Below are positions 1-64,000 of a DNA stretch of 64,000 nucleotides, in pieces. Source of the stretch: Methylocaldum marinum (GTDB taxonomy: Bacteria > Pseudomonadota > Gammaproteobacteria > Methylococcales > Methylococcaceae). How positions within the stretch are numbered: the stretch's first letter is position 1; each line of letters begins with the position of its first letter. The stretch is taken from contig NZ_AP017928.1 of NCBI RefSeq assembly GCF_003584645.1, positions 212,981 to 276,980 of the forward strand, given 5' to 3'. The notes beneath the pieces are model-generated. The model was not told the origin of the DNA and made no database searches. It saw nothing but the letters and a program-made list of their open reading frames with translations. The position numbers and the translations under genes were made by a program.

Positions 1-2
1 TG

Positions 3-509
3 GACTGCGTATTGCGCGACCTGGGATTGAACTCCGACATCTCGGATGAAGAGCTCAGGCAGGTGTTGGCGATGACCCTCGCCGGGCTGATCGCGGCGGA
101 CGAGGACGTTCCGACCAAACCGGGGCAGTTCGGAACCAATACCGAGGTTCGCCACCTGGTCGGGGTGGGGCGGAAAAGCGGCGTCCTGGTGGTTGCGGAA
201 CACATGAAACCCGGCATGCGACTAGCTTTCTGCACGCGCAACGCGGAAGCGGCGAAGCGCGATCTGCTACGCATCGTGGACGAGATAAGGACCGAATGCG
301 GCACCGGCCGGCGCATCGACGGGGCACTCTACATCAGTTGTTCCGGTCGCGGCGGACCTCATTTCGGCGAGCCTCACGCGGAATTCCAAATGGTCAGCAA
401 TTCCCTCGGCGATGTGCCCTTGGTGGGCTTCTTCGCGGGCGGCGAAATCGCTCGCCATCATCTTTACGGCTATACCGGAGTACTGACGGTCTTCACCTCG
501 CCGGTTTGA
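3..509 (+). CDS. FIST domain protein, C-terminal part (cut by window edge)
   Basis: The reading frame is open from the window start, so the gene begins upstream and only about 168 C-terminal residues are seen. They match the FIST_C module of small-ligand sensor proteins: a stretch with SCSGRG near the middle, then GxxPLVGFFAGGEI and a terminal GYTGVLTVF, the usual end of this family. FIST proteins are thought to bind amino acids or similar small ligands and often work beside histidine kinases or methyl-accepting proteins. No partner gene is visible here. The identification rests on these motifs; the ligand is unknown. Confidence 0.8.
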   Translation, partial: DCVLRDLGLNSDISDEELRQVLAMTLAGLIAADEDVPTKPGQFGTNTEVRHLVGVGRKSGVLVVAEHMKPGMRLAFCTRNAEAAKRDLLRIVDEIRTECGTGRRIDGALYISCSGRGGPHFGEPHAEFQMVSNSLGDVPLVGFFAGGEIARHHLYGYTGVLTVFTSPV

Positions 510-532
510 CGAACGGGACCTATTCGGATGCG

Positions 533-700
533 TTAGCCCTTCGACTGGGCTCAGGACAGGCCCTTCGACTGGGCTCAGGACAGGCCCTTCGACTGGGCTC
601 AGGACAGGCCCTTCGACGGAGATCAGGACAGGCTCCGCGTAACCCACCGATTTGAGGCCGTTCGATGAGTTACCGCCTCGCGGCTTAAGCCGCGCTACAA
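533..700. repeat. Tandem 24-bp repeat (CCCTTCGACTGGGCTCAGGA family) with REP-like hairpins
   Basis: Three near-identical 24-bp units and a degenerate fourth follow each other from about 537 to 633. Each unit begins CCCTTCGACTGGGCTCAGGA and ends CAGG. They are followed by a short palindromic stretch around GTAACCCACC and CTCGCGGCTTAAGCCGCG. Two further units of the same family, one base shorter, occur at 3781-3830. This is a dispersed intergenic repeat; no coding role is likely. Confidence 0.8.
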
Positions 701-738
701 AGGAATTCCTTTTGGAGTGAGCGAGGCGTGAGGCTTGG

Positions 739-1023
739 CTACGCGGAGACGAATGTGGCTTTGAACAGCGCCAGCTTTTCCGGCGTATCCAAGCCTTTGG
801 CCAGGTCCCATTTGTGTTCGCGGAACAACGTTTTCACCTCCGCCGTGATCTCCCGTCCCCGCACATACCAGCGTTCCACGCCGTCGGGACTCAACACGGC
901 CGGGCCGTCCTCCCGGTGCACTTGCCCGAGCTCGTACGATAGCTTCGTACCGAGGAAGAGATAAATCCCTTTACGCGACCATTCATCCCTGTTTTCTTCA
1001 GTAATTTCAGTCCACTGCGCCAC
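739..1023 (-). CDS. Small protein with REDGPA...DG...WY...G repeat motif
   Basis: A 94-residue protein. I chose a GTG start at 1023 because a GGGGAA ribosome-binding site lies 5-7 bases upstream; longer readings into the upstream region have no such support. The centre reads HREDGPAVLSPDGVERWYVR, a version of the short antimorphic repeat H-R/N-EDGPA-x-DG-x-WY-x-G-x found singly or in tandem in many small bacterial and phage proteins of unknown role. It lies opposite to the Ter operon and is separated from it by about 430 bases. Function unknown. Confidence 0.6.
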   Translation of the reverse strand: MAQWTEITEENRDEWSRKGIYLFLGTKLSYELGQVHREDGPAVLSPDGVERWYVRGREITAEVKTLFREHKWDLAKGLDTPEKLALFKATFVSA

Positions 1024-1456
1024 AGTTATTCCCCTTATTCCACTTGGCATTCGAATGAACATTAATCCTAGGATGGGTAGAGCGAAGCGAAACCCATATT
1101 GAAAGTGATTTGGAATTATGCCGTTTGACGTAACATCGGGTCCGAAGAATAACACGGCTGGCAACGGGCATGGCGGCATCGCTCGGGAACATTGAGTATC
1201 CTGAAGAATGGACCGCCGCGGACAGGGCGAGCATGAGGGTTCCGATCAGGAAACGACGCGGGAAAATTCGCCGATGTTCGACTAAATTTAGCCTGGCCGA
1301 AAGGAAATCGCTCACTACGGTCTCGGCGGGAGTGATAAGGTTGGGACCGCCATGATTTCGGGTGTCAGCCTCCGATGCTGTCCTCGAATGTACATAAAGC
1401 GATCGGAACCGGGCGAGTCGTTCCGGTCGGTCGCAATCGGAGCGGAGAAAACAAAA
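1024..1456. other. Divergent intergenic region before the Ter operon
   Basis: About 430 bases lie between the leftward small gene and the rightward TerD-VWA gene. Open frames through it lack ribosome-binding sites and look like shadows. It probably holds the promoters of both flanking transcripts, but I could not identify convincing -35/-10 pairs. Confidence 0.4.
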
Positions 1457-2830
1457 ATGACAAACCGAATGATCCTCGAGCGCGGCGGCAACGTGTCCAT
1501 CGGCCAGGCCGCTTCGCGTCCCTCCCGTGTCTGTGTAAGCCTCGGCTGGTCCCCGTCTCAAGTCCCCGGCATGGAGATCGACGCCAGTGCCTTCCTCCTC
1601 AAGGCGGACGGCAAGGTCCGCGGCGATTCGGACATCGTGTTCTATAACAATGCGCGCAGCGAAGAGGGGGCCGTTGAAGTCGAGACGCCGGCCCGGGGCG
1701 ATGCGCAAGCATTCCGGCTCGATCTGGGGGCGATACCTTCGACCGTTGAGCGTATCGCCTTTTGTGTCACGATTCACGAAGGACAAGCTCGCGACCAGTC
1801 GTTCGGACGCCTGCAATCCGCCTGGGCCAGCCTGATCGACGTGTCCGGTGCGACCGAGATCGCGCGGTTCGAACTGCCCCTTGCCGGTGCCACGGAATCG
1901 GCGATGATCTTCTGCGAGGTCTACCGGCGCATGGACGAGTGGAAATTCCGCGCGGTCGGGCAGGGCTTCGAGGGCGGGCTGGGGCCGCTGGCCACGCATT
2001 TCGGTCTGAGCGTCGAGGATGATGGCGCCGCCGGTGCCGCGACTGCCTCGCGGCTATCGGAGCAGAGCCAGCGGCGCATCAGTCTCGAAAAAAGGCTCAT
2101 CGATCTCGAAAAAAAGGACCCACAACTCGTCAGCCTGGTGAAGAAGGTGGGCGTATCGCTAGCGAAGAAAGGGCTGGAGGATCATCAGGCCAAGGTGGCG
2201 TTATGCCTCGATATCTCCGCCTCGATGTCCGGGCTGTACCGAAGCGGCGCGATCGATACCCTGGTCCGGCGCGTCCTGGCCTTGGGACTCCGTTTCGACG
2301 ACGACGGCCGCATCGATGTTTTTCTGTTCGGCGAACACGCCCACGACTTCGGTTCGGTCGGAGCCGACAACTACACGACGTTCGTACCCGATATGCAGCG
2401 CCGCTATAGGCTAGAGGGCGGCACCTGCTACGGCAAGGTCATGCAGATGATCCGGGGCCATTATCGGGCCGATTCGTCCTTCGGGCGTGTCCCGGTGTAC
2501 GTCATGTTCGTGACCGACGGCGACACCCAGGACCGACCCATCGCCGAGGAGCAGATCCGGGAAGCTTCCCGAGAAGGGCTATTCTGGCAATTTATGGCGA
2601 TAGGCCCACGCAAGGACAAGGCCAAGGGCTTTTTCAGCCGGTTGCTCGCGTCCGACTTCACATTTCTGGCTCATCTCGACAACTTGCAGGGCCGGCACAT
2701 CGACAATGCCAATTTCTTCCAAGTCGAAAATCCCGCCGAGCCCAGCGACGAGGAAATGTACGAGCTGCTGATGGGCGAGTATCCACACTGGCTGAAAGCG
2801 GCACGCGACAAGGGGGTGCTGGCGGGCTAG
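1457..2830 (+). CDS. TerD domain-VWA domain fusion (TerF-like)
   Basis: A 457-residue cytosolic protein. The ATG at 1457 is preceded by GGAG and starts the TerD domain exactly where that family begins (MILERGGNVSI...RVCVSLGWSP). Residues about 1-190 are TerD-like, a calcium-binding beta sandwich. A short charged helix follows, and a von Willebrand factor A domain starts near residue 250 with the MIDAS motif DISAS and a later TDGDTQD. TerD-VWA fusions (TerF type) occur in tellurite/stress-response and TerY-P loci. It heads the group of plus-strand genes that continues to 7784 and probably presents a metal-dependent protein-binding surface. The exact role is not known. Confidence 0.85.
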   Translation: MTNRMILERGGNVSIGQAASRPSRVCVSLGWSPSQVPGMEIDASAFLLKADGKVRGDSDIVFYNNARSEEGAVEVETPARGDAQAFRLDLGAIPSTVERIAFCVTIHEGQARDQSFGRLQSAWASLIDVSGATEIARFELPLAGATESAMIFCEVYRRMDEWKFRAVGQGFEGGLGPLATHFGLSVEDDGAAGAATASRLSEQSQRRISLEKRLIDLEKKDPQLVSLVKKVGVSLAKKGLEDHQAKVALCLDISASMSGLYRSGAIDTLVRRVLALGLRFDDDGRIDVFLFGEHAHDFGSVGADNYTTFVPDMQRRYRLEGGTCYGKVMQMIRGHYRADSSFGRVPVYVMFVTDGDTQDRPIAEEQIREASREGLFWQFMAIGPRKDKAKGFFSRLLASDFTFLAHLDNLQGRHIDNANFFQVENPAEPSDEEMYELLMGEYPHWLKAARDKGVLAG

Positions 2831-2946
2831 CCGAGTACCGGCCACACGGGCGTCGGCCGCGGGCCTCGCTTCGTGGCTCACACAATTATTCGAATCACTG
2901 ACTGCGAGCGGAGTTCCGCTCATGGCCATCAACAAGGGGGACCACG

Positions 2947-3582
2947 ATGCGCCGCTTACCCGTTTACCTGCTGATCGATACCTCCGGTTCGATGCGCGGC
3001 GAACCGATTCAGGCCGTCAACAACGGCCTGAGGGTCTTGGTCAATGCGCTGCGGCAGGATCCGTACGCGCTGGAGTCGGTTCATCTCGGCATCATTACCT
3101 TCGATCTGACGGCACGGGAACTTTTCCCGCTCACTCACCTGGAGCAGGTACAAGTCCCCGAGATCGAAGTGCCGCAATCGGGCGCCACGTTCCTGGGTGC
3201 GGCCCTGGAGCTTCTCCTGGCCTGCATGGAGCGTGACCTGGTGCGCGGCGCCGAGGACCGCAAGGGCGACTGGCGCCCCCTGGTGTTCCTCATGACCGAC
3301 GGCACTCCCTCCGACATTCAAGCCTACGAGAACGCCGTCGCCGCCATGAAGACGAAGCCGTTCGGCAACATCGTGGCCTGCGCGGCGGGTCCCAAAGCCA
3401 GGCAAGACTATCTCAAGAAACTGACCGATCAAGTGGTGAGCCTGGACACGCTCGATGGGGTGTCCTTCACGCAGTTCTTCAAATGGGTTTCGGCGAGCGT
3501 CGCAATGGGCAGCTGCAGCGCGGGAGCGGCCGGCGAGAGGACACTTCCGCCGCCCCCGGCCGAAGTGCGGCTCGTGCTCTGA
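2947..3582 (+). CDS. terY: TerY-like VWA domain protein 1
   Basis: A 211-residue protein that is essentially one von Willebrand factor A domain. It opens MRRLPVYLLIDTSGSM, which carries a complete MIDAS DxSxS motif at the N-terminus, and has FLMTDGTPSD downstream, as in the TerY family. The last 25 residues are proline- and glycine-rich and unlikely to be structured. In TerY-P triads a VWA protein, a PP2C phosphatase and a kinase are encoded together and are thought to form a phosphorylation-controlled complex. It lacks the C-terminal zinc ribbon of its paralogue at 3974, so the two copies may be specialised. Confidence 0.88.
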   Translation: MRRLPVYLLIDTSGSMRGEPIQAVNNGLRVLVNALRQDPYALESVHLGIITFDLTARELFPLTHLEQVQVPEIEVPQSGATFLGAALELLLACMERDLVRGAEDRKGDWRPLVFLMTDGTPSDIQAYENAVAAMKTKPFGNIVACAAGPKARQDYLKKLTDQVVSLDTLDGVSFTQFFKWVSASVAMGSCSAGAAGERTLPPPPAEVRLVL

Positions 3583-3656
3583 TTCCATTAGGCATTCGAG
3601 CAAACATTAGAGCGTTTTTCATGTCGGTGTACGGATTCGTGTCGGGAAGGAAGACT

Positions 3657-3726
3657 GTAGGTCGGCAATCCCTTGCCGACAAAGCCCTTTGCCGAGCCGG
3701 TAAGTCGGCAAGGGATTGCCGACCTA
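3657..3726. repeat. Perfect 24-bp inverted repeat (stem-loop) between the terY genes
   Basis: Two perfect 24-base arms, beginning GTAGGTCGGCAATCCC and ending GGGATTGCCGACCTAC, enclose a loop of about 22 bases. As RNA this would be a very stable hairpin. There is no following T-run on the plus strand, so a standard rho-independent terminator is not supported. A REP/MITE-type intergenic element is more likely. It may partly uncouple the downstream terY gene. Confidence 0.85.
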
Positions 3727-3776
3727 CATATCGGGATCCCTTACACCGAATCGAAAAATGCTCTAGTTGTAGGGTG

Positions 3777-3895
3777 CGTTAGCCCTTCGACTGGCTCAGG
3801 ACAGGCCCTTCGACTGGCTCAGGACAGGCTCCGCGTAACCCACCGATTCGACGTCGCTCGGCGGGTTACGGCCTCCGGCGTAACCCACCCTACAA
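3777..3895. repeat. Two further CCCTTCGACTGGCTCAGGAC units plus GTAACCC/GGGTTAC hairpin
   Basis: Two tandem 23-base units of the family seen at 533-633 are followed by GTAACCCACCG and its inverted copy CGGCGGGTTAC, and then by another GTAACCCACC. The same order (repeat units, then CGTAACCCACCGATT) occurs at 640-655, so repeat and hairpin travel together as one dispersed element. Confidence 0.75.
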
Positions 3896-3973
3896 AATGG
3901 ATGCCTCATTGAAGGCGATTTTGAATGAGACGACGCGCAGGCTGCACGGCAGGAACGAACTTGGAGATCGAAC

Positions 3974-5020
3974 ATGCGAAGGTTGCCGGTATTTTTCGTG
4001 CTGGACGTATCGGAGTCCATGATTGGAGACAATCTGAAGAACATGGAGGAGGGAATGCAGCGGATCATGCAGACGCTGCGCACCGACCCGTACGCCCTGG
4101 AAACCGTGCACATGTCCGTCATCGCTTTTGCCGGCATGGCGCGTACCCTGGTGCCGCTGCTCGAAGTGGCGTCTTTTTACCCTCCGCGGCTGCCGGTCGG
4201 CAGCGGCACGGCGCTGGGCGCAGCACTGCGCCACCTGATGCAGGAACTCGACCGGCAGGTCATAACCAGCACTCCGGATCGGAAAGGCGACTGGAAACCC
4301 ATCATCTACCTGCTGACCGACGGCAAGCCGACTGACCAGGTCGACGAGGCGATTCGGACCTGGCACGACCGCTATGCCCGGCGCGCCCAACTCGTTGCCA
4401 TCGCCATCGGCCGTTACGCCGACCTATCGGTGCTGAAACGGCTGACCGATTCCGTGCTGGTGTTCGAACAAAGCAATAGCGGGGACTTCGCCAAGTTCAT
4501 CCAGTGGATGAGCGCCTCGGTACTGTCGCAGAGCCGGGCGGTCGGGCAGGAAGGCGGAATCACGCTTGCCAAGACCGACAATGCGCTGTTGACGCTGGTC
4601 AAGGACATCACCTCGTCCGACGGCGTGCCGGACCAGGATTGTGTCGTGCTGGTGGGCCGCTGCCGGCGCACCCGCCACCCCTACCTGATGAAATACGAGC
4701 GCGTGAGCCCGAACTTCGAGATCGAAGGGATCACGCTTTCGACCCCGCACTTCGCGGTGGCCGGCTGTTATCCGATATCCGAGGACTATTTCGAATGGTC
4801 GGCGCCCGAACCCGAAGGGCTGGTCGTCAGCACGGAGGTGCTTTTGGGGGTCCCCGGCTGTCCGAACTGTGGCGCTACCTCGGCGTTCGGCCGCTGTCAT
4901 TGCGGCGGCCTCTTTTGCCTGAGCGGCGACGGCGAGGTGGTTTGTCCCTGGTGCGGCCAGAGCGTGCTGTTTTTGCCGGGCGGCGGCGAGGACTTCGACG
5001 TGCAGCGGGGCAGGGGATAA
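3974..5020 (+). CDS. TerY-like VWA protein 2 with C-terminal zinc ribbon
   Basis: A 348-residue protein. Residues 1 to about 200 are a VWA domain beginning MRRLPVFFVLDVSESM (MIDAS DxSxS) with YLLTDGKPTD further on. The C-terminal 130 residues match the TerY-C module: a beta-rich segment, then CPNCG, then CHCGG, then CPWCG, giving the paired cysteines of a zinc ribbon. The gene is separated by only four bases from the PP2C gene, so the two are surely co-transcribed. In TerY-P systems the zinc ribbon is thought to hold the phosphatase and kinase partners. The VWA domain is clearly homologous to the protein encoded at 2947. Confidence 0.88.
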   Translation: MRRLPVFFVLDVSESMIGDNLKNMEEGMQRIMQTLRTDPYALETVHMSVIAFAGMARTLVPLLEVASFYPPRLPVGSGTALGAALRHLMQELDRQVITSTPDRKGDWKPIIYLLTDGKPTDQVDEAIRTWHDRYARRAQLVAIAIGRYADLSVLKRLTDSVLVFEQSNSGDFAKFIQWMSASVLSQSRAVGQEGGITLAKTDNALLTLVKDITSSDGVPDQDCVVLVGRCRRTRHPYLMKYERVSPNFEIEGITLSTPHFAVAGCYPISEDYFEWSAPEPEGLVVSTEVLLGVPGCPNCGATSAFGRCHCGGLFCLSGDGEVVCPWCGQSVLFLPGGGEDFDVQRGRG

Positions 5021-5024
5021 CGGC

Positions 5025-6266
5025 ATGAAATCGACGCGACATGATCCGGCCGGGGAACAGCCGCCATCCCCTGCGGCGAATGCCAAGGTCCGTTTTGTCA
5101 TCGACCGCAACGCGAGGGCCGGACAGCCCTACCAGGGACGGTTGACCGGAGAAGATTCCTCGGGCCGTGCGGTGGCGATACTGGAAGCCGATTTTCCTCA
5201 GGATATCGGACTCGCCTACGACCCCGCCACGGCCACCATCGCGGGCACCCCCACTCTGGCCGGGGAACACGCCGTGCGGGTGCGTTATCGTTTCGGTACA
5301 GCGGATGCGGAAGGCGGAATCCTGGAAGGCCGCTGCACGCTCATCGTCAATCCCGACCCGAAGACACTGTGGAAGAACGTCCCGTCCGACAAAAGCGATC
5401 CGTACTGGAAGGAAGACGCTATCAGCCGCTTGGTGCCCGGCAGCGGCGGGCGGCGCTTGATCGCGGCGAGCAAGCGAGGCCGCTCGCACGCGCACACGGG
5501 AGGTTTCCGCGAAGACGATTTTTTCATCGGCGGCAATACGGACGGCTGGCACGTCCTGGCGGTCGCGGACGGTGCGGGGAGCGCAGCCTATTCACGGTAC
5601 GGCTCCAAGCTTGCGACCGAACGGGCAGGCGACCATGTGCTCGCCGCCTTGAGCGGCGCCGAAGGGCGGCGCCTGGCGGAGGCGATCGAACAATGGCAGG
5701 GGGATGACGCCGGCAGAAAGCCGGTATTCGATCAGGCGTACGACCTGCTGGGCGGGGCGGCGCTGGCGGCGGTCACAGCCATCGAAGACGAAGCGGCCCG
5801 CAAGAGCGCCACCGCACGCGACTTCGCCACCACCTCGATCGTGGCGGCGCACCGTCATGTCCCGGCGGGCCATTTCGTCGCAAGCTTCTGGATCGGGGAC
5901 GGCGGCGCGGGGCTCTATCGTCGCCGCGAGCAAATCGTACTGCTGGGACGGCCGGACGGCGGGGAATTCGCCGGGCAAACCCGATTCCTGGATCGCGCGC
6001 TCGTGACCGATGCCGATCAACGGTCCCGGCGCCTGCGGATCGAGCTGGTACCGGAGATGACCGCTCTCATGCTCATGACCGACGGGGTATCGGACCCGTG
6101 CTTCGAAACGGAGAGCGGGCTGGCCGGCCTGCAGCGGTGGGACGGTTTGTGGGATCAACTGGCTCCGGTTCTGAGCAGCGACCGGCCGGACCGGGCGCTG
6201 CTCGAATGGCTCGACTTCTGGAGCCACGGCAATCACGACGACAGGACCATCGCGATCCTGTCGTAA
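5025..6266 (+). CDS. PP2C-family protein phosphatase with Ig-like N-terminal domain (TerY-P)
   Basis: A 413-residue protein. Residues about 20-115 resemble a putative Ig (He_PIG) domain: GLAYDPATATIAGTPTLAGE is the typical core, and this is uncommon on a PP2C. From about 145 onwards there is a PP2C catalytic domain with the metal-binding signatures VADGAGSA, WIGDGGAG, MTDGVSD and NHDDRTIAIL all in place, so activity is expected. It should remove phosphate from the partner kinase or from the VWA proteins. It follows the terY-like gene by four bases and precedes the kinase by 18. Confidence 0.9.
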   Translation: MKSTRHDPAGEQPPSPAANAKVRFVIDRNARAGQPYQGRLTGEDSSGRAVAILEADFPQDIGLAYDPATATIAGTPTLAGEHAVRVRYRFGTADAEGGILEGRCTLIVNPDPKTLWKNVPSDKSDPYWKEDAISRLVPGSGGRRLIAASKRGRSHAHTGGFREDDFFIGGNTDGWHVLAVADGAGSAAYSRYGSKLATERAGDHVLAALSGAEGRRLAEAIEQWQGDDAGRKPVFDQAYDLLGGAALAAVTAIEDEAARKSATARDFATTSIVAAHRHVPAGHFVASFWIGDGGAGLYRRREQIVLLGRPDGGEFAGQTRFLDRALVTDADQRSRRLRIELVPEMTALMLMTDGVSDPCFETESGLAGLQRWDGLWDQLAPVLSSDRPDRALLEWLDFWSHGNHDDRTIAILS

Positions 6267-6284
6267 GCACGAAGGGGGGAGGCG

Positions 6285-7784
6285 ATGGCATCCGTGATAA
6301 AAACCAGGACACTCGATGGTCGGCCCGTCGAATTTATCGATGAGATCATCGGCCAGGGCGCCATGAAGGACGTCTATTTCAGTCCCGACAAAACCTATGT
6401 CGTGGCGTTCTACCGCGACAGACCGAGCCCGCAGAGCCGAGATCGGCTGGAAGCCATCACCGGTGCGTTTCGCGAGCGGATCTTCCGGCAAGAGGGCGGC
6501 GAATACTGGAAGAATCTGTTCTGCTGGCCGACCGGGCTGGTGGAGTTGCACGGGCGTATCGGGATCACGGTACCCAGCTACCAGCCGCACTTTTTCTTCC
6601 GGTGGGGTTCGAAGCACGGCGACTTCCTGGACATCCGGGGCAAGGAAAAGGAAGGCAAGTGGTTCGCCTCGGCTTCCAACCAAAGCCGCTTCCTCGACCC
6701 GCGGGAGCGGGGCGACCGGCTCGGCTACCTGCGCATCGGCGTGCTCATGTCGCGTGCGGTCCGCCGGCTGCACGCCGCGGGACTTGCGCACTCCGACCTC
6801 TCCTATAAGAACGTCTTGATCGATCCGGTCGGCGGCAATGCCTGCATCATCGATATCGATGGACTGGTTGTACCGGACAAGTACCCGCCCGACGTGGTCG
6901 GCACGCCGGATTTCATCGCCCCCGAGGTAGTGACGACCTCGCACTTGCCCAAGGAAGACCCTGCCCGAAAATGGCCGAACATCGCGACCGACCGCCATGC
7001 GCTGGCCGTGCTGCTCTACATGTATCTGCTATATCGCCATCCCTTGCGCGGCGACAAGGTACACGATCCCGACCCGCAGCTCGACGAGACCCTATCGATG
7101 GGGGAGAGGGCATTATTCGTGGAACATCCCCATGACCGCAGCAACCGCATCAAACCCGAAAACGCGCGGCCGAGCGAGATGCCGTGGAAGGATACGGACC
7201 GGATTCCCTACACGGTGACGGGCCCATACCTGGCGCCGCTTTTCAGCCGCGCTTTCATCGACGGCCTGCACCAGCCGTCGCTGCGCCCCACGGCCGACGA
7301 ATGGGAACAGGCGCTGGTCAAGACGACGGACCTCATCCAGCCCTGCCGGAATCCGGACTGCGCGCAGAAATGGTACGTGTTCGACAACACCACACGACCC
7401 CGGTGTCCCTTCTGCGGCACGCCTTACCGAGGGCTGCTGCCGGTACTCAACCTCTATTCGTCACGGCAGGAGGGCCACTTCAAGCCGGACAACCACCGGC
7501 TGATGGTCTATCCGAACCAGTCGCTCTTTCCGTGGCACGTCGACCGATCCATCTCTCCGAACGAGCGGTTCTCGGACGAGCAGAAACGCCGGGTGGGTTA
7601 TTTCGTACTCCGGGATGATGCCTGGTTTCTCGTGAACGAGCGCATGCCCGGGATGCTGGATGTGGGCACAAAAACCGAAATTCCCATAGGCGAAAAGATC
7701 CGTCTTCAGGACGGGCAACAATTGCTGCTGTCGCGGGAGGAGGGGGGACGGCTTGTGGTTGTGCAGATGGTTGACGCCCGGTAA
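6285..7784 (+). CDS. TerY-P protein kinase with C-terminal zinc ribbon
   Basis: A 499-residue cytosolic Ser/Thr-type kinase of the TerY-P triad. Seen are a glycine loop (GQGAMKDV), the catalytic loop HSDLSYKN with H169 and D171, the DFG equivalent DIDGL, and an activation segment ending GTPDFIAPE. The usual VAIK lysine is not obvious (VVAFYRD stands near its place), so the ATP pocket may be atypical. Around residue 350 a zinc ribbon appears (CRNPDC...CPFCGTPY). The last 110 residues form a beta-rich module that may be FHA-like. The gene starts 18 bases after the phosphatase gene and probably closes the operon. Confidence 0.87.
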   Translation: MASVIKTRTLDGRPVEFIDEIIGQGAMKDVYFSPDKTYVVAFYRDRPSPQSRDRLEAITGAFRERIFRQEGGEYWKNLFCWPTGLVELHGRIGITVPSYQPHFFFRWGSKHGDFLDIRGKEKEGKWFASASNQSRFLDPRERGDRLGYLRIGVLMSRAVRRLHAAGLAHSDLSYKNVLIDPVGGNACIIDIDGLVVPDKYPPDVVGTPDFIAPEVVTTSHLPKEDPARKWPNIATDRHALAVLLYMYLLYRHPLRGDKVHDPDPQLDETLSMGERALFVEHPHDRSNRIKPENARPSEMPWKDTDRIPYTVTGPYLAPLFSRAFIDGLHQPSLRPTADEWEQALVKTTDLIQPCRNPDCAQKWYVFDNTTRPRCPFCGTPYRGLLPVLNLYSSRQEGHFKPDNHRLMVYPNQSLFPWHVDRSISPNERFSDEQKRRVGYFVLRDDAWFLVNERMPGMLDVGTKTEIPIGEKIRLQDGQQLLLSREEGGRLVVVQMVDAR

Positions 7785-8131
7785 TGCGACCGAAGAGGGC
7801 TTAACCGTTGTTCGAGGAGCGATCCCGAGTTGCGGGGTTTGCCCGCTGCTGGTCGGAGATCGATCGACGTGCCGGGATTAACCGGACACGGGTTCGCGTG
7901 GTTTGCGCGGACTTATTTGAGAACTTGGAGGTATCAATAGTGCTGTGGAACGGGCCAGAGGGCCAGGATATGCAAATTGGTATATCGTCTAAAATTGGGA
8001 AGATATATGGACGAAGATGGCTTGTTTTATAAAAGCTAGTATTTGGGCACGGGCTCGGTGGTAGGAGTGTAGTGGTAGATATATAGAAACTGTGTAATCA
8101 ATTCTTATGCATAAATCAAAGAGAGGTTACA
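7785..8131. other. Intergenic boundary between Ter operon and cassette array
   Basis: About 350 bases without a convincing gene. GC content drops sharply near 7930-8120, marking entry into the AT-richer cassette array. No integron integrase gene and no clear attI site are visible here. Confidence 0.4.
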
Positions 8132-8477
8132 TTGAAATTCAAAGGCACTCGTGAAGATTTAATTGGGAAAATTCGGTCTCTTGGCTACTCTTTCGAAGAG
8201 CGTGATATAGAAAATGCTCTCCAAATCAAGACAACGGATGGGGCAATTCTAAATTGGTATTCAAGCACCGGAACGGTTAGTTACCAAGGTGATCCGACTG
8301 CATCTACTCGACTTAAAGCTTGTTTGGAACCAATACTTGGTGTTTCCGCTTCACCAGCATTTACCACCGTTTCTATGAATTCAGATGTCGCACCCGCAAA
8401 GGTTGAAGCGAAAGGTAAAGTCTTTGTAGTCCATGGTCACGACCAAACATCTCGCGAGCAGCTCGAGCTTATTCTTA
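8132..8477 (+). pseudogene. TIR-like nucleotide-binding protein, truncated by an IS
   Basis: A TTG start at 8132 with GAGAGG seven bases upstream opens a frame of 115 native residues. The N-terminal part (KFKGTREDLIGKI...NWYSSTGTVSYQGDP) and the later KVFVVHGHDQTSREQLELIL match predicted nucleotide-binding proteins with a TIR-like domain (the CAP12/PF10137 type), which are found in defence contexts. The remainder of the TIR-like domain is missing: at 8478 the sequence becomes the terminal repeat of an IS5-family element, which supplies ten foreign codons before a stop at 8506. It was probably an integron cassette gene. It is very unlikely to be functional now. Confidence 0.75.
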
Positions 8478-8920
8478 GAGTTGTTTCAGATGCTAAACAA
8501 TTGTAAATCAACAGATTTTGTAGTTCCAAAGCCCGGCGGAAAGTGAGAAAAAATAATCCACGAAGTGACCCAGATGATTTCTAATCCGATGCATCAAGCA
8601 GTGGAAGAACTTCATGCCGCCGATGGCATGCTCAACGATGACCCGCGTGGCGGCTTGTTTTCTGTTCTGTTTCTTCTGCTCAGGCGTCAATGTCGGATTA
8701 GGGTTTTTCTTGGATTTTCTAGGTTTCTTGTGGGGTAGATATATTTGGGTGCTTTGATAATCTTTGTCCGCCCCCAGAAATCCTAAGTCAAGCCATAAAC
8801 CGACCTTCTCGAACCACGCTGAACCCGGCGTGAAGACGTCTTTCATGAGTGTGTAGTCATGTACGCTGCCTGCCACAATGCGGCTCTCTCGGATTTGCCG
8901 TGGTAAACCCTATATCTAGT
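8478..8920 (-). mobile_element. IS5-family element remnant (3' part, copy A)
   Basis: The leftward transposase fragment at 8508-8876 (VAGSVHDYTLMKDVFTPG ... GLWNYKIC) is nearly identical over about 112 residues to the C-terminal part of the element at 12113-13623. The right end, GAGTTGTTTC-GATGCTAAACAATTG, is shared with that copy and abuts a TA in the host gene, as expected for a TA target. The 5' half is missing: the remnant runs into the next IS at 8921, and the last about 40 bases are unlike copy B, so it may be recombinant. Confidence 0.8.
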
Positions 8921-9934
8921 AGACATTATCGGAAACTAGCATGGTAGTCTGTCATTGAATAACGAAGAGAACTAAGAGAACTAAGGGCAAGAGTATGGTT
9001 TCCTACGAAGACGTGAAGCAAAAGCCGAAGACATTGATGGCCATGACCAGTCTGAAGGCCTCCGAGTTTGAGGAACTCTTGGTTTCTTTTGCGGCGGCAT
9101 GGGACGAAGAAACCGGCAGGAACCTGACTAAAGGAGGGCGTCCGCCGATTATCGCGAGCATGGCCGACCGGCTGCTGTTCATCCTGTTCTATCTGAAGAC
9201 CTACCCTCTGCAAGAGGTCATCGCGCATCTGTTCGGCATGAGCCAACCCCAGGCCAACTTCACGATCCACCTGTTGAGCAGGGTGCTCAATAAGACACTT
9301 GACGCCCGCGGGCACAAGCCCGCCCGGCTCACCGAGGAGATGCTGTCCAGGCTGGAGCAGGAGACGCGGCAGGACTTGGGCATAGACGGAACGGAAAGGC
9401 GCATCAACCGCCCCGTCAACGACCTGGGGCAACGCATCCACTACAGCGGTAAAAAAAATGCCACACCGTGAAGAACAACCTTGTCGGCGGCCTGGAGGAC
9501 CGGCAGGTCAAGTACTTGGGCTCGACCCATGAGGGCAAGAAGCACGACAAGAAGATCTGCGACGAAGAAGGGACCCGGTTCCCCGACGGCGTCGAGCTGT
9601 ATCGCGACAGCGGCTTCCAGGGACACGAACTGGCGAATGTCACAGTCCACCAGCCGAAGAAGAGGCCGCGCAACGGCCGGCTTTCGGCCGACGACCAGGA
9701 GGCTAACCGGCTCCGCTCAAGCATCCGCGTGATCATCGAACACATCCTCTCGGGAATCAAGCGGTGCCGCGTCGTCAAAGACGTGTTCAGGAACACCAAG
9801 GAAGGCTACGACGATGTCGTCATTGAATTGGCCTGCGGCCTGCACAATTACAGGCGCTACTGCCGAAACCAGAGTTATTGATAGCCGGCCTTTTCCTCTG
9901 TTCCGGTTATGAAAGGTGGTTTCCGATAATGTCT
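8921..9934 (+). mobile_element. Complete IS5-family element, copy 1 (1014 bp)
   Basis: Bounded by inverted repeats AGACATTATCGGAAAC at both ends. A second copy, 1005 bp, lies reversed at 33878-34882; the 9-base difference is a duplicated AGAGAACTA before the transposase gene. No target duplication is visible at this copy (left flank CTAGT, right flank AATGT), which suggests that a deletion or recombination followed insertion beside copy A. Confidence 0.88.
8995..9881 (+). CDS. IS5-family transposase, made by -1 frameshifting on A8
   Basis: Two overlapping frames encode one DDE transposase. The first (8995-9471) holds the helix-turn-helix part and the first catalytic Asp in GIDGTERR, and would end YSGKKNATP. 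The second runs to 9881 with DSGFQG and EHILSGIKR, giving the second Asp and the Glu. Slipping back one base on the eight A residues at 9451-9458 joins them as YSGKKKCHTVKN, exactly the family consensus at this place. The same A8 is preserved in the copy at 33878, which argues for programmed frameshifting and against a chance mutation. Confidence 0.85.
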
Positions 9935-10096
9935 AATGTCTATTTTAAAATCCATCCAGACATGGAGCTATATATTCAAGACGGCGATCCACTAATAGAT
10001 AGTTATGAGGTATGGTCGCAATTATTTGAAACAAATGAAAACATAGATGAATTCTTTGCTAATCGTTACATCAAATATGAATATCATCCAGATTGA
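9929..10096 (+). pseudogene. Small cassette gene remnant joined to an IS end
   Basis: A frame of 55 residues (MSNVYFKIHPDMELYIQDGD...YEYHPD) whose ATG lies inside the terminal repeat of the IS; native sequence starts at 9935. The gene's own 5' end is therefore lost, or it starts internally at 9961. It is acidic and AT-rich like the other cassette genes and stops eight bases before an attC site, the expected position in an integron cassette. I do not recognise the family. Confidence 0.5.
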
Positions 10097-10103
10097 AAAT
10101 AAA

Positions 10104-10184
10104 CATAACAATTCAATCAAGTACGCCCGCCTTCCAGGCGGGCCGGACGCGCTAACGCGCGCCGCTTATTTCCGTCGTTAGCTG
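10104..10184 (+). other. attC recombination site 1 (integron cassette)
   Basis: The sequence has the layout of an aadA-type attC: CATAACAATTCAATCAAG at the left (R''/L''), internal palindromes CGCCCGCCTTCCAGGCGGGC and CGCGCTAACGCGCG, and CTTATTTCCGTCGTTAGCTG at the right (L'/R'). The crossover core GTTAGCT matches GTTRRRY. The next gene begins 15 bases beyond the site, as is usual in cassettes. Confidence 0.85.
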
Positions 10185-10198
10185 CAAAGACACGCAAG

Positions 10199-10747
10199 AT
10201 GGTTATCGCAGACTTCAAAGCATTCCTGGCTGATCATACCGCCGACCAAGTTTACGATCGGTGTATTCTTACCGGATCCTGTTCTGCCATCTCTGATGAT
10301 GCAGCACATACTGTGCGAGATAATATCGCCCAGCGATTTGGTGTCGAATTTGCTAACGTAGTAATCGTGGGCTCGGCCAACTTAGGATTCAGCATCAAAC
10401 CGAAAAAACGCTACGTGTCCTTTGGGGAGGAGTCCGACATCGATGTGGCGTTAGTGTGTGACAAGCTTTTCGAACGTGTATGGAAGGAAGTTTTTTTGTT
10501 CGAGAAGTCCGGGGCATTCTGGACGAGTCGAAATGACTTTCAGCGGTATCTTTCCAAAGGCTGGATAAGGCCAGACAAATTGCCATCAAGCCCAGTATTT
10601 AGATTCAGTAACGAATGGTGGGATTTCTTCCGCACCATCAGGATCTCTGGAGTCCCGTTCAAAATATCAGGCGGAATATACCATTCTCACTTCTTCCTCC
10701 GGGAATATCAGAAAATTTGTATCGAACAATGCAAGGTGGAGGCATGA
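10199..10747 (+). CDS. Nucleotidyltransferase-fold protein of a two-gene cassette
   Basis: A 182-residue protein with a polymerase-beta-type nucleotidyltransferase signature: GSANLGFS, then about 15 residues, then ESDIDVALV, which carries the DxD metal-binding pair. The rest is unlike well-known NTases such as MNT antitoxins or CD-NTases. It starts 15 bases after attC site 1 and its stop overlaps the start of the DUF262 gene by four bases (ATGA), so the two are translationally coupled and form one mobile cassette. I infer a defence or toxin-antitoxin-like pair; the substrate is unknown. Confidence 0.7.
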   Translation: MVIADFKAFLADHTADQVYDRCILTGSCSAISDDAAHTVRDNIAQRFGVEFANVVIVGSANLGFSIKPKKRYVSFGEESDIDVALVCDKLFERVWKEVFLFEKSGAFWTSRNDFQRYLSKGWIRPDKLPSSPVFRFSNEWWDFFRTIRISGVPFKISGGIYHSHFFLREYQKICIEQCKVEA

Positions 10748-11769
10748 TGGATACATCGGCATCGAATCGACGACTAAGAACGCTGCTAACTGCTATTCGG
10801 AGCGGAGAACTTGTTCCGCGGCCCGACTTTCAGCGTAGGCTGGTATGGAACAACAAAGACAAAAACCTATTTATTCAAACAGTGCTGGAGGGTTTGCCGT
10901 TCCCGGAAATATATATAGCCGCTGGCAAAGTGGACTCAAGAACAGGAGAGGGTTCTGAGGTTCTTGTCGATGGCCAACAAAGAATAAGCACCCTATTCCA
11001 ATATTTCACCGATTCCGCTGACCTTAGGCTGTCGGCTGAGACCCCCAAGTACAGCAGTCTTCCTCAAGAGAAACAAATCGAGTTCCTTGAGTACAAGGTG
11101 GTAGTGCGTGATCTCGGTGCGCTGCCAATAGATGATATAAAACGTGTATTTCAGCGGATCAATTCAACTTCGTATGGCCTCAATGCCATGGAGATGAATA
11201 ACTCTAGGTACGCTGGGGCATTTAAACAATTGGCAGATTGGCTGGCATCGCAGGATGTGCTCAATGAACTGGGTGTATTTTCTGCCAACGACATTCGGCG
11301 GATGAATGACCTTCGTTATTGCTCGGCGATGTTGGCCAGTATCTTAGGACCTTATTTCAACCGAGACAAAGAGATCGAGGACTTTCTCTCAAAGTATGAT
11401 GAGTTTGTGCCAGAGGAGGAGAAGATTAGAGCTGGCGTTACAAAGGTGCTCGATCTCATTTCGGCTATGAATTTCCCAAAGGAGTCGAGGGCTAGAAAAA
11501 AATCCGATTTCTTTACGCTGTTCGTTGAGATATATCGACATTTTGATGCTTCAGATAAACCCATCAGCCCTTCGGTCTTGCGGGAAGAGCTTGACCAGTT
11601 TTTTGCCGCAGTCGATGCTGCCGGTCCTGACGATAATTCAGATGCAGGTAAATACTATTGCGCTACGCTTCAAGCCAGCAATGACCGCATGAGCAGGATT
11701 ACGCGTGGAAAGATGATTTCCGCACTGATCGATAGCGCAGCTAACAAGACGGTCAACCGGACTCCCTAA
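10744..11769 (+). CDS. DUF262 (GmrSD N-terminal/ParB-like) protein
   Basis: A 341-residue protein starting at the ATG that overlaps the upstream stop. Residues 20-110 contain PRPDFQRRLVWNNKD and VLVDGQQRISTL, the DGQQR signature of DUF262, a ParB/sulfiredoxin-like NTPase fold found in type IV restriction enzymes such as GmrSD and in other antiphage systems. No DUF1524 HNH nuclease domain follows, so the protein is the DUF262 half alone. Its last 10 codons run into attC site 2, the usual cassette layout. Together with the nucleotidyltransferase at 10199 it makes a compact candidate defence unit. Confidence 0.8.
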   Translation: MMDTSASNRRLRTLLTAIRSGELVPRPDFQRRLVWNNKDKNLFIQTVLEGLPFPEIYIAAGKVDSRTGEGSEVLVDGQQRISTLFQYFTDSADLRLSAETPKYSSLPQEKQIEFLEYKVVVRDLGALPIDDIKRVFQRINSTSYGLNAMEMNNSRYAGAFKQLADWLASQDVLNELGVFSANDIRRMNDLRYCSAMLASILGPYFNRDKEIEDFLSKYDEFVPEEEKIRAGVTKVLDLISAMNFPKESRARKKSDFFTLFVEIYRHFDASDKPISPSVLREELDQFFAAVDAAGPDDNSDAGKYYCATLQASNDRMSRITRGKMISALIDSAANKTVNRTP

Positions 11770-11796
11770 CGGTCGCCCGTTACCTTGTCGTTAGCC
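11740..11796 (+). other. attC recombination site 2
   Basis: Left arm GCTAACAAGACGGTCAACCG and right arm CCGTTACCTTGTCGTTAGC are imperfect inverted copies around a short centre. The core GTTAGCC follows the GTTRRRY rule. The site overlaps the end of the DUF262 gene. With site 1 it bounds a cassette of about 1613 bp (10178-11790). Confidence 0.8.
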
Positions 11797-12673
11797 GCCA
11801 AACAATTCAATTCTAAGAGAGGGAAATACTATGAGTAAGATACCAACCGATATAGAAAGAAGTCTGGGCATGAATATAAGTAGGATTTGTCCATTTAATA
11901 TCGCGAAGAACAATTCTGAAAATCATTGCGCACACTACGTTTCGCACATCATGGGTTACGAGCTGCCTGGCGCCACATGCAAGAACGCCACTTGGGCCGA
12001 CAAACAAAAACCCGCGAAAGGCGCCACTATTAGAGTTAATGATTTGTTCGGCGCGGTACCCGTCACCGGCCCATTAGCTAATAAGCCTGCTGCACTAACG
12101 GAATGCTTAATAGAGTTGTACCTGATGCTAATGCATGGTATTGATAGCCCACTTGTTTCTCAAACAAATCCGAATATAAAAACCTTCCATGATCTACGAC
12201 AAATTTAGCCAAATAACCGATGACCGCATCGTGGCATCGTTGATTGGAATGCCCAAGGCGAAGTTCACAGCCCTCGTCAAAGTATTCGAGTCGGCCGCTC
12301 AAGCCATCGATCGAGAGCGTGTCGAAAAGGGCGAGATAAAACACGTCAAACAGGGCGGCCCTAAAGGTTATCTTGATTCTTACGAGAAAAAGCTGTTTTT
12401 CGTTTTGTACTATCTGAAAACCTATCCCACTTTTGACGTTCTGGGCTTTCATTTCGGTTTTAGTGGCGGACATGCCCATGCCCACATCGACCGGTTGCTG
12501 CCGGTTTTAGTGCGAGCGTTGACAAGCCTCAACGTCATGCCGGAGCGCACGCTAACAACCCCAGAAGAATTCTCTCAACTCATTGATCAATATAAGAACA
12601 TAGCGATCGATGGCGTGGAGGTCGCTTGCGTTCGACCCCAAGATGAAACTGAACAGGAAAAGCATTACAGCGG

Positions 12674-12975
12674 AGAAGGAGCACAGGAAGCGTAGCGGCA
12701 GCGGAGCGAAGTGCGACGACCCCCGCGTAGCCGTAGGGCCGGCTGTTTTGTCGGAGTCGGAGTGAGAACGGAGGCGGAGACAAAACAGAAGGCCACCGAC
12801 ACGGCGTCAAGTCATTGTGGGAGCCGTGCCGGCGTGCGTAGCGAAGCGGAGTACGCGGGCGTGGCGGACGCAGGACGAACGCGGGCCGCCGAAGGCACTA
12901 CTCGTCGCCAATTTTTGGCTCCTTTTGGTGACTGGGAAGTCCCAAAAGGTTTTGCCAAAAATGGCGACGCAATCG
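12674..12975. mobile_element. GC-rich, highly structured insertion inside the transposase gene
   Basis: About 300 bases separate HYSG from KKRHTLK of the broken transposase; removing them restores the zero frame. The insert has no plausible gene but has several strong inverted repeats: GGCCGGCTGTTTTGTC (12737-12752) against GACAAAACAG-AAGGCC (12779-12794), GCGTAGCGAAGCGGAGTACGC near 12837, and a long hairpin with arms 12904-12928 and 12942-12968. It ends directly at the A8 run. It looks like a non-autonomous element encoding a folded RNA. A HEARO/omega-RNA-type or intron-derived element is possible but unproven. Confidence 0.65.
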
Positions 12976-13061
12976 AAAAAAAAGACATACGCTCAAATCC
13001 CTCGTAATCTCCGACTTTAATCGAAGGATATTGTTTTTGTGCTGCATTGTGGCAGGCAGCG

Positions 13062-13228
13062 CACCCCATTACCCACAAGTCCTTTGCCTATGGAGGCCAG
13101 GCCAGTCGCGCCGATCCAAGTGCTTGATTTTCGGCTTGCGCCAGTGGGCCATCGCCTTGAATCGGAACTTTGGTGTGGCAGGCAACCCATTGATTTAAAA
13201 GCTGTAAAAAGATGTGGGTAATGGGGTG
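13062..13228. mobile_element. 167-bp MITE with 9-bp target duplication
   Basis: Ends CACCCCATTACCCACAAGTC and, inverted, CACCCCATTACCCACATC. It is flanked by direct repeats CAGGCAGCG at 13053-13061 and 13229-13237. The uninterrupted target, GTGGCAGGCAGCGTACATG, is present in the IS copy A (reverse strand, 8859-8877), proving the insertion. The left 20 bases are identical to the right terminus of the IS4-family element at 15259-16665, so that transposase type most likely moves this element. No coding capacity. Confidence 0.9.
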
Positions 13229-13662
13229 CAGGCAGCGTACATGACTACACACTCATGAAAGACGTCTTCACGCCGGGTTCAGCGTGGTTCGAGAAGGTCA
13301 ATTTATGGCTTGACTTAGGATTTCTGGGCGCGGACAAAGATTATCAAAGTACCCAAATACATCTACCCCACAAGAAACCTAGAAAATCCAAGAAAAACCC
13401 TAATCCGACATTGACGCCTGAGCAGAAGAAACAGAACAGAAAACAAGCCGCCACGCGGGTCATCGTTGAGCATGCCATCGGTGGCATGAAGTTCTACCAC
13501 TGCATGATGCATCGGATTAGAAATCATCTGGGTCACTTCGTGGATTATTTTTTCTCACTTTCCGCCGGGCTTTGGAACTACAAAATCTGTTGATTTACAA
13601 TTGTTTAGCATCGGAAACAACTCTATTGGTGAAAAATCCATTCTACGATCTCGTTTTATTCA

Positions 13663-13735
13663 CATAACGCTGAGCTAGCCGGCGCCCATTAAGCGCGCAG
13701 CGCTTTGGGCGTCCGAGCTAAGCGATTTGTTATGA
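13663..13735 (+). other. attC recombination site 3
   Basis: Arms CATAACGCTGAGCTAGCCGG and CCGAGCTAAGCGATTTGTTATG pair over most of their length, with GGCGCCCATT/TTTGGGCGTC inside and a GCGCGCAGCGC centre. The core is GTTATGA. The TAA of the reconstructed upstream cassette gene lies in the left arm. Confidence 0.8.
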
Positions 13736-13741
13736 ATCGTA

Positions 13742-14149
13742 TTATTCATTAAAAGTACTTTTTATTTTATCTCTTGTTTTTATCAATGTATTAGTTACTT
13801 TCTCTATAGTATTTTCTTTTATTTTTTCATCAAGATATTTAAGTGCTGTATACTTTTCTAAATAACGGTAGTCTTGATTTTGTTTTTCAAGTACAGGGTA
13901 AAGTTTCTTGACGTTTGCAATATCTATTTTATTGTAAATCACTACTTTTATATCGTATTTGGTAGGGCGCGACTCACCATGCGACTGCCACTGCCACCAT
14001 TCCATACCAATAATTTCACTGGCAATTACCTGCGGCCCAAAGTCACTATAACTAAGAACAAGGGTATTTTGATTATTTGAATTCGAGCAACTATATATAA
14101 GAATTGCAATTGATAAAATTAATGACCTAAACATTATTAACCTCCGCAT
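13742..14149 (-). CDS. Small lipoprotein, possible immunity protein
   Basis: A 135-residue protein opening with a positively charged, hydrophobic signal (MRRLIMFRSLILSIAILIYSC) that ends in a lipobox-like IYSC, so the mature form probably starts at that cysteine and sits in an outer or inner membrane leaflet. The mature part is polar and has no match that I recognise. Its start overlaps the upstream peptidase-like gene by 13 bases on the minus strand. Cysteine-peptidase effectors are commonly paired with periplasmic lipoprotein immunity proteins, so an immunity role is inferred from gene order only. Confidence 0.55.
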   Translation of the reverse strand: MRRLIMFRSLILSIAILIYSCSNSNNQNTLVLSYSDFGPQVIASEIIGMEWWQWQSHGESRPTKYDIKVVIYNKIDIANVKKLYPVLEKQNQDYRYLEKYTALKYLDEKIKENTIEKVTNTLIKTRDKIKSTFNE

Positions 14150-14839
14150 TTCAATTTCGCTGATGCTGCTAGATGCGATGCTTGGTCATAAGGAATAACA
14201 ATCGCGCCACTGAGCCACGGAAATACTCTAATTGCTGTTGCTTCATACAATTCAGAACCAATTTTATCCCAATGCACTTCATATACTTTGCCTTTTGAGA
14301 AAAGCCACGTGTGCATTCCACCTTTAGACAAACCGAAACCAAACTTGACCATTTCCAGGCTTGCAATGTCAACTGTATTTAATTTAGATACAGACGCGGA
14401 TTTATTGAGCTTTTGAAAGGCAGGGTGAGTTTTTGGGGTAATTGTGTAGTTTTGTACTTTATATTCAAGTGGTATTTGATAATACTTGCAAGTATTCATG
14501 GCCAAATGACTAGAATAAGAGTGCTCAGGATTTGCATCTAAAGGATGCTTAGAATCAGGATTTATATATACGCCTTTCCAGTTATGTGTATTCACAAGAT
14601 ATTTAGCGAGATCCGTACCACGTTTACCTAGCTTCCATACTTGTCGTGCAGCAGCATCATTACCTATTTTATCAAAAGCATAACTGATAACATTGAGCGT
14701 ATATGTGATACAGTCAGTGGACGTGTAATCTTTATATTTAGTTGGGTCTTTTTTTCTTTAACTCACTTCCTACCTCATTAGAATGATTGTTAAACAAATC
14801 CATCATTTTCTCATGTGCATAATCAGTAAAGGTTTTCAT
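14137..14839 (-). pseudogene. Papain/NlpC-like protein, frameshifted near the N-terminus (possible toxin)
   Basis: The ATG at 14839 opens MKTFTDYAHEKMMDLFNNHS, but the frame stops at KKKRPN. Adding one A to the A7 run near 14752 continues it as KKKDPTKYKDYTSTDCITYT and on to the long frame ending at 14137, about 233 residues in total. Conserved-looking features are STDCITYTLN (candidate nucleophile Cys) and GLSKGGMHTWLFSKGKVYEVHWD (candidate His with following beta strand), the order expected for NlpC/P60-like cysteine peptidases. The shift may be a real mutation, phase variation or a sequence error. It is reversed relative to the cassette array and followed by a lipoprotein gene. Confidence 0.6.
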
Positions 14840-14880
14840 GATTTTTACCTTAAAATTATTGTGATATTTTCCACCTACGA

Positions 14881-14977
14881 TTTATAACGAATAAGCATTT
14901 ATCCGTCGTGCGCGAGCGAGGTTGCCAAAGAAGGCGGGAGGGCAGATCGCGCATGACGGATAAATGTCTGTTGGACT
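14881..14977 (+). other. attC recombination site 4
   Basis: Long paired arms CATTTATCCGTC-G-TGCGCGA (14896-14915) and TCGCGCAT-GACGGATAAATG surround a 36-base centre. The outer boxes are TATAACG and GTTGGAC; the latter fits GTTRRRY. It bounds a cassette of about 1240 bp (13730-14970) that holds the two reverse-strand genes. Confidence 0.8.
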
Positions 14978-15258
14978 AAACCGCGACCTCCCCGACGCTG
15001 GCCAGTCGGTACGGCGCTCTTTAATTATAGGGGATTGTATTCCCGTGGTGGTTCGGAGAAGTCACAGGCGCCGCTGCGGCGATAGGGACTGGTTGAAGCC
15101 GACCGGCCGGCGCTCGGAAAAGGGCGTAGGGCGGGTTGGGTGGGGCTTTTTGGGGATCCCCATGGGGGCTTTTCCAAGCCATGGGACACAGGATTCCCCA
15201 GTCCCCTTTGAACCTGTCGTCCAGAGGAGGACTCTTGATGCTGAAACCGGTTAAATGG
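14978..15258. other. Unassigned stretch between the last attC and an IS4 element
   Basis: About 280 GC-rich bases in which I see no gene with a ribosome-binding site and no known repeat. It may be the start of another cassette or the end of the array, truncated by the IS4 element. Confidence 0.35.
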
Positions 15259-16665
15259 CATCCCATTACCCACAACTGTCAGCCGACGCCATAGACATTG
15301 CGGGCGGCCTGAAACGCCTCAACGTACGCCATGAGCTTCAGCATGCCCTCCCAAAGCGCCTTGGGGCCGGGATGGCCGTCGCCCTTGCGTCCCGGGAAGC
15401 CGCCGAAGCCGGCGACCATCCGGGTCATCTCCCCTAGCGTAGGCGGCGTTTCGGGCGGCGGCTGGCGTTTCGCCACCAACCACGCCGCCTGCCATTCCTC
15501 GGGAGCGAAAACGACCTCGCAAGGCAACTGCGGACAGTCGCGGCCCAGCGTAACCAAGTGCAGAATCCGCCAGGCGATGATCAGATAAACCACCAACGCT
15601 CGTTCCAAGCGCTCCACCGTCGCCAATTGCAGGGCCTCGACCCGGCAGCCGCTTTTCAAAATGCGGAAGAAAATCTCTACCAGCCAGCGCCGGCGGTACC
15701 AGGCGATGCGCAGACACGCCTCGTCTAGGGTCTCGACTGCTTCATGGGTGAGCAACAGCCACTCGATGGGCTTCTCGCCGGCCGGCGGCGACTCTTCCCG
15801 CGCCAAGATCACAGTGACCTCGCAGGTTTTGCTACCGCACCGCGCCAGCGTCACCCGCGCCATGCGCAGGCTTTGCACCACGGTCCGGCCCGTCCGCCCC
15901 GGCGCCGGCGGCAAGGCAAATTCCACCTCCCCTAGCGCCGACTGGCTTTCCACTTGGGCGCGCAGTTTCCCACCCTCGGCCAGCACCCGGTCATGCCGCG
16001 CCCGCACCAGATAATCCGCCGGATGCCCCAGCGCCGCCGCGCGGTCCAACAGCGCACGGATGTCACCCTCGCGGTCGGCTACATAGACCAATCGGGTCGA
16101 AGGAACCTGTGCCGCCAGTTCTGCCACCCGCTCATAGCCTTCGATCCAGCGCAGGCTTTCCGGCACGTCCGCCTCGCTCTTGGGCTTGCGCGCCCACATC
16201 CAGGCGTCCAGCACCCCCAACGCCACCCCACTTTCACTCACCGCCAGAGTCGGATGCAGGTACATCCCGTGTTGCCGCTCATAGCTCAAGCGCCCCAGGC
16301 CCACGATCCCAGGCTGGCTGGTAAAATCCAACTCCGTCGTATCCTGCAGGCACAGCACCCGCTCCAGGCCGACCATTCGGCCGATTGTCGGTGGGCGATG
16401 CGCCTCCAGCATGGCGCGCCAGTCCAGCGCCTCATTGTCCAACAACCGATAAGCTGCCTTGGTCTCCCCCCAGCCGCCACAAGCGATGGGGATGCTCGCC
16501 GTCGGATTCGACGACAAATCGTCGGCCAGCCGGATCAATCGCTTCGTCAAGCGTGAGTCTCCCAACACCGCCCCGCCAAACTCATCTTTCGCCCACGCCA
16601 CAAAATCAGTACAAAATCAGAAATCAACAGCCTACAACATCAGGAGACTTGTGGGTAATGGGGTG
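15259..16665 (-). mobile_element. IS4-family element (Tn5/IS50-like transposase), 1407 bp
   Basis: Ends CATCCCATTACCCACAA (left) and, inverted, CACCCCATTACCCACAAGTC (right). The flanking nine bases differ (GTTAAATGG and GTTTCAAGC), so no target duplication survives. The right terminus is identical over 20 bases with the MITE at 13062, which shows that the two are mobilised by the same kind of enzyme. Confidence 0.85.
15279..16601 (-). CDS. IS4-family transposase
   Basis: A 440-residue DDE transposase of the Tn5/IS50-like branch. It begins MAWAKDEFGGAVLGDSRLTK, the typical N-terminal DNA-binding stretch, has the first Asp in LQDTTELDF, the second in VADREGD, and the C-terminal signature Y-2-R-3-E-6-K in AWYRRRWLVEIFFRILKSGC. 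All catalytic residues are present and the frame is intact, so the element may be active and may also supply transposase in trans to the nearby MITE. Confidence 0.93.
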   Translation of the reverse strand: MAWAKDEFGGAVLGDSRLTKRLIRLADDLSSNPTASIPIACGGWGETKAAYRLLDNEALDWRAMLEAHRPPTIGRMVGLERVLCLQDTTELDFTSQPGIVGLGRLSYERQHGMYLHPTLAVSESGVALGVLDAWMWARKPKSEADVPESLRWIEGYERVAELAAQVPSTRLVYVADREGDIRALLDRAAALGHPADYLVRARHDRVLAEGGKLRAQVESQSALGEVEFALPPAPGRTGRTVVQSLRMARVTLARCGSKTCEVTVILAREESPPAGEKPIEWLLLTHEAVETLDEACLRIAWYRRRWLVEIFFRILKSGCRVEALQLATVERLERALVVYLIIAWRILHLVTLGRDCPQLPCEVVFAPEEWQAAWLVAKRQPPPETPPTLGEMTRMVAGFGGFPGRKGDGHPGPKALWEGMLKLMAYVEAFQAARNVYGVG

Positions 16666-16774
16666 GTTTCAAGCGGAACGCTGGGCAACAAGAAACCAGC
16701 CGATAATGTCGAATTGACCGCTTCCCGTTCGTCTATTGGTTGCCCATTAACGGGCACTATTTAAGGAGACACCC

Positions 16775-17185
16775 ATGAAAATCGCCATCGAGACCGTGAT
16801 AAAGGCTAATCTGAGCAGCGTCTGGAATGCTTGGAACAACCCTGAGGACATCAAGCAGTGGAACGCAGCCTCGGACGACTGGCACACCATACGGAGCACC
16901 GTGGATCTACGCGAAGGCGGGAAGTTTCTGTCGCGCATGGAAGCCAAGGACGGCAGCATGGGCTTTGACTTCGAGGGTACATATACCCGCATCGTGCCTC
17001 ATAAGATCATCGAATATCGGATGAGCGACGGCCGGGAGGTCGAGGTTGAATTCGTCGAGCGCGCCGACAACATCCTCGTGAAAACGGTGTTCGACGCCGA
17101 GAGCGAGAACCCGCCGGAGATGCAGCGCGCAGGTTGGCAGGCCATCTTGGACAATTTCGGGCGATATGTGGAGATGAAGCGTTAG
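16775..17185 (+). CDS. SRPBCC (AHSA1-like) domain protein
   Basis: A 136-residue single-domain protein with an AAGGAGA ribosome-binding site eight bases before the ATG. MKIAIETVIKANLSSVWNAW, QWNAASDDWHT and the C-terminal MQRAGWQAILDNFGRYVEMK are classic for the activator-of-Hsp90-ATPase-1-like branch of the START/SRPBCC fold, which binds hydrophobic ligands. No partner gene identifies the ligand. It is convergent with the aminotransferase gene. Confidence 0.85.
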   Translation: MKIAIETVIKANLSSVWNAWNNPEDIKQWNAASDDWHTIRSTVDLREGGKFLSRMEAKDGSMGFDFEGTYTRIVPHKIIEYRMSDGREVEVEFVERADNILVKTVFDAESENPPEMQRAGWQAILDNFGRYVEMKR

Positions 17186-17262
17186 CAGGCCTGCAGGCCG
17201 CCACGCGAGCCCCGTGTTTGCCAGGGCTAGCGTGGTGGGGCACCGACGGACGGCGCCATCCC

Positions 17263-18396
17263 TCAGAACTTTTCGATCTGGTCCAGGGCCTGTGCCAGTG
17301 TTGCGACTGTACGGTCGATGTTTTGTAGCTTGTCGAGTCCGAACAAGCCGATGCGGAAGGTCCTGAAATCGGCGCCTTCGCCGCATTGCAGCGGGACGCC
17401 CGCCGCGATCTGCAGTCCGAGATCGGCGAATTTCTTGCCGGTCTTGATGGCGTCGTCGCTGGTGTAGCAGACAACCACACCGGGCGCGCCGAAGCCGACC
17501 GCAGCGACAGATTTCACGCCGCGTTCGGTTAACACCGAACGCACCCTGCGACCGAGTTCAAGTTGCTCGTGGCGCGCCTTGGCGAATCCGTACGATTCGG
17601 TTTCAAGCATGACGTTTCGCAAAGAACGCAGGGCGTCGGTCGGCATGGTGGCGTGATAGGCGTGGCCGCCCAGTTCGTAGGTTTCCATGATCTGCATCCA
17701 GCGCTTCAGGTCGGCGGCGAAGCTGGTGCTGGTGGTGGTTTCGATGCGGTCGCGCGCGGCCGGACTCAACATGACCAGCCCGCAGCAGGGTGGGGCGCTC
17801 CAGTCTTTCTGCGGGGCGCTGACCAAGATATCCACCCCGAGTTGGCGCATATCGACCCACACCGTGCCGGATGCGATGCAGTCGAGCACGAACATGCCGC
17901 CGACGGCGTGTACCGCATCCGCCACAGTGCGCAAATATTCATCGGGCAGGATCATGCCGGCCGATGTTTCGACGTGCGGCGCGAACACGAGGTCCGGCTT
18001 TTCGCGGCTGATCGTACTCACGACTTCTTCGAGGGGAGCCGGGACGTAGGCGGGCTGCGGCTCGGGTTCGACCGGGCGCGCGCTCAAGACGATGGAATCC
18101 GATGGGATGTTGCCCATCTCGAAGATCTGGATCCAGCGATAGCTGAACCAGCCGTTACGTATGACCAAACATTTTCTGCCTGTGGCGAACTGGCGTGCCA
18201 CGGCCTCCATGCCGAAGGTGCCGGATCCGGGTACGACAATGGCAGTTTGGCCGTTGTAGACGGTCTTAAGAATGCGCGAAATGTCGCGCATGCTTTCCTG
18301 AAACACTTTCGACATGTGGTTGGTCGCACGGTCGGTGTAGACAACCGAGTATTCAAGCAGGCCATCCGGGTCGACGCTGGGTAGTAATCCAGGCAC
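17263..18396 (-). CDS. Class V aminotransferase, alanine/serine-glyoxylate type
   Basis: A 377-residue PLP enzyme of fold type I. Motifs VVPGSGTFGMEAVARQ, LDCIASG and SAPQKDWSAPP are seen; K197 in the last should bind PLP. The sequence follows the alanine-glyoxylate/serine-pyruvate aminotransferase branch throughout, including the C-terminal RTFRIGLFG. It probably transfers an amino group from alanine or serine to glyoxylate. Upstream on the same strand lies an L-serine dehydratase gene about 260 bases away, which suggests a role in serine use. The exact substrate cannot be read from sequence. Confidence 0.88.
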   Translation of the reverse strand: MPGLLPSVDPDGLLEYSVVYTDRATNHMSKVFQESMRDISRILKTVYNGQTAIVVPGSGTFGMEAVARQFATGRKCLVIRNGWFSYRWIQIFEMGNIPSDSIVLSARPVEPEPQPAYVPAPLEEVVSTISREKPDLVFAPHVETSAGMILPDEYLRTVADAVHAVGGMFVLDCIASGTVWVDMRQLGVDILVSAPQKDWSAPPCCGLVMLSPAARDRIETTTSTSFAADLKRWMQIMETYELGGHAYHATMPTDALRSLRNVMLETESYGFAKARHEQLELGRRVRSVLTERGVKSVAAVGFGAPGVVVCYTSDDAIKTGKKFADLGLQIAAGVPLQCGEGADFRTFRIGLFGLDKLQNIDRTVATLAQALDQIEKF

Positions 18397-18654
18397 GGGT
18401 TTGTCTCCTCGCTGTTTAACTCAAATCATGCAATTTATGCGCCGTCAGAGACGGCGTGAATTCGCGGGCGCATTCCTAGGTCGTTCGAATTAGCGAAAAA
18501 TAAGGTTCTCTCGCAGGTTTCCGCTCGCCGAGTCCGGATGCGAACTGGCCGGGAAATTGTCTGGAGTACGACAAGTACGGAAACGCGATGACACGGTCTA
18601 GGGGATTTTTGAACATAGAGCAAGCAGCCAGGTACCCCATTTCCGGTTTTTCAT

Positions 18655-20070
18655 TCAGCACTCCGGCACGTTGACCGGAATGTGTACGGCCAGACCGCCC
18701 TCGGCGGTTTCCTTGTAGCGGCCGTTCATGTCTTGCGCGGTTTCCCACATGGTTTGAATCACCGCATCCAGGCTGACTCTGGCGTCGAGCGGATCGCTGT
18801 CCAGCGCAATGGTCGCCGCAGTGATCGCCTTGACTGCGCCCATGGTATTGCGCTCGATGCACGGAATTTGCACCAGCCCGCCGACCGGATCGCAAGTTAG
18901 GCCGAGGTGGTGTTCCATAGCGATTTCCGCCGCTTGTAACACCTGTTCCGGCGAGCCGCCCGACACTTCCGCCAGCCCTGCGGCCGCCATCGCAGACGAT
19001 ACGCCGATTTCAGCCTGGCAGCCGCCCATGGCGGCGGAAATCGTGGCGTTTTTCTTGAACAAAGTTCCGATCTCCCCGGCGGTGAGGATGAAGCGGACGA
19101 TCTTGTCCTCGTCGAAGTCGTCCAAAAAACTCCAGGCGTACATCAGAACGGCGGGAATCACGCCGGCCGCGCCATTGGTGGGGGCGGTGACGATTCGGCC
19201 GAACGATGCATTCTCTTCGCTGACCGCCAGGGCGAAACACACCACCCATCGATCGACGTTGGCGAAATCGCGGGATTGACGGCGCAGAAGATTTGACCAC
19301 TGCTCTATGGTCGTATAGGAGGTGTCGTTCAGCAATCTTCGATGCATCTCCGGAGCCCGGCGCCTGACGCGCAAGCCGCCGGGCAGGTACCCCTCACGGT
19401 GCACACCGTGGAAAACGCAGCGCTGGATTTCCCGCCACAGACGTAACGCCTCGGCGGCAATATTTTCCCGGGACCTCCACGCTTGTTCATTCAGATAGGT
19501 CAGATCGGAAACCGAGAGCACGAGCGCCTTGCAATTTCGCAGCAAATCCTGTCCCGAGTGGCAGGGGTAAGGGGTTACGATACGTGCCGTAAAAGCCGGC
19601 TCGGGGTCGTCGTCGGAAGCGACGAATCCGCCGCCGAGAGAAAAATAAATGCGCTCGACGACGCCGCCTTGGGTAAGGATGGCCCGGAAGTGCATTGCGT
19701 TGGGGTGGCGTGCCAGGGTGGTGGAACTCTCGAATACCAAATCCCGCTCGTAGATGAAAGGGACGTTTTCTTTTCCGCCCAAAGGCAGCACGCCGCTGGC
19801 CTTGATTTCGGCAACCCGTCTCGGAATGACAGCAGGGTCGACACTGGTGTAATCCTCGCCGGAAAGGCCCATCAAGACAGCGACGTCGGTGCCGTGTCCG
19901 CGTCCCGTTTTGGCCAGGGATCCGTAGAGTCGGACGTTAAGCGACCGGACCCGGTGCGGATCACCCAAAACTTGCAGAAACAGTAATGCCGCCCGCCACG
20001 GCCCCATTGTGTGGGAGCTGGAAGGGCCGATTCCGACTTTAATGATCTCGAATGCACTAATGGAATCCAT
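18655..20070 (-). CDS. sdaA: L-serine ammonia-lyase, iron-sulfur dependent, single-chain
   Basis: A 471-residue enzyme that converts L-serine to pyruvate and ammonia with a [4Fe-4S] cluster. I place the start at ATG 20070 because [20 protein letters not shown] aligns with the family N-terminus; two upstream in-frame methionines are possible but add nothing conserved. Both family domains are present: the substrate-recognition beta domain with [11 protein letters not shown], and the alpha domain with three candidate cluster cysteines in [16 protein letters not shown] and IPCIERN. It is oriented with the aminotransferase gene downstream. Confidence 0.93.
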
Positions 20071-21180
20071 GAAAATTCGTAAACAATCCATGACGATCGC
20101 TGACGATCGCGCGGAAGCCAAACGGAGGAAAGGCTAAAATTTGACCAAGCCGCGCCACAGCATCACCCGAAAATTCGGCTTCCGGAGTTTTGCCAGGCTC
20201 TCGATCGACGCCCCGAATACGTGACAGCCACGTCCGGCCGGTACGTATTATCGGATCAGGCGTGTCTGACTTCCAAATTAAGATTTGGTTTACGGCCCAT
20301 CGTTCACTTTTGGCATTAAATCACAGAACGCGCCCGTCCAACGCGTTACCGTTACGTCGAGGCTTTGGGACGGCAACCTGTTTGCCCCTCGAGCCGCTAA
20401 CTTTTTTTCAAGAGGATCGATTCGATGTGTGCTCTGACGTGCCAACAACCGTCCGTCTGCGTTGTCAGATTTATGCTTGTCGGTTTCGCCGTGTCTGCTG
20501 CAGCGTTGCTGGCGACAGTGGTGTTCGTAGCGTTTATTCTAGTTCCCGATGATGTTCGAAGCACCGTACTTCGCGGTTCATCGGCGCAATGGCGCACGGT
20601 TATAAACGCAACGGGTATTGATAATCCGTCCAAGCAGCCGCTGTCGGAATGAGGCGGTCGACGTTCGGAGCTTCGCTTTTGGCAAAATCGGTCTCGACAG
20701 ATGAACAACAAGCAAGCGGCTTGCCTTCCGGTTAAAGTGTCATCGGCTCAATCACCGGCGATGGTGCATGAAACGGCAGATGCCCTATGGTTGAGCATCG
20801 GGTAATGAATGATTTCCGTCACAGCCCCGGATGCTGCTATTCGAACGGTAGCATCCGATGACCCCCGCACCGTGGATTCACTTTCCCCATGCCAGAGAAG
20901 GGCACAGGTTTTCCGGAGCGGGATGTGATCCAGGTTGGTGCTTTTCTTGCTGTCGTACAAAACGTAGGTCAGGCCGGAAATTTCTCATGACTCGTTAATT
21001 CATCTAGCTGTAATAGTGGCGTGTCGAAAATTCAATAACTTGGCGAGAACACGTCAAGCTCGATGGGCGTGAACAGCAGGTGAGCAGCTCCGCCAAAACC
21101 CTGGGAGAATGCGTGCCGACCCGAATTATCCCCAGACCTATTCAATACGCGGTGTGCCGGATCGGGTACCGGGTGCTTTT
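20071..21180. other. Long intergenic region, mostly unassigned
   Basis: About 1.1 kb that contains only one plausible small gene (20425-20652, listed separately). The rest shows frames without ribosome-binding sites, and I recognise no repeat or RNA in it. Confidence 0.35.
20425..20652 (+). CDS. Small single-span membrane protein (hypothetical)
   Basis: A 75-residue frame with an AGAGGA-like ribosome-binding site about nine bases before ATG. It has one strong transmembrane segment (FMLVGFAVSAAALLATVVFV) and a polar C-terminus ending KQPLSE. There are no family hits that I recognise. It may be a real small membrane protein or a chance frame in an otherwise empty region. Confidence 0.35.
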   Translation: MCALTCQQPSVCVVRFMLVGFAVSAAALLATVVFVAFILVPDDVRSTVLRGSSAQWRTVINATGIDNPSKQPLSE

Positions 21181-21558
21181 CTACGGGGAGCCGAACACGA
21201 GTATCGGCCAGTAGGTATTCGTTGGGTAGCAATGCCAAAGGTCGGATTCCTCCTTAAATTTGGCAAAGAGCCGGTCCTCGGCGTACACCACTCCATCGGC
21301 GCATGAAACGTATGCAAAGGGTCCGAACCACTCGGACGGTTCGCCCGCGGCATTTTCAAAAGCTATTCGTACCGGCTCGTTGCAATCGTAACGGGTAAAG
21401 TGTCGTCCTTGCGTTTCCCAGAAATGATTGCGGTAGGTGGCCGCGATATTTCCTTGTGGGCCCTGATGAATGAAGTTGCCGCCGACACGGAACCATGGCG
21501 CGGGTCCTAATTGTTCGGGGAGGCCTCCCGCGCCGCTTTCGAAAATCAAGCTGATCAT
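21181..21558 (-). CDS. Hypothetical protein, 125 residues
   Basis: The frame has natural-looking composition, rich in aromatic residues (GPAPWFRVGGNFIHQGPQGN, RNHFWETQGRHFTRYDC, SEWFGPFAYVSCADG), unlike the shadow frames around it. No signal peptide or membrane segment is seen, and I do not recognise the family. It stands alone between two long intergenic regions. Confidence 0.5.
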   Translation of the reverse strand: MISLIFESGAGGLPEQLGPAPWFRVGGNFIHQGPQGNIAATYRNHFWETQGRHFTRYDCNEPVRIAFENAAGEPSEWFGPFAYVSCADGVVYAEDRLFAKFKEESDLWHCYPTNTYWPILVFGSP

Positions 21559-22148
21559 AAGATTCCTTGCCTATGCGCTTTCTTATATAGGCAGCGGAGG
21601 GAGCCTAAAGTTTTTACCGGCAGATCACACTGGAAACCGCAAGTGGATGCTTCGATGTGCCGGAAAATTCTGATGAGACCTGAACATCCTGCCTGATATC
21701 GATCTCGCCTTTTGTGTGAAGCCGCTGCAAACCCGATTGGGGGCTGGTAGTCCGTCTGAACGGTCGAACACGTCCAACGGCTGTTCCCGGAGGTATTGCT
21801 TTGAAATGGCCTGTAAATGGAGGTTTCCGACACGGCTGTCGCGTTTCGCGGGTCATTGTGCGCGTTTTGGTTAAGCAGTTGCCGATCCGGCTGCTGAACG
21901 CTCGGCGGAGCAAGGTCGCGAAGGCTGTTCGGCCTAACTCGTTTATCTGTAATCTGTATCGGCTTCCTGTTTTCTGTTCTGGAGTTCCTGGGTCCCTTTA
22001 TTACAGCACTCGGTTTCTGCTATTTTATGAAATCCGAGCTTCATTCGTTTCCGTGGGATGGATACGGGGTGGGCAAGATTTTCGATGAACTCCTCTCACT
22101 TGGAGTGATCTCATAAATTGACTGTGAAACCAATTGGGGATTACCCAT
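21559..22148. other. Intergenic region, nothing recognised
   Basis: About 590 bases. Open frames on both strands have random-like composition and no ribosome-binding sites. No repeat or RNA gene is apparent. Confidence 0.35.
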
Positions 22149-22355
22149 ATGAAACCAGGTGCCATAGTTAATGCTACATTCAATAACTGTCATTGCATTG
22201 CCAGAATTACTGGTGTAGGCAAAAAGTATGGAGAAACCTTCTTTCATATTATATTAATCTCGCCATGTGTAATGGACACCGGGACTATACCCGCGGGAAC
22301 GAAAACTTGGGTATGGCCGGAAATGATTACTCTCGGAGTTAATGACGCTAATTAG
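22149..22355 (+). CDS. Small hypothetical protein
   Basis: A 68-residue frame from ATG 22149 (MKPGAIVNATFNNCHCIARI...TLGVNDAN), probably all-beta and soluble, with a GGGG stretch upstream as a weak ribosome-binding site. The alternating hydrophobic pattern looks like a small SH3-like or OB-like barrel. I do not recognise the family. Confidence 0.4.
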   Translation: MKPGAIVNATFNNCHCIARITGVGKKYGETFFHIILISPCVMDTGTIPAGTKTWVWPEMITLGVNDAN

Positions 22356-22559
22356 CTGTGAATCTTCGGAGCAGAGAGAAAAAGGGCAACGTGACAGCTG
22401 ATCCGGAACAGGTTCGGCCGTGGCGTTGCCCTTGGACCGTAGGATCTGAAGTTCTCATGTCCGGCAAGCCGACTGAGCAGGCCAGGACGCGCGATTGGTT
22501 ACTGGGGCCTTATGTGGTAGGGTGAGGTCCAGTCTTATCAATTGTCGCTTGTGCGTGCC

Positions 22560-22808
22560 ATGACTGACGAGTTTGGAGATTCCGTACCGGTTCGACTCCG
22601 TTGGGAAAAGGAGTCTCGGTATTACGAGATTCATCTACAACAAGATCTTTGGGGTGATTGGGTTTTGACGCGGATCTGGGGGCGCCGAGGGTCGCCGATG
22701 GGGCAGATCACGCGTGTCCCGTGCCGGTCATACCGTGATGCCGCAGCATTGCTGGCTTCTGTTTGTAGTCAGCGCAAGAGGCGCGGATATGAGCCGGTAC
22801 CTTTATAA
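22560..22808 (+). CDS. WGR domain protein
   Basis: An 82-residue protein consisting of one WGR domain: ESRYYEIHLQQDLWGDWVLT followed by RIWGRRGSPMGQI, the W-G-R signature, and a C-terminal helix with SYRDAAALLASVCSQRKRRG. I prefer the ATG at 22560 over TTG/GTG codons just upstream. Isolated WGR domains are common in proteobacteria and probably bind nucleic acid, by analogy with PARPs. No operon partner is present. Confidence 0.8.
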   Translation: MTDEFGDSVPVRLRWEKESRYYEIHLQQDLWGDWVLTRIWGRRGSPMGQITRVPCRSYRDAAALLASVCSQRKRRGYEPVPL

Positions 22809-23295
22809 AATATTTCGTTTGCCCAGGTCATACCTTACCTTTTGATCCGTAACTCTTTCCCGAATCAAGAATAAGCATGCCGGATTTTAAGAAATGTCAT
22901 TGCCCGGATTCCGTTCGGATCTAGGATAAAGCTCAATACGATGCAGGTTGTGCCGGCCCCCTCGGAAAGGCTCTTCCGGCAACTGTGCTTGCCTGATTCG
23001 CTGGAACCGAAAACTTTTTCGTCATGAACCTGAAATTGTCCGCCAGGGGGATCGCGAAATTCCGAGAGGTGGTTCGAAGCAAGGCGGACTTCCATAAGCG
23101 CGCAGCTTTCCTGCCGGGGGCGAGCAACCTGATATTTGGTTGACTTCTCCGTATTCAGCAGGGGCGCTGACCGGGAGGGCGGATCATTGTCTTGAGTTGG
23201 GAAGATCGTTCTGTGAATCTCGGAGAGGCCTAAAAATTATTGTCCGACAGCCGAAAAGAAAAGCGAACTGTGGTTTTTTCTTTTGGAGGAACGAA
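22809..23295. other. Intergenic region, nothing recognised
   Basis: About 490 bases between the WGR gene and the small membrane protein gene. No convincing gene, repeat or RNA is seen. Confidence 0.35.
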
Positions 23296-23703
23296 ATGGG
23301 ACTTTATGATCGAAACTGGTATCGAGATGAGGTATGCAACAGAAGGTTGGTCCGCGATAAGAACACCCGCCGCAGGGTTAGCCGCCATGGGCGGTGGATC
23401 GCGGCCGTCTTGATACCATTCATCATCTACCATTTGTTTCCGGATTTTCAGTTCAAAGTCGATACTTTCTGGGCAAGCGTGAAAGCCAGGTACTTCACGG
23501 ACACACTGGACATGCAGGAAAACTCCGAAACATCCAGCGATGCGCCACAACCGACCGAACCAGGCTCAATTTCTCCTAGACCCGAGGTACCACCACAGCC
23601 GTATAACGATCCCCGATTTTATCGGAAACCGAATAACGATCCTCCCTTTGATTGGAAAAGAGAGAAAACCCGTACCGCCGACAATCGCAAATTATTGGCA
23701 TAA
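23296..23703 (+). CDS. Small membrane-anchored protein beginning MGLYDRNWYR
   Basis: A 135-residue protein with a good ribosome-binding site (TTGGAGGAACGAA before the ATG at 23296). The N-terminus MGLYDRNWYRDEV resembles the MGLYDRDYYR start seen in membrane proteins with rhomboid or J-like parts. One transmembrane segment (WIAAVLIPFIIYHLFP) follows, then a linker and a proline-rich tail with repeated Y/F-N-D-P-R/P-F motifs. Only the anchor can be assigned; the function is unknown. Confidence 0.55.
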   Translation: MGLYDRNWYRDEVCNRRLVRDKNTRRRVSRHGRWIAAVLIPFIIYHLFPDFQFKVDTFWASVKARYFTDTLDMQENSETSSDAPQPTEPGSISPRPEVPPQPYNDPRFYRKPNNDPPFDWKREKTRTADNRKLLA

Positions 23704-23918
23704 TTTCTACTCGATTACCGACGGTACCGTCGGAATCAACACCTTTTCAAGTTCGAGAGGGCCGGGTTTTCCAAAACTTAGGGGCGATTCGGATCCACAT
23801 CCCGGAAGCCAAGGAGAATGGCGTAAACGTTCGCACGTGTCAGCCTCAGCGTCACCGATGGATCACCCGTACTGCAGAGATGCCCGTCGCCTATTCGCAA
23901 TTATTGTTTGAGCGGGTC

Positions 23919-25013
23919 TCAGTAACAGGGACAGTCCAGGCCAAATCTGATGATCTGAGCAAAATCCCATGCTTTTAAACTAGCTCCACCGACCAGGGCG
24001 CCGTCTACTCCCGCGATACTCATGATTTCGGCAATGTTATCGGGTTTAACATTGCCGCCATATAGAATTCGAATTGTCGAGGCGATTTGTTCGCCGTACA
24101 GGTCCATGATCAAATTCCTGATGAAGTCGTGTACTTCGCTGATCTGCTCCAATCTTGCGGGCTTTGCGCCTTCTCCGACGGCCCAAACCGGCTCGTAAGC
24201 GATGACGACTTCGCTTGCGGTCCTCGGTGAAACCACCTCGAATGCCGGTCTTAATTGGCGATCCAGGAGATTAAAGGTCTCATGGGTTTCCCGGGCTTCC
24301 GTGTTTTCGCCGACGCAAAGGATCACCTGAAGTCCGTGGGCCAGGGAGGCCTGCACCTTTTTCTGTATGACTTCGTCGCTTTCGCCGGCCCGCTCGATCA
24401 GTTCTTCTTCCAGAAAACGCTGGATTCCGGTCAAGACATCCTGGTTTGCTTCGGAAGCCAAGTGTTCGAGAGCGGCGAGAATTTGGCGATCGGCGTCCTC
24501 CTTCGTCCTCAGCACCTCCAGTTCCTGCAAAAGAAAACTTCTGGATAGGCGTTTTGCGATGCTGGGCCCGAATCCAAAATATTTGCCGAGATTGGTTCTG
24601 CGGTCGGAATGTCCGATTATGACGCGGTCGACGCCGATGGACGCGAGCATTTCCGCCGAAATCTCTCCGGTAAATGCACCTTTGGATTCAAAAAAAGTGT
24701 CCTGTGCGAGCAGGAATACGTTTCGTCCGAGACCGTATTCGGTTCGGAGAAAATCCGGCTTGATGTAATCGCCGAGCGTGGAGAGTCCGGTAAAGGGAGG
24801 AGCGAGGCCGATGTCGACGTCCTTCACGCCTTTGCACAGGTCGAAAATTCTTGCAGCGAGCGCGACACCGGATCTTGGGATCACGTTCATTTTCCAGTTG
24901 CCGGCGAGGAAGGGCCTGATCGCTCCTGGATCTCCAATCTCCGCTTCGATCTTCTGCCATTGATTGGCCGTTCTCTGGCGATAATAGTTTCGGTGTACGC
25001 TTGCCGTTTTCAT
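23919..25013 (-). CDS. tpiA: Triose-phosphate isomerase with a large internal insertion
   Basis: A 364-residue protein, against about 250 for ordinary TIM. The catalytic set is present: GNWKMN with K41, GHSDRR with H135, AYEPVWAVGEG with the Glu and the hinge of loop 6, and the phosphate-binding YGGNV and GALVGGASL. It should interconvert DHAP and glyceraldehyde 3-phosphate. Two oddities: a 35-residue N-terminal extension, and about 66 extra helical residues between GHSDRR and GESDEVIQKK, where the family has only a few. It stands alone; normally tpiA precedes secG. It may be a second, specialised copy. Confidence 0.88.
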   Translation of the reverse strand: MKTASVHRNYYRQRTANQWQKIEAEIGDPGAIRPFLAGNWKMNVIPRSGVALAARIFDLCKGVKDVDIGLAPPFTGLSTLGDYIKPDFLRTEYGLGRNVFLLAQDTFFESKGAFTGEISAEMLASIGVDRVIIGHSDRRTNLGKYFGFGPSIAKRLSRSFLLQELEVLRTKEDADRQILAALEHLASEANQDVLTGIQRFLEEELIERAGESDEVIQKKVQASLAHGLQVILCVGENTEARETHETFNLLDRQLRPAFEVVSPRTASEVVIAYEPVWAVGEGAKPARLEQISEVHDFIRNLIMDLYGEQIASTIRILYGGNVKPDNIAEIMSIAGVDGALVGGASLKAWDFAQIIRFGLDCPCY

Positions 25014-25557
25014 GCTTCGGGTTTCCTTTTGATCCGGAGTCGCGGTGCGGACGGCCATGCGCGCGATGGAACGCCCCGTGGAATTATCATGGGGATTGCG
25101 GGGACACAATACAACTCGCCCCTGCTGTAATTTCCGGTTTCATCTTTCCATTACCGGCCATCCCAGGTTATATCCGATTCGAAAATACAAGTCCTGATAG
25201 GAATTCGACTGTGGAGCCGTTTTTCGGTTTTTTCCTTGAAGTTATCCACTGTCAAGACTTGACAGGCATGTTTGGTGTCAGCCGCTGCTTACAAGCAAAG
25301 CGTAAGTGCTTGATTTGATGTTATGGCGTTCGAAAGCTGAAAAATATCAATGATCTATGTCAAATAGCTCTGGTGCCGAGAAGAACTGTAAAGAACTTGG
25401 CCAGGTTGACGCAAAGGCTTAATCGGCCGATGTCGGCGAAAATCATCCACGGACTTATCCACAGGGTTGTCCACGGAAAATGTGGATGAGCCGACGGAGA
25501 AACGGCAGCCGAAATAAAGCGGAAAAATGACAATTTCCAAGTCCGGTAACGTAAACC
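25014..25557. other. Intergenic region containing DnaA-box-like sites
   Basis: About 540 bases between the divergent 5' end of tpiA and the 3' end of cmoA. There is no gene. The notable content is the array of DnaA-like 9-mers listed at 25443-25489 and a further TTATCCACT at 25242-25250. Confidence 0.4.
25443..25489. promoter_or_regulatory. Cluster of four DnaA-box-like sites
   Basis: In 47 bases there are TCATCCACG (25443), TTATCCACA (25455, a perfect consensus box), TTGTCCACG (25467) and, inverted, TGTGGATGA (25481). The first three start exactly 12 bases apart. A fifth related site lies at 25242. Such regular spacing suggests a DnaA-binding locus, for example a titration or reactivation site. 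No origin genes are nearby. Confidence 0.5.
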
Positions 25558-26283
25558 TCATTTTAAGGCCAGCATCCCGCAGAAGTTGTACCAGCGGAAA
25601 AAGACATCGCAGGACTTGAAGCCGTTGCGCAGGAGCAGTTCCCGGTTTTCCTCAAAATGATAGGGAATGAGAACATTCTCCAGGGCTTCTCGCTTTTGGG
25701 AAATCTCGAGTTCGCTGTAACCATTGCGCTTCTTGAATTCATAATAATGCTTGATGAACAGCCGATTGATGGTCGAATCCTGGCTCAGTACCTTTTCCAC
25801 CAGGACAAGGCAGCCGCCATCATTCAGTCCGTGTGCGATGCTTGCGATCACGCGGTCGCGGTTGAGAGGACGAACGAACTGCAGGGTCAAGTTCATGATC
25901 ACCACCGAGGCATTGAGAATCGGAACGCCGTCGTCCAGGCTCATGCAGATCAACTCGTAGGGATGTCCGATAGCAGAGTCCTGAAATTTCTTCCGCGCCT
26001 TTTCCAACATTTCGGGCGAGGAGTCGATGCCGATGAAGTTCACCTTCTCCGGAACGACCGGATCGAGCCCGATGAACGTCGTGCCGGTCGAACAGCCCAG
26101 ATCGTAAAGGTTCGTTGAAGGTACGGCGAAATATCCCGCAATTTCACTGATCATTCGCTGGATTTCCCCGTAAAAGGGGACCGAGCGATCGAGCATGTCG
26201 TCGAAAACTTCGGCGGTATCCTTTCCGAAATCGAAATCCATCACCATGGTCTGTTGATCCTTAAATAAATTGTCTTTGATCAT
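25558..26283 (-). CDS. cmoA: Carboxy-SAM synthase CmoA
   Basis: A 241-residue SAM-dependent enzyme starting at ATG 26283. It shows the CmoA order of motifs: DDMLDRSVPFY, YDLGCSTGTT (SAM loop), GIDSSPEMLEKAR, IMNLTLQFV and, near the end, KRNGYSELEISQKREALENV, which is highly diagnostic. CmoA makes carboxy-S-adenosylmethionine from SAM and prephenate for cmo5U34 in tRNA wobble positions. The partner cmoB is not in the window. It begins five bases after the upstream CPBP protease gene, so the two form an operon. Confidence 0.93.
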   Translation of the reverse strand: MIKDNLFKDQQTMVMDFDFGKDTAEVFDDMLDRSVPFYGEIQRMISEIAGYFAVPSTNLYDLGCSTGTTFIGLDPVVPEKVNFIGIDSSPEMLEKARKKFQDSAIGHPYELICMSLDDGVPILNASVVIMNLTLQFVRPLNRDRVIASIAHGLNDGGCLVLVEKVLSQDSTINRLFIKHYYEFKKRNGYSELEISQKREALENVLIPYHFEENRELLLRNGFKSCDVFFRWYNFCGMLALK

Positions 26284-26288
26284 CGCCT

Positions 26289-27218
26289 TCAAGCCGACTC
26301 ATTTACAAATCCATCCGGCGTTTTCCGGTTTTTATCGGAGTTCGACCGGCGAACGTGGATCACGAGCAGAGCGACCAAAACGCTCATCCAGGCTGCCGTG
26401 AGATAGCCGATCACACCATCGTAAGACCCTGTCAGAAAAGACCAGTATCCGCTTGCGGTGGTGTTGGTCGCTGCTTTAGTGGTTTTGATGATGCAGACCC
26501 AGCCGGCATGGATACCGATGCAGTATCCCAAGCCCGCCGGAAGTGCGGCCCGAATCCAGGCGAGAAAGGCTCCCGCGAGAAATAGGGCGAGGAAAGACGA
26601 GGGATCGAGGGCGGATAGATTGCCCAAAGCATCACTCACGATTCGGAAACCCGCGGACCAGCCGACTTCGGATGCGGCAGGTCTCAGGTCGCTGCGCAAG
26701 AAATGGAGCAGGGCAAAATAGAACGAACTGATGGCGACCGCCGATACGGCCCCGGCTGCCTTTCGAAGTGCGCCGAACAGGACACCGCGAAAAATCGTTT
26801 CCTCGATGATTGCAACGATCAATCCGATGACGAGTGCTTTCAGTGCAACCGAGCCCATATGGCTGCCACTCGTCCAGGCCTCGGTATCGATTTCGCGGAC
26901 CCCCAGAGCGATCAGCGCCCATACATGGAGAGCGAGCATTGCGGCGCCCACCAGAATACCGACTGCAGCCCGGCGTACGAATTCCGACTTGCCTCCCACT
27001 CCGATATCCCGCAGGCTCAGGCCGAAATACTTCACGGCGGGAACTGCACTGAAAAGAAGCAGTAAATGGCCGGTTCGGTTTACCAAACTGTGAAACCCGA
27101 TGGCATCGCCCGTGATCCAAAAGATCGGATAGGCCGCAAAAGCCGCAAGCAAGGCGCAGAGCAGTACGACGAACAAAGGGACGAGTGCCGCCGAAGTTAC
27201 GATTCTCAGAGAAAGCAT
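26289..27218 (-). CDS. CPBP-family intramembrane glutamic protease
   Basis: A 309-residue protein with about eight transmembrane segments; I start it at ATG 27218 (MLSLRIVTSAALVPLF), where the first membrane helix begins. The catalytic motifs are seen: IEETIFRGVLFGAL (EExxxR) and FYFALLHFLR (FxxxH). This family (Abi/CAAX prenyl protease-like) cleaves or binds membrane proteins. It is found with many roles from bacteriocin immunity to exosortase-linked exopolysaccharide systems, which fits the EPS genes elsewhere in the window. The role of this copy is unknown. Confidence 0.88.
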   Translation of the reverse strand: MLSLRIVTSAALVPLFVVLLCALLAAFAAYPIFWITGDAIGFHSLVNRTGHLLLLFSAVPAVKYFGLSLRDIGVGGKSEFVRRAAVGILVGAAMLALHVWALIALGVREIDTEAWTSGSHMGSVALKALVIGLIVAIIEETIFRGVLFGALRKAAGAVSAVAISSFYFALLHFLRSDLRPAASEVGWSAGFRIVSDALGNLSALDPSSFLALFLAGAFLAWIRAALPAGLGYCIGIHAGWVCIIKTTKAATNTTASGYWSFLTGSYDGVIGYLTAAWMSVLVALLVIHVRRSNSDKNRKTPDGFVNESA

Positions 27219-27692
27219 GACCAGGATTTTGGGATGTTTATGCGTAAGAGTCGGAGGACAGCCAAACCCGGAGAAGGCAGCCGCCAAACAGGGGCGCTCG
27301 ACCGGAATGGCAAAAAAGCCGGAGTGGTCCCAAATTCCAGGGTCTGTCCAATTTACCGAGCGAGCGACTGTCTTCGCAGGAATTATACCCGGCATCGAGC
27401 GTTTTTCGCCCTGATGCGGTAAGTATGCGCTGGGCAGCACCGGCGAGTGCGGCTTGGTTTTGTCTGCCAAAGCCTTGTGATCATTGCCGCTCGCATCATG
27501 TGCCCATCGAGCGGCGACCGACTCCATTTTTGCCGGAGTTCATGCAGTGGTGGAGCAGGGCCGGCCCGGTCCGGCGGCTGGTTCGGCGTGGTTACGCGGC
27601 CCGCGGCTGTTTCAAACGCACGGGCTCGAACAGTCCGCTCCGGTTTTAAAGCGAGCTTTGATTGTTTAGAATCGCCAAAAAAGGATTTTTTT

Positions 27693-28751
27693 ATGCGCAA
27701 ACAGGACGTTATTTCCTACAATTTGGTCAGTATCGTGCTAGTTGTGTCTTACGGCTGTTCTTCGCTCGATGCTGCATCGCTCCCGGCGGTCGATGACCGG
27801 CCCGCTTTGCTCGCCGAAAAATCGCAGGCACAACATCCAAAGCCTCAAACGACACCTTATGTGCGACCATTCGGCGCGAAAGCGCCATGGAATACACCGG
27901 TAAAAGGACTGCGGCGGCATCCCCAATCCGATATTCTGGCCTATCGTCTCTGGCATCATGCGGCGCGCCGGCCGGGCAATTTTAATCTATCGTTCAGCGG
28001 GTATACCTATCCCGTGTATATGGCTGACACGGCGCAAGGTTATTATCCGGTTCGAGCGCCGGCGTGGAGCAAACTCAACGGTACCAAGATCCCGTGGAAC
28101 CCGAACTGGAAGCCGGCGTCCGGTTCCGATAGCCAGATGATCATCCTGGATCCGAAAAATGGGCGCGAATGGGATCTGTGGCAGGCAAGTTTCGATGGCG
28201 CGGTCGTCCACGTTTCCAACGGCAACCTCATCCCGGACTCGTATTTCACCAAGGAAGACGGCTTCAAACCGTCTCGAGGCAGCGGTATTCCCTATCTTGC
28301 CATGCTGGTCAGGCCCGAGGAAATCGCCCAGGGTAGGATCGAACACGCCCTGTCCATGCCGAGCCGAAATACGGCGAAAACCTTCGTGCCGCCCGCCACC
28401 AAATCGGACGGCCAGACTACCGAGAACGGCATCCCCATGGGTACACGGTTTGCCCTGAAAGTTACTGACGCCGAGATCGAGCAATGGGTCGATTCACTGC
28501 CGAAACAGCTGCCTGCCCAGACCCGACGGATCGCCCGGATCATCGCCGTTGCACTTCGGGACTATGGCTGGTTCATTACCGACAGCGCGGGCGGCGCACA
28601 TTTCCAGTTCGAGGATTATGCCACCGCGCGTAACAAATGGAACGCCCTGGGATTGGGAGAGCAATCGATCGGCTGGAAGAACTACCCGACCGATTTGCTC
28701 GATGGCCTGATTGCCCAAGAGCGGATCTATGCGATAGCGCCGGAAAATTGA
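27693..28751 (+). CDS. Secreted protein of unknown family, copy 1
   Basis: A 352-residue protein with AAGGA eight bases before the ATG. Its N-terminus is a signal peptide with a cysteine (VVSYGCSS), so it may be a lipoprotein. The mature part contains YVRPFGAKAPWNTPV, FNLSFSGYTYPVYMAD, IPWNPNWKPASGSD, EWDLWQASFDG and FITDSAGGAHFQFEDYA. It is about 75 percent identical by eye to the protein encoded at 62503-63555. I do not recognise the family; the many tryptophans and the D/H/E-rich segments would suit a carbohydrate-active or beta-sandwich protein. It precedes glycan genes. Confidence 0.75.
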   Translation: MRKQDVISYNLVSIVLVVSYGCSSLDAASLPAVDDRPALLAEKSQAQHPKPQTTPYVRPFGAKAPWNTPVKGLRRHPQSDILAYRLWHHAARRPGNFNLSFSGYTYPVYMADTAQGYYPVRAPAWSKLNGTKIPWNPNWKPASGSDSQMIILDPKNGREWDLWQASFDGAVVHVSNGNLIPDSYFTKEDGFKPSRGSGIPYLAMLVRPEEIAQGRIEHALSMPSRNTAKTFVPPATKSDGQTTENGIPMGTRFALKVTDAEIEQWVDSLPKQLPAQTRRIARIIAVALRDYGWFITDSAGGAHFQFEDYATARNKWNALGLGEQSIGWKNYPTDLLDGLIAQERIYAIAPEN

Positions 28752-29147
28752 GTCGACAAGCCGAAATCCGCGTCCGGGTTTTCTCCAAGCAAACACCAAT
28801 GAGGTTCTGAATATATTTCCTGTGCTGGAAGGGATAGCTTTAGTCGCGAGCGTTCCCGACGGAAAAGGGAAATCGAGATATCGCAAACATGACCGCATTC
28901 CACCTAGGGTACGGTGTAACAAATAGAGATATGAATGATTCGCGTAAGTAGCCTTTCTTAGGTAGATGTTCGAGTTTTACCTCAATGAAATAACGTGCAC
29001 AATACAGCTTAGGCATACGGATGATCAGGAATATGCGTGGCGACGAGGTATTACCCGTTTATCCATCCGCCTGGTCAATACCTGAAATCACGCCCTAAAT
29101 AGGAATTCAGGATTTCCGAACCGACCGGATTTCAACCGAAACAGGAA
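28752..29147. other. Intergenic region before glycan genes
   Basis: About 400 bases, AT-richer toward 28900-29000, probably with the promoter of the sulfotransferase operon. No gene or repeat was recognised. Confidence 0.35.
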
Positions 29148-30005
29148 ATGGATTTCCGAAAAGTTCCGGACACAGCGTGCCTCAAGGATATTTTACGAGG
29201 AGACGGTTGCTTGGTACGGCTTCATTCAGTATTAAAAACGGCCTCTTTATGGGCTATCAGTCATGCGTCCGGCGTGCACACGCATTATACGCGATTCGCA
29301 CTAATCGGGCATGCGCGTACAGGGTCAAATCTTTTGCTGGATATCTTCCGATCAAGCCCTGAAGTCGAGATGTTCCATGAAATATTTAGTGCGGACAATC
29401 GAATTATAGGGCAGGGATTCGAAGACACTATTTCTTGCTTGTATAAAGAATACGCACGTTGTATTCGTGCAGTCGGCTGCAAGATTTTCTACAATCACAT
29501 GACACAAGATGAATGGCTTGAATTCGAAAAGCTTAATGAATTCAAGATCATACACCTTATGCGTCGTAATCGCCTGCAGACGCTGGTATCTCTAGCTATA
29601 GCTTTTAAGACCGATATTTGGCAGCAAACGAATTATCACAGAAAAATACCGGTAGACCGGAAGAGAGTTCGGCTCGAGCCTGAAAACTTGATCCCACAGA
29701 TTATGCAGATCGAAAACTGGGAATCCGAAACCCGCGATAGATTTGCGCACCGCGATGTACTCGAGATTTATTATGAAGACCTCGTAAATAATTTCGATGA
29801 AATAGCCGAGAAGGCAATTAGATTCGTAGGTGCCGAGCGATGGAACTCAAATAGAGTCGCCTATAAAAAGCAAAATCCGGAATCACTTGCTCAGCTGATT
29901 TCAAATTTTGACGAAGTGTCCGAGGCATTAAGAAATACGCCTTGGGAGCAACACCTCTATAGCTCAACCGACGTTAACCGCTCCCAAGGCCATGCTTCGA
30001 AATGA
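29148..30005 (+). CDS. Sulfotransferase family protein
   Basis: A 285-residue protein with the PAPS 5'-phosphosulfate loop FALIGHARTGSNLLLDIFRS around residue 50, followed by VEMFHEIF, the usual Stf0/nodulation-type order. The later segment with YEDLV and FVGA fits the 3'-phosphate-binding end. It should transfer sulfate from PAPS to a sugar or lipid acceptor. It overlaps the downstream glycosyltransferase gene by 14 bases, so sulfation of the glycan made by this operon is the likely role. GC content is lower than in the flanking core genes. Confidence 0.82.
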   Translation: MDFRKVPDTACLKDILRGDGCLVRLHSVLKTASLWAISHASGVHTHYTRFALIGHARTGSNLLLDIFRSSPEVEMFHEIFSADNRIIGQGFEDTISCLYKEYARCIRAVGCKIFYNHMTQDEWLEFEKLNEFKIIHLMRRNRLQTLVSLAIAFKTDIWQQTNYHRKIPVDRKRVRLEPENLIPQIMQIENWESETRDRFAHRDVLEIYYEDLVNNFDEIAEKAIRFVGAERWNSNRVAYKKQNPESLAQLISNFDEVSEALRNTPWEQHLYSSTDVNRSQGHASK

Positions 30006-31110
30006 ACCGGTATTGATCGTCGATTTGGCAAAATTCTACGGAGGTGCCGACGTACGCGTTGTTACTTTGGCACGAATGCTTCACGGACAGAGACCCTACG
30101 CCGTCGTCACTTTACAAGACTCCGTCCTGCATCGGCAGTTGGAAGCTGCCGGTTTGGTCTGTTTCTCCGTGCCATTTTCGCGTGGAGATCCGCGGGTCTT
30201 ACTTTACCTGTATCGTTTGATTCGGAACGGCGCGTATTCAGTAATCGATGTTCATAATCCACAATCTCAGTTTTGGGGTGGATTGGCTGCACTTTTGGGA
30301 GGTGCGAAAAAAATTGTAAGCACAGTCCACAGTGCTTACGGGCAGGAACACGGCTATTCGCTGAAAGGGCGACTATATGAACTGATTTTACTCCTGTGTT
30401 ATCGCCTCGGTTTTCACTTTATCGCAGTATCGGAATCGGTACACAACTATCTCGGTGAGTTGGGCATTGCTCCGACGAAAATATCCCTAATTCATAATGC
30501 CATTGATTTTGGCGAGTTAGGTTCAACCGGCCGCCATGCGGCATTGTTTAAGGAACTAGGATGGGATTCGAACGTGTTCGTGCTTACCGTAGTGGGACGG
30601 CTCGAGTCGGTCAAAGGCCACGAGTATTTATTTAGCGCATTAGGACGTGTAGCCAAATCGAAATCCCTGCTCAGGTGCCTTGTTGTTGGCGATGGAGCGC
30701 GACGTGAGGAATATCAGGAGCAGGTAAGGAAGTCAGGGTTGGGCGATATAGTCCATTTTGCCGGGTTCCAAAATGACGTTCCTGCACTTTTAAGTGGCAG
30801 CGACGCATTCTGCTTGCCATCACTTTCCGAAGGCCTGCCCTATGCAGCGCTGGAAGCGTGCAGCTTTCGTCTGCCCTTGCTGTTAAGCGATGTAGGTGGT
30901 CTCTCCGAGTTATTCGAACACGGCAAGACGGCGATTCTGGTTCCACCGGCCGACATAAATGCGCTGGAGCATGGAATTAATTGGCTTATGGATTACCCCG
31001 CGGATGCACGTGCACTCGGGGAAGCCGCATTTCGGCTCGTAAAGCAAAAGTCCGATGTTACCGAGATGTACAACAAGACACTCGAAATCTATCAATGGAA
31101 CCGGTTATAG
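29992..31110 (+). CDS. Glycosyltransferase, GT4 family
   Basis: A 372-residue GT-B enzyme. The N-terminal half starts with a FYGGADVRVV segment (the glycine loop of GT4). The C-terminal half has VVGRLESVKGHEYL, LVVGDGARREEY, FAGFQNDVPALLSGSD and the EX7E motif in SLSEGLPYAALEAC. It transfers a sugar from a nucleotide donor with retention of configuration. It is embedded between a sulfotransferase and an acetyltransferase gene in the glycan operon. Confidence 0.9.
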   Translation: MLRNEPVLIVDLAKFYGGADVRVVTLARMLHGQRPYAVVTLQDSVLHRQLEAAGLVCFSVPFSRGDPRVLLYLYRLIRNGAYSVIDVHNPQSQFWGGLAALLGGAKKIVSTVHSAYGQEHGYSLKGRLYELILLLCYRLGFHFIAVSESVHNYLGELGIAPTKISLIHNAIDFGELGSTGRHAALFKELGWDSNVFVLTVVGRLESVKGHEYLFSALGRVAKSKSLLRCLVVGDGARREEYQEQVRKSGLGDIVHFAGFQNDVPALLSGSDAFCLPSLSEGLPYAALEACSFRLPLLLSDVGGLSELFEHGKTAILVPPADINALEHGINWLMDYPADARALGEAAFRLVKQKSDVTEMYNKTLEIYQWNRL

Positions 31111-31223
31111 AGGACTCCTCAAATACGACCGATCAAAATGAGTTGTTTCGCGGACCCATATGTCACTAAGGTTCGCCTTTTTAGCTGATCAAATGGCTAA
31201 CCGGAACGGTAAGGGATTGACCA

Positions 31224-32393
31224 ATGCAAAGTATTTCTGGACGGCTGAGTATCAGGACACATCGAGGGTTATCGGGTTTTGAGGAAATTGCTAAGGAATG
31301 GAATCAGATAACCGACGCCATGACTCGCAAGCGATTTTTTCATCTGGTTGATTGGTTCCGTTGTTATCTAAATGCCCTGGAAGACGAGCCGGATTCAGTT
31401 TTATTCACGATAGTGTATCTCGACGATAAGCCGGAAGCGATATTTCCGCTGAAACCGTCGTGGCAACGAATATTAGGGTTAAAGCTAGAAATCCTTCAGC
31501 TTCCCAGTCATCCGCATATCTGTCTCAACGATTTTATCGTAGCAAAACCGGAACGCTTAAGGACATACATACCGCTGGTGCTGAAGCATCTTAAGGAAAT
31601 CGAAGGTGTATCGTGGGACTACATTTATCTCCCGCGTGTCCTTGAGGAATCATCCGCGGCACTCGCGCTTGCAGAACAAACTGATGTTCTTACGGTTCAA
31701 AGAAGTTGCGGCAGATGCGACTATTTGACTGTAAGGCCTTTTGATGCGATGTCTCAAAGATTTACAACGACTTTTCGAAATAATCTAAGACGAGCGAAAA
31801 AACGGGCTGATCGTTTGGGTGAAATTACTTATACATCGGCATGTACGCGTTCGGATCTGGATCGGGCGTATGAGATATTCCTGGACATCGAAGCGTCCGG
31901 TTGGAAAGGACGTCACGGTGTAGGTACGGCCATAAAGTTGGATGGACACCTAGAGCGTTTTTATAGGCTTCTGATGGAAAGCTATTCCGAGTTCGGCGGA
32001 TGCGAAATTCATATTATGTGGCATTACGATAAGCCTATTGCCTGTGAATTTAGCCTGATTACGGATGGGACTCTATATACGCTTAAAATCGGTTACGACG
32101 AGCGCTATGCATCTTGCAGTCCAGGGCATCTTCTACGCGAATATCTGATGAAATATTGCGAAAGAAGGTCAGATATAAGATTTAACAATTTAATCACCGA
32201 TGCTTTATGGCATAGTCAGTGGAAACCCAAAGCTTATAATTTGTTTCACTATTATTTTTGCAAGCCAACTGTCAGAGGTTGGCTCGCATATGTCTATCAA
32301 AGCACGGTTCTTCAGATTCATCCTCTGTGGCTAAAGCTGAAACCAAAGTTGCGGAACTGGAATATTATACCTGACCGGTTTGCCCGTACTTGA
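31224..32393 (+). CDS. FemAB/CelD-like acetyltransferase (GNAT fold)
   Basis: A 389-residue protein of the Acetyltransf_6 (BcsL/CelD) type. The diagnostic middle part reads RFTTTFRNNLRRAKKRADR, then a segment with EIFLDIEASGWKGRHGVG, then IACEFSLITDGTLYTLKIGY and SPGHLLREYLMKYC. Such enzymes acylate sugars of exopolysaccharides. It lies in the same orientation as the two glycosyltransferase genes. Confidence 0.85.
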   Translation: MQSISGRLSIRTHRGLSGFEEIAKEWNQITDAMTRKRFFHLVDWFRCYLNALEDEPDSVLFTIVYLDDKPEAIFPLKPSWQRILGLKLEILQLPSHPHICLNDFIVAKPERLRTYIPLVLKHLKEIEGVSWDYIYLPRVLEESSAALALAEQTDVLTVQRSCGRCDYLTVRPFDAMSQRFTTTFRNNLRRAKKRADRLGEITYTSACTRSDLDRAYEIFLDIEASGWKGRHGVGTAIKLDGHLERFYRLLMESYSEFGGCEIHIMWHYDKPIACEFSLITDGTLYTLKIGYDERYASCSPGHLLREYLMKYCERRSDIRFNNLITDALWHSQWKPKAYNLFHYYFCKPTVRGWLAYVYQSTVLQIHPLWLKLKPKLRNWNIIPDRFART

Positions 32394-32567
32394 CTTCGCT
32401 GTGGCGCAAGTGGAGGCATCAGTGAGACGAAGTGCTGATCAGGAAAAGGCTTGAATATCGTTTGTGGCGGAGTTTTTGAAATACCGGTGCCGACAATGTA
32501 GGAAAGAACTCTTGCTAAGACAGACGACACCATCAGGAAACTGGTTTGGCGGAGACATCAAGGAAAT

Positions 32568-33725
32568 ATGATGTTATTGACGTTGTGGTTATGTCTAGGC
32601 CTGGTTTGTTATGTTTATATCGGATACCCGATTTTAATTACAGTATTTGCCTCTCTAAGGCGTCGCCGTATCAATACTGCACCGATTCGTCCGTCCGTAA
32701 GCCTAATCGTGTGTGCGTATAACGAAGAGGATATCATAGGCAAAAAAATCGGAAACTGTCTGCGCTTGAACTACCCGAAAAATCTGTTGGAGATTATCGT
32801 GGTAAACGACGGATCGACTGACAAAACGGCAACTATAATCAACGAATATGCTAATCAACCTGGAGTTAATATTATTCAATCTTCTACGCGGCAAGGTAAA
32901 GCCACCGCGATGAACCGCGCAGCAGCATTGGCGATGGGGGAAATCCTGGTTTTTTCGGATGCCCGTGCCATTTATCACGCCGAGAGCCTCGATATGCTGG
33001 TTAGAAACATGAATGATCCGGAGGTCGGGTGTGTTAACGGGAACAGGACTTTGCAGAAGAATAAATCGCCTATCTTCAATTCCGAAAACTCCTATTGGAG
33101 TTACGAAGCTTATATCAAGACCAAGGAAACTCAGTGCCGGTCGACGATCAGTGTCAGCGGAGCGATGCTTGCCCTGCGTGCGTCCCTATTTGAGCCGATA
33201 CCGATCGATATGATTCTCGATGACGCTTTTCTCGCAATGCAAGCATTGCGGAAAGGCTTTCGGGTTGTATACGAACCAGCGGCACTTTGTTTCCAAAATT
33301 CCGCAATGTCGACACGCGATGAAATTCTTCGTAGACAACGTATAGCAGCCGGGCGGTTTCAACTGGTTGCCAATGCGAAGAAATTATGGCCATGGAAGGA
33401 CAAGCTCGCCATTTTTCAATTGGTGTCTCATAAAATAATGCGGCTTTTTTTGCCGTTCTTCAGTGCGGGTGTATTTGTTTCCAGCGCGGTTCTGATGCTG
33501 TACCCCAATACGCCCGTGATTGTGGCGATATTATTCTGGGCACAGCTGGCATTCGGCCTGCTCGCGGTTATTGGCTGGGTGTCCGAGAAAATCGGCTGGA
33601 AGCTGGGAGTGCTGGGGATCTGGTATTACATTGCAAGTGGAAATTTCGCTTCGCTAAGCGGGCTCATTCGGTATTCAAAAGGTCGACAAACCGTACTATG
33701 GGAAAAGGCCCGACGTATGGAATGA
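32568..33725 (+). CDS. Glycosyltransferase family 2, membrane-bound
   Basis: A 385-residue GT-A enzyme with an N-terminal membrane helix (LWLCLGLVCYVYIGYPIL) and three or so C-terminal ones. Motifs VSLIVCAYNEED, IIVVNDGSTDKT, VFSDARAIYHAE (DxD-like) and LRRQRIAAGRFQ (QxxRW-like) are in the expected order for processive, chain-building GT2 enzymes. It is the last gene of the glycan operon before the IS at 33878. Confidence 0.9.
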   Translation: MMLLTLWLCLGLVCYVYIGYPILITVFASLRRRRINTAPIRPSVSLIVCAYNEEDIIGKKIGNCLRLNYPKNLLEIIVVNDGSTDKTATIINEYANQPGVNIIQSSTRQGKATAMNRAAALAMGEILVFSDARAIYHAESLDMLVRNMNDPEVGCVNGNRTLQKNKSPIFNSENSYWSYEAYIKTKETQCRSTISVSGAMLALRASLFEPIPIDMILDDAFLAMQALRKGFRVVYEPAALCFQNSAMSTRDEILRRQRIAAGRFQLVANAKKLWPWKDKLAIFQLVSHKIMRLFLPFFSAGVFVSSAVLMLYPNTPVIVAILFWAQLAFGLLAVIGWVSEKIGWKLGVLGIWYYIASGNFASLSGLIRYSKGRQTVLWEKARRME

Positions 33726-33877
33726 CGGGAGAATTGGAAACGATGCCCGATGCCGTTTTCACTCGACCCAATCCGCGCCAGAGAAATCCGTCCGGCAGGA
33801 GAAGGGAAGCGGAGCATGCTGGCTTCATGGCACTGCCCATGGTGGTGGTCGGCCACAATCGATCCTTGATCAACATT

Positions 33878-34882
33878 AGACATTATCGGAAACCACCTTT
33901 CATAACCGGAACAGAGGAAAAGGCCGGCTATCAATAACTCTGGTTTCGGCAGTAGCTCCTGTGATTGTGCAGGCCGCAGGCTAATTCAATGACGACATCG
34001 TCGTAGCCTTCCTTGGTGTTCCTGAACACGTCTTTGACGACGCGGCACCGCTTGATTCCCGAGAGGATGTGTTCGATGATCACGCGGATGCTTGAGTGGA
34101 GCCGGTTGGCCTCCTGGTCGTCGGCCGAAAGCCGGCCGTTGCGCGGCCTCTTCTTCGGCTGGTGGACTGTGACATTCGCCAGTTCGTGTCCCTGGAAGCC
34201 GCTGTCGCGATACAGCTCGACGCCGTCGGAGAACCGGGTCCCTTCTTCGTCGCAGATCTTCTTGTCGTGCTTCTTGCCCTCATGGGTCGAGCCCAAGTAC
34301 TTGACCTGCCGGTCCTCCAGGCCGCCGACAAGGTTGTTCTTCACGGTGTGGCATTTTTTTTACCGCTGTAGTGGATGCGTTGCCCCAGGTCGTTGACGGG
34401 GCGGTTGATGCGCCTTTCCGTTCCGTCTATGCCCAAGTCCTGCCGCGTCTCCTGCTCCAGCCTGGACAGCATCTCCTCGGTGAGCCGGGCGGGCTTGTGC
34501 CCGCGGGCGTCAAGTGTCTTGTTGAGCACCCTGCTCAACCGGTGGATCGTGAAGTTGGCCCGGGGTTGGCTCATGCCGAACAGATGCGCGATGACCTCTT
34601 GCAGAGGGTAGGTCTTCAGATAGAACAGGATGAACAGCAGCCGGTCGGCCATGCTCGCGATAATCGGCGGACGCCCTCCTTTAGTCAGGTTCCTGCCGGT
34701 TTCTTCGTCCCCTGTCGCCGCAAAAGAAACCAAGAGTTCCTCAAACTCGGAGGCCTTCAGACTGGTCATGGCCATCAATGTCCTCGGCTTTTGCTTCACA
34801 CCTTCGTAGGAAACCATACTCTTGCCCTTAGTTCTCTTCGTTATTCAATGACAGACTGCCATGCTAGTTTCCGATAATGTCT
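33878..34882 (-). mobile_element. Complete IS5-family element, copy 2 (1005 bp)
   Basis: Reverse-oriented copy of the element at 8921-9934, with the same AGACATTATCGGAAAC termini and only scattered differences. ATT lies on each side and may be a 3-bp target duplication. Excising the element with one ATT joins a short frame (ATG 33743) to a stop at 34938, so a small gene may have been hit; this is weak evidence. Confidence 0.88.
33931..34817 (-). CDS. IS5-family transposase, -1 frameshift on A8
   Basis: Same two-frame structure as in the other copy: first frame 34817-34341 with GIDGTERR, second to 33931 with DSGFQG and EHILSGIKR. The slippery A8 run (complement of the T8 at 34355-34362) is intact, giving YSGKKKCHTVKN after slippage. 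Differences from the first copy are single residues only (for example G for D in SYEGVKQ, R for L in IHRLSRV), so both are recent. Confidence 0.85.
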
Positions 34883-34957
34883 ATTGAAAGAGCCGCGGTA
34901 CGCTCTGTCCGAACGTCTCAGCCCGTGCTTCGGTAATAGGCAACGTTGTCTGAGGAT

Positions 34958-35188
34958 TTATGGTTCCTTTTTTCGGATGGTAATTTCAGAACCTGAGGCG
35001 GTCTCGGTTATGTTCAGCAATTCGATCGCGCCGCGCGACGCGAAAATCTTGAAATCTTCCGGCGCTTGAGGATCGGTGCACAGCAAACGCAACACTGTTC
35101 CGGAAGCAGATACTGCTAATTTCTGTTTTATACGCAAAATCGGGATGGGACACATAAGACCAGTTAGATCGATAGTTTCAGCTTGCAT
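34958..35188 (-). CDS. TusA-family sulfurtransferase
   Basis: A 76-residue protein with the full TusA signature IDLTGLMCPIPILRIKQKL; the cysteine of CPxP carries persulfide. The rest (TVLRLLCTDPQAPEDFKIFA) is also typical. TusA proteins take sulfur from a cysteine desulfurase and hand it to DsrE/TusD-type partners. A second possible partner set, TusD/C/B-like, and a desulfurase are encoded in the divergent operon at 47541-50445. This suggests a dedicated relay and not tRNA thiolation alone. Confidence 0.9.
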   Translation of the reverse strand: MQAETIDLTGLMCPIPILRIKQKLAVSASGTVLRLLCTDPQAPEDFKIFASRGAIELLNITETASGSEITIRKKEP

Positions 35189-35219
35189 AAGGAATCTCCA
35201 TTTACGACATATTCAAATT

Positions 35220-35408
35220 TTATGATTCACTTAGGGGGTGTGTGCGATGCCGCTTGACGGCTTTGTCAGGCCGGGCCGTCAGGAAGCGGCCAGCATAGCT
35301 CATGCGCTCCGCAACCATTCCGGCTCTTGTATGTCCGGGCGCCTCGCTGCGTTTTCCACCCGCCTTTTTGGAGTCTGAGCTCGAGTCTCTGTTTAAATGT
35401 CGTGCCAT
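35220..35408 (-). CDS. Small basic hypothetical protein
   Basis: A 62-residue, strongly basic and polar frame (MARHLNRDSSSDSKKAGGKR...RHRTHPLSES) between the TusA and SnoaL-like genes, same strand. Composition is compatible with a disordered protein, but it could be a chance frame. No family recognised. Confidence 0.3.
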   Translation of the reverse strand: MARHLNRDSSSDSKKAGGKRSEAPGHTRAGMVAERMSYAGRFLTARPDKAVKRHRTHPLSES

Positions 35409-35524
35409 GAAAGCCGACTTGCTTAATCCTAGAAGCGGTCAATTTCCGTTTCTAGGATTATGTATTATGCTACGTTGACTCATATGCTGTTGTGCAGAGG
35501 GTCAACTGTTCCGGCGTGGAGTTC

Positions 35525-36004
35525 CTATTGCGACTCGCGGGTCAACTCGAGAACCTGGCCGAGTACTGCTTTCTGATAACTCGCCAAAAGGCTGGGATAT
35601 TCCACTGAGCCGTGATGGTGCATCTGGCGCCATTTCCCGTCACGACGGACGAATAGGCGTGAGGTCCTGATCTCCAGCGGGACCCGCTCTCCCGATGCGT
35701 CGCAATAACCCCGCTCCCGGCCGACCGCTAGCGCGAAGCTATCTTGCTCCTGCAGGGTATAATCGTAGAACTCGACGTAGACATTTACTCCACTGGCGAA
35801 AAGCTTTTCGTAACCACCGCGTATCTCGGGCCATCCACGTCGGATACCGCCGATTGGGTTATCCATACTCGGCTCATCGGACGGGAGCCAGACAGTTTCC
35901 ATCAACGTGATGTCCTTTTGATTGAATGCCCGGTAGAAAGTATTCAATGCCTCCGCTGCACTGTTCAGTGTGCAGCCCGCGTCGGCTCCAGTAATGATTT
36001 TCAT
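35525..36004 (-). CDS. SnoaL/NTF2-like protein
   Basis: A 159-residue cone-shaped NTF2-fold protein, start chosen at ATG 36004 with GAGGGG upstream. ALNTFYRAFNQKDITLMETV and the later RLFVRRDGKWRQMHHHGSVE are typical of the SnoaL_3 group, which includes isomerases, hydrolases and ligand-binding subunits. Its start is 17 bases from the stop of the DsrE gene, so they are co-transcribed. In biosynthetic clusters such proteins often act on the growing product; that is an inference here. Confidence 0.8.
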   Translation of the reverse strand: MKIITGADAGCTLNSAAEALNTFYRAFNQKDITLMETVWLPSDEPSMDNPIGGIRRGWPEIRGGYEKLFASGVNVYVEFYDYTLQEQDSFALAVGRERGYCDASGERVPLEIRTSRLFVRRDGKWRQMHHHGSVEYPSLLASYQKAVLGQVLELTRESQ

Positions 36005-36021
36005 GGTGTTATGCCCCTCAC

Positions 36022-36384
36022 TCAGAATAACCATACTCGATAACCGGCATCCTCGAGCCCGAGGATATCAATTTGGCCAAAACTTTCTTGCGGTCCGGAA
36101 ATCAGGCTACAGACTTGTCCCGCCGACTCGGCGTGGCCGAATGCCCGGGCGCAATTCTCACAAGCGCCTCTAATGACCTCTTGCCGCAGAAGATCGTCAA
36201 ATAGACCATGCATAGCGTGGTCCGGCTGGGCCAGCGCGGCCGGCCAGAAGGTTCCTTCGGCCGCGAAGTAAACCTCCGCAACATCCCCACGATGAAGAGC
36301 CTGTTTGGCATGGACCAGGGCGTGGAAAACCCTCCCGGTTTCGCCGGAGCCCGAATACACCACAAATGCATGTTTCTTGGACAT
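36022..36384 (-). CDS. DsrE-family protein
   Basis: A 120-residue DsrE/YchN-fold protein. The start at ATG 36384 gives the usual N-terminal strand (KKHAFVVYSGSGETGRVFHA). The cysteine pair in RGACENCARAFG is a plausible persulfide-carrying site. DsrE proteins exchange sulfur with TusA. It sits with tusA-like, SnoaL-like and tautomerase genes on the minus strand, opposite to the TusD/C/B-like operon. Confidence 0.8.
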   Translation of the reverse strand: MSKKHAFVVYSGSGETGRVFHALVHAKQALHRGDVAEVYFAAEGTFWPAALAQPDHAMHGLFDDLLRQEVIRGACENCARAFGHAESAGQVCSLISGPQESFGQIDILGLEDAGYRVWLF

Positions 36385-36550
36385 TATAGATTTCTCCGTA
36401 GTATGTAAGGAAATGCCAACTGCGCGGCCGCCGCTCCCGTTAGAATAATCGCCTTGGCTATTACTCTCGGCGGCTTTCGTATATCTGGTCCCCACTGCCC
36501 CGTTCGAGCGACTCGATCTGTCCCACTTGAATTTAACTGCCGTCAAGGTC

Positions 36551-36754
36551 TTATAGGCGGGACTTCCGGAGTTCCGTGACGCTTTGGCCCCCAATGCCCC
36601 AGTTATCGGTTTCGATTTCATCGATCACCACTACCGTGGTTTGAGGGTTTTTACCTAATACTTCCATCAATAAATGGGTGACTCCTTGTATCAGTGCTGC
36701 TTTTTGCTCCGCAGTCGCACCTTCACGGGTAATTCTGATATTTACATAAGGCAT
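36551..36754 (-). CDS. 4-oxalocrotonate tautomerase-like protein
   Basis: A 67-residue protein. The ATG at 36754 places proline at position 2, which becomes the catalytic amino-terminal Pro1 after methionine removal. VNIRITREGATAEQKAALI and TVVVIDEIETDNWGIGG are characteristic of the 4-OT subfamily. Such small enzymes catalyse keto-enol tautomerisation and are frequent in degradative or natural-product clusters. It is the first gene of the leftward tautomerase-DsrE-SnoaL-TusA group. Confidence 0.88.
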   Translation of the reverse strand: MPYVNIRITREGATAEQKAALIQGVTHLLMEVLGKNPQTTVVVIDEIETDNWGIGGQSVTELRKSRL

Positions 36755-37026
36755 TGGTCTGATCCTTTTGATATTAGATACTTGCATGATGGACGAGATT
36801 GCGAACGATCCTCGTGGGACACTGAAAAATGTACAACAGGCGAATGACAAGTTTACGAGAGCGCTTGACGGTCCCGGAAAGCGGAGAGTGGCTCGCGGAC
36901 TCTCCTGTCTTGTTGGGATTCTGGCTATCTCGCCGACGTTTCATCAAACACAAAACGTCTTCGTTTTCTGCCCCGAGAAAGACTGTCGCGTTGCAGTGCG
37001 TTCCAGTGTGTGATGATTGCCTGTCT

Positions 37027-37164
37027 TTAGTCCATCTTAGGCAGCAGTGCTGCGATCAAACCGGGCGCGTCATCGGGTTTGAGATCGATTCGCTGGTTCT
37101 TGCCGATCAGATGAAAATTCAAGCTCTTTAGACTCACGAGCGGATTTGCCCAACTAAGAGGCAT
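37027..37164 (-). CDS. Very small hypothetical protein
   Basis: A frame of 45 residues (MPLSWANPLVSLKSLNFHLIGKNQRIDLKPDDAPGLIAALLPKMD) with natural composition and a PH-like beta-strand pattern, lying just downstream of cysE on the same strand. It could also begin further upstream inside cysE. Family not recognised. Confidence 0.35.
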   Translation of the reverse strand: MPLSWANPLVSLKSLNFHLIGKNQRIDLKPDDAPGLIAALLPKMD

Positions 37165-37183
37165 GAGCCGCCTATCTATGCCG

Positions 37184-37750
37184 TTAAGCGGACCGCGACA
37201 GGCTCCCGGAATTCCGAATCGGTTCACTGGCGTTCTGGGGCGATTTTAGCCATTGACCGGGATTGCCAACCACGGTGACACCGGCGGGCACGTTCTTTAA
37301 AACCACGGCGTTCGACCCGATGCGTGCTTCATCGCCCACTTCTATCGGCCCGAGCACCTTTGCGCCGGCACCAATGAGTACGCCGTTGCCGATGGTCGGA
37401 TGGCGTTTGCCTTTTTTCCAACTCGTGCCGCCCAGAGTGACACCCTGGTACAGTGTGCAATCGTCCCCCATGACGACAGTCTCGCCGATGACGACACCCA
37501 TGCCGTGGTCGATGAACGTGCGGCGACCAATCTTAGCTCCCGGATGGATTTCGATCCCGGTTAGTCCACGTGCGAGATGAGCCAAAAAACGCGCCGGCCA
37601 ATGCCAGCCCATATTCCATAGGCGATGACTGACACGATGGATCAGAACGGCATGGACGCCCGGGTACGTAGTCAGAATTTCGAGATAAGATTTGGCCGCC
37701 GGGTCACGTTCAAAAATATAGCCAAATTCTTCTTTGATTCTTTTCAACAT
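37184..37750 (-). CDS. cysE: Serine O-acetyltransferase CysE
   Basis: A 188-residue, short-type serine acetyltransferase. After an alpha-helical N-terminal part comes the left-handed beta helix of hexapeptide repeats with [33 protein letters not shown] and [20 protein letters not shown], including the catalytic Asp-His pair. It makes O-acetylserine from serine and acetyl-CoA, the precursor of cysteine. Standing between the sulfur-transfer genes and the aaRS-like operon, it probably supplies cysteine to the pathway inferred here. Confidence 0.93.
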
Positions 37751-38554
37751 AAATTTTGAGGTTTTCCAGACTGCGCGTTTTCATGGGTCACTTAGACAAG
37801 ACCCAACTTATGCCGGGAAGAGGCAGGCCGTAATCGTCCCGAGCAGAGTCAGCGGTAGGCTATCCAATTACCAGATGCTTGAAAAGAAGGAACAAATAGG
37901 ATAGAGGGTATTCGGATAACCACTTGGTTACCTATTTTGCGGTTCCTCAAGTGTAGTTCTTTAAACTTCGCGGACTTTCCGTTCAGAATCCCGTCCTATC
38001 GCCATCTTGGTGAGCATTTAAAAAATCAATGTAAAGTTCCTTCGGATCAAACCCTCTTACGGTAGGTTAAGTTTTTTTGGCCATAGTCATGTGGTTATGG
38101 CTCAACGCCTTTCCGCCGAATTATCACTTGGTGTGCATCTGCCGGCCTACACGGTGACGGCGGTACAAGTCTGGTCCATCGGTCGAGACAAAACGCTTAT
38201 ACGATACTTTTTGAAGAAGAGTATAGTCGGTATCAAACAACACACTATCTAATAGTTTTCTCAGTTCTTTATATTCAAAAAATAATCCGCTACGATAGAA
38301 AAACACAGTAACTAGATCTCGTTGCGCCTACGCTATAAAAGTAAATCTGAAGTTATGGTCGATAAGTTTTTGTATAAAATCGATCAACGCTCATTTCAGT
38401 CTTGTGAATTCGCTAGCCATAAATGAATGAAGTGTGTGATATCGGCTATCGAGAAAGCATGGTTTATGGCGCACATCTAGCGGGTTGGCGTGAGCAGTCG
38501 GTCTCCAGAGCGCTGCTGGCCACGTAAAACGTAATAGTACTACAGGAAACGAGT
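37751..38554. promoter_or_regulatory. Divergent promoter region of the sulfur/aaRS cluster
   Basis: About 800 bases between the leftward cysE gene and the rightward aaRS-like gene. The stretch 38260-38400 is AT-rich and is the likely promoter zone for the right operon. A 60-residue reverse frame at 38124-38306 has no ribosome-binding site that I trust. No operator motif could be identified. Confidence 0.4.
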
Positions 38555-39663
38555 ATGAGTACGGATTCATTGGGATCCAATATTGCAATGGCCGACATAT
38601 CGAGCGGGTTTATAAAAGGTTGGCTTGAAAGTATCGAGTTTGACCAGGAGGATACGTATATAACTTTGCGGCGTGACGGACACTGCCATCGGATCCTTTG
38701 CCAGGCCGATCGTTCCTCCATATCGGAGGTTACTCCTCAAAGCATTGTCGAACTCACGATTTCGGCAGACGGTGACAAGTTGGTAGCCAATCATATTTCC
38801 GTCATTCATCGTGCGGAACCGCTCCCGATAGATCTCGATGCTCATGACGTGCTTGATCTGAACTTCCGCCATCTTACTATCAGAACAAGACGCATACAGG
38901 CGGCTGCGAAGTTCAGGCATCTGGTTCAGAAATATGCTCGTGAATATCTCGACGGTATAGGCTGCATCAATGTGCAAACCCCTATCATCACGGAAGCATC
39001 TTGTGTGTGCAGCGGCAGCGTTTTTACTTTTCCCTATTACGGCAAGCGGATAGGCACACTCATCCAAAGTCCATGGATGTATGCAGACGTACTAACCACG
39101 TCACTCGAACGCATATACGCATTAAATCCATCCTTCCGGCGCGAAAACGATGCCACCAATATCCATCTTGTGGAGATCTGGCAATTACAGGTGGATATTG
39201 CGTGGGCCACTAACGCCGATATTCTGCGGATTGAAGAAGATCTGATCCGGTATATCGCAAACAATTTGCTGGAACATCACGCTTCGCTCTATGCCGAGGC
39301 CGGTCTATCACCCAAGCATTTGGCAAATTTATACAAGCCATTTGAACGGGTCACCTACGAAGAAACTATTTCAATGTTGAACAAGAAAGGTGAGTCGATT
39401 ACGTATGGCGATGACTATTCAAAGCTGCAAAGCGAGGTATTGGCAAGCGCTTTCGATCGGCCGTTTTTCATCGTCAATTATCCGCAAAGCTTGAAAAACT
39501 TCTGGTTTACAGTATATGCAGACAGACCCGATCTGACGCCGTCGAATGACCTATTTGCTCACACCGGACACGGCGAATTGATCGGGGGCGGAACTCGGGT
39601 ATCTGACGCCGATCAGTTACGCCGAAATCTGGAGTACTTCGGACACGATGAAGAGGAGTTTAA

Positions 39664-41042
39664 CAGGCTGTTGATTTTCTCGGCCCCGGAAGCCGCATGA
39701 ATTCGTTGGATGGATCGCATAAAATAGGCATAACCGATTGTTTGTCATGGCAAAATGATATCATTTCAAGATACTTTGGACTCTTTCATGCGCGGCGCCG
39801 ACATCACCCAGCAAGAACTCTTCAGCTACCGAACCTTGGAAGACCGGATTCCCAAGGATCATCCCCTTCGGAAGCTCCGGGCCGTGGTCGACATTCTGCT
39901 GACCACGCTGGACTCGGAATTTGATGCCCTCTATGCCCGGACCGGCCGGGAATCGATTCCGCCGGAGCGGCTGCTGCGCGCCAGTCTCATCCAAGTCTTG
40001 TTCTCTGTCCGCTCCGAGCGGCAGTTGGTCCAGCAGATCGAATTCAATCTTTTGTACCGCTGGTTTGTCGGGCTGACCCTGGATGCCGAGGTCTGGGACC
40101 ACTCCACCTTCAGCGCCAACCGGGATCGGTTGCTGAACGAGCGGATTTCCCGGCTGTTTTTCGAGCGGGTCGTGTTGCTGGCGGAATGGCAGGACCTTTT
40201 GTCGGACGAGCATTTCTCGGTGGACGGCACGCTGATCCAGGCGTGGGCCTCCATGAAGAGCTTTGTGAAAAAGGATGGCAGCTCGCCTCCGCCGGAGGAC
40301 GGCGGCCGGAATCCGTCCGTCGATTTCAAGGGCGAAAAGCGCTCCAACGCGACCCACGCCTCGACCACTGATCCGGAGGCTCGCCTTTACAAGAAAAGCG
40401 AAGGGGATAAAGCTCAACTGTGCTTCATGGGCCATGCCCTGATGGAAAACCGGACCGGCCTGGTCGTGGATGTCGAGGTGACTCACGCCACCGGCACGGC
40501 GGAACGGGACGCGGCCAAGATCATGATCGGTCGCACCGTCACGAAGCCCGGCGCGACGGTCGGGGCGGACAAGGCTTACGACGTGCCGGAGTTCGTGCAA
40601 GCTCTCCGGGAGCAGCGGGTCACGCCGCATGTCGCCCGGAAGGAAAAAGGCTCCGCCATCGATGGCCGCACCACCCGACACGCCGGCTACCGGACCAGCC
40701 TGAAGAGGCGCAAGCGGGTGGAAGAAATCTTCGGGTGGTCGAAGACCGTGGGCGGGTTACGCCAGACCCGGTTCCGGGGTTTGAAGAAGGTGGCGGCCCA
40801 GACCGTGTTCACTTTCGCCGCCTACAACCTGACCCGGTTGGGTGGGCTGTTCGGCTGGCGATGGTCGACGGCCTAGGCGGGCGTCTGCCCAAAATTCGCC
40901 GAAAGGCGGCAAGAACCCCCAAGCGGGGGGATGAAAACCGGCTAGAACCGGGATTTCAGAGCTAAAAGGACCTTCAGCACTAAAAATTAAGCCGCCGATA
41001 AGGGGTAAAGCCGAAGGCATGGAGGCGAATTTCAACAGCCTG
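39664..41042 (+). mobile_element. IS5-family element (1379 bp) with TTAA target duplication
   Basis: Termini CAGGCTGTTGA and, at the right, TCAACAGCCTG. TTAA is present on both sides (39660-39663 and 41043-41046). Insertion into the aaRS-like gene is proven by the restored frame on removal. Confidence 0.9.
39755..40876 (+). CDS. IS5-family transposase (DUF772/DDE type)
   Basis: A 373-residue intact transposase. The N-terminal DUF772 domain (SYRTLEDRIPKDHPLRKLRA...SVRSERQLVQQIEFNLLYRW) is followed by the DDE domain: the first Asp in FSVDGTLIQAWAS, the second in GADKAYD and the Glu in KRVEEIFGWSK. The frame is uninterrupted, so the element may still be active. Confidence 0.93.
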   Translation: MISFQDTLDSFMRGADITQQELFSYRTLEDRIPKDHPLRKLRAVVDILLTTLDSEFDALYARTGRESIPPERLLRASLIQVLFSVRSERQLVQQIEFNLLYRWFVGLTLDAEVWDHSTFSANRDRLLNERISRLFFERVVLLAEWQDLLSDEHFSVDGTLIQAWASMKSFVKKDGSSPPPEDGGRNPSVDFKGEKRSNATHASTTDPEARLYKKSEGDKAQLCFMGHALMENRTGLVVDVEVTHATGTAERDAAKIMIGRTVTKPGATVGADKAYDVPEFVQALREQRVTPHVARKEKGSAIDGRTTRHAGYRTSLKRRKRVEEIFGWSKTVGGLRQTRFRGLKKVAAQTVFTFAAYNLTRLGGLFGWRWSTA

Positions 41043-41224
41043 TTAATTGGTTTCTCGATAGTCGCCGGTTCGGATGTGCCCCGCATTCAGGATTCTCCAT
41101 GGGGTTCGACAGAATTGTCGCGTTTTTCATGGGGGTAAGCGATATTCGTGAAGCGACCCTTTTTCCACGTGTTCCTTTTGGCCCGATAAAACCCTAATGA
41201 TCGATTCAAAGTGAAGGTTTTAAG

Positions 41225-42256
41225 ATGAAAATTAATACCAAGCTTCCGTCAGCCCTATTAGAGGCCGAGGTAGATTCAGTAGCTGCTTTCAAGCAGGCTC
41301 TGGACAGAGTGTTGCCGAAAGCAGAATCCCTGGCTAAGCGAGCTTTTTTGGACAATGATCGGCAAAGCTGGGAAGAGGTGCAGGAAGCGCTCTATGTCTT
41401 GAATACGGATGATATGGAACGGTTGACCGATCCGGCGAGCTGGCAAAGTATTTTGAATAAATGTATACGCAACATCTTGGAAAATATTCAGAATTCCGGA
41501 AGAACGCCTTACCAGCTGAAGCTGAAGGAGTCGTACACTTGTGATCGTGCGCTTCAATACCTCTATGAGGCCGCGACTGGGCATCGGATCAACACGCATC
41601 CGCTATTGATTTACATGGCTGAGAACGGTTTGCCTCAAGAAGTGGTCAGGACCTTTCTGGATAATTATTACGTCAATAACCGGCTTTTCCATTTACACCT
41701 CGCTACGCTCTGCCTTAATACCCCGCTGCATGCCCGCCACGATCTATCGACCAATCTTTATGATGAGCTGGGCGGCGACGAGGCTGAAATGGCTCATCCC
41801 TTATTGTTCCTGAGAAGCTATAACAGCATCGGTTTGTCCAAGGTAATTACGCCGCTAGCGGAGAGCATGTTCCTGCTAAATACCAAGGCCGCGTTTTCCC
41901 ATTTGTCGTCGGATTATCGAAAAGGTTTTGGTGGGTTCGGATTTATCGAAATCACGATGCCAAAACAGATGCGGTTCATTCTGGCCGGCCTGGAACGTTC
42001 GGGGTTGCCCAAGGCTGATTTGATTTTCTGGGACCTTCATATCACGGTGGACGAGCGCCATGGGGACACCTGGTTTGACGAGATGCGGGAGCTAATCACC
42101 ACGGAAGAAGATGCGAATATCATCTTTGATGGCGGCATGCGCCTCTTGGACGCGCGTGCGGCGTTCTATGACGGTGTCTGGCGTTACGCGCAGCCGCTTC
42201 TCGGCGTTCAGAGCACGCCGAGAAGGGCCGTAGCCTGCGAGGTTGGTGCGGTCTAA
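41225..42256 (+). CDS. Heme-oxygenase-like diiron oxidase (HDO, Haem_oxygenas_2 type)
   Basis: A 343-residue all-helical protein of the iron-containing redox enzyme family. Candidate iron ligands are E181 and H191 in NLYDELGGDEAEMAHPLL, and H272, D276 and H279 in FWDLHITVDERHGDTW; the spacing is that of UndA, BesC, SznF-type and FlcD-type HDOs. These use O2 for N-oxygenation, C-C cleavage or desaturation of amino-acid-derived substrates. It follows the aaRS-like gene by 27 bases. With the FMO at 44482 it is the likely chemical core of the pathway. The substrate is unknown. Confidence 0.85.
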   Translation: MKINTKLPSALLEAEVDSVAAFKQALDRVLPKAESLAKRAFLDNDRQSWEEVQEALYVLNTDDMERLTDPASWQSILNKCIRNILENIQNSGRTPYQLKLKESYTCDRALQYLYEAATGHRINTHPLLIYMAENGLPQEVVRTFLDNYYVNNRLFHLHLATLCLNTPLHARHDLSTNLYDELGGDEAEMAHPLLFLRSYNSIGLSKVITPLAESMFLLNTKAAFSHLSSDYRKGFGGFGFIEITMPKQMRFILAGLERSGLPKADLIFWDLHITVDERHGDTWFDEMRELITTEEDANIIFDGGMRLLDARAAFYDGVWRYAQPLLGVQSTPRRAVACEVGAV

Positions 42257-42376
42257 AACAGGGGAGTGTTCAGCCTAGCCGGCATGGTTCATCCAAACGC
42301 GGGATCGATGCGCGTTAGGGAAGCGATCATGGGCGGCCGGGCTGTTCACCGAGCAGGTCGCTACGTTTTATAGAAA

Positions 42377-42401
42377 AAAGAAAGACCCCAACGGGATGGG
42401 G
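42377..42401 (-). terminator. Hairpin followed by T-run on the minus strand
   Basis: Read on the minus strand, GGCCCCATCCCGTTGGGGTC forms a stem-loop and is followed by TTTCTTTTTT, the form of an intrinsic terminator. There is no minus-strand gene to its right, so it may act as a bidirectional or attenuating structure between the HDO and porin genes. Confidence 0.4.
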
Positions 42402-42472
42402 CCAGTTAGAGTCATAGACGGTCTGGATATGGATGGCCTTCGCGCTTGTCAGACCGCTTTTTGGGACCACCG

Positions 42473-43786
42473 ATGGCGTTTTCATATGTCCGCTGGATAT
42501 CTACTATATCGATATTGTTATATTCCCTTTCCGCCCGATCGGAGAATTGGCTAATGCGGGATGGCACGGAGCTTCCAGGCGCGAAAAAAACGCGGGTTGT
42601 TGGCCTGATTCAGCCAACCTATCAGTCGGACTATTCCGACGCGCTTTCCGATTTGGAGGGCAACGCGGAATCTTTAAATGATAAGCGGGCATTCTATTCG
42701 GGCATTGCACCAGGCTACAGTTCAACCTCGTCGTTTTATCTATTTCGAGTGCGGTTCGGCGTGCGTGGTTTGGTGGGAGAGCACGTAAACTACGAGCTTG
42801 TGGGAGAGTACGGGGCAAATGCCCTGACAACAATACCGGGCGGCAGCAACAACGTTGCTTTGGCGGAAGGTTCGGTGACGTTGAATTATATTCGAGGACT
42901 CCGAACCCGGTTTGGCTTGTTCAAGGTCCCTGGCTCGGAGGAATCCCTTCGCAGCGCTATCGATTACGTCAATTTTACTCAGGTCACCCAATTTCTGATC
43001 AACTCGCAGCCTCTGAAGTTCAGCGATGGACTTCTGGAATACGAAAGTAGTGGTTTGCCGGCGGTACCGCGATCAGGGGTGAGAGCCTTCCGGGACACCG
43101 GTGTTCAAATATTCGACGCTTTTTCACTGAATAACTTCGAATACGGCTACGCTTTTATGGTTGGGTCCGGGAATACGCTTAACCAGACCGATGACAATAA
43201 TCGCCTGACGCAATATGGCCGGCTGCAGATGTCCTATCTGTTTCATACCCCGAACTCGACTTTTAAGACAGAGAGGCCGGATTTTACCTTTTTTGTGTGG
43301 GGACAGCGGGATTTCCCCACGTTCGAAAACAAGTCCTATGAGCAAGAACGCTGGGGAACCGGGTTTACTTTTTTCCGCGACGGATACCACTTAAATGCAG
43401 AATACATGTACGGGCGCGGCATGATTTATCTAGCCCCTTACTATGTCAACGATCCGGGGCGCCTGTTCACGAGCAAGCGCAATGACGCATACGGCTGGTA
43501 TATAGACGTCGGTAAATTCATTACCAAGAATATTCAGCTGGAAGCTAGATATGATGTCTTCGAACAGGACGTTGAAAGTAATCCGTATTCGAGGGAGTTT
43601 AATACGCTAACCCTTGGTGCTCAGTATTACTTTAGCAGAAATACGCGGATTGCCGTGAATTATGAAATCAGAGATTACAAGCTCGGAGGGGGTAATGGCG
43701 GTGGTAGTATCGACAGCGCCAATGCGAAACGTGTCAGCGACGCGATCGGCAATCGGCTGGGTGTGCAGTTAACCTTGAAATTTTGA
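42473..43786 (+). CDS. Outer-membrane porin (phosphate-selective porin O/P-like)
   Basis: A 437-residue beta-barrel protein. I start it at ATG 42473 so that a signal peptide (SYVRWISTISILLYSLSARS) is formed. The remainder alternates hydrophobic and polar residues with aromatic girdles (FYLFRVRFGVRGLVGEHVNY, GLRTRFGLFKVP) and ends in phenylalanine (LGVQLTLKF), the usual barrel-assembly signal. It resembles OprO/OprP-type porins. Within this operon it may admit a precursor or take up the metal-bound product. The downstream HAD gene follows after nine bases. Confidence 0.8.
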   Translation: MAFSYVRWISTISILLYSLSARSENWLMRDGTELPGAKKTRVVGLIQPTYQSDYSDALSDLEGNAESLNDKRAFYSGIAPGYSSTSSFYLFRVRFGVRGLVGEHVNYELVGEYGANALTTIPGGSNNVALAEGSVTLNYIRGLRTRFGLFKVPGSEESLRSAIDYVNFTQVTQFLINSQPLKFSDGLLEYESSGLPAVPRSGVRAFRDTGVQIFDAFSLNNFEYGYAFMVGSGNTLNQTDDNNRLTQYGRLQMSYLFHTPNSTFKTERPDFTFFVWGQRDFPTFENKSYEQERWGTGFTFFRDGYHLNAEYMYGRGMIYLAPYYVNDPGRLFTSKRNDAYGWYIDVGKFITKNIQLEARYDVFEQDVESNPYSREFNTLTLGAQYYFSRNTRIAVNYEIRDYKLGGGNGGGSIDSANAKRVSDAIGNRLGVQLTLKF

Positions 43787-43795
43787 AGAAATGCC

Positions 43796-44485
43796 ATGCT
43801 AAAGGCCGTAGTGTGTGACATCGGACATGTTATAGCGCGCGGTTCCATACTAAATGTCGTGCTGGCCGAAATAGGCCGCCACGATTGCGCAAAAAAGTTA
43901 TACGACGCTCAGCGGTTCTATACCTGTAGCACCGCCGAGTTTGATAGTTGGGTGAGGGAGGTTATCGAGGAAAAAATAGCAGCCCTGCAAGGATTGTCGT
44001 TTAGAGAGCTGAAACCGCTGCTATCCCATGTCTCGATGACACCGTGCTTCGACGATTTTATCCGCAGAACCGGTCAACTCGGCTTGCCCGTATTGCTGGT
44101 AGGTGCCGTGCCGGCAATGATAGCTCGCCTTCTTCTCCAACTATGGAATATCGAACATCCGCACGTATCGGTTATGGGGACCGAGCTTATTATCGACAAC
44201 GAAAGGATCGCGGGTGTCAGATCCGTGTGTACACCCACTAAGAAGCTGGAAGCCGTTGAGCGCTGGCTAGAGCTTAATGGGATTGAATCCGAGGACGCCA
44301 TTTATATCGGCGACTCGGTTGGGGATCTCATCGTTATGAGCTCTTTTCCCAAAAGAAACCGCATTGCCATCAATGCCTCGATCCAGTGGGTGCGGGCATT
44401 TTGTAATTACTGCGTAGAAGACAGCTTTTCGGAAATCGCTGCCGTGGTCGAGGCACTGACGCTCGGGGAGAATAGGGCTTCATGA
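43796..44485 (+). CDS. HAD-superfamily protein with altered catalytic motif I
   Basis: A 229-residue protein with a HAD fold. Motif IV is intact (YIGDSVGD) and a motif III lysine is present (PTKKLEAVERWL). Motif I, however, reads CDIGHV where phosphatases have DxDxT/V: the second, acid/base aspartate is glycine. Motif II (LVGAVPAM) lacks the usual Ser/Thr. This argues against simple phosphatase activity and for a different reaction or a binding role. Its last four bases overlap the FMO gene start (ATGA), so translation is coupled. Confidence 0.75.
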   Translation: MLKAVVCDIGHVIARGSILNVVLAEIGRHDCAKKLYDAQRFYTCSTAEFDSWVREVIEEKIAALQGLSFRELKPLLSHVSMTPCFDDFIRRTGQLGLPVLLVGAVPAMIARLLLQLWNIEHPHVSVMGTELIIDNERIAGVRSVCTPTKKLEAVERWLELNGIESEDAIYIGDSVGDLIVMSSFPKRNRIAINASIQWVRAFCNYCVEDSFSEIAAVVEALTLGENRAS

Positions 44486-46137
44486 ATATTCAGCAAACTC
44501 ATTTGAAACGGTACGATACCTTTTCGGGTATTTCCGACCTTTCTTCGCTAGCACCGGTTTTTACTAGGCTTGATACCGAGACTAAAACTTCGACTTCGGT
44601 TACTCGGCCGACCTTCTTTTTTGCAGAGTCCGGCTCTTTTTTGCTTGAAACACCGAATCGCGATTTTTATCTGACACCGGAGAGCGGGGTGTTGGTGCGA
44701 TCCGGTCAGGAGATAACAATAAGATGTTTATCCGCGGGGATGCTGGGCAATACGATCGTCGCTCCTACCGAGGTAAATTCCCTTTTTTCTTCCGATGTAC
44801 AGTTCGATATCAAACTCATGTCGGAAGTCTATGACATCATAAAACGACCGTATTCGGTATCTGCTGTCGGAGGAGTGAAATTACTCTTCGGTCGAATCGG
44901 CGATATTGTGCCGGGCGGCGTGCTGGTCGCCGGATTCGACGGGGATAAATGCCTATTCGCTGTTCCTTACGATTCCCCGCCTCAACCCCGTGCATGCGAT
45001 GTCTTGGTGATCGGGGCAGGGCCGATCGGTCTAGGAATAGGTGCGAGCACCGCAAATAATAGTCTCGATACGATTATACTCGGGGAACCACTTTCTTTCT
45101 GGTGGCAAAATATTCTCCCCCAGCCCCTACGCTCACCTTTGTCGGCATCGAGTATATACATCGACCGCGACAGCTACGATCTGTCCGCCTTTTGTAAGCA
45201 CGGAGAAATCAATCCGGCAGGCGTACTTCAATTTTCGGTGTTTCTTGCCTATGCGCAATCCGTACTGAATCGTTACGAACATCTGGTTCGGACGGAACGG
45301 GTTGATGGGCTCCGCCGTACCGCGGATGGTTGGCTGATTGATGTTACCACGCCTTACGGAGCGGTGACCTATTCCGCCAACTCGGTTGTGGTCGCGACGG
45401 GTTTGTTACCGATGGCGAATATCCCCGGTCAAGTCAGCCCAGGAAAAGCGGTTCGACATGCTTCGGCGGTAAATCGCTTTGATCTCGAAAGACCGGACAT
45501 CCAGGCCATTGCCGTCGTTGGAGGAGGGCAATCGGCGTTGGAATTCGCCCTTCATGCCTGGAAGTGCGGCAAGGACGTTTCTGTCGTTATCCGCGAGTCG
45601 GAACTGATGTTCAGGAATCTACATGAGCCGGGCCATTACTTGTATAAGGAGCTGGCAAAGCGCTCCGAGCGGATGACGCCATGGTTATCCGGCCCGCTCA
45701 AATCGAAGCTTTTGTCCTTTCTTCTGCGAGGTACCGTAGAGCCGCGTCTTCGGGACGAAATTCTCAATAGCGACATTAAGATTTTGGGTAATTTTCGAAT
45801 CGCCGGCCTGGAAAGGTTTGGGAGCCGCATTCGCCTGCAGGCCGAAGACAAGCGTGAGTTACATCTGGATAGCGTCATTTTCGGAACCGGATATAGCTGG
45901 ACGCTTGAGCGTCTCGGCTTTTTGAAAAATCTGCTTGGGCTCATTAAAAGCGAGGCGGGGATGCCTCGGCTGACGGCCGCGTGTGAATCATCAATACCGG
46001 GTTTATTCTTTGCCGGTTATGGTGCCATGCGGCGGGTCGGATTCAAATCGCAGTTCATACAGGGAAGCAGGCTAATTACACCGGCCATATTGAAAGAAAT
46101 ACTCCGTCGAAGAGAGTGTAAAAATGTCGCTGGGTAA
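44482..46137 (+). CDS. FMO-like flavin-dependent monooxygenase with N-terminal extension
   Basis: A 551-residue protein. Residues 1-170 form an extra domain rich in beta strands, not seen in ordinary FMOs. The FAD-binding Rossmann motif GAGPIGLGIGAS starts near 178, and a second dinucleotide motif VVGGGQSALEFA lies near 344, probably for NAD(P)H. GTGYSWTLERLG near the end matches the ATGY segment of N-hydroxylating monooxygenases (SidA/PvdA, BVMO-like). It probably oxidises an amine or sulfur of the pathway intermediate. It overlaps both neighbours (4 and 14 bases). Confidence 0.82.
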   Translation: MNIQQTHLKRYDTFSGISDLSSLAPVFTRLDTETKTSTSVTRPTFFFAESGSFLLETPNRDFYLTPESGVLVRSGQEITIRCLSAGMLGNTIVAPTEVNSLFSSDVQFDIKLMSEVYDIIKRPYSVSAVGGVKLLFGRIGDIVPGGVLVAGFDGDKCLFAVPYDSPPQPRACDVLVIGAGPIGLGIGASTANNSLDTIILGEPLSFWWQNILPQPLRSPLSASSIYIDRDSYDLSAFCKHGEINPAGVLQFSVFLAYAQSVLNRYEHLVRTERVDGLRRTADGWLIDVTTPYGAVTYSANSVVVATGLLPMANIPGQVSPGKAVRHASAVNRFDLERPDIQAIAVVGGGQSALEFALHAWKCGKDVSVVIRESELMFRNLHEPGHYLYKELAKRSERMTPWLSGPLKSKLLSFLLRGTVEPRLRDEILNSDIKILGNFRIAGLERFGSRIRLQAEDKRELHLDSVIFGTGYSWTLERLGFLKNLLGLIKSEAGMPRLTAACESSIPGLFFAGYGAMRRVGFKSQFIQGSRLITPAILKEILRRRECKNVAG

Positions 46138-47568
46138 ACTCGCCGGCCTGTTTCCGCTTGCCGCGTTCGGTGCAGTCCTTGGGACGTCGTTCGAGAATCT
46201 GGCCGAGACCGGACTGTTGGTCAAACTTTCCTTGCTTGCATTTGCCTTGGTGTTTGGGTCGATTTTGGCCAAACCCATTACATGGTTGTATTCCGCCAGC
46301 CTGTTGGGTCTCGCCGTAACGTCGATAGTTTACTTCGACATCCCTTACGGAGTATGGCTCGCAAAAACCAGTAGTCTCGTGGACATCGCCCCGCTTCTCT
46401 TGTGTGTGTCTCTCTTGTCCCTGGTATTTAAGGAAGACCCATGGATCAAATCGTTCGGCGAGATGCTGAATTCCCCTGGGAAATGGGCGCCGTATAGCAA
46501 AGCGGTTTTTAGCACGATGTTGGTGGCCCCGATATTGAATATGGGCTCGATTGCAGTGATGAGTGTAGCTCTGAGTCGCGGCGAATTGCGTCAAGCACAT
46601 TATGCGCGGGCCGTTGCGTCCGGCGCTGCGACCGCCATGCTGTGGTCGCCTACATTTGCTCCCATCGCTTTGGTTATGGGATTCTTCCCGTCAATTCGCT
46701 GGACCGGGACCCTGTGGGTTACGCTCCCCGTTGCTACACTGGGCTTGCTAATTCATGGACTTGTATTTGCCGAACGGGACCAGCGCGAGAGAACGGTTTG
46801 CAAACGCGATTCGAAATCCCGCTCCCCATATCTTCCGTCTATTTGGTTAATTCTTTTTATCGCTCTGCTTACCGGATTGCTGACATTCTCCAAAGTCAGC
46901 AGCACCCAGGCGATTTCTCTGGCCGCGGCGAGCCTGGTTTTTTTTTTATTGTGGTTCAGGGGCCGAAGCGGCTCGGGGCATCACTGTGCGGCGTTCTAGA
47001 ATTATCGAGCAGAAACTGGCAGCGAATTTCAGGAGATGCGGCCCTGCTTTTTTGCGCCGGTTTTCTCGCGGCGGTATTGCGGCGACCGGAGATCAACGGC
47101 GTACTGCTCACCCTGCCGGCGGTGAGTTGGTTGATCTGCCTTCCTCCATTGGTATTGATTACCGCCGTACTACCGCTTTTCAATCGTTTGCCGATTCATC
47201 CTGTCATCGTTTTCAGCATCTTTGCTCCTATTTTGAGCGGTGGGGTAACCGAGCCGGAGGTATATCTTCATTATGCAGCATGGGTGGTGTACTGGCATGT
47301 CAGCCTATTGATTTCTCCGGTCTCAATTATCAATGTGACGATTGACAGCGTTTTTCCAGAACAGAAATTTAGCTTGCGTGCAAGCAAGTCGCTATGGTCA
47401 TCGTTCAGTATGGCGATCTTGGCGTGCGGTTTCCTAATGGGAATCTATTATGCGGTAGAAACAGGTATCGACATTGAAAAGATTATGACGATATGTCGTC
47501 GCCTAGTATCAGATATTGACTTTTATTATTGGAGAGTTATATGTCGTCGCCTCGAGTGGGCATGCTAA
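46124..47568 (+). pseudogene. Multi-pass membrane protein, frameshifted
   Basis: Frame one (46124-46999) encodes about eight membrane helices (AGLFPLAAFGAVLGTSF, APLLLCVSLLSLVF, AVASGAATAMLWSPTFAPIA). After the T9 run at 46939-46947, or the G4 at about 46959, the reading must change by one base to continue as GPKRLGASLCGVLELSS and AALLFCAGFLAAVLRRPEIN, with further helices to 47568. The total would be about 480 residues, like an ion-coupled permease. A homopolymer sequencing error is possible. It overlaps FMO at the start and the TusD-like gene at the end, so it belongs to the operon, perhaps as transporter. Confidence 0.7.
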
Positions 47569-47888
47569 TCGGAACCGGGCCAACCGCCATGAAAACCTCG
47601 CTGGCGCTAAGTCTTGCAAAAGGCCTATGTCAGCGCGGTGCCTTCGTTGAAATATTCTTCTACGGAGACGGTTTGCACAACACTGAAACCGGGGTATCTG
47701 TCAAGAATATCATGAGGGATGTAGAACAGGTTGCCAGCATGGGGGCATCGTTGTCAGTATGTGTCAATATGGCTAAGAATAGAGGTATTGTAGCCAATAA
47801 TATTGCCAAACATGTCAAGATTGAAAGCTTGATCAGCTTTTCTTCTATATTGTCCGATTCCGATTGTGTTGTTGCGGTAAATCCTTAG
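47541..47888 (+). CDS. TusD/DsrE-like sulfur relay protein
   Basis: A 115-residue protein with TTGGAG before ATG 47541. It has the TusD/DsrE pattern: VGMLIGTGPTAMKTSLALSL at the start, VEIFFYGDGLHN, and SLSVCVNMAKNRGI with C74 at the active-site cysteine position of TusD. TusD accepts persulfide sulfur from TusA. It is followed directly by TusC- and TusB-like genes, the normal order of tusDCB, but here within an operon with a ferredoxin and desulfurase. Confidence 0.85.
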   Translation: MSSPRVGMLIGTGPTAMKTSLALSLAKGLCQRGAFVEIFFYGDGLHNTETGVSVKNIMRDVEQVASMGASLSVCVNMAKNRGIVANNIAKHVKIESLISFSSILSDSDCVVAVNP

Positions 47889-47900
47889 CGGGCAGAGTTT

Positions 47901-48248
47901 ATGAGAAGGAAGATCGTTTTCTTGATGTCATCCGATCCTCTAGCTTCTGATATGGGGGTACAGATGGCTCGTATGGCAATATCGATAGGGCTTGACCACG
48001 ATGTCAGCATGGTATTCAAAGGGGGCGCGAGAAGGCTGCTCCAGAAACCCACGGTATTTCGCAGCGGCATGCATAATTTCGACGGCGAGTCGGCGTTTCT
48101 GGATGAGCTGGAGATTCCGCGCTATCAATATGCGGAGTTTTCAGAGGACGAGGGCTTGGTCGAAACCGACAATCACAATATCTCGGCCATCGGGGGACGC
48201 GAGTACTGCGATTTACTGCGCAGTGCCGATGTGATCGTATCAATATGA
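47901..48248 (+). CDS. TusC/DsrF-like protein
   Basis: A 115-residue protein of the DsrE/F fold, starting MRRKIVFLMSSDPLASDMGV and containing VSMVFKGGARRLLQ, the equivalent of the VFVDDGV region of TusC. No active cysteine is conserved, as usual for TusC. It is the structural middle subunit of a DCB-type heterohexamer by analogy. Its stop overlaps the next start by four bases. Confidence 0.8.
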   Translation: MRRKIVFLMSSDPLASDMGVQMARMAISIGLDHDVSMVFKGGARRLLQKPTVFRSGMHNFDGESAFLDELEIPRYQYAEFSEDEGLVETDNHNISAIGGREYCDLLRSADVIVSI

Positions 48249-48490
48249 GGCGGAACATGAGAGTGCTCGTAATCACCGATGAGAAACATTTATCTGTCGC
48301 AGATGTATTAGTGGAGGGTGATGTTTTATTCGTCACGGGAACCGCCGCAGGGATTCGGCGGGAATTTGGCGTTCCCGCTTTTAAGCTCGATGATGGCATC
48401 AATATTAATGCGAACGGCCTTCCCTTGGCCGGAATCGATAACGAATTGGTTACGGCGGTATTGAAATCAGATTCCGTCATTTTTCTATAG
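48245..48490 (+). CDS. TusB/DsrH-like protein
   Basis: An 81-residue protein (MRRNMRVLVITDEKHLSVAD...SDSVIFL) that is short and all alpha/beta, matching DsrH/TusB in length, in its position as third gene after TusD- and TusC-like genes, and in the DALLFTG-like segment DVLFVTGTAAG. Sequence support alone is moderate; gene order makes it convincing. Confidence 0.7.
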   Translation: MRRNMRVLVITDEKHLSVADVLVEGDVLFVTGTAAGIRREFGVPAFKLDDGININANGLPLAGIDNELVTAVLKSDSVIFL

Positions 48491-48498
48491 AGTGCGCC

Positions 48499-48843
48499 AT
48501 GAGCAATATCAACTGTGAAAAGGCTTCTGAAGAACGGGTAGAAGATCGGATATTCCGGACCCATATCTTTTTCTGTACTAATAGCCGCGATAATCGGACG
48601 CGCAGCTGCGGCGGATCCGGAGGTCAGGATCTATTTCTTTATGCAAAGCAGAAGGTCCGTAAAAGCGGGGATAGCGCCGCAGGCGTTCGAATCAATTCGG
48701 CTGGATGCCTTGGGCGCTGTGAAAAGGGCCCGTGCGTGGTGATTTATCCGGAAGGCGCCTGGTACAGCGTGAACAACGCCGCTGATGTGGACACAATTCT
48801 CCATCATCACGTGGCTCCGGTATCCGAGGGCGGCGTGGACTGA
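48499..48843 (+). CDS. Thioredoxin-like [2Fe-2S] ferredoxin
   Basis: A 114-residue protein with the four cluster ligands of the thioredoxin-like ferredoxin family: HIFFCTN, a second cysteine in RTRSCGGSGG, and the C-terminal pair in GCLGRCEKGPCVVIYPEGAWY. The last motif is diagnostic. It transfers single electrons and could feed the diiron oxidase or take part in sulfur reduction. It lies eight bases downstream of the TusB-like gene. Confidence 0.88.
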   Translation: MSNINCEKASEERVEDRIFRTHIFFCTNSRDNRTRSCGGSGGQDLFLYAKQKVRKSGDSAAGVRINSAGCLGRCEKGPCVVIYPEGAWYSVNNAADVDTILHHHVAPVSEGGVD

Positions 48844-48987
48844 GGGAAGTTTGGAACGCGCCGTTCGTCTGCGGGGATTTAGACGTACCGGACGTCGGGA
48901 TTTTTCGGAGCCTCTTTAGGGACATCATCGACAAGGCGTCGAGGCCAATGGGCGACCGGACTTATCAGATTCTAGTCGGAAGTAACT

Positions 48988-50445
48988 ATGGATTTCTCCA
49001 CTTTGTTTTTTGGTGCCGACACGTCCTACTTGACTGCAGCGGGCGTGCGCAAGCGATTCCACTATCTGGATTCTACGGCGTCGACCCTGATGTTCAAAAA
49101 CGCTCTGCGCGCCAAGGAAGCTGCATTGAGTCATTACGGAAATATTCATTCGAGTTGTCATTTCAATGCCAGGATCAGCCAGAAGTTCTTCGATCTGTCT
49201 CAAAGAGAAGTATTGAGGTTCTTCAATGTGGATGAGTCGACCCACTCCGTTATTTTTATGGGGTCTGGAGTGACTGCGGCGCTCAATTTTCTCGCGCGCA
49301 CGATGCAGGAAGGATTCGGGGAAAAGTCTACCGTTGCCATTTCTCCGATGGAGCACCATTCCAACGATCTGCCCCATCGAAAGTATTCGGGCAAATTGCT
49401 GTTGCTGCCCTTGCTGTCTACTGATGGCGAGCTGGGTTGTATTGACGTGCAAGGCAGCCGAGACCTCATAGCAGAACATGCCTCGGACCTGCGATACGTC
49501 AGTGTTACCGGGGTGTCCAACGTGACCGGGATCATCAATCCCATTGCGCAGTTGTCGGAAATCTGCCGGGATTACGACGTACCGTTGATTGTCGACGGCG
49601 CCCAGATGGTTGCTCATGTTCCCTTGGATTTGTCGGCGGGAGCACTGGCGAACATCAGTGCGTTGGTGTTTTCTTCGCATAAGATCTATGCGCCGGGAGG
49701 TCCTGGCGTCATCGTGGCGCGCAATGAATTTCTGAAACAGCTGCCCGCGGTGGAGCTTGGGGGCGGCATGGTAGGGAAGGTACATCGCCAAGGTTATGAG
49801 CTCGCGACGTCGCTTAGCGGTAGATTTCAGGCCGGAACCCCGAATATTCTTGGGGCGGTGGAACTCGGGTGCGCTCTAAACATGCTTATGGACATAGGCA
49901 TGGAGAAGGTACAGGCGCATGAACGGGCACTTATGGATCTCGTCTGGGGTGTGCTGACAGAACATCCTAAAGTGAAGATTTACGGTTCCAAGAACCGTAC
50001 AACCGCGCCCCGTGCCGGTGCAATATCGTTCAACATCACGGGAGTCGAACATGGCTTGGCAGCGATGATTCTGAATGATTATCACTGTGTAGCGGTACGA
50101 AACGAATGCTTTTGTGCGCATCCTTACGTTCGCGACCTGATGCTGGATGACCTATGGAATATTCCGGTGGATGGGCTTACCGAAGATCAAGTCCGGGTTC
50201 GGGTTTTGGAAATGAGCGGCATGCTTCGGGTCTCTTTCGGACTTTACAATACGGCCGAGGATGTTCTTGCCATGGCCGAAGGCGTTGGCGACATCGCCGA
50301 AAATGTGAATTCCTACCGGCGTTTGTATGTTTCAAAAGGTGACGGAAACTTCGAGGCGATCGATGGCGGGAGCGATCTCAATGCCATTGATCAGGACATG
50401 ATTTTCGGTCGTAGGCCTACGTTTCCAGGCAGCTCTATTCGATAG
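48988..50445 (+). CDS. SufS-like cysteine desulfurase/class V aminotransferase
   Basis: A 485-residue PLP enzyme, longer than SufS (about 406) by a C-terminal tail of about 60 residues. PLP site: VFSSHKIYAPGGPG with K232. Active-site cysteine loop: VRNECFCAHPY with C376, corresponding to the HCAQP loop of SufS/CsdA. It should convert cysteine to alanine and form an enzyme persulfide that can be passed to TusA/TusD-like proteins encoded nearby. Its place between ferredoxin and MFS genes makes it the sulfur source of the cluster. Confidence 0.87.
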   Translation: MDFSTLFFGADTSYLTAAGVRKRFHYLDSTASTLMFKNALRAKEAALSHYGNIHSSCHFNARISQKFFDLSQREVLRFFNVDESTHSVIFMGSGVTAALNFLARTMQEGFGEKSTVAISPMEHHSNDLPHRKYSGKLLLLPLLSTDGELGCIDVQGSRDLIAEHASDLRYVSVTGVSNVTGIINPIAQLSEICRDYDVPLIVDGAQMVAHVPLDLSAGALANISALVFSSHKIYAPGGPGVIVARNEFLKQLPAVELGGGMVGKVHRQGYELATSLSGRFQAGTPNILGAVELGCALNMLMDIGMEKVQAHERALMDLVWGVLTEHPKVKIYGSKNRTTAPRAGAISFNITGVEHGLAAMILNDYHCVAVRNECFCAHPYVRDLMLDDLWNIPVDGLTEDQVRVRVLEMSGMLRVSFGLYNTAEDVLAMAEGVGDIAENVNSYRRLYVSKGDGNFEAIDGGSDLNAIDQDMIFGRRPTFPGSSIR

Positions 50446-50455
50446 CGGAACGAGC

Positions 50456-51661
50456 ATGGACGCGGCTGATTCGCGTAGCGGAGGCGGTCTTCTTGAAGCC
50501 TGTTTCGGCTTTCTGGCGCTGACGATTGCGATAGGCATCGGTCGCTTTTCCTTTACGCCCATCGTTGCGCTGATGAAGCACCGCATGGTGCTGTCGGATG
50601 CCGTACTGGGCACTGTGGCGTCGGCCCACCATCTGGGGTATCTCGCCGGGGTGGTGATCGCCTTTAAGGTGGCTTTGGATTACCGACGGTCGGCACAGCT
50701 CATAATTCTTCTTTGCGCTGTGAATGCGGGGACTTTCCTGCTATTTCCTTCTCTTTCGGACTCGGTTCCTGTCTGGTTGGCTCTTAGGGTGATTTCAGGA
50801 GCGGCCAGCGGTGTGTCGTTCATGCTGGCCGTCAATGCGGTGGCCGGTGCCTTGGCGGCACACCAGAGGACTTGGTTGCCATTCTTCAGTTTTTCCGGCG
50901 TAGGTGTCGGCATTGTTATCGGCGCACTGGGGTGCCTCGCGGCAGGGGATGATTGGCGTGACGCCTGGCGTATCTGCGGCGGAATTGCCGGTTTCGGCTG
51001 CGTGCTGTTGATGGGGCTGTTTTATGGCGCAGATTGGCAACGGCCTTTACCAGTGAAGGTTCCCTCCCGTCATGGCGCAAACCGCCAGCGCTATCCGTTC
51101 TTTCTCCTGTTTACCTATACCGTTGAAGGTGGGGCATACATCGTCACCGCGACCTTCTTAGTGCTGGGGATCACAGAGTCGGGCATCGTTCAGGCTGAAT
51201 ATGCGGGGTGGTATTGGGTCGGCTTTGGCCTGGTTACGGCACCATCGACATTATTGTGGGCCAAAGTGGTGTCCCGCTTTGGCTATGGATATTCCCTGGC
51301 AGCGGCCTACTGGCTCCAGATGGCCGGGGCGCTGCTGGCGACGTCCGAGCAAATATACGCTTTGATGGTTGCGACGTTACTGCTTGGGATTACCTTCATG
51401 GGTATCACTTCGATAGCTATCTTATGGGCGCGGACTTTAAACCCCAGGGTGGAAACCCTAGCCATGCAGCTCACGCTCGTTTATTCCATAGCGCAATTTG
51501 CGACGCCCGTCTTGGCCGGGATTTCTTTACAATCTACCGGCAGTGTGAATCAGGCCTATCTGGCGAGCGCCGTCGCACTTTGGTTTGCGGGAGTACTCAT
51601 CTGGCGAGCTGCCTCCGGCACGAAAGATCAGCCGAACGTGGTCAGGAATCGCAGTGTGTAG
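50456..51661 (+). CDS. MFS transporter, YbfB/YjiJ family
   Basis: A 401-residue protein with about twelve transmembrane helices. The first helix and loop (FLALTIAIGIGRFSFTPIVA) are diagnostic for the YbfB/YjiJ (DUF1228) branch of the major facilitator superfamily. The start is 11 bases after the desulfurase stop, so the gene is the end of the operon. Such proteins export amino-acid-like and toxic small molecules; here export of the pathway product is the simplest idea. Confidence 0.88.
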   Translation: MDAADSRSGGGLLEACFGFLALTIAIGIGRFSFTPIVALMKHRMVLSDAVLGTVASAHHLGYLAGVVIAFKVALDYRRSAQLIILLCAVNAGTFLLFPSLSDSVPVWLALRVISGAASGVSFMLAVNAVAGALAAHQRTWLPFFSFSGVGVGIVIGALGCLAAGDDWRDAWRICGGIAGFGCVLLMGLFYGADWQRPLPVKVPSRHGANRQRYPFFLLFTYTVEGGAYIVTATFLVLGITESGIVQAEYAGWYWVGFGLVTAPSTLLWAKVVSRFGYGYSLAAAYWLQMAGALLATSEQIYALMVATLLLGITFMGITSIAILWARTLNPRVETLAMQLTLVYSIAQFATPVLAGISLQSTGSVNQAYLASAVALWFAGVLIWRAASGTKDQPNVVRNRSV

Positions 51662-51757
51662 CCGATCAGAAGCATTCCCGGAGTGCTCATTTTTATCCCG
51701 ATAACCGGGACGGTTGTGTAGATCCAAGACCCGGCGGCCTGACGTTGTGATTCATTG

Positions 51758-51792
51758 AGCTAAACCCCCCGGCTTTGCCGGCGGTGGTTTAA
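51758..51792 (+). terminator. Possible terminator hairpin after the MFS gene
   Basis: AAACCCCCCGGC, TTTGCC and GGCGGTGGTTT form a GC-rich stem-loop about 100 bases after the stop. It ends in TTT only, so intrinsic termination is plausible but weak. Confidence 0.45.
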
Positions 51793-52903
51793 CTGCTGAA
51801 CGACCCCATCCAGCGACTAGCTGTCGTCCGATTCTGCTGTCTGCACAGATCGACCTGGATTCGCGGGTATCTTGGAATCCACAAGCGATTGATTTTCAAC
51901 TGGCTTTTCACGGTTTTGGGACTAAATCGACCGACTTTGATTGGAAGGGGGCTCCGCCGCTCGCGAGGACAACCTTTGCGATTGAACTCGATGCCCTTTA
52001 AGCCGCCGTAGTACGTATCGCGCACAAGGGAATGAGCAGCGTTGCCGATTTCGGAATCCCGTATTCTGCAAGCTCCATGCGGGTTACGGGGAAAGGAAAA
52101 TGGTGGCTGCGAATTTTTTTGACGGACGATGGAGGGAAACCGCTCGCCATACGTCTTATTACGATAGAGTCAGTGAACGATTGAAATTGGGGGAGAGGAC
52201 GCGACCTGCCTCCGCCACGTACGAATGCCAATTGGACGCTCCATAAAGCTCTCTTCCCCGGGGCTGAATTCGCCGGATAGGGCAACCTGACGTGAATCAT
52301 TGCTGAAATGATGATGCGGTGCTTTTCTTGACGATTTTGCTCTTAGGCGCAATTACCCGAGTTTCGAAGCCTTGAAATGCTCTTGCCGAACTATATTCGG
52401 CGATGTCGGCGGGAAATACCGCAGTGATTTTATGGGCTGTTTACTTTACGCTGTAATATTTTAGTGAAAAACTCACATACCAAATTTTCGATACACGCTA
52501 AAGTTAATCATGAATGTTTCTGTAACACACAGCGTCGTAGTATCTCAGGCAGGCGAACGAGCGAATAAGCATTAGCCTGCCGACGAAGGATTCGGGTCCT
52601 CGCGCAGTTGAGCTTATAAGCTATATTGAAAGGGTTCACGTGAGCTAACGCGACGGGTAGAGCAATGCCGCCGGCTGCGGTAGCTGCCTGGGGACGAAGC
52701 TATCAGAAACTTGGAGAGACTGGCTCGAATGTGGAAAGCGGTAACACCCTCTTGCTTATCCACGATAAGCGCGCGGCCTCAATGCCGCGGTTTCTCGGGC
52801 TGTACGGGTGAGCCAATAGCTGAAGTATCGGGGGCGCAAATTAAGGCTTGATGCCTAAGCTCCGGTAAACGGAAAACTCTTGCGCTTTTTTTAACTGAGT
52901 AAA
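51793..52903. other. Long intergenic region, nothing recognised
   Basis: About 1.1 kb. Frames on either strand lack ribosome-binding sites and have random-like composition. AT-rich stretches at 52430-52530 may contain promoters. No repeat, IS end or RNA gene was identified. Confidence 0.35.
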
Positions 52904-53267
52904 TTGGAAAACTCTCTGTTAACTATGCGGAAACAACGCCATACTGCTTACAGCAACTGCTCTATCGAGGCGACACTAGATGTCATTAGTGGAAAATGGA
53001 AAGGAGGAATCTTGGTCCATCTATCCGAAGGAACAAAGCGGTTTAACGAACTACACAGGCTGCTGTCTTCGGTGACTCATCGCACCTTGACCAACCAATT
53101 AAGGGAATTGGAAAACGATGGATTGATCGCGCGTAAAGTCTATCCGGAGATTCCTCCAAAAGTAGAGTATTCGCTGAACGGAGTTAGGTCGCACCTTAGA
53201 GCCCGTATTGATCGAGCTGCAGTCCTGGGGAAAGGTATTTTGCGAGCAGCGACAGGCGGATCGATGA
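52904..53267 (+). pseudogene. HxlR-family transcriptional regulator, frameshifted near the end
   Basis: Residues 1-90 are a clear HxlR winged helix ([60 protein letters not shown]). After EYSL the frame is wrong. Dropping one A in CTGAACGGAG gives [20 protein letters not shown] and a stop at 53265-53267, the exact family C-terminus. The unshifted reading runs on to 53326 with unrelated residues. The recognition helix is intact, but the dimerisation helix is lost. It probably once regulated the downstream HAD gene or an adjacent operon. Confidence 0.8.
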
Positions 53268-53442
53268 AACAGAGGCAAGTTCCAAGGGCCACCCTCATAT
53301 GGCCAGCTTCAAGAAGGCTCGACTGACATGAAGACACTTGGGATTACGACAAACCGCTCGCTAAACGAACTCAGCCGTGCCCGGTACAAAGAGCGAGTAC
53401 CGATGAATCGGGGCACCAAGATCTGATTATGAAGGAGTAGCC

Positions 53443-54222
53443 ATGCCGCTAAATCGAAGGGAGTTTGTTACTCTCGCTGCTGTCGGAATCACATCGGGTT
53501 TGCTTGCATCCAATCCGGTAAAGGCGGCTGCTGCACCAAGAATCAAGGCGATTGTCTTCGATGCCTTTACGACCTTCGACCCGCAGCCGGTTTTTGCCCT
53601 CGCGGAGAAGCTATTTCCCGGGAAGGGCAGCGAGCTCGGCAAGATCTGGCGCGTCCGGCAATTTGAATATGCCTGGCTGCGCACCCTGTCGCGGAGCTAT
53701 GCGGATTTCTGGCAGGTGACGGAAGAATCGCTGGTTTTCGCTGCGCGAATGCTTGAATTGGAACTGAGCGAGGAAAAGCGTCGACAGCTGATGCAAGCTT
53801 ACCTCGAAATCAAGGCCTGGCCGGATGCGGCGTCCGCGCTGACCACACTGAAAACGATGGGTATTCGCATGGCGTTTCTCTCCAATCTGACCGAGACCAT
53901 GCTCGATGCCGCCATAAGAAATTCGAGCCTGGAGGGGATCTTCGAAAAGCGTCTGAGTACCGACCGGGTCAAAGCCTATAAACCCGACCCCCGCGCTTAT
54001 CAGATGGGGATCGATGCCTTCGGCCTATCGCGGGGTGAAATAGCTTTCGCCGCATTCGGCGGCTGGGATGCCGCAGGTGCCAAATCGTTCGGCTATCCCA
54101 CCTTCTGGGTCAATCGCTTGGGACTGCCGTCGGAGGAGTTGGGCATTGTGCCGGACGGTATCGGAAGCGATTTAAAGGATTTAGTCCGGTTCGTGAAAAC
54201 ACCGGGAGTTCGGCGGTCGTAA
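53443..54222 (+). CDS. Exported haloacid dehalogenase-like hydrolase (type II)
   Basis: A 259-residue protein. The N-terminus LNRREFVTLAAVGITSGLLA with KAAAAP is a twin-arginine-like signal, unusual for this family. The mature part is a type II haloacid dehalogenase: FDAFTTFDP (nucleophile Asp), FLSNLTETML (motif II), VKAYKPDPRAYQ (motif III Lys) and GGWDAAGAKSFG. The expected reaction is hydrolytic dehalogenation of 2-haloacids, in the periplasm if exported. The substrate is unproven. GAAGGAG lies upstream of the ATG. Confidence 0.85.
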   Translation: MPLNRREFVTLAAVGITSGLLASNPVKAAAAPRIKAIVFDAFTTFDPQPVFALAEKLFPGKGSELGKIWRVRQFEYAWLRTLSRSYADFWQVTEESLVFAARMLELELSEEKRRQLMQAYLEIKAWPDAASALTTLKTMGIRMAFLSNLTETMLDAAIRNSSLEGIFEKRLSTDRVKAYKPDPRAYQMGIDAFGLSRGEIAFAAFGGWDAAGAKSFGYPTFWVNRLGLPSEELGIVPDGIGSDLKDLVRFVKTPGVRRS

Positions 54223-54427
54223 TCTCCCTTTGCCCTAGACTGTCGACGGCTTTTCTGCCGCAGTCCGTGGTGCTTGGCAAGCGCATGCAGGGGGGATCCG
54301 GATCGCCCCTGCATGCCGGCTGCTCAGGAAAATCGTCAGCTCGGTATCAACTGCCTCTCGGGCGGTTCCATTGACCGTCTCCTCATTTTTGGCGGTCGCC
54401 ATAGGATTCGCGAACAACGGTCACGGT

Positions 54428-55861
54428 CTAGACGGCAGGAATTCGCGCCAGAACCGGCACGCCGAATTTCTCTTCGACGCCTTCAGGCGTATACAGAGAG
54501 CGCCTCCTCAACTCCGCGAAATAGGCGATACTGATGGCGGCCAGGAGACCAAATAGTGTGCCTACCAATACTTTTACCAGCTTTGCCGCGTTCATGGGCT
54601 TCGGAGAAATCGTGGGTTCCTGAAAGACCCGCACATTGGTCACTTTCTTGAGGTCGAGCTCTTCGGAAACTTTGGTTTCCTCGAGCTTGGTCAGATAGTC
54701 CTTGTAAAGATTCTCCTTTACGGCAAGGCGAGTTTGGAGATTAAGAAGTTCTCCTTTATGCAAATTGATTGACGATAAGTGGTTATTGATTTGTTTTAGG
54801 GTTTCACGGGCATCCTTAATGGTTGCCTTGGCGCTGAGTAATTCGGGCTCAAGGCGCGTCGTTTCCAGTTCCAATTCCCAGTAGGCCGGGTTCGGCCGGC
54901 GCAGGAATCGGGCAGTTCTTTCAGCTTCCTTTGCGCGCATGAATTCCTCGACATTGGCGATATCTTGCCGGACTTCGGCCACTGTCCTGCTGGTTTCCGT
55001 GTATTTTCGCAATAGTTCTTGCTCCTTGAGCCGTAGTTCGAACAGTCTCTGCTGAGCGAAGTCGCCTTCGATCGGCAAAGCTTCGTTCTTCGGTATTTTC
55101 TGCTTCAGCTTCTGGAGAGATTCCAATTTATGAGACAGTTCGTTGACCCGCGCTCTGGAAAGGCGAAGGGTTTCTTCCACGGCCGATTGACGCTGGAGCA
55201 GCAACCGCACCTGTTCGTCGACATTGACAATACCGTATTTCAGGGTGAAATCCCGCAGAGCACGTGTGGCTTCGTCGAGTCCCGCAGTATATTCGGCGAG
55301 CTTTTGCTCGAAAAACGGAGCTCGAGACTCTCCATAAAGCCGTACATGCTTGTCGATGAAGCTATTGATCAGCAAATCGACGACCCGCTTGGCGAGGGGT
55401 GCGTCCTCGTGAGCATAATGTACGTGAATCACGCCTGAATTCTTTACGCTCTTGACTGCTAGCGCTTTGTCGAAATTCAATAACGCTGCATCCATAACAG
55501 CTTGGTCCTGCGGATCGGAATTTTTTAAGTCGGGAAATAAGTTTTTGATGCCTATCGAAGTAATTACTTTCTGCCGCAGGTCTATGCTATTCAGGAGTTC
55601 CGATTCCGTGTTAAGCAATTCTTCCATTCTGAGCTCGCGTCTGGAGCTACTGTAAGACCCGCTGACTTCGGGTATATATTTATATTCGCGGCCGAGGTTA
55701 AGCAATAGAGCGGCATGGGCTTCGTAAACGGGTTTTTCAAGAAACGCAGTGATTGCCCCAGCGGATAAAGCAACTAAAAAAGCGGCTAAGGCCTTACGTT
55801 TATGCCTGCGCAGCATGATAACGAGATTCGAGTCCATGATTTGGCTGTTGGCGAGTGTCAC
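54428..55861 (-). CDS. GumC/Wzz-type polysaccharide chain-length protein
   Basis: A 477-residue protein beginning at GTG 55861 with AGGGAT upstream. It has a first membrane helix (LAAFLVALSAGAITAFLE), a long periplasmic coiled-coil region (residues about 170-400), and a second helix near the C-terminus (VLVGTLFGLLAAISIAYFA) preceded by PTISPKPMNAAK, the proline-rich Wzz/GumC motif. No cytosolic kinase domain follows. It sets chain length and couples to Wza in Wzy-dependent exopolysaccharide export. Confidence 0.9.
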   Translation of the reverse strand: MTLANSQIMDSNLVIMLRRHKRKALAAFLVALSAGAITAFLEKPVYEAHAALLLNLGREYKYIPEVSGSYSSSRRELRMEELLNTESELLNSIDLRQKVITSIGIKNLFPDLKNSDPQDQAVMDAALLNFDKALAVKSVKNSGVIHVHYAHEDAPLAKRVVDLLINSFIDKHVRLYGESRAPFFEQKLAEYTAGLDEATRALRDFTLKYGIVNVDEQVRLLLQRQSAVEETLRLSRARVNELSHKLESLQKLKQKIPKNEALPIEGDFAQQRLFELRLKEQELLRKYTETSRTVAEVRQDIANVEEFMRAKEAERTARFLRRPNPAYWELELETTRLEPELLSAKATIKDARETLKQINNHLSSINLHKGELLNLQTRLAVKENLYKDYLTKLEETKVSEELDLKKVTNVRVFQEPTISPKPMNAAKLVKVLVGTLFGLLAAISIAYFAELRRRSLYTPEGVEEKFGVPVLARIPAV

Positions 55862-55892
55862 GGTTATATCCCTATAGTAAGTTACTGAGAAA

Positions 55893-57407
55893 TTACACTG
55901 AAATCGAAAGCCTGTCAGAGCGGCTCAGTTCCCATGCTGCCGCCTGAGGAAGAGAAAGCGCGATTCCTATGAGAATCCAGAAATATTTCGGGTAGGATTC
56001 GTGTAGAAACAAGCTGCTGACCAAAAAACCGAAGAGGCCTATGCTAAAGGCCGCTACGAGATGTCCGTAGTCATAGCGGCCTGCTTGCTCGAATTTCTGT
56101 TTTGCCTGCCTCAGGCTTTTCGCCATAAGCCACAATAGAGCGGCGAAACTCGTCATACCGATGAGTCCTCGTTCCGCGGCGATTTGAAGATAAAGACTAT
56201 GCGCGTTCCGATTCTCGCCTCGATTCATGAGATGCAAGTCCTGGCTGTAACGCTGGAAATTGAAAATATAATTGCCGGCTCCGACACCAAGTAACGGGTT
56301 ATCCGCAAACATGCGCATCGCGGTCAGCATTTCGGCTTTCCTGCCATCGACCGAAACGTCGGCAGCGCTGGTTTCGGAGGACGCCTTTTCACCGGAAAAG
56401 GCGGCAATCAGATCATTCACTCGCGCAACATAAGCGTTCGGAGCAAGCAATATCAGACAGCCGCCTAAGGCTAAGCCGGACAGTAGCACTCTCGGCGAAA
56501 TGCGAACGTACAACAGCGAAAGACATGCCATGCCGACGATTCCTACGAGCGCGCCCCTAGAGTATGTGAGGCTAATCGCCAATATGACCAATAGGACGGT
56601 GATGGCCGCGAGCGGCCGAAGAAGACGTATCGGTTCGTTCAACAGGCGCTCTATGCATAGCGGTACGATGGGTATCAGAATCAGGGCGTAAAAATTCGGA
56701 TCGGTCAGCGGCCCGGAAATGCGGTAATCACCCAATTCCTTACCAAGTTCATCGTATGCGGCATTCGCAAATCCGGCGAAATTGAACCAATAGGCCCCGG
56801 TCACGAATTGGGCGAAGTTCATCGAGACCAGAAACAATGCTCCGAATATCAATGCCCAGATCAAGAGCCGGAAGGAGACGCCTGTTCTCGATATCAATAT
56901 TATGAGAATACAAATAATCCCTTCCCGGATATGGTTGAAAACGAATTCCTGTGCGTCCCGGAAATAATCCGAATAAGACAGAGACACTAGGATAAGAGAC
57001 ATGTACAGCAAGGCAAGTAGGACCGGTTTGGCCGTTCCCGCGGGTCTCTCGCCGGCGATGAAGCGAAGGGTTAGAGCGGTGATCAGGAAGGCGCCGAACA
57101 GTTTGGTCGGCGAAGGTATTCCGTGCTCGATGGCAACATCCGCGGCATTTGTATAGATGATGAAGGTCAGCGCGGCCAAGCCCCAGTCGACACGCACGAA
57201 GCTCAGAACGGCGGCGGGCAGTCCGACGAATACGACAATGAACATCAGCGCGAGTTCGATGGCTTCCAGATGCGAAACCAGCAGAATCGGAATGAGCGCG
57301 CTCGTGCCCAGGGCAATGAGATCCCACTTCTGGGCTGCGATCCATCGCCCCATCTCCTCGGCTTTTGGTAACGAAGTCCATGTTTTTGTTACCACCTTAC
57401 CCTCCAT
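55893..57407 (-). CDS. O-antigen ligase/polymerase (WaaL/Wzy-like)
   Basis: A 504-residue protein with 11-12 transmembrane helices and the Wzy_C/O-antigen ligase signature: LTYSRGALVG, and a large periplasmic loop ending PLLGVGAGNYIF...RNAHSLYLQIAAERGL with the conserved His. It polymerises or ligates lipid-linked oligosaccharide units in the periplasm. It lies between the sugar transferase and GumC genes in the leftward EPS operon. Confidence 0.9.
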   Translation of the reverse strand: MEGKVVTKTWTSLPKAEEMGRWIAAQKWDLIALGTSALIPILLVSHLEAIELALMFIVVFVGLPAAVLSFVRVDWGLAALTFIIYTNAADVAIEHGIPSPTKLFGAFLITALTLRFIAGERPAGTAKPVLLALLYMSLILVSLSYSDYFRDAQEFVFNHIREGIICILIILISRTGVSFRLLIWALIFGALFLVSMNFAQFVTGAYWFNFAGFANAAYDELGKELGDYRISGPLTDPNFYALILIPIVPLCIERLLNEPIRLLRPLAAITVLLVILAISLTYSRGALVGIVGMACLSLLYVRISPRVLLSGLALGGCLILLAPNAYVARVNDLIAAFSGEKASSETSAADVSVDGRKAEMLTAMRMFADNPLLGVGAGNYIFNFQRYSQDLHLMNRGENRNAHSLYLQIAAERGLIGMTSFAALLWLMAKSLRQAKQKFEQAGRYDYGHLVAAFSIGLFGFLVSSLFLHESYPKYFWILIGIALSLPQAAAWELSRSDRLSISV

Positions 57408-57452
57408 GTGTCCGCTCGAATTCCTTACCGTTAAAGATTCTAGCTTGGTGCG

Positions 57453-58145
57453 CTAGCAACCGATGGCGCGCCGGGTAAACAAAACCTGAAAGGTGCGCAG
57501 AAGTATTTCGATGTCGAGTCGAAGACAGGCCCGTTCAATGTAGGCGATATCGAGTTGCGACCGTTCATCAAACTCGGTCTTGTTTCTGCCCAGGATTTGC
57601 CACAGGCCGGTGATACCGGGAATCACGTCCAGCCGCTCGGTTTGCCAGAGCGTGTAGGTTTCCGGACGGAAAGAGGTCGGCCGAGGTCCGACCAGCGTCA
57701 TTTGACCGAGAAGAAGATTGAAGATTTGCGGGAGTTCATCCAGGCTCGTTTTTCGCAAGATCTTGCCTACTCGGGTTATCCTCGGGTCATCCTTGATCTT
57801 GAAGTCGGGCCACTGGAGCTCATTCAAATGCATCAGCTCATATTTTAAGGCTTCGGCGTTAGGTACCATGGTTCTGAATTTGTAGATACAAAATCGATAC
57901 CCGTTTTTGCCGGTTCGCTCCTGCAAGAAGAAAATCGGATCTCTGGGAGATTCCAGTTTGATTAGTATTGAAATGATGATTATTAGAGGTATCCATACCG
58001 GGCTGCTCAATATTACGAATAATGCGTCAAACAGCCGCTTGGCAAATAAATATCCTTTATTATCCGGCAGTCGCAGCCTCGGTTTGAACCGGTCCAGCCA
58101 TTTCAGATCGTTGCCGTAGCGCTGTTTCAACGTTGGGCTGATCAT
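57453..58145 (-). CDS. Initiating sugar transferase (undecaprenyl-phosphate glycosyl-1-phosphate transferase)
   Basis: A 230-residue member of the bacterial sugar transferase family, short form with one membrane segment (FVILSSPVWIPLIIIISILI). Typical motifs are present: FFLQERTGKNGYRFCIYKFR, SLDELPQIFNLL, MTLVGPRP and GITGLWQILGRNK. It puts the first sugar phosphate on undecaprenyl phosphate and so starts repeat-unit synthesis. Its ATG overlaps the upstream GGDEF-like gene stop. Confidence 0.93.
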   Translation of the reverse strand: MISPTLKQRYGNDLKWLDRFKPRLRLPDNKGYLFAKRLFDALFVILSSPVWIPLIIIISILIKLESPRDPIFFLQERTGKNGYRFCIYKFRTMVPNAEALKYELMHLNELQWPDFKIKDDPRITRVGKILRKTSLDELPQIFNLLLGQMTLVGPRPTSFRPETYTLWQTERLDVIPGITGLWQILGRNKTEFDERSQLDIAYIERACLRLDIEILLRTFQVLFTRRAIGC

Positions 58146-59014
58146 GCGGCTTGCTCCTCGGTCTCTTCCACCGGCACGCTCGGCTTGCCGTCCACCAGAC
58201 TCATTTCGGCGGCATTGATTAGGGCTTCAAGGGTGAAGCCGTCGGTCGGAAAAGATGCGGCTCCCGCCGATACGGGAAGATCCAGATCTTCTTTGGCGGT
58301 GGTTTGAATGCGTTGCGCCAATGCGTTGCACGCTTCCAGAGTGGTTGACGGGCACATGATCAGCAACTTCGAGTCATGCTCTGTAGACATGACGATCATA
58401 TCACTGCGTCTGAACCCGGCCACAATCTGATTTATCAATCGGGTCTTGAGATAGCGTTTAAGATAGCGTTCGGAAAGTTCGCGCAATAAAATTCTTTGAT
58501 AATGGGATAGCGATATCTTGTTGCAGTTCTCTTTGATATCTAAGACGATTACGCTAAGCGGGTATCCGGATCTCCGGCTCTGATATAAATATGTATTAAT
58601 ATCGTCAAAGGAATCCGGGAGTTTGGCAATCGGTTTATGGATATCGTTCAGGAGCATCTTCTCGAGCTCCTCCGAAATATGTGATATCCAGTTCGATACG
58701 GAATGGGCAAAATAAACCAGAATACCGAGCAAAAAGGTTTCTATGAAACCGAAGAAATGGATCGGCTGTCCTGGTCCGTAGCGAACGGAAAGGGCGAGGC
58801 TAGTGCCTATGACCAACAGGAGAGGCAGGTATATGGAATGTCTGGCCCAGAATTTCCATCCAGCCACGATGATCGTGGCCGAGAGGACGGCCAGAATTTT
58901 GCTATCCGTGGAGACGCTGGGGATCGAATATGCCCCTAGATCCACGATGTCCGGACCGAAAAGTACGAAAATCGTTGTAAGCAAGCCTAGTAAGTCCTTT
59001 GAAATAGATTTCAT
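58142..59014 (-). CDS. Membrane protein with degenerate GGDEF domain
   Basis: A 290-residue protein; the start at ATG 59014 has AAAAGGAGT upstream. Four to five membrane helices fill residues 5-115. The C-terminal 160 residues follow the GGDEF fold (SVIVLDIKE, DSKLLIMCPSTTLEACNALAQ, LPVSAGAASFPTDGFTLEAL, AEMSLVDGK). The catalytic GGDEF loop is replaced by roughly EHDS, so cyclic-di-GMP synthesis is unlikely. Such degenerate proteins in EPS operons may act as receptors or scaffolds. Its stop overlaps the sugar transferase start. Confidence 0.78.
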   Translation of the reverse strand: MKSISKDLLGLLTTIFVLFGPDIVDLGAYSIPSVSTDSKILAVLSATIIVAGWKFWARHSIYLPLLLVIGTSLALSVRYGPGQPIHFFGFIETFLLGILVYFAHSVSNWISHISEELEKMLLNDIHKPIAKLPDSFDDINTYLYQSRRSGYPLSVIVLDIKENCNKISLSHYQRILLRELSERYLKRYLKTRLINQIVAGFRRSDMIVMSTEHDSKLLIMCPSTTLEACNALAQRIQTTAKEDLDLPVSAGAASFPTDGFTLEALINAAEMSLVDGKPSVPVEETEEQAA

Positions 59015-60092
59015 TTGCAAACACTCCTTTTCTTGCAAACTCTATTTTTTCTCTATCGTTATACGGTCTCTATCAAGGCTCTTCCTGTAGCGATGAAGGC
59101 GCCGAATGGAAATCGGGTCGTGCTCGATCGCCGTATCCTGCATTACCTTCGATAATCTATAAGAAATGTTCCGGAATGGCTTTCAGGCGGATTGCGGCAT
59201 TTCGCTTCAGTCGGCTCTGAGGAGGCGTTAAACTGAGCTTGCATTTAGGGGAAGGGGGGGCGCGGAGAGGGGGGCTCGGCACATTGCAGAAAGAACGCCG
59301 ATATAAAAGCTTTCCGCTTTCCGACAGGTGCGGACCGCCTCGAAAAGGAAACTTTACAACAACGCGGCGTACAATCGGCTCAATCGCAGTCTCGGGCGAG
59401 CGGTACGATCCGCTTTTCCCGAGGTGTTTCGGGTTTGCACGAAAGGATGCGCTGTCCATTGCCAGACTCCATAAGTCGACTCTCCTTCCTGGATCGGACC
59501 CGGGCTGCGTGCAGTCCGACCGGTCTTACACACTATATCAAATTGTCTGCGAATCAAAATAGATAAAGATCAATCATCGCGCCTTGTTTTTAAAGCTTTA
59601 GACGCTTAGCCAAACTTTGTTTGAATTTTATAACTGAATCGGCAGTCCAACGGAACGAAGGAATGGATCGAAAACGGAACAGCGAAATCGGCATACGGCG
59701 GAAGCGTTCAGGATTCACGGCGCTTCTTACCAATTCTATTCGTCCATCGCCGGTTTCAAGGCATATGGAGAAGCCGGACGCCAAAACAAGACGAAGGACG
59801 GTACCGATCGACGCGGCAGAACGTCGAGGCGAGGATGAGAAAACGGGGAAAAAAGGATGTGGCGGAACGCATGCGGCGAGCGGTGTAACGGCGCTGGAAT
59901 AAGGATTAACATCTGTTGGCGTGCCCCAAGATTTGTATTAGAGTAAAAAGCGCCTGTCATGTGTATATCGCACAATGTACATGGAGGGCTGACCGCCACG
60001 GTCTGCCGTAATAGTGCCTGTGCGGCTGATTCTTATGTGCCCAGAGGTCGGAAGAATCAGCCCGCGAACGATTTCTGACAAGGGACTGTACA
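59015..60092. promoter_or_regulatory. Divergent EPS promoter region
   Basis: About 1.1 kb between the leftward GGDEF/sugar transferase operon and the rightward Wzx/Wza genes. No gene with a good ribosome-binding site is present. Its length suggests several regulatory elements; none could be named. Confidence 0.4.
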
Positions 60093-61538
60093 ATGATTCA
60101 TGCAGGCAAGAAGACGGTACATGCCGTTGCGTGGAATTACGCGTCTTTTGCGCTGAGCAAAGGCGTCGTGCTGATCACTATGGCTGTACTCACCAGGCTT
60201 CTGCCTCCCGAAACCTTCGGGATCGTCAGCCTGGCAACGGTCATCATCTCATACCTTTCCCTGCTTCAGGATTTGGGGCTGGGAAGCGCACTCATACAGC
60301 AGCGGAGCAACGTTCAGGAAGCCGCGAATACGGTCTACGCCGCGAATTTTATCGTTGGAATACTGTTCTTTTCGCTGACCTTCGCCATCGCTCCCGCGGC
60401 GGCGATCTTCTTTCGCGTACCCGCGGTAGAGACCATGCTGAAGGTTCTCGCCTTCACCTTCGTCATCGATCCGTTCGGCTCGGTCCATATTGCACTTCTC
60501 CAGCGGGACTTGGCGTTCCGCAAAAAACTCGTCCCGGACCTCGGCCGTTTGCTTGTCAAAGCGGTTGTTACGATCGTTCTGGCCGTAAAAGGATTCGGCG
60601 CGTGGTCGCTGATCATCGGCCAGTTGGCGAGTTCAGTGTCGGGTGTCATCCTCGCACGCATCATTCTGCGGCACAAATTGAGGTTGCGATTCGAAAAGGC
60701 ACAGCTGGGTCGTCTCTTGAAGTTCAGTGTTCCTTTCATGGGATTCAATCTGGTCAATGCCCTGATATCGAATATGGAGTTCGTCGTGATTGGCCGAGCC
60801 CTTGGCGAGGCGGCGCTGGGCATTTACACGATAACGTATCGGATAGTCGATCTACTGATCATGAACGTTTGGGTCGTATTGGCCGGAGCCATGTTTCCGG
60901 CGTTGGCGACCATACAACACCAGCCGCATTTGCTGCGACGAGCGTTTCTATCGGTCACTCAATACGTTCAGGTTTTCATCGTTCCGATATCGCTTGGGCT
61001 CATCATCACGGCGGAACCGATTGTCCGGGTTTTGCTCGGTACCCAGTGGCTGGAAGCCATACCGATCCTCCGGCTGCTGCCTGTCGCATTTCTCATTTTC
61101 TCCATCGGCACGACCGCGGGGGATGTATATAAGGCGATCGGACGCCCCGCGTTGTTGCTGAAGATGGGCCTATTACACGTCGCGATACTGATCCCTTTGC
61201 TCCTGCTCGGTGTTCAATATAAGCTCGTCGGCGTGGCGCTGAGCCTGATTGCGACTGCGTTTCTGGTGAAAATCGTTCACTTGGTCGTGGTCGTACGGGT
61301 TATCGGCGTTACGGTGTCCGAATTGATGCGCGCACTCAGGCCGGCGTTTGTCGGCGGGACGGCGCTCACCATCGTCACGACGCCGCTGATCTACAGCATC
61401 GGCGATCAGTCGCCGGTGGTACAACTGGCAGCTGCGGGCGCAGCGGGAGCAGCGACTTATTTTGGAACATTATGGTTATTGGAAAAGGAGGTTGTCATTA
61501 AGGGAGCAAATACAATACTCGATGCCGTCAGGCGTTAA
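60093..61538 (+). CDS. Wzx-type oligosaccharide flippase
   Basis: A 481-residue protein with 12-14 membrane helices, of the MOP/MVF superfamily polysaccharide transporter type. The N-terminus AWNYASFALSKGVVLITMAV and TRLLPPETFGIVSLATVII are characteristic of the WzxC-like group (Polysacc_synt_3). It moves undecaprenyl-linked repeat units across the inner membrane to the ligase/polymerase encoded in the divergent operon. A wza-like gene follows 105 bases downstream. Confidence 0.92.
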   Translation: MIHAGKKTVHAVAWNYASFALSKGVVLITMAVLTRLLPPETFGIVSLATVIISYLSLLQDLGLGSALIQQRSNVQEAANTVYAANFIVGILFFSLTFAIAPAAAIFFRVPAVETMLKVLAFTFVIDPFGSVHIALLQRDLAFRKKLVPDLGRLLVKAVVTIVLAVKGFGAWSLIIGQLASSVSGVILARIILRHKLRLRFEKAQLGRLLKFSVPFMGFNLVNALISNMEFVVIGRALGEAALGIYTITYRIVDLLIMNVWVVLAGAMFPALATIQHQPHLLRRAFLSVTQYVQVFIVPISLGLIITAEPIVRVLLGTQWLEAIPILRLLPVAFLIFSIGTTAGDVYKAIGRPALLLKMGLLHVAILIPLLLLGVQYKLVGVALSLIATAFLVKIVHLVVVVRVIGVTVSELMRALRPAFVGGTALTIVTTPLIYSIGDQSPVVQLAAAGAAGAATYFGTLWLLEKEVVIKGANTILDAVRR

Positions 61539-61643
61539 GGCGCCGGAAAAGCATTCCGGGCTATCGAACTTTTATGAGCCTTGAATAGCCGATGACGGCC
61601 GGTATTTCGGTAATTCACGAACTTATTCAACGGATAGGGTGTT

Positions 61644-62381
61644 ATGAACGGAGTCAACCAGATTGCGCGAGGTCGCAAAGCTATTTTTGCTCGTCTGGCA
61701 GGATTAATGGCGCTTGTAATCGTTATGGGCTGCTATGGGTGCAGCGTTAAGCGCCCCACTCTGGATCCCAAAACTGCATTGGCTGAAGTGGAAAGCAGGT
61801 ACGAGGTTCCGTCCGGTTACCGAATTCAGCCCGGTGATCAGCTGGACGTGAAATTCTTTTATACCCCTGAATTCAACGAGTCGGTCGTCGTACGGCCGGA
61901 CGGCAAAATCTCTCTCCAGCTGATCGACGATGTACAGGCCGCGGGGCTGAATCCTGCCCAGCTCGACGACATGCTGACGGAAGCCTATTCCAGGGAGCTG
62001 AAGGAGCCTGCCGTCACGGTGCTGGTTCGGACGCTTACCGAGCCGAGAGTCTATCTGGCGGGAGATATAGCAAGGCCTGGATTCATTCCGGTAAGAACCA
62101 GAATCGGAGTTCTCCAAGCCATCGACGAAGCCGGGGGATTCCTCGAAACGGCGAATATCAGTGACGTCACCGTCATTCGAAAGGGACCGAATAACCAACC
62201 GACGACGCATTTAGTGAATGTGGAAGATATACTCGACGGCGAGCTAAGCGATTCGGATTTTCTGCTTCAGCCCACGGATGTCGTTTTCGTGCCCAAACGC
62301 GGCGTCGCGAAGGTCGCGGGTTTCATGGATCAAGTTCGGAAGATTCTGATGCTCAACGGGCTCTTCGTACCGCTATTTTGA
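61644..62381 (+). CDS. Wza-type polysaccharide export lipoprotein
   Basis: A 245-residue protein with a lipoprotein signal (LMALVIVMGCYGCSVKRP; the cysteine of the lipobox is one of those in GCYGC). Mature part: YRIQPGDQLDVKFFYTPEFN (Poly_export domain) and two SLBB domains (PRVYLAGDIARPGFIPVRTR, FLLQPTDVVFVPK). It should form the outer-membrane export channel with the GumC/Wzz protein. It is shorter than Wza, in line with EpsA/GumB-like proteins without the C-terminal membrane helix. Confidence 0.92.
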   Translation: MNGVNQIARGRKAIFARLAGLMALVIVMGCYGCSVKRPTLDPKTALAEVESRYEVPSGYRIQPGDQLDVKFFYTPEFNESVVVRPDGKISLQLIDDVQAAGLNPAQLDDMLTEAYSRELKEPAVTVLVRTLTEPRVYLAGDIARPGFIPVRTRIGVLQAIDEAGGFLETANISDVTVIRKGPNNQPTTHLVNVEDILDGELSDSDFLLQPTDVVFVPKRGVAKVAGFMDQVRKILMLNGLFVPLF

Positions 62382-62502
62382 GGCTGTGGCATAAGCGCGC
62401 CCAGTGCGTACCCTGCGTGCAGCACGGCTTTGACGAGAGAAATTCGGGCGGCCGTTTCATCTCGAAAAAGTGCGCACGCAGGGGGCCGTGCCTAGCGAAT
62501 TG
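62382..62502. repeat. Inverted repeat between convergent genes (possible terminator)
   Basis: CCCTGCGTGC and GCACGCAGGG occur as perfect inverted arms about 45 bases apart, with GGCACGGCC-like sequence around them, between convergent wza-like and secreted-protein genes. There is no T-run, so any terminator role is tentative. Confidence 0.4.
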
Positions 62503-63555
62503 TTAGTACTGGTCGCTAGGCGCTATGGCATAGACACGCCCTTTGGTGATCAGGCCATCGATCAGATCGGTCGGATAGTTCTTCCAGCCGAACGATTGTT
62601 CTCCCAGCCCCAGTGCATCCCATTTGCTGCGCGCGGTGGCGTAATCCTCGAACTGGAAGTGTGCGCCGCCGGCGGTGTCGGTGATGAACCAGCCGTAGTC
62701 CCGAAGCGCTACCGCGATGATGCGCGCGGCCTGCTTGGTTTGTTCGGACAATTCGCTAGGTAGCGAGTTTACCCATTCGTCGATCTCCGCATCGGTGATG
62801 TTCAGGGCGAAGCGGGTTCCCATGGGCATGCCGTTCTGCGTAACCCGGCCGTCCGACTTGATGGCCGGTGGCACGAACGTCTTCGCGGTGTTCCGGCTCG
62901 GCATGGACAGGGCGTGCTCGATCCTGCCCTGCGCGATCTCCTCGGGTCTGACCAGCATGGCGAGATAGGGAATACCGCAGCCACGTGACGGTTTGAAGCC
63001 GTCTTCCTTGGTGAAATACGAGTCCGGTACCAGATTGCCGTTCGAGACGCGGATTCTGGAGCCGTTGAAGTTCACCTGCCACAGATCCCATTCACGACCG
63101 GTCGCCGGGTCGAGGATGATGACCTGGCCGTCGGAACCGTTGGCGGCCTTCCAGTTCGGGTTCCAGGGGATTTCGCCGCCCTTGAGATTACCCCAGGTGC
63201 CTTGTACCGGATAAGAGCGCTGCGCGCTGTCGACCATATAGACCGGATAGGTGTACCCGCTGAAGGACAGGTTGAAATTGCCTTCACGCGAAGGCGAATA
63301 TTTCAACAGACGATTGCTCAAGGTGTCGGATTGAGGATGTCGCGGCAAGCCGTCCACCGGTATATTCCAGGGTGCATTCGGGCCGAATGGGCGTACATAT
63401 TCGGCTTCCGCCGCTCCGGCGGACTGAGCCGTCACCAGGGTCGCCGCGATCGACAGACCTAGGATGGCTTTGCGGACTATTTTCTTATTGCGGCCGTCGG
63501 CAATTCGTTTGCTGGCGCATTTGGCTGAAGGAAGGTAAGAGTTTATCGATTTCAT
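62503..63555 (-). CDS. Secreted protein of unknown family, copy 2
   Basis: A 350-residue protein starting at ATG 63555 with GGGAGAAAAC upstream. An unusually long signal segment ends ATLVTAQSAGAAEA and is cleavable rather than lipoprotein-like, unlike copy 1. The mature part is nearly the same as in the 27693-28751 protein: YVRPFGPNAPWNIPVDG, FNLSFSGYTYPVYMVD, SYFTKEDGFKPSRGCGIPYL, FITDTAGGAHFQFEDYA. Closeness to the EPS genes suggests a role with surface glycan. The family is not recognised. Confidence 0.75.
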   Translation of the reverse strand: MKSINSYLPSAKCASKRIADGRNKKIVRKAILGLSIAATLVTAQSAGAAEAEYVRPFGPNAPWNIPVDGLPRHPQSDTLSNRLLKYSPSREGNFNLSFSGYTYPVYMVDSAQRSYPVQGTWGNLKGGEIPWNPNWKAANGSDGQVIILDPATGREWDLWQVNFNGSRIRVSNGNLVPDSYFTKEDGFKPSRGCGIPYLAMLVRPEEIAQGRIEHALSMPSRNTAKTFVPPAIKSDGRVTQNGMPMGTRFALNITDAEIDEWVNSLPSELSEQTKQAARIIAVALRDYGWFITDTAGGAHFQFEDYATARSKWDALGLGEQSFGWKNYPTDLIDGLITKGRVYAIAPSDQY

Positions 63556-64000
63556 GTTTTCTCCCGTGGGATTATTTACGCTAAATGTCGAGGCATTGCG
63601 GGTGTGTTCCGCCATGCCAGGTTTTCTAAGCTCCGGTTGCCGACGGCTTATCGAAAACCGCCGCAAGCGCCGGGCTTTAGCGTCCCTGGGACCAACTCCA
63701 TCGTTCCTGACAGGTTCAGCGTTGGTCGAACTACCGGTTGTTCAAGCAGTTCCATTCGTCTTCCCAAAGTACGAGTACGCCCGATATAAGCTATGGCTGA
63801 ATCCCATGTGTCATTGACTGCTGCTTCGAATAACTCAGTGATGAAGACGGCATCAGCCCCGTTCGATATCGGCGAACGTTGGTGAGATTCATTACTGGGT
63901 TATTCAGGGCCGGTCGAGTAGGACTTCGCGCGTCCCGGAAGAACGGCTCGGCGAGCAGCGTGTTGTCCTTCTCGGTGGCTCGGCTATTCGAGACAGCGGT
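63556..64000. other. Leader of the secreted-protein gene, structured; no gene seen
   Basis: About 440 bases up to the window edge. On the minus strand the transcript leader contains paired arms CTAAAGCCCGG and CCGGAGCTTAG (about 63630-63680) with inner stems, so it may fold. I cannot match it to a known riboswitch. No coding gene was recognised. Confidence 0.35.

Follow-up and report, generated by a model that had tools for sequence, protein, structure and literature searches.

An insertion sequence interrupts a synthetase-like gene

In this study we analysed a stretch of 64,000 nucleotides of Methylocaldum marinum (contig NZ_AP017928.1, positions 212,981 to 276,980), referred to here as the window, in which a gene encoding a class II synthetase-like protein (gene A) is split by an insertion sequence (IS). 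The interrupted gene and the element comprise the following features, numbered from the first letter of the window:

38555-39663, plus strand: 5' part of gene A, which resembles asparaginyl-tRNA synthetase (AsnRS); it holds residues 1-369 and the beginning of codon 370 and ends in TTAA
39660-39663, strand not applicable: left copy of the TTAA target duplication
39664-41042, plus strand: IS5/IS1182-type insertion sequence of 1379 bp, with 16 full-length copies in the genome
39755-40876, plus strand: transposase of the insertion sequence, 373 aa, with DUF772 and DDE_Tnp_1 domains
41043-41046, strand not applicable: right copy of the TTAA target duplication
41047-41197, plus strand: 3' part of gene A with motif 3 (HSGFSMGFDR)

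An initial annotation, made from the letters of the window, had described a precise insertion at the head of a gene cluster. Both points were borne out, as the 1379 bp are bordered by TTAA on either side and gene A stands first, with genes B to L following it. The element has all features of the IS5/IS1182 type, namely a DDE transposase, terminal inverted repeats (CAGGCTGTTGA... at both ends) and a short target duplication. Its transposase scored well above the NCBIfam cut-off for IS5 (NF033581, 288 bits versus 140), and the next model was IS1182. The genome consists of one contig of 6.09 Mb, and seven of the 16 full-length copies in it are 100% identical. Exact duplications of 4 bp (TTAA, TTAG or GTAA) flank seven of the eight copies inspected, while at the eighth a neighbouring second copy prevented the flanks from being delimited. 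The IS family is active, and its transposition into the synthetase-like gene is no assembly curiosity and is recent, since the interrupted gene shows no signs of decay. As first suggested, the IS may silence the downstream genes or drive them; a sequence scan for promoter and terminator signals found none above shuffled controls. Another apparent IS, consisting of two adjacent frames of a different-looking transposase, is located at 33931-34817 on the minus strand.

The restored protein aligns across the junction

Joining the two flanks with one TTAA retained restored a frame of 419 residues in which HSGFSMGFDR occupies residues 383-392, past the junction, so that motif 3 is indeed stranded beyond the element as first proposed. 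The unjoined gene encodes 381 aa without motif 3, of which about 369 are native residues and the remainder is an IS-derived tail. Judging from this predicted product, gene A as it stands is very likely dead. The joined protein matched AsnRS structures continuously over residues 75-413, across the junction at residue 370, with E values of 2e-64 for the AsnRS of P. horikoshii (1x54) and 1e-58 for that of T. thermophilus. Moreover, it aligned seamlessly with six intact orthologues (51-57% identical), five of which came from a scan of genome contigs and the sixth (locus L051) from a later genome search. Poor alignment at this site had been named as a possible objection to the reconstruction, and the protein aligned well through it. 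The window protein retained 124 of the 131 columns that are invariant in the first five orthologues (94.7%), and 22 of the 23 such columns after the junction. In the same test the leave-one-out scores of the orthologues themselves were 86-99%. As the window protein falls within this range, there is no decay of gene A, which thus appears to have been under normal constraint until very recently.

The family is a sister group of AsnRS with a rebuilt substrate pocket

We calculated a maximum-likelihood tree from six AsnRS, six AspS2, three bacterial AspRS, two LysRS and the six family members then known. The family members formed one clade (100/100), which was sister to AsnRS (99/97) and whose stem was long, at 1.5 changes per column. 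The tree, which had been suggested as a check, thus sets the family apart from AsnRS and AspRS, and together with the structural matches it agrees with the original assignment to the class II synthetases of AsnRS type. The likeness to AsnRS (PDB 1x54, 5zg8) includes the catalytic core, motifs 1-3 and an OB-like N-terminal domain, and the two proteins are about 26% identical when aligned by structure. The N-terminal domain comprises about 90 residues and is OB-like in a low-confidence model of the orthologue from Thiogranum (L018; shallow alignment, mean pLDDT 58), which had AsnRS as its best match and was used for the overall fold only. However, the scores of curated AsnRS models stayed under their cut-offs (TIGR00457, 221 of 343 bits; PRK03932, 250 of 414 bits), and several diagnostic residues are unlike those of AsnRS.

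A site table set these residues in all seven members of the family beside those of AsnRS, LysRS and the two types of AspRS. The residues that serve ATP, Mg, the adenylate and the side chain (R195, E197, H204, D332, E341, R348 and R392) are retained in all seven. In the same seven proteins the Glu of the flipping loop is replaced by V151, the Gln of QSPQ by W174, and the Glu or Asp after motif 2, which we take to be among the contacts of the substrate alpha-amino group, by Q212; this mapping of the substrate pocket is alignment-based. In the AspRS of P. vivax, the flipping-loop Glu (E352) contacts the amino group of aspartate, and Q374 contacts aspartate (PMC12262901). Furthermore, the active-site lid of the family contains an invariant C150-V-C152, in which C152 takes the place of a Gly or Ser of the Asn and Asp enzymes. 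The canonical AsnRS and AspRS rows in the comparison invariably have the anticodon-contact residues R, F and Q of the OB fold (the Arg column is absent from one row truncated at its N terminus), but these residues are lost in all seven family members and not consistently replaced. The initial annotation had regarded the SPWMY and GFDR residues as unusual and as hints at a non-canonical role. The Trp of SPWMY is an invariant feature of the family, whereas GFDR is ordinary and its D is also found in AspRS and LysRS. The non-canonical role itself gains support on other grounds, namely the replacement of the anticodon and alpha-amino contacts in seven of seven sequences.

The retained adenylation site, the lost anticodon contacts and the rebuilt amino-end pocket together argue for a tRNA-independent adenylation of an acid that has no normal free alpha-amino group. 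Asparagine synthetase A (AS-A) and the archaeal enzyme AS-AR, the known non-translational relatives in the same part of the tree, are likewise adenylating enzymes derived from AspRS/AsnRS that work without tRNA (PMC9437257). Following their example, the gene A enzyme might form an amide by activating aspartate or a relative of it, with ammonia or a small amine as the acceptor. We regard this as very improbable, even though the NCBIfam model of asparagine synthetase A matched with an E value of 2e-45. This match reached only 155 bits versus a cut-off of 368, and the other NCBIfam models scored lower. Moreover, the OB domain present here is absent from AS-A, the alpha-amino contacts expected for aspartate are gone, and the context of the family differs from that of AS-A, as the cluster described below is oxidative and sulfur-related.

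Gene A heads a recurrent cluster of oxidative and sulfur-related genes

The genes that follow gene A, together with two genes upstream of it, are listed below:

36022-36621, minus strand: gene P, second DsrE protein
36551-36850, minus strand: gene Q, tautomerase
41225-42256, plus strand: gene B, haem-oxygenase-like dimetal oxidase
42446-43786, plus strand: gene C, Porin_O_P-type outer-membrane porin
43796-44485, plus strand: gene D, HAD-IB-type phosphatase
44482-46137, plus strand: gene E, flavoprotein with an additional beta domain at the N terminus and an amine N-hydroxylase fold (residues 167-549)
46124-47568, plus strand: gene F, polytopic membrane protein, putative transporter, whose reading frame breaks at ten consecutive T (T10, 46938-46947)
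47529-47888, plus strand: gene G, TusD/DsrE-like sulfur carrier
47901-48248, plus strand: gene H, DsrE-family (TusC-like) protein
48245-48490, plus strand: gene I, small protein at the position of DsrH/TusB, with weak resemblance
48499-48843, plus strand: gene J, thioredoxin-like 2Fe-2S ferredoxin
48988-50445, plus strand: gene K, SufS-family cysteine desulfurase-like protein
50456-51661, plus strand: gene L, MFS_4 transporter

Many of these genes recur near the orthologues of gene A. Genes E, G and H were found at all seven loci, B, F and J at six, C at five and D at four; B is missing beside the Acinetobacter gene (L014). The SufS-like gene K occurs at two loci only, and Q and P at some. P has orthologues adjoining the cluster in L015 and L051, and Q has orthologues there, about 66% identical, in L017, L018 and L051. 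The module therefore probably extends upstream to P and Q (36022-36850, minus strand), past the coordinates given in the initial annotation.

In gene B, which was aligned to HrmI, BesC and FlcD, three His and three carboxylate metal ligands (E181, H191, E242, H272, D276 and H279) are invariant in the four aligned sequences; this is the ligand motif of dimetal haem-oxygenase-like oxidases (PMC13108848, PMC11363339). Its nearest solved relatives include HrmI and FlcD, the latter from the biosynthesis of fluopsin C. The fluopsin C pathway (FlcA-E) resembles the cluster in its haem-oxygenase-like oxidase FlcD, which is near gene B, and it leads to a metal-binding product that is oxidised at S and N (PMC11363339). 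In contrast, FlcA-E comprises neither a synthetase nor a sulfur relay, and FlcD, unlike gene B with its complete dimetal ligands, carries the mononuclear E-H-X-H-V-R motif.

The predicted structure of E (mean pLDDT 62) matched 6xbb, which has the ornithine/diamine N-hydroxylase fold, with a Z score of 26.2 and an rmsd of 3.5 over 352 aligned residues, and YpdA-type reductases also matched the model with Z scores of about 22. By its modelled fold, E may be described as amine-N-hydroxylase-like, with N-hydroxylation as its putative reaction. The N-terminal domain, which was screened for a cupin with a hydrazine-synthase-like reading in mind, gave one weak Cupin_6 match, in L016 only (E 0.064), and the structure comparison covered the other part of the protein.

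A class II synthetase next to an amine N-hydroxylase-like enzyme is at most what the cluster has in common with valanimycin biosynthesis, in which seryl-tRNA sets the precedent for a reaction of this kind (PMC9437257). By analogy, gene A could encode a second, unusual tRNA synthetase, and the charged tRNA would donate its acyl group to a hydroxylamine. The full-length architecture with its modelled OB-like N-terminal domain would suit such an enzyme, as would the presence of E as a partner, and the OB-fold losses, taken alone, would still allow an enzyme to charge a tRNA whose anticodon it does not touch. Nevertheless, we consider this explanation improbable. R, F and Q have disappeared from every family member with nothing consistent in their place, the window contains no tRNA gene, and no VlmA-like transferase was apparent on inspection of the translated cluster genes. 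In addition, the valanimycin pathway employs a SerRS instead of an AsnRS, follows a tRNA-dependent route and has no sulfur relay.

Genes G to I appear to resemble a TusDCB relay, firmly so for G and less so for H and I. G matched DsrE with an E value of 1.5e-8 and has the TusD-like conserved Cys, which is embedded in SVCVNMAKNRG in the window and in AVCSNMAKARG in L051. H was assigned to the DsrE family through its orthologues (E 6e-9 in L014), and for I a weak match to DsrH was obtained with the L016 counterpart only (E 0.04). With its TusD-like Cys and with small DsrE-family proteins encoded in a row next to a desulfurase-like gene, the cluster is similar to TusBCD/DsrEFH systems. However, their partners TusE and MnmA were not seen, and the sulfur acceptor of the relay is presumably a cluster enzyme and not a tRNA. 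A hexapeptide acyltransferase resembling serine acetyltransferase (CysE) is encoded at 37184-37750 on the minus strand, where it adjoins the cluster, and could supply cysteine. A defence system was also considered and rejected, as PADLOC returned only generic desulfurase matches to K.

In gene F, coding continues in another frame after the T10 run, and the counterpart in L015 also seems to be spread over two overlapping frames. The break may be a second lesion, a site of transcriptional slippage or a sequencing error. Two further genes were observed at other loci. In Acinetobacter colistiniresistens, a nitronate monooxygenase-family gene lies directly 3' of the intact orthologue (L014, 11228-12289), and the Chromatiales cluster includes a MOSC-domain protein (L015, 10062-10529). 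Proteins with a MOSC domain act on sulfur carriers or on N-hydroxylated compounds.

The family is rare and is not the source of host AsnRS

Seven members of the family are known, and they are rare and scattered. One was found among 398 genomes of the phylum, one among 251 genomes of the order and one among 176 Acinetobacter genomes. Further searches gave two hits among 20 genomes in the order of L018, two among 369 in the class of L016, which yielded the new locus L051, and one among 31 in the order of the L051 genome. Gene A was not found in the genomes of three other members of the genus or in 34 further genomes of the same taxonomic family that were searched, so that the genus offered no empty insertion site for comparison, and a plasmid collection contained only ordinary AsnRS/AspRS with 24-30% identity. 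This distribution suggests that the family has spread horizontally, and the GC content of the cluster region, about 50% versus 60-65% at the start of the window, adds to it. The patchy occurrence and the lower GC content, together with the frame break in gene F, would also fit an ordinary AsnRS copy without special function that was acquired horizontally, was decaying and was then hit by the IS. This explanation is hardly credible, as it is already contradicted by conservation across species: the seven sequences, although diverged, all carry the same fixed residue replacements, the invariant columns are largely kept in the window protein, and the neighbour genes recur in distant hosts.

Besides gene A, the only tRNA-synt_2 proteins of the host are AspRS, LysRS and an EpmA-like protein, and GatB is present. 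Since the host has GatB and no AsnRS besides gene A, its Asn-tRNA is presumably made by transamidation. In the five other carrier genomes found first, the tRNA-synt_2 matches, judged by size and score and not individually named, correspond to AspRS, LysRS and EpmA-like proteins, and no separate AsnRS stands out. Gene A had initially been taken for a paralogue of a host AsnRS, a view that must be abandoned for this genome. The absence of another AsnRS along with the amidotransferase route had been named in advance as an argument against that annotation, and a host with GatB and without another AsnRS is what we found; nevertheless, gene A is still not the AsnRS of the host, because this living strain carries it in broken form and the anticodon-contact residues are gone from its family. 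The IS insertion can be regarded as a natural knockout, in which gene A is dispensable in a GatB-encoding host that may make its Asn-tRNA by transamidation.

A proposed role in the biosynthesis of a nitrogen- and sulfur-containing metabolite

Considering its residues and its genomic context, the family probably consists of tRNA-independent acyl-adenylating enzymes that act outside translation, in a pathway for an N- and S-containing metabolite, and that have been inactivated in this strain. The substrate of the gene A enzyme would be a carboxylic acid, though not ordinary Asn or Asp, which the enzyme would convert to its acyl-AMP and then hand over to a small nucleophile; this would constitute the first step of the pathway. 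E is a candidate source of a hydroxylamine, oxidation could be carried out by B, and mobilised sulfur could be provided by K, G to I and J. By removing motif 3 the IS would eliminate the enzyme, and the pathway would probably be switched off at the activation step.

A more specific possibility, compatible with the data but rather doubtful, is that the enzyme is a synthase of a thioacid or of a thiohydroxamate precursor. Here, an acid that lacks a free alpha-amino group would be adenylated and the adenylate captured by a persulfide, which the SufS-like protein and the TusDCB-like relay would deliver to C150/C152 of the lid for attack on the adenylate. The resulting thioacid would be joined to, or oxidised with, the hydroxylamine made by E, and B would process the product. 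If this applies, it would to our knowledge be the first AsnRS-derived sulfur-transfer enzyme.

Returning to the broader reading of a tRNA-independent acyl-adenylating enzyme, the rebuilt pocket, the CxC of the lid and the sulfur relay point to an undescribed activation chemistry. The product is probably a new N- and S-containing metabolite and possibly a metal chelator. In the open-access literature searched, which leaves most subscription journals outside, neither a cluster of a synthetase with a haem-oxygenase-like oxidase nor such a synthetase family was described. The family is therefore apparently undescribed, and its novelty is provisional. The reuse of synthetase paralogues outside translation is of a known kind. 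For the Asp/Asn branch, a review of aminoacyl-tRNA synthetase duplications lists only AS-A/AS-AR and ErdS (PMC9437257). On a Macrococcus plasmid, a gene annotated as 'aspartate-tRNA(Asn) ligase' (L045, 2869-4152) adjoins methyltransferase and MFS genes and may be a further synthetase that belongs to a small-molecule cluster.
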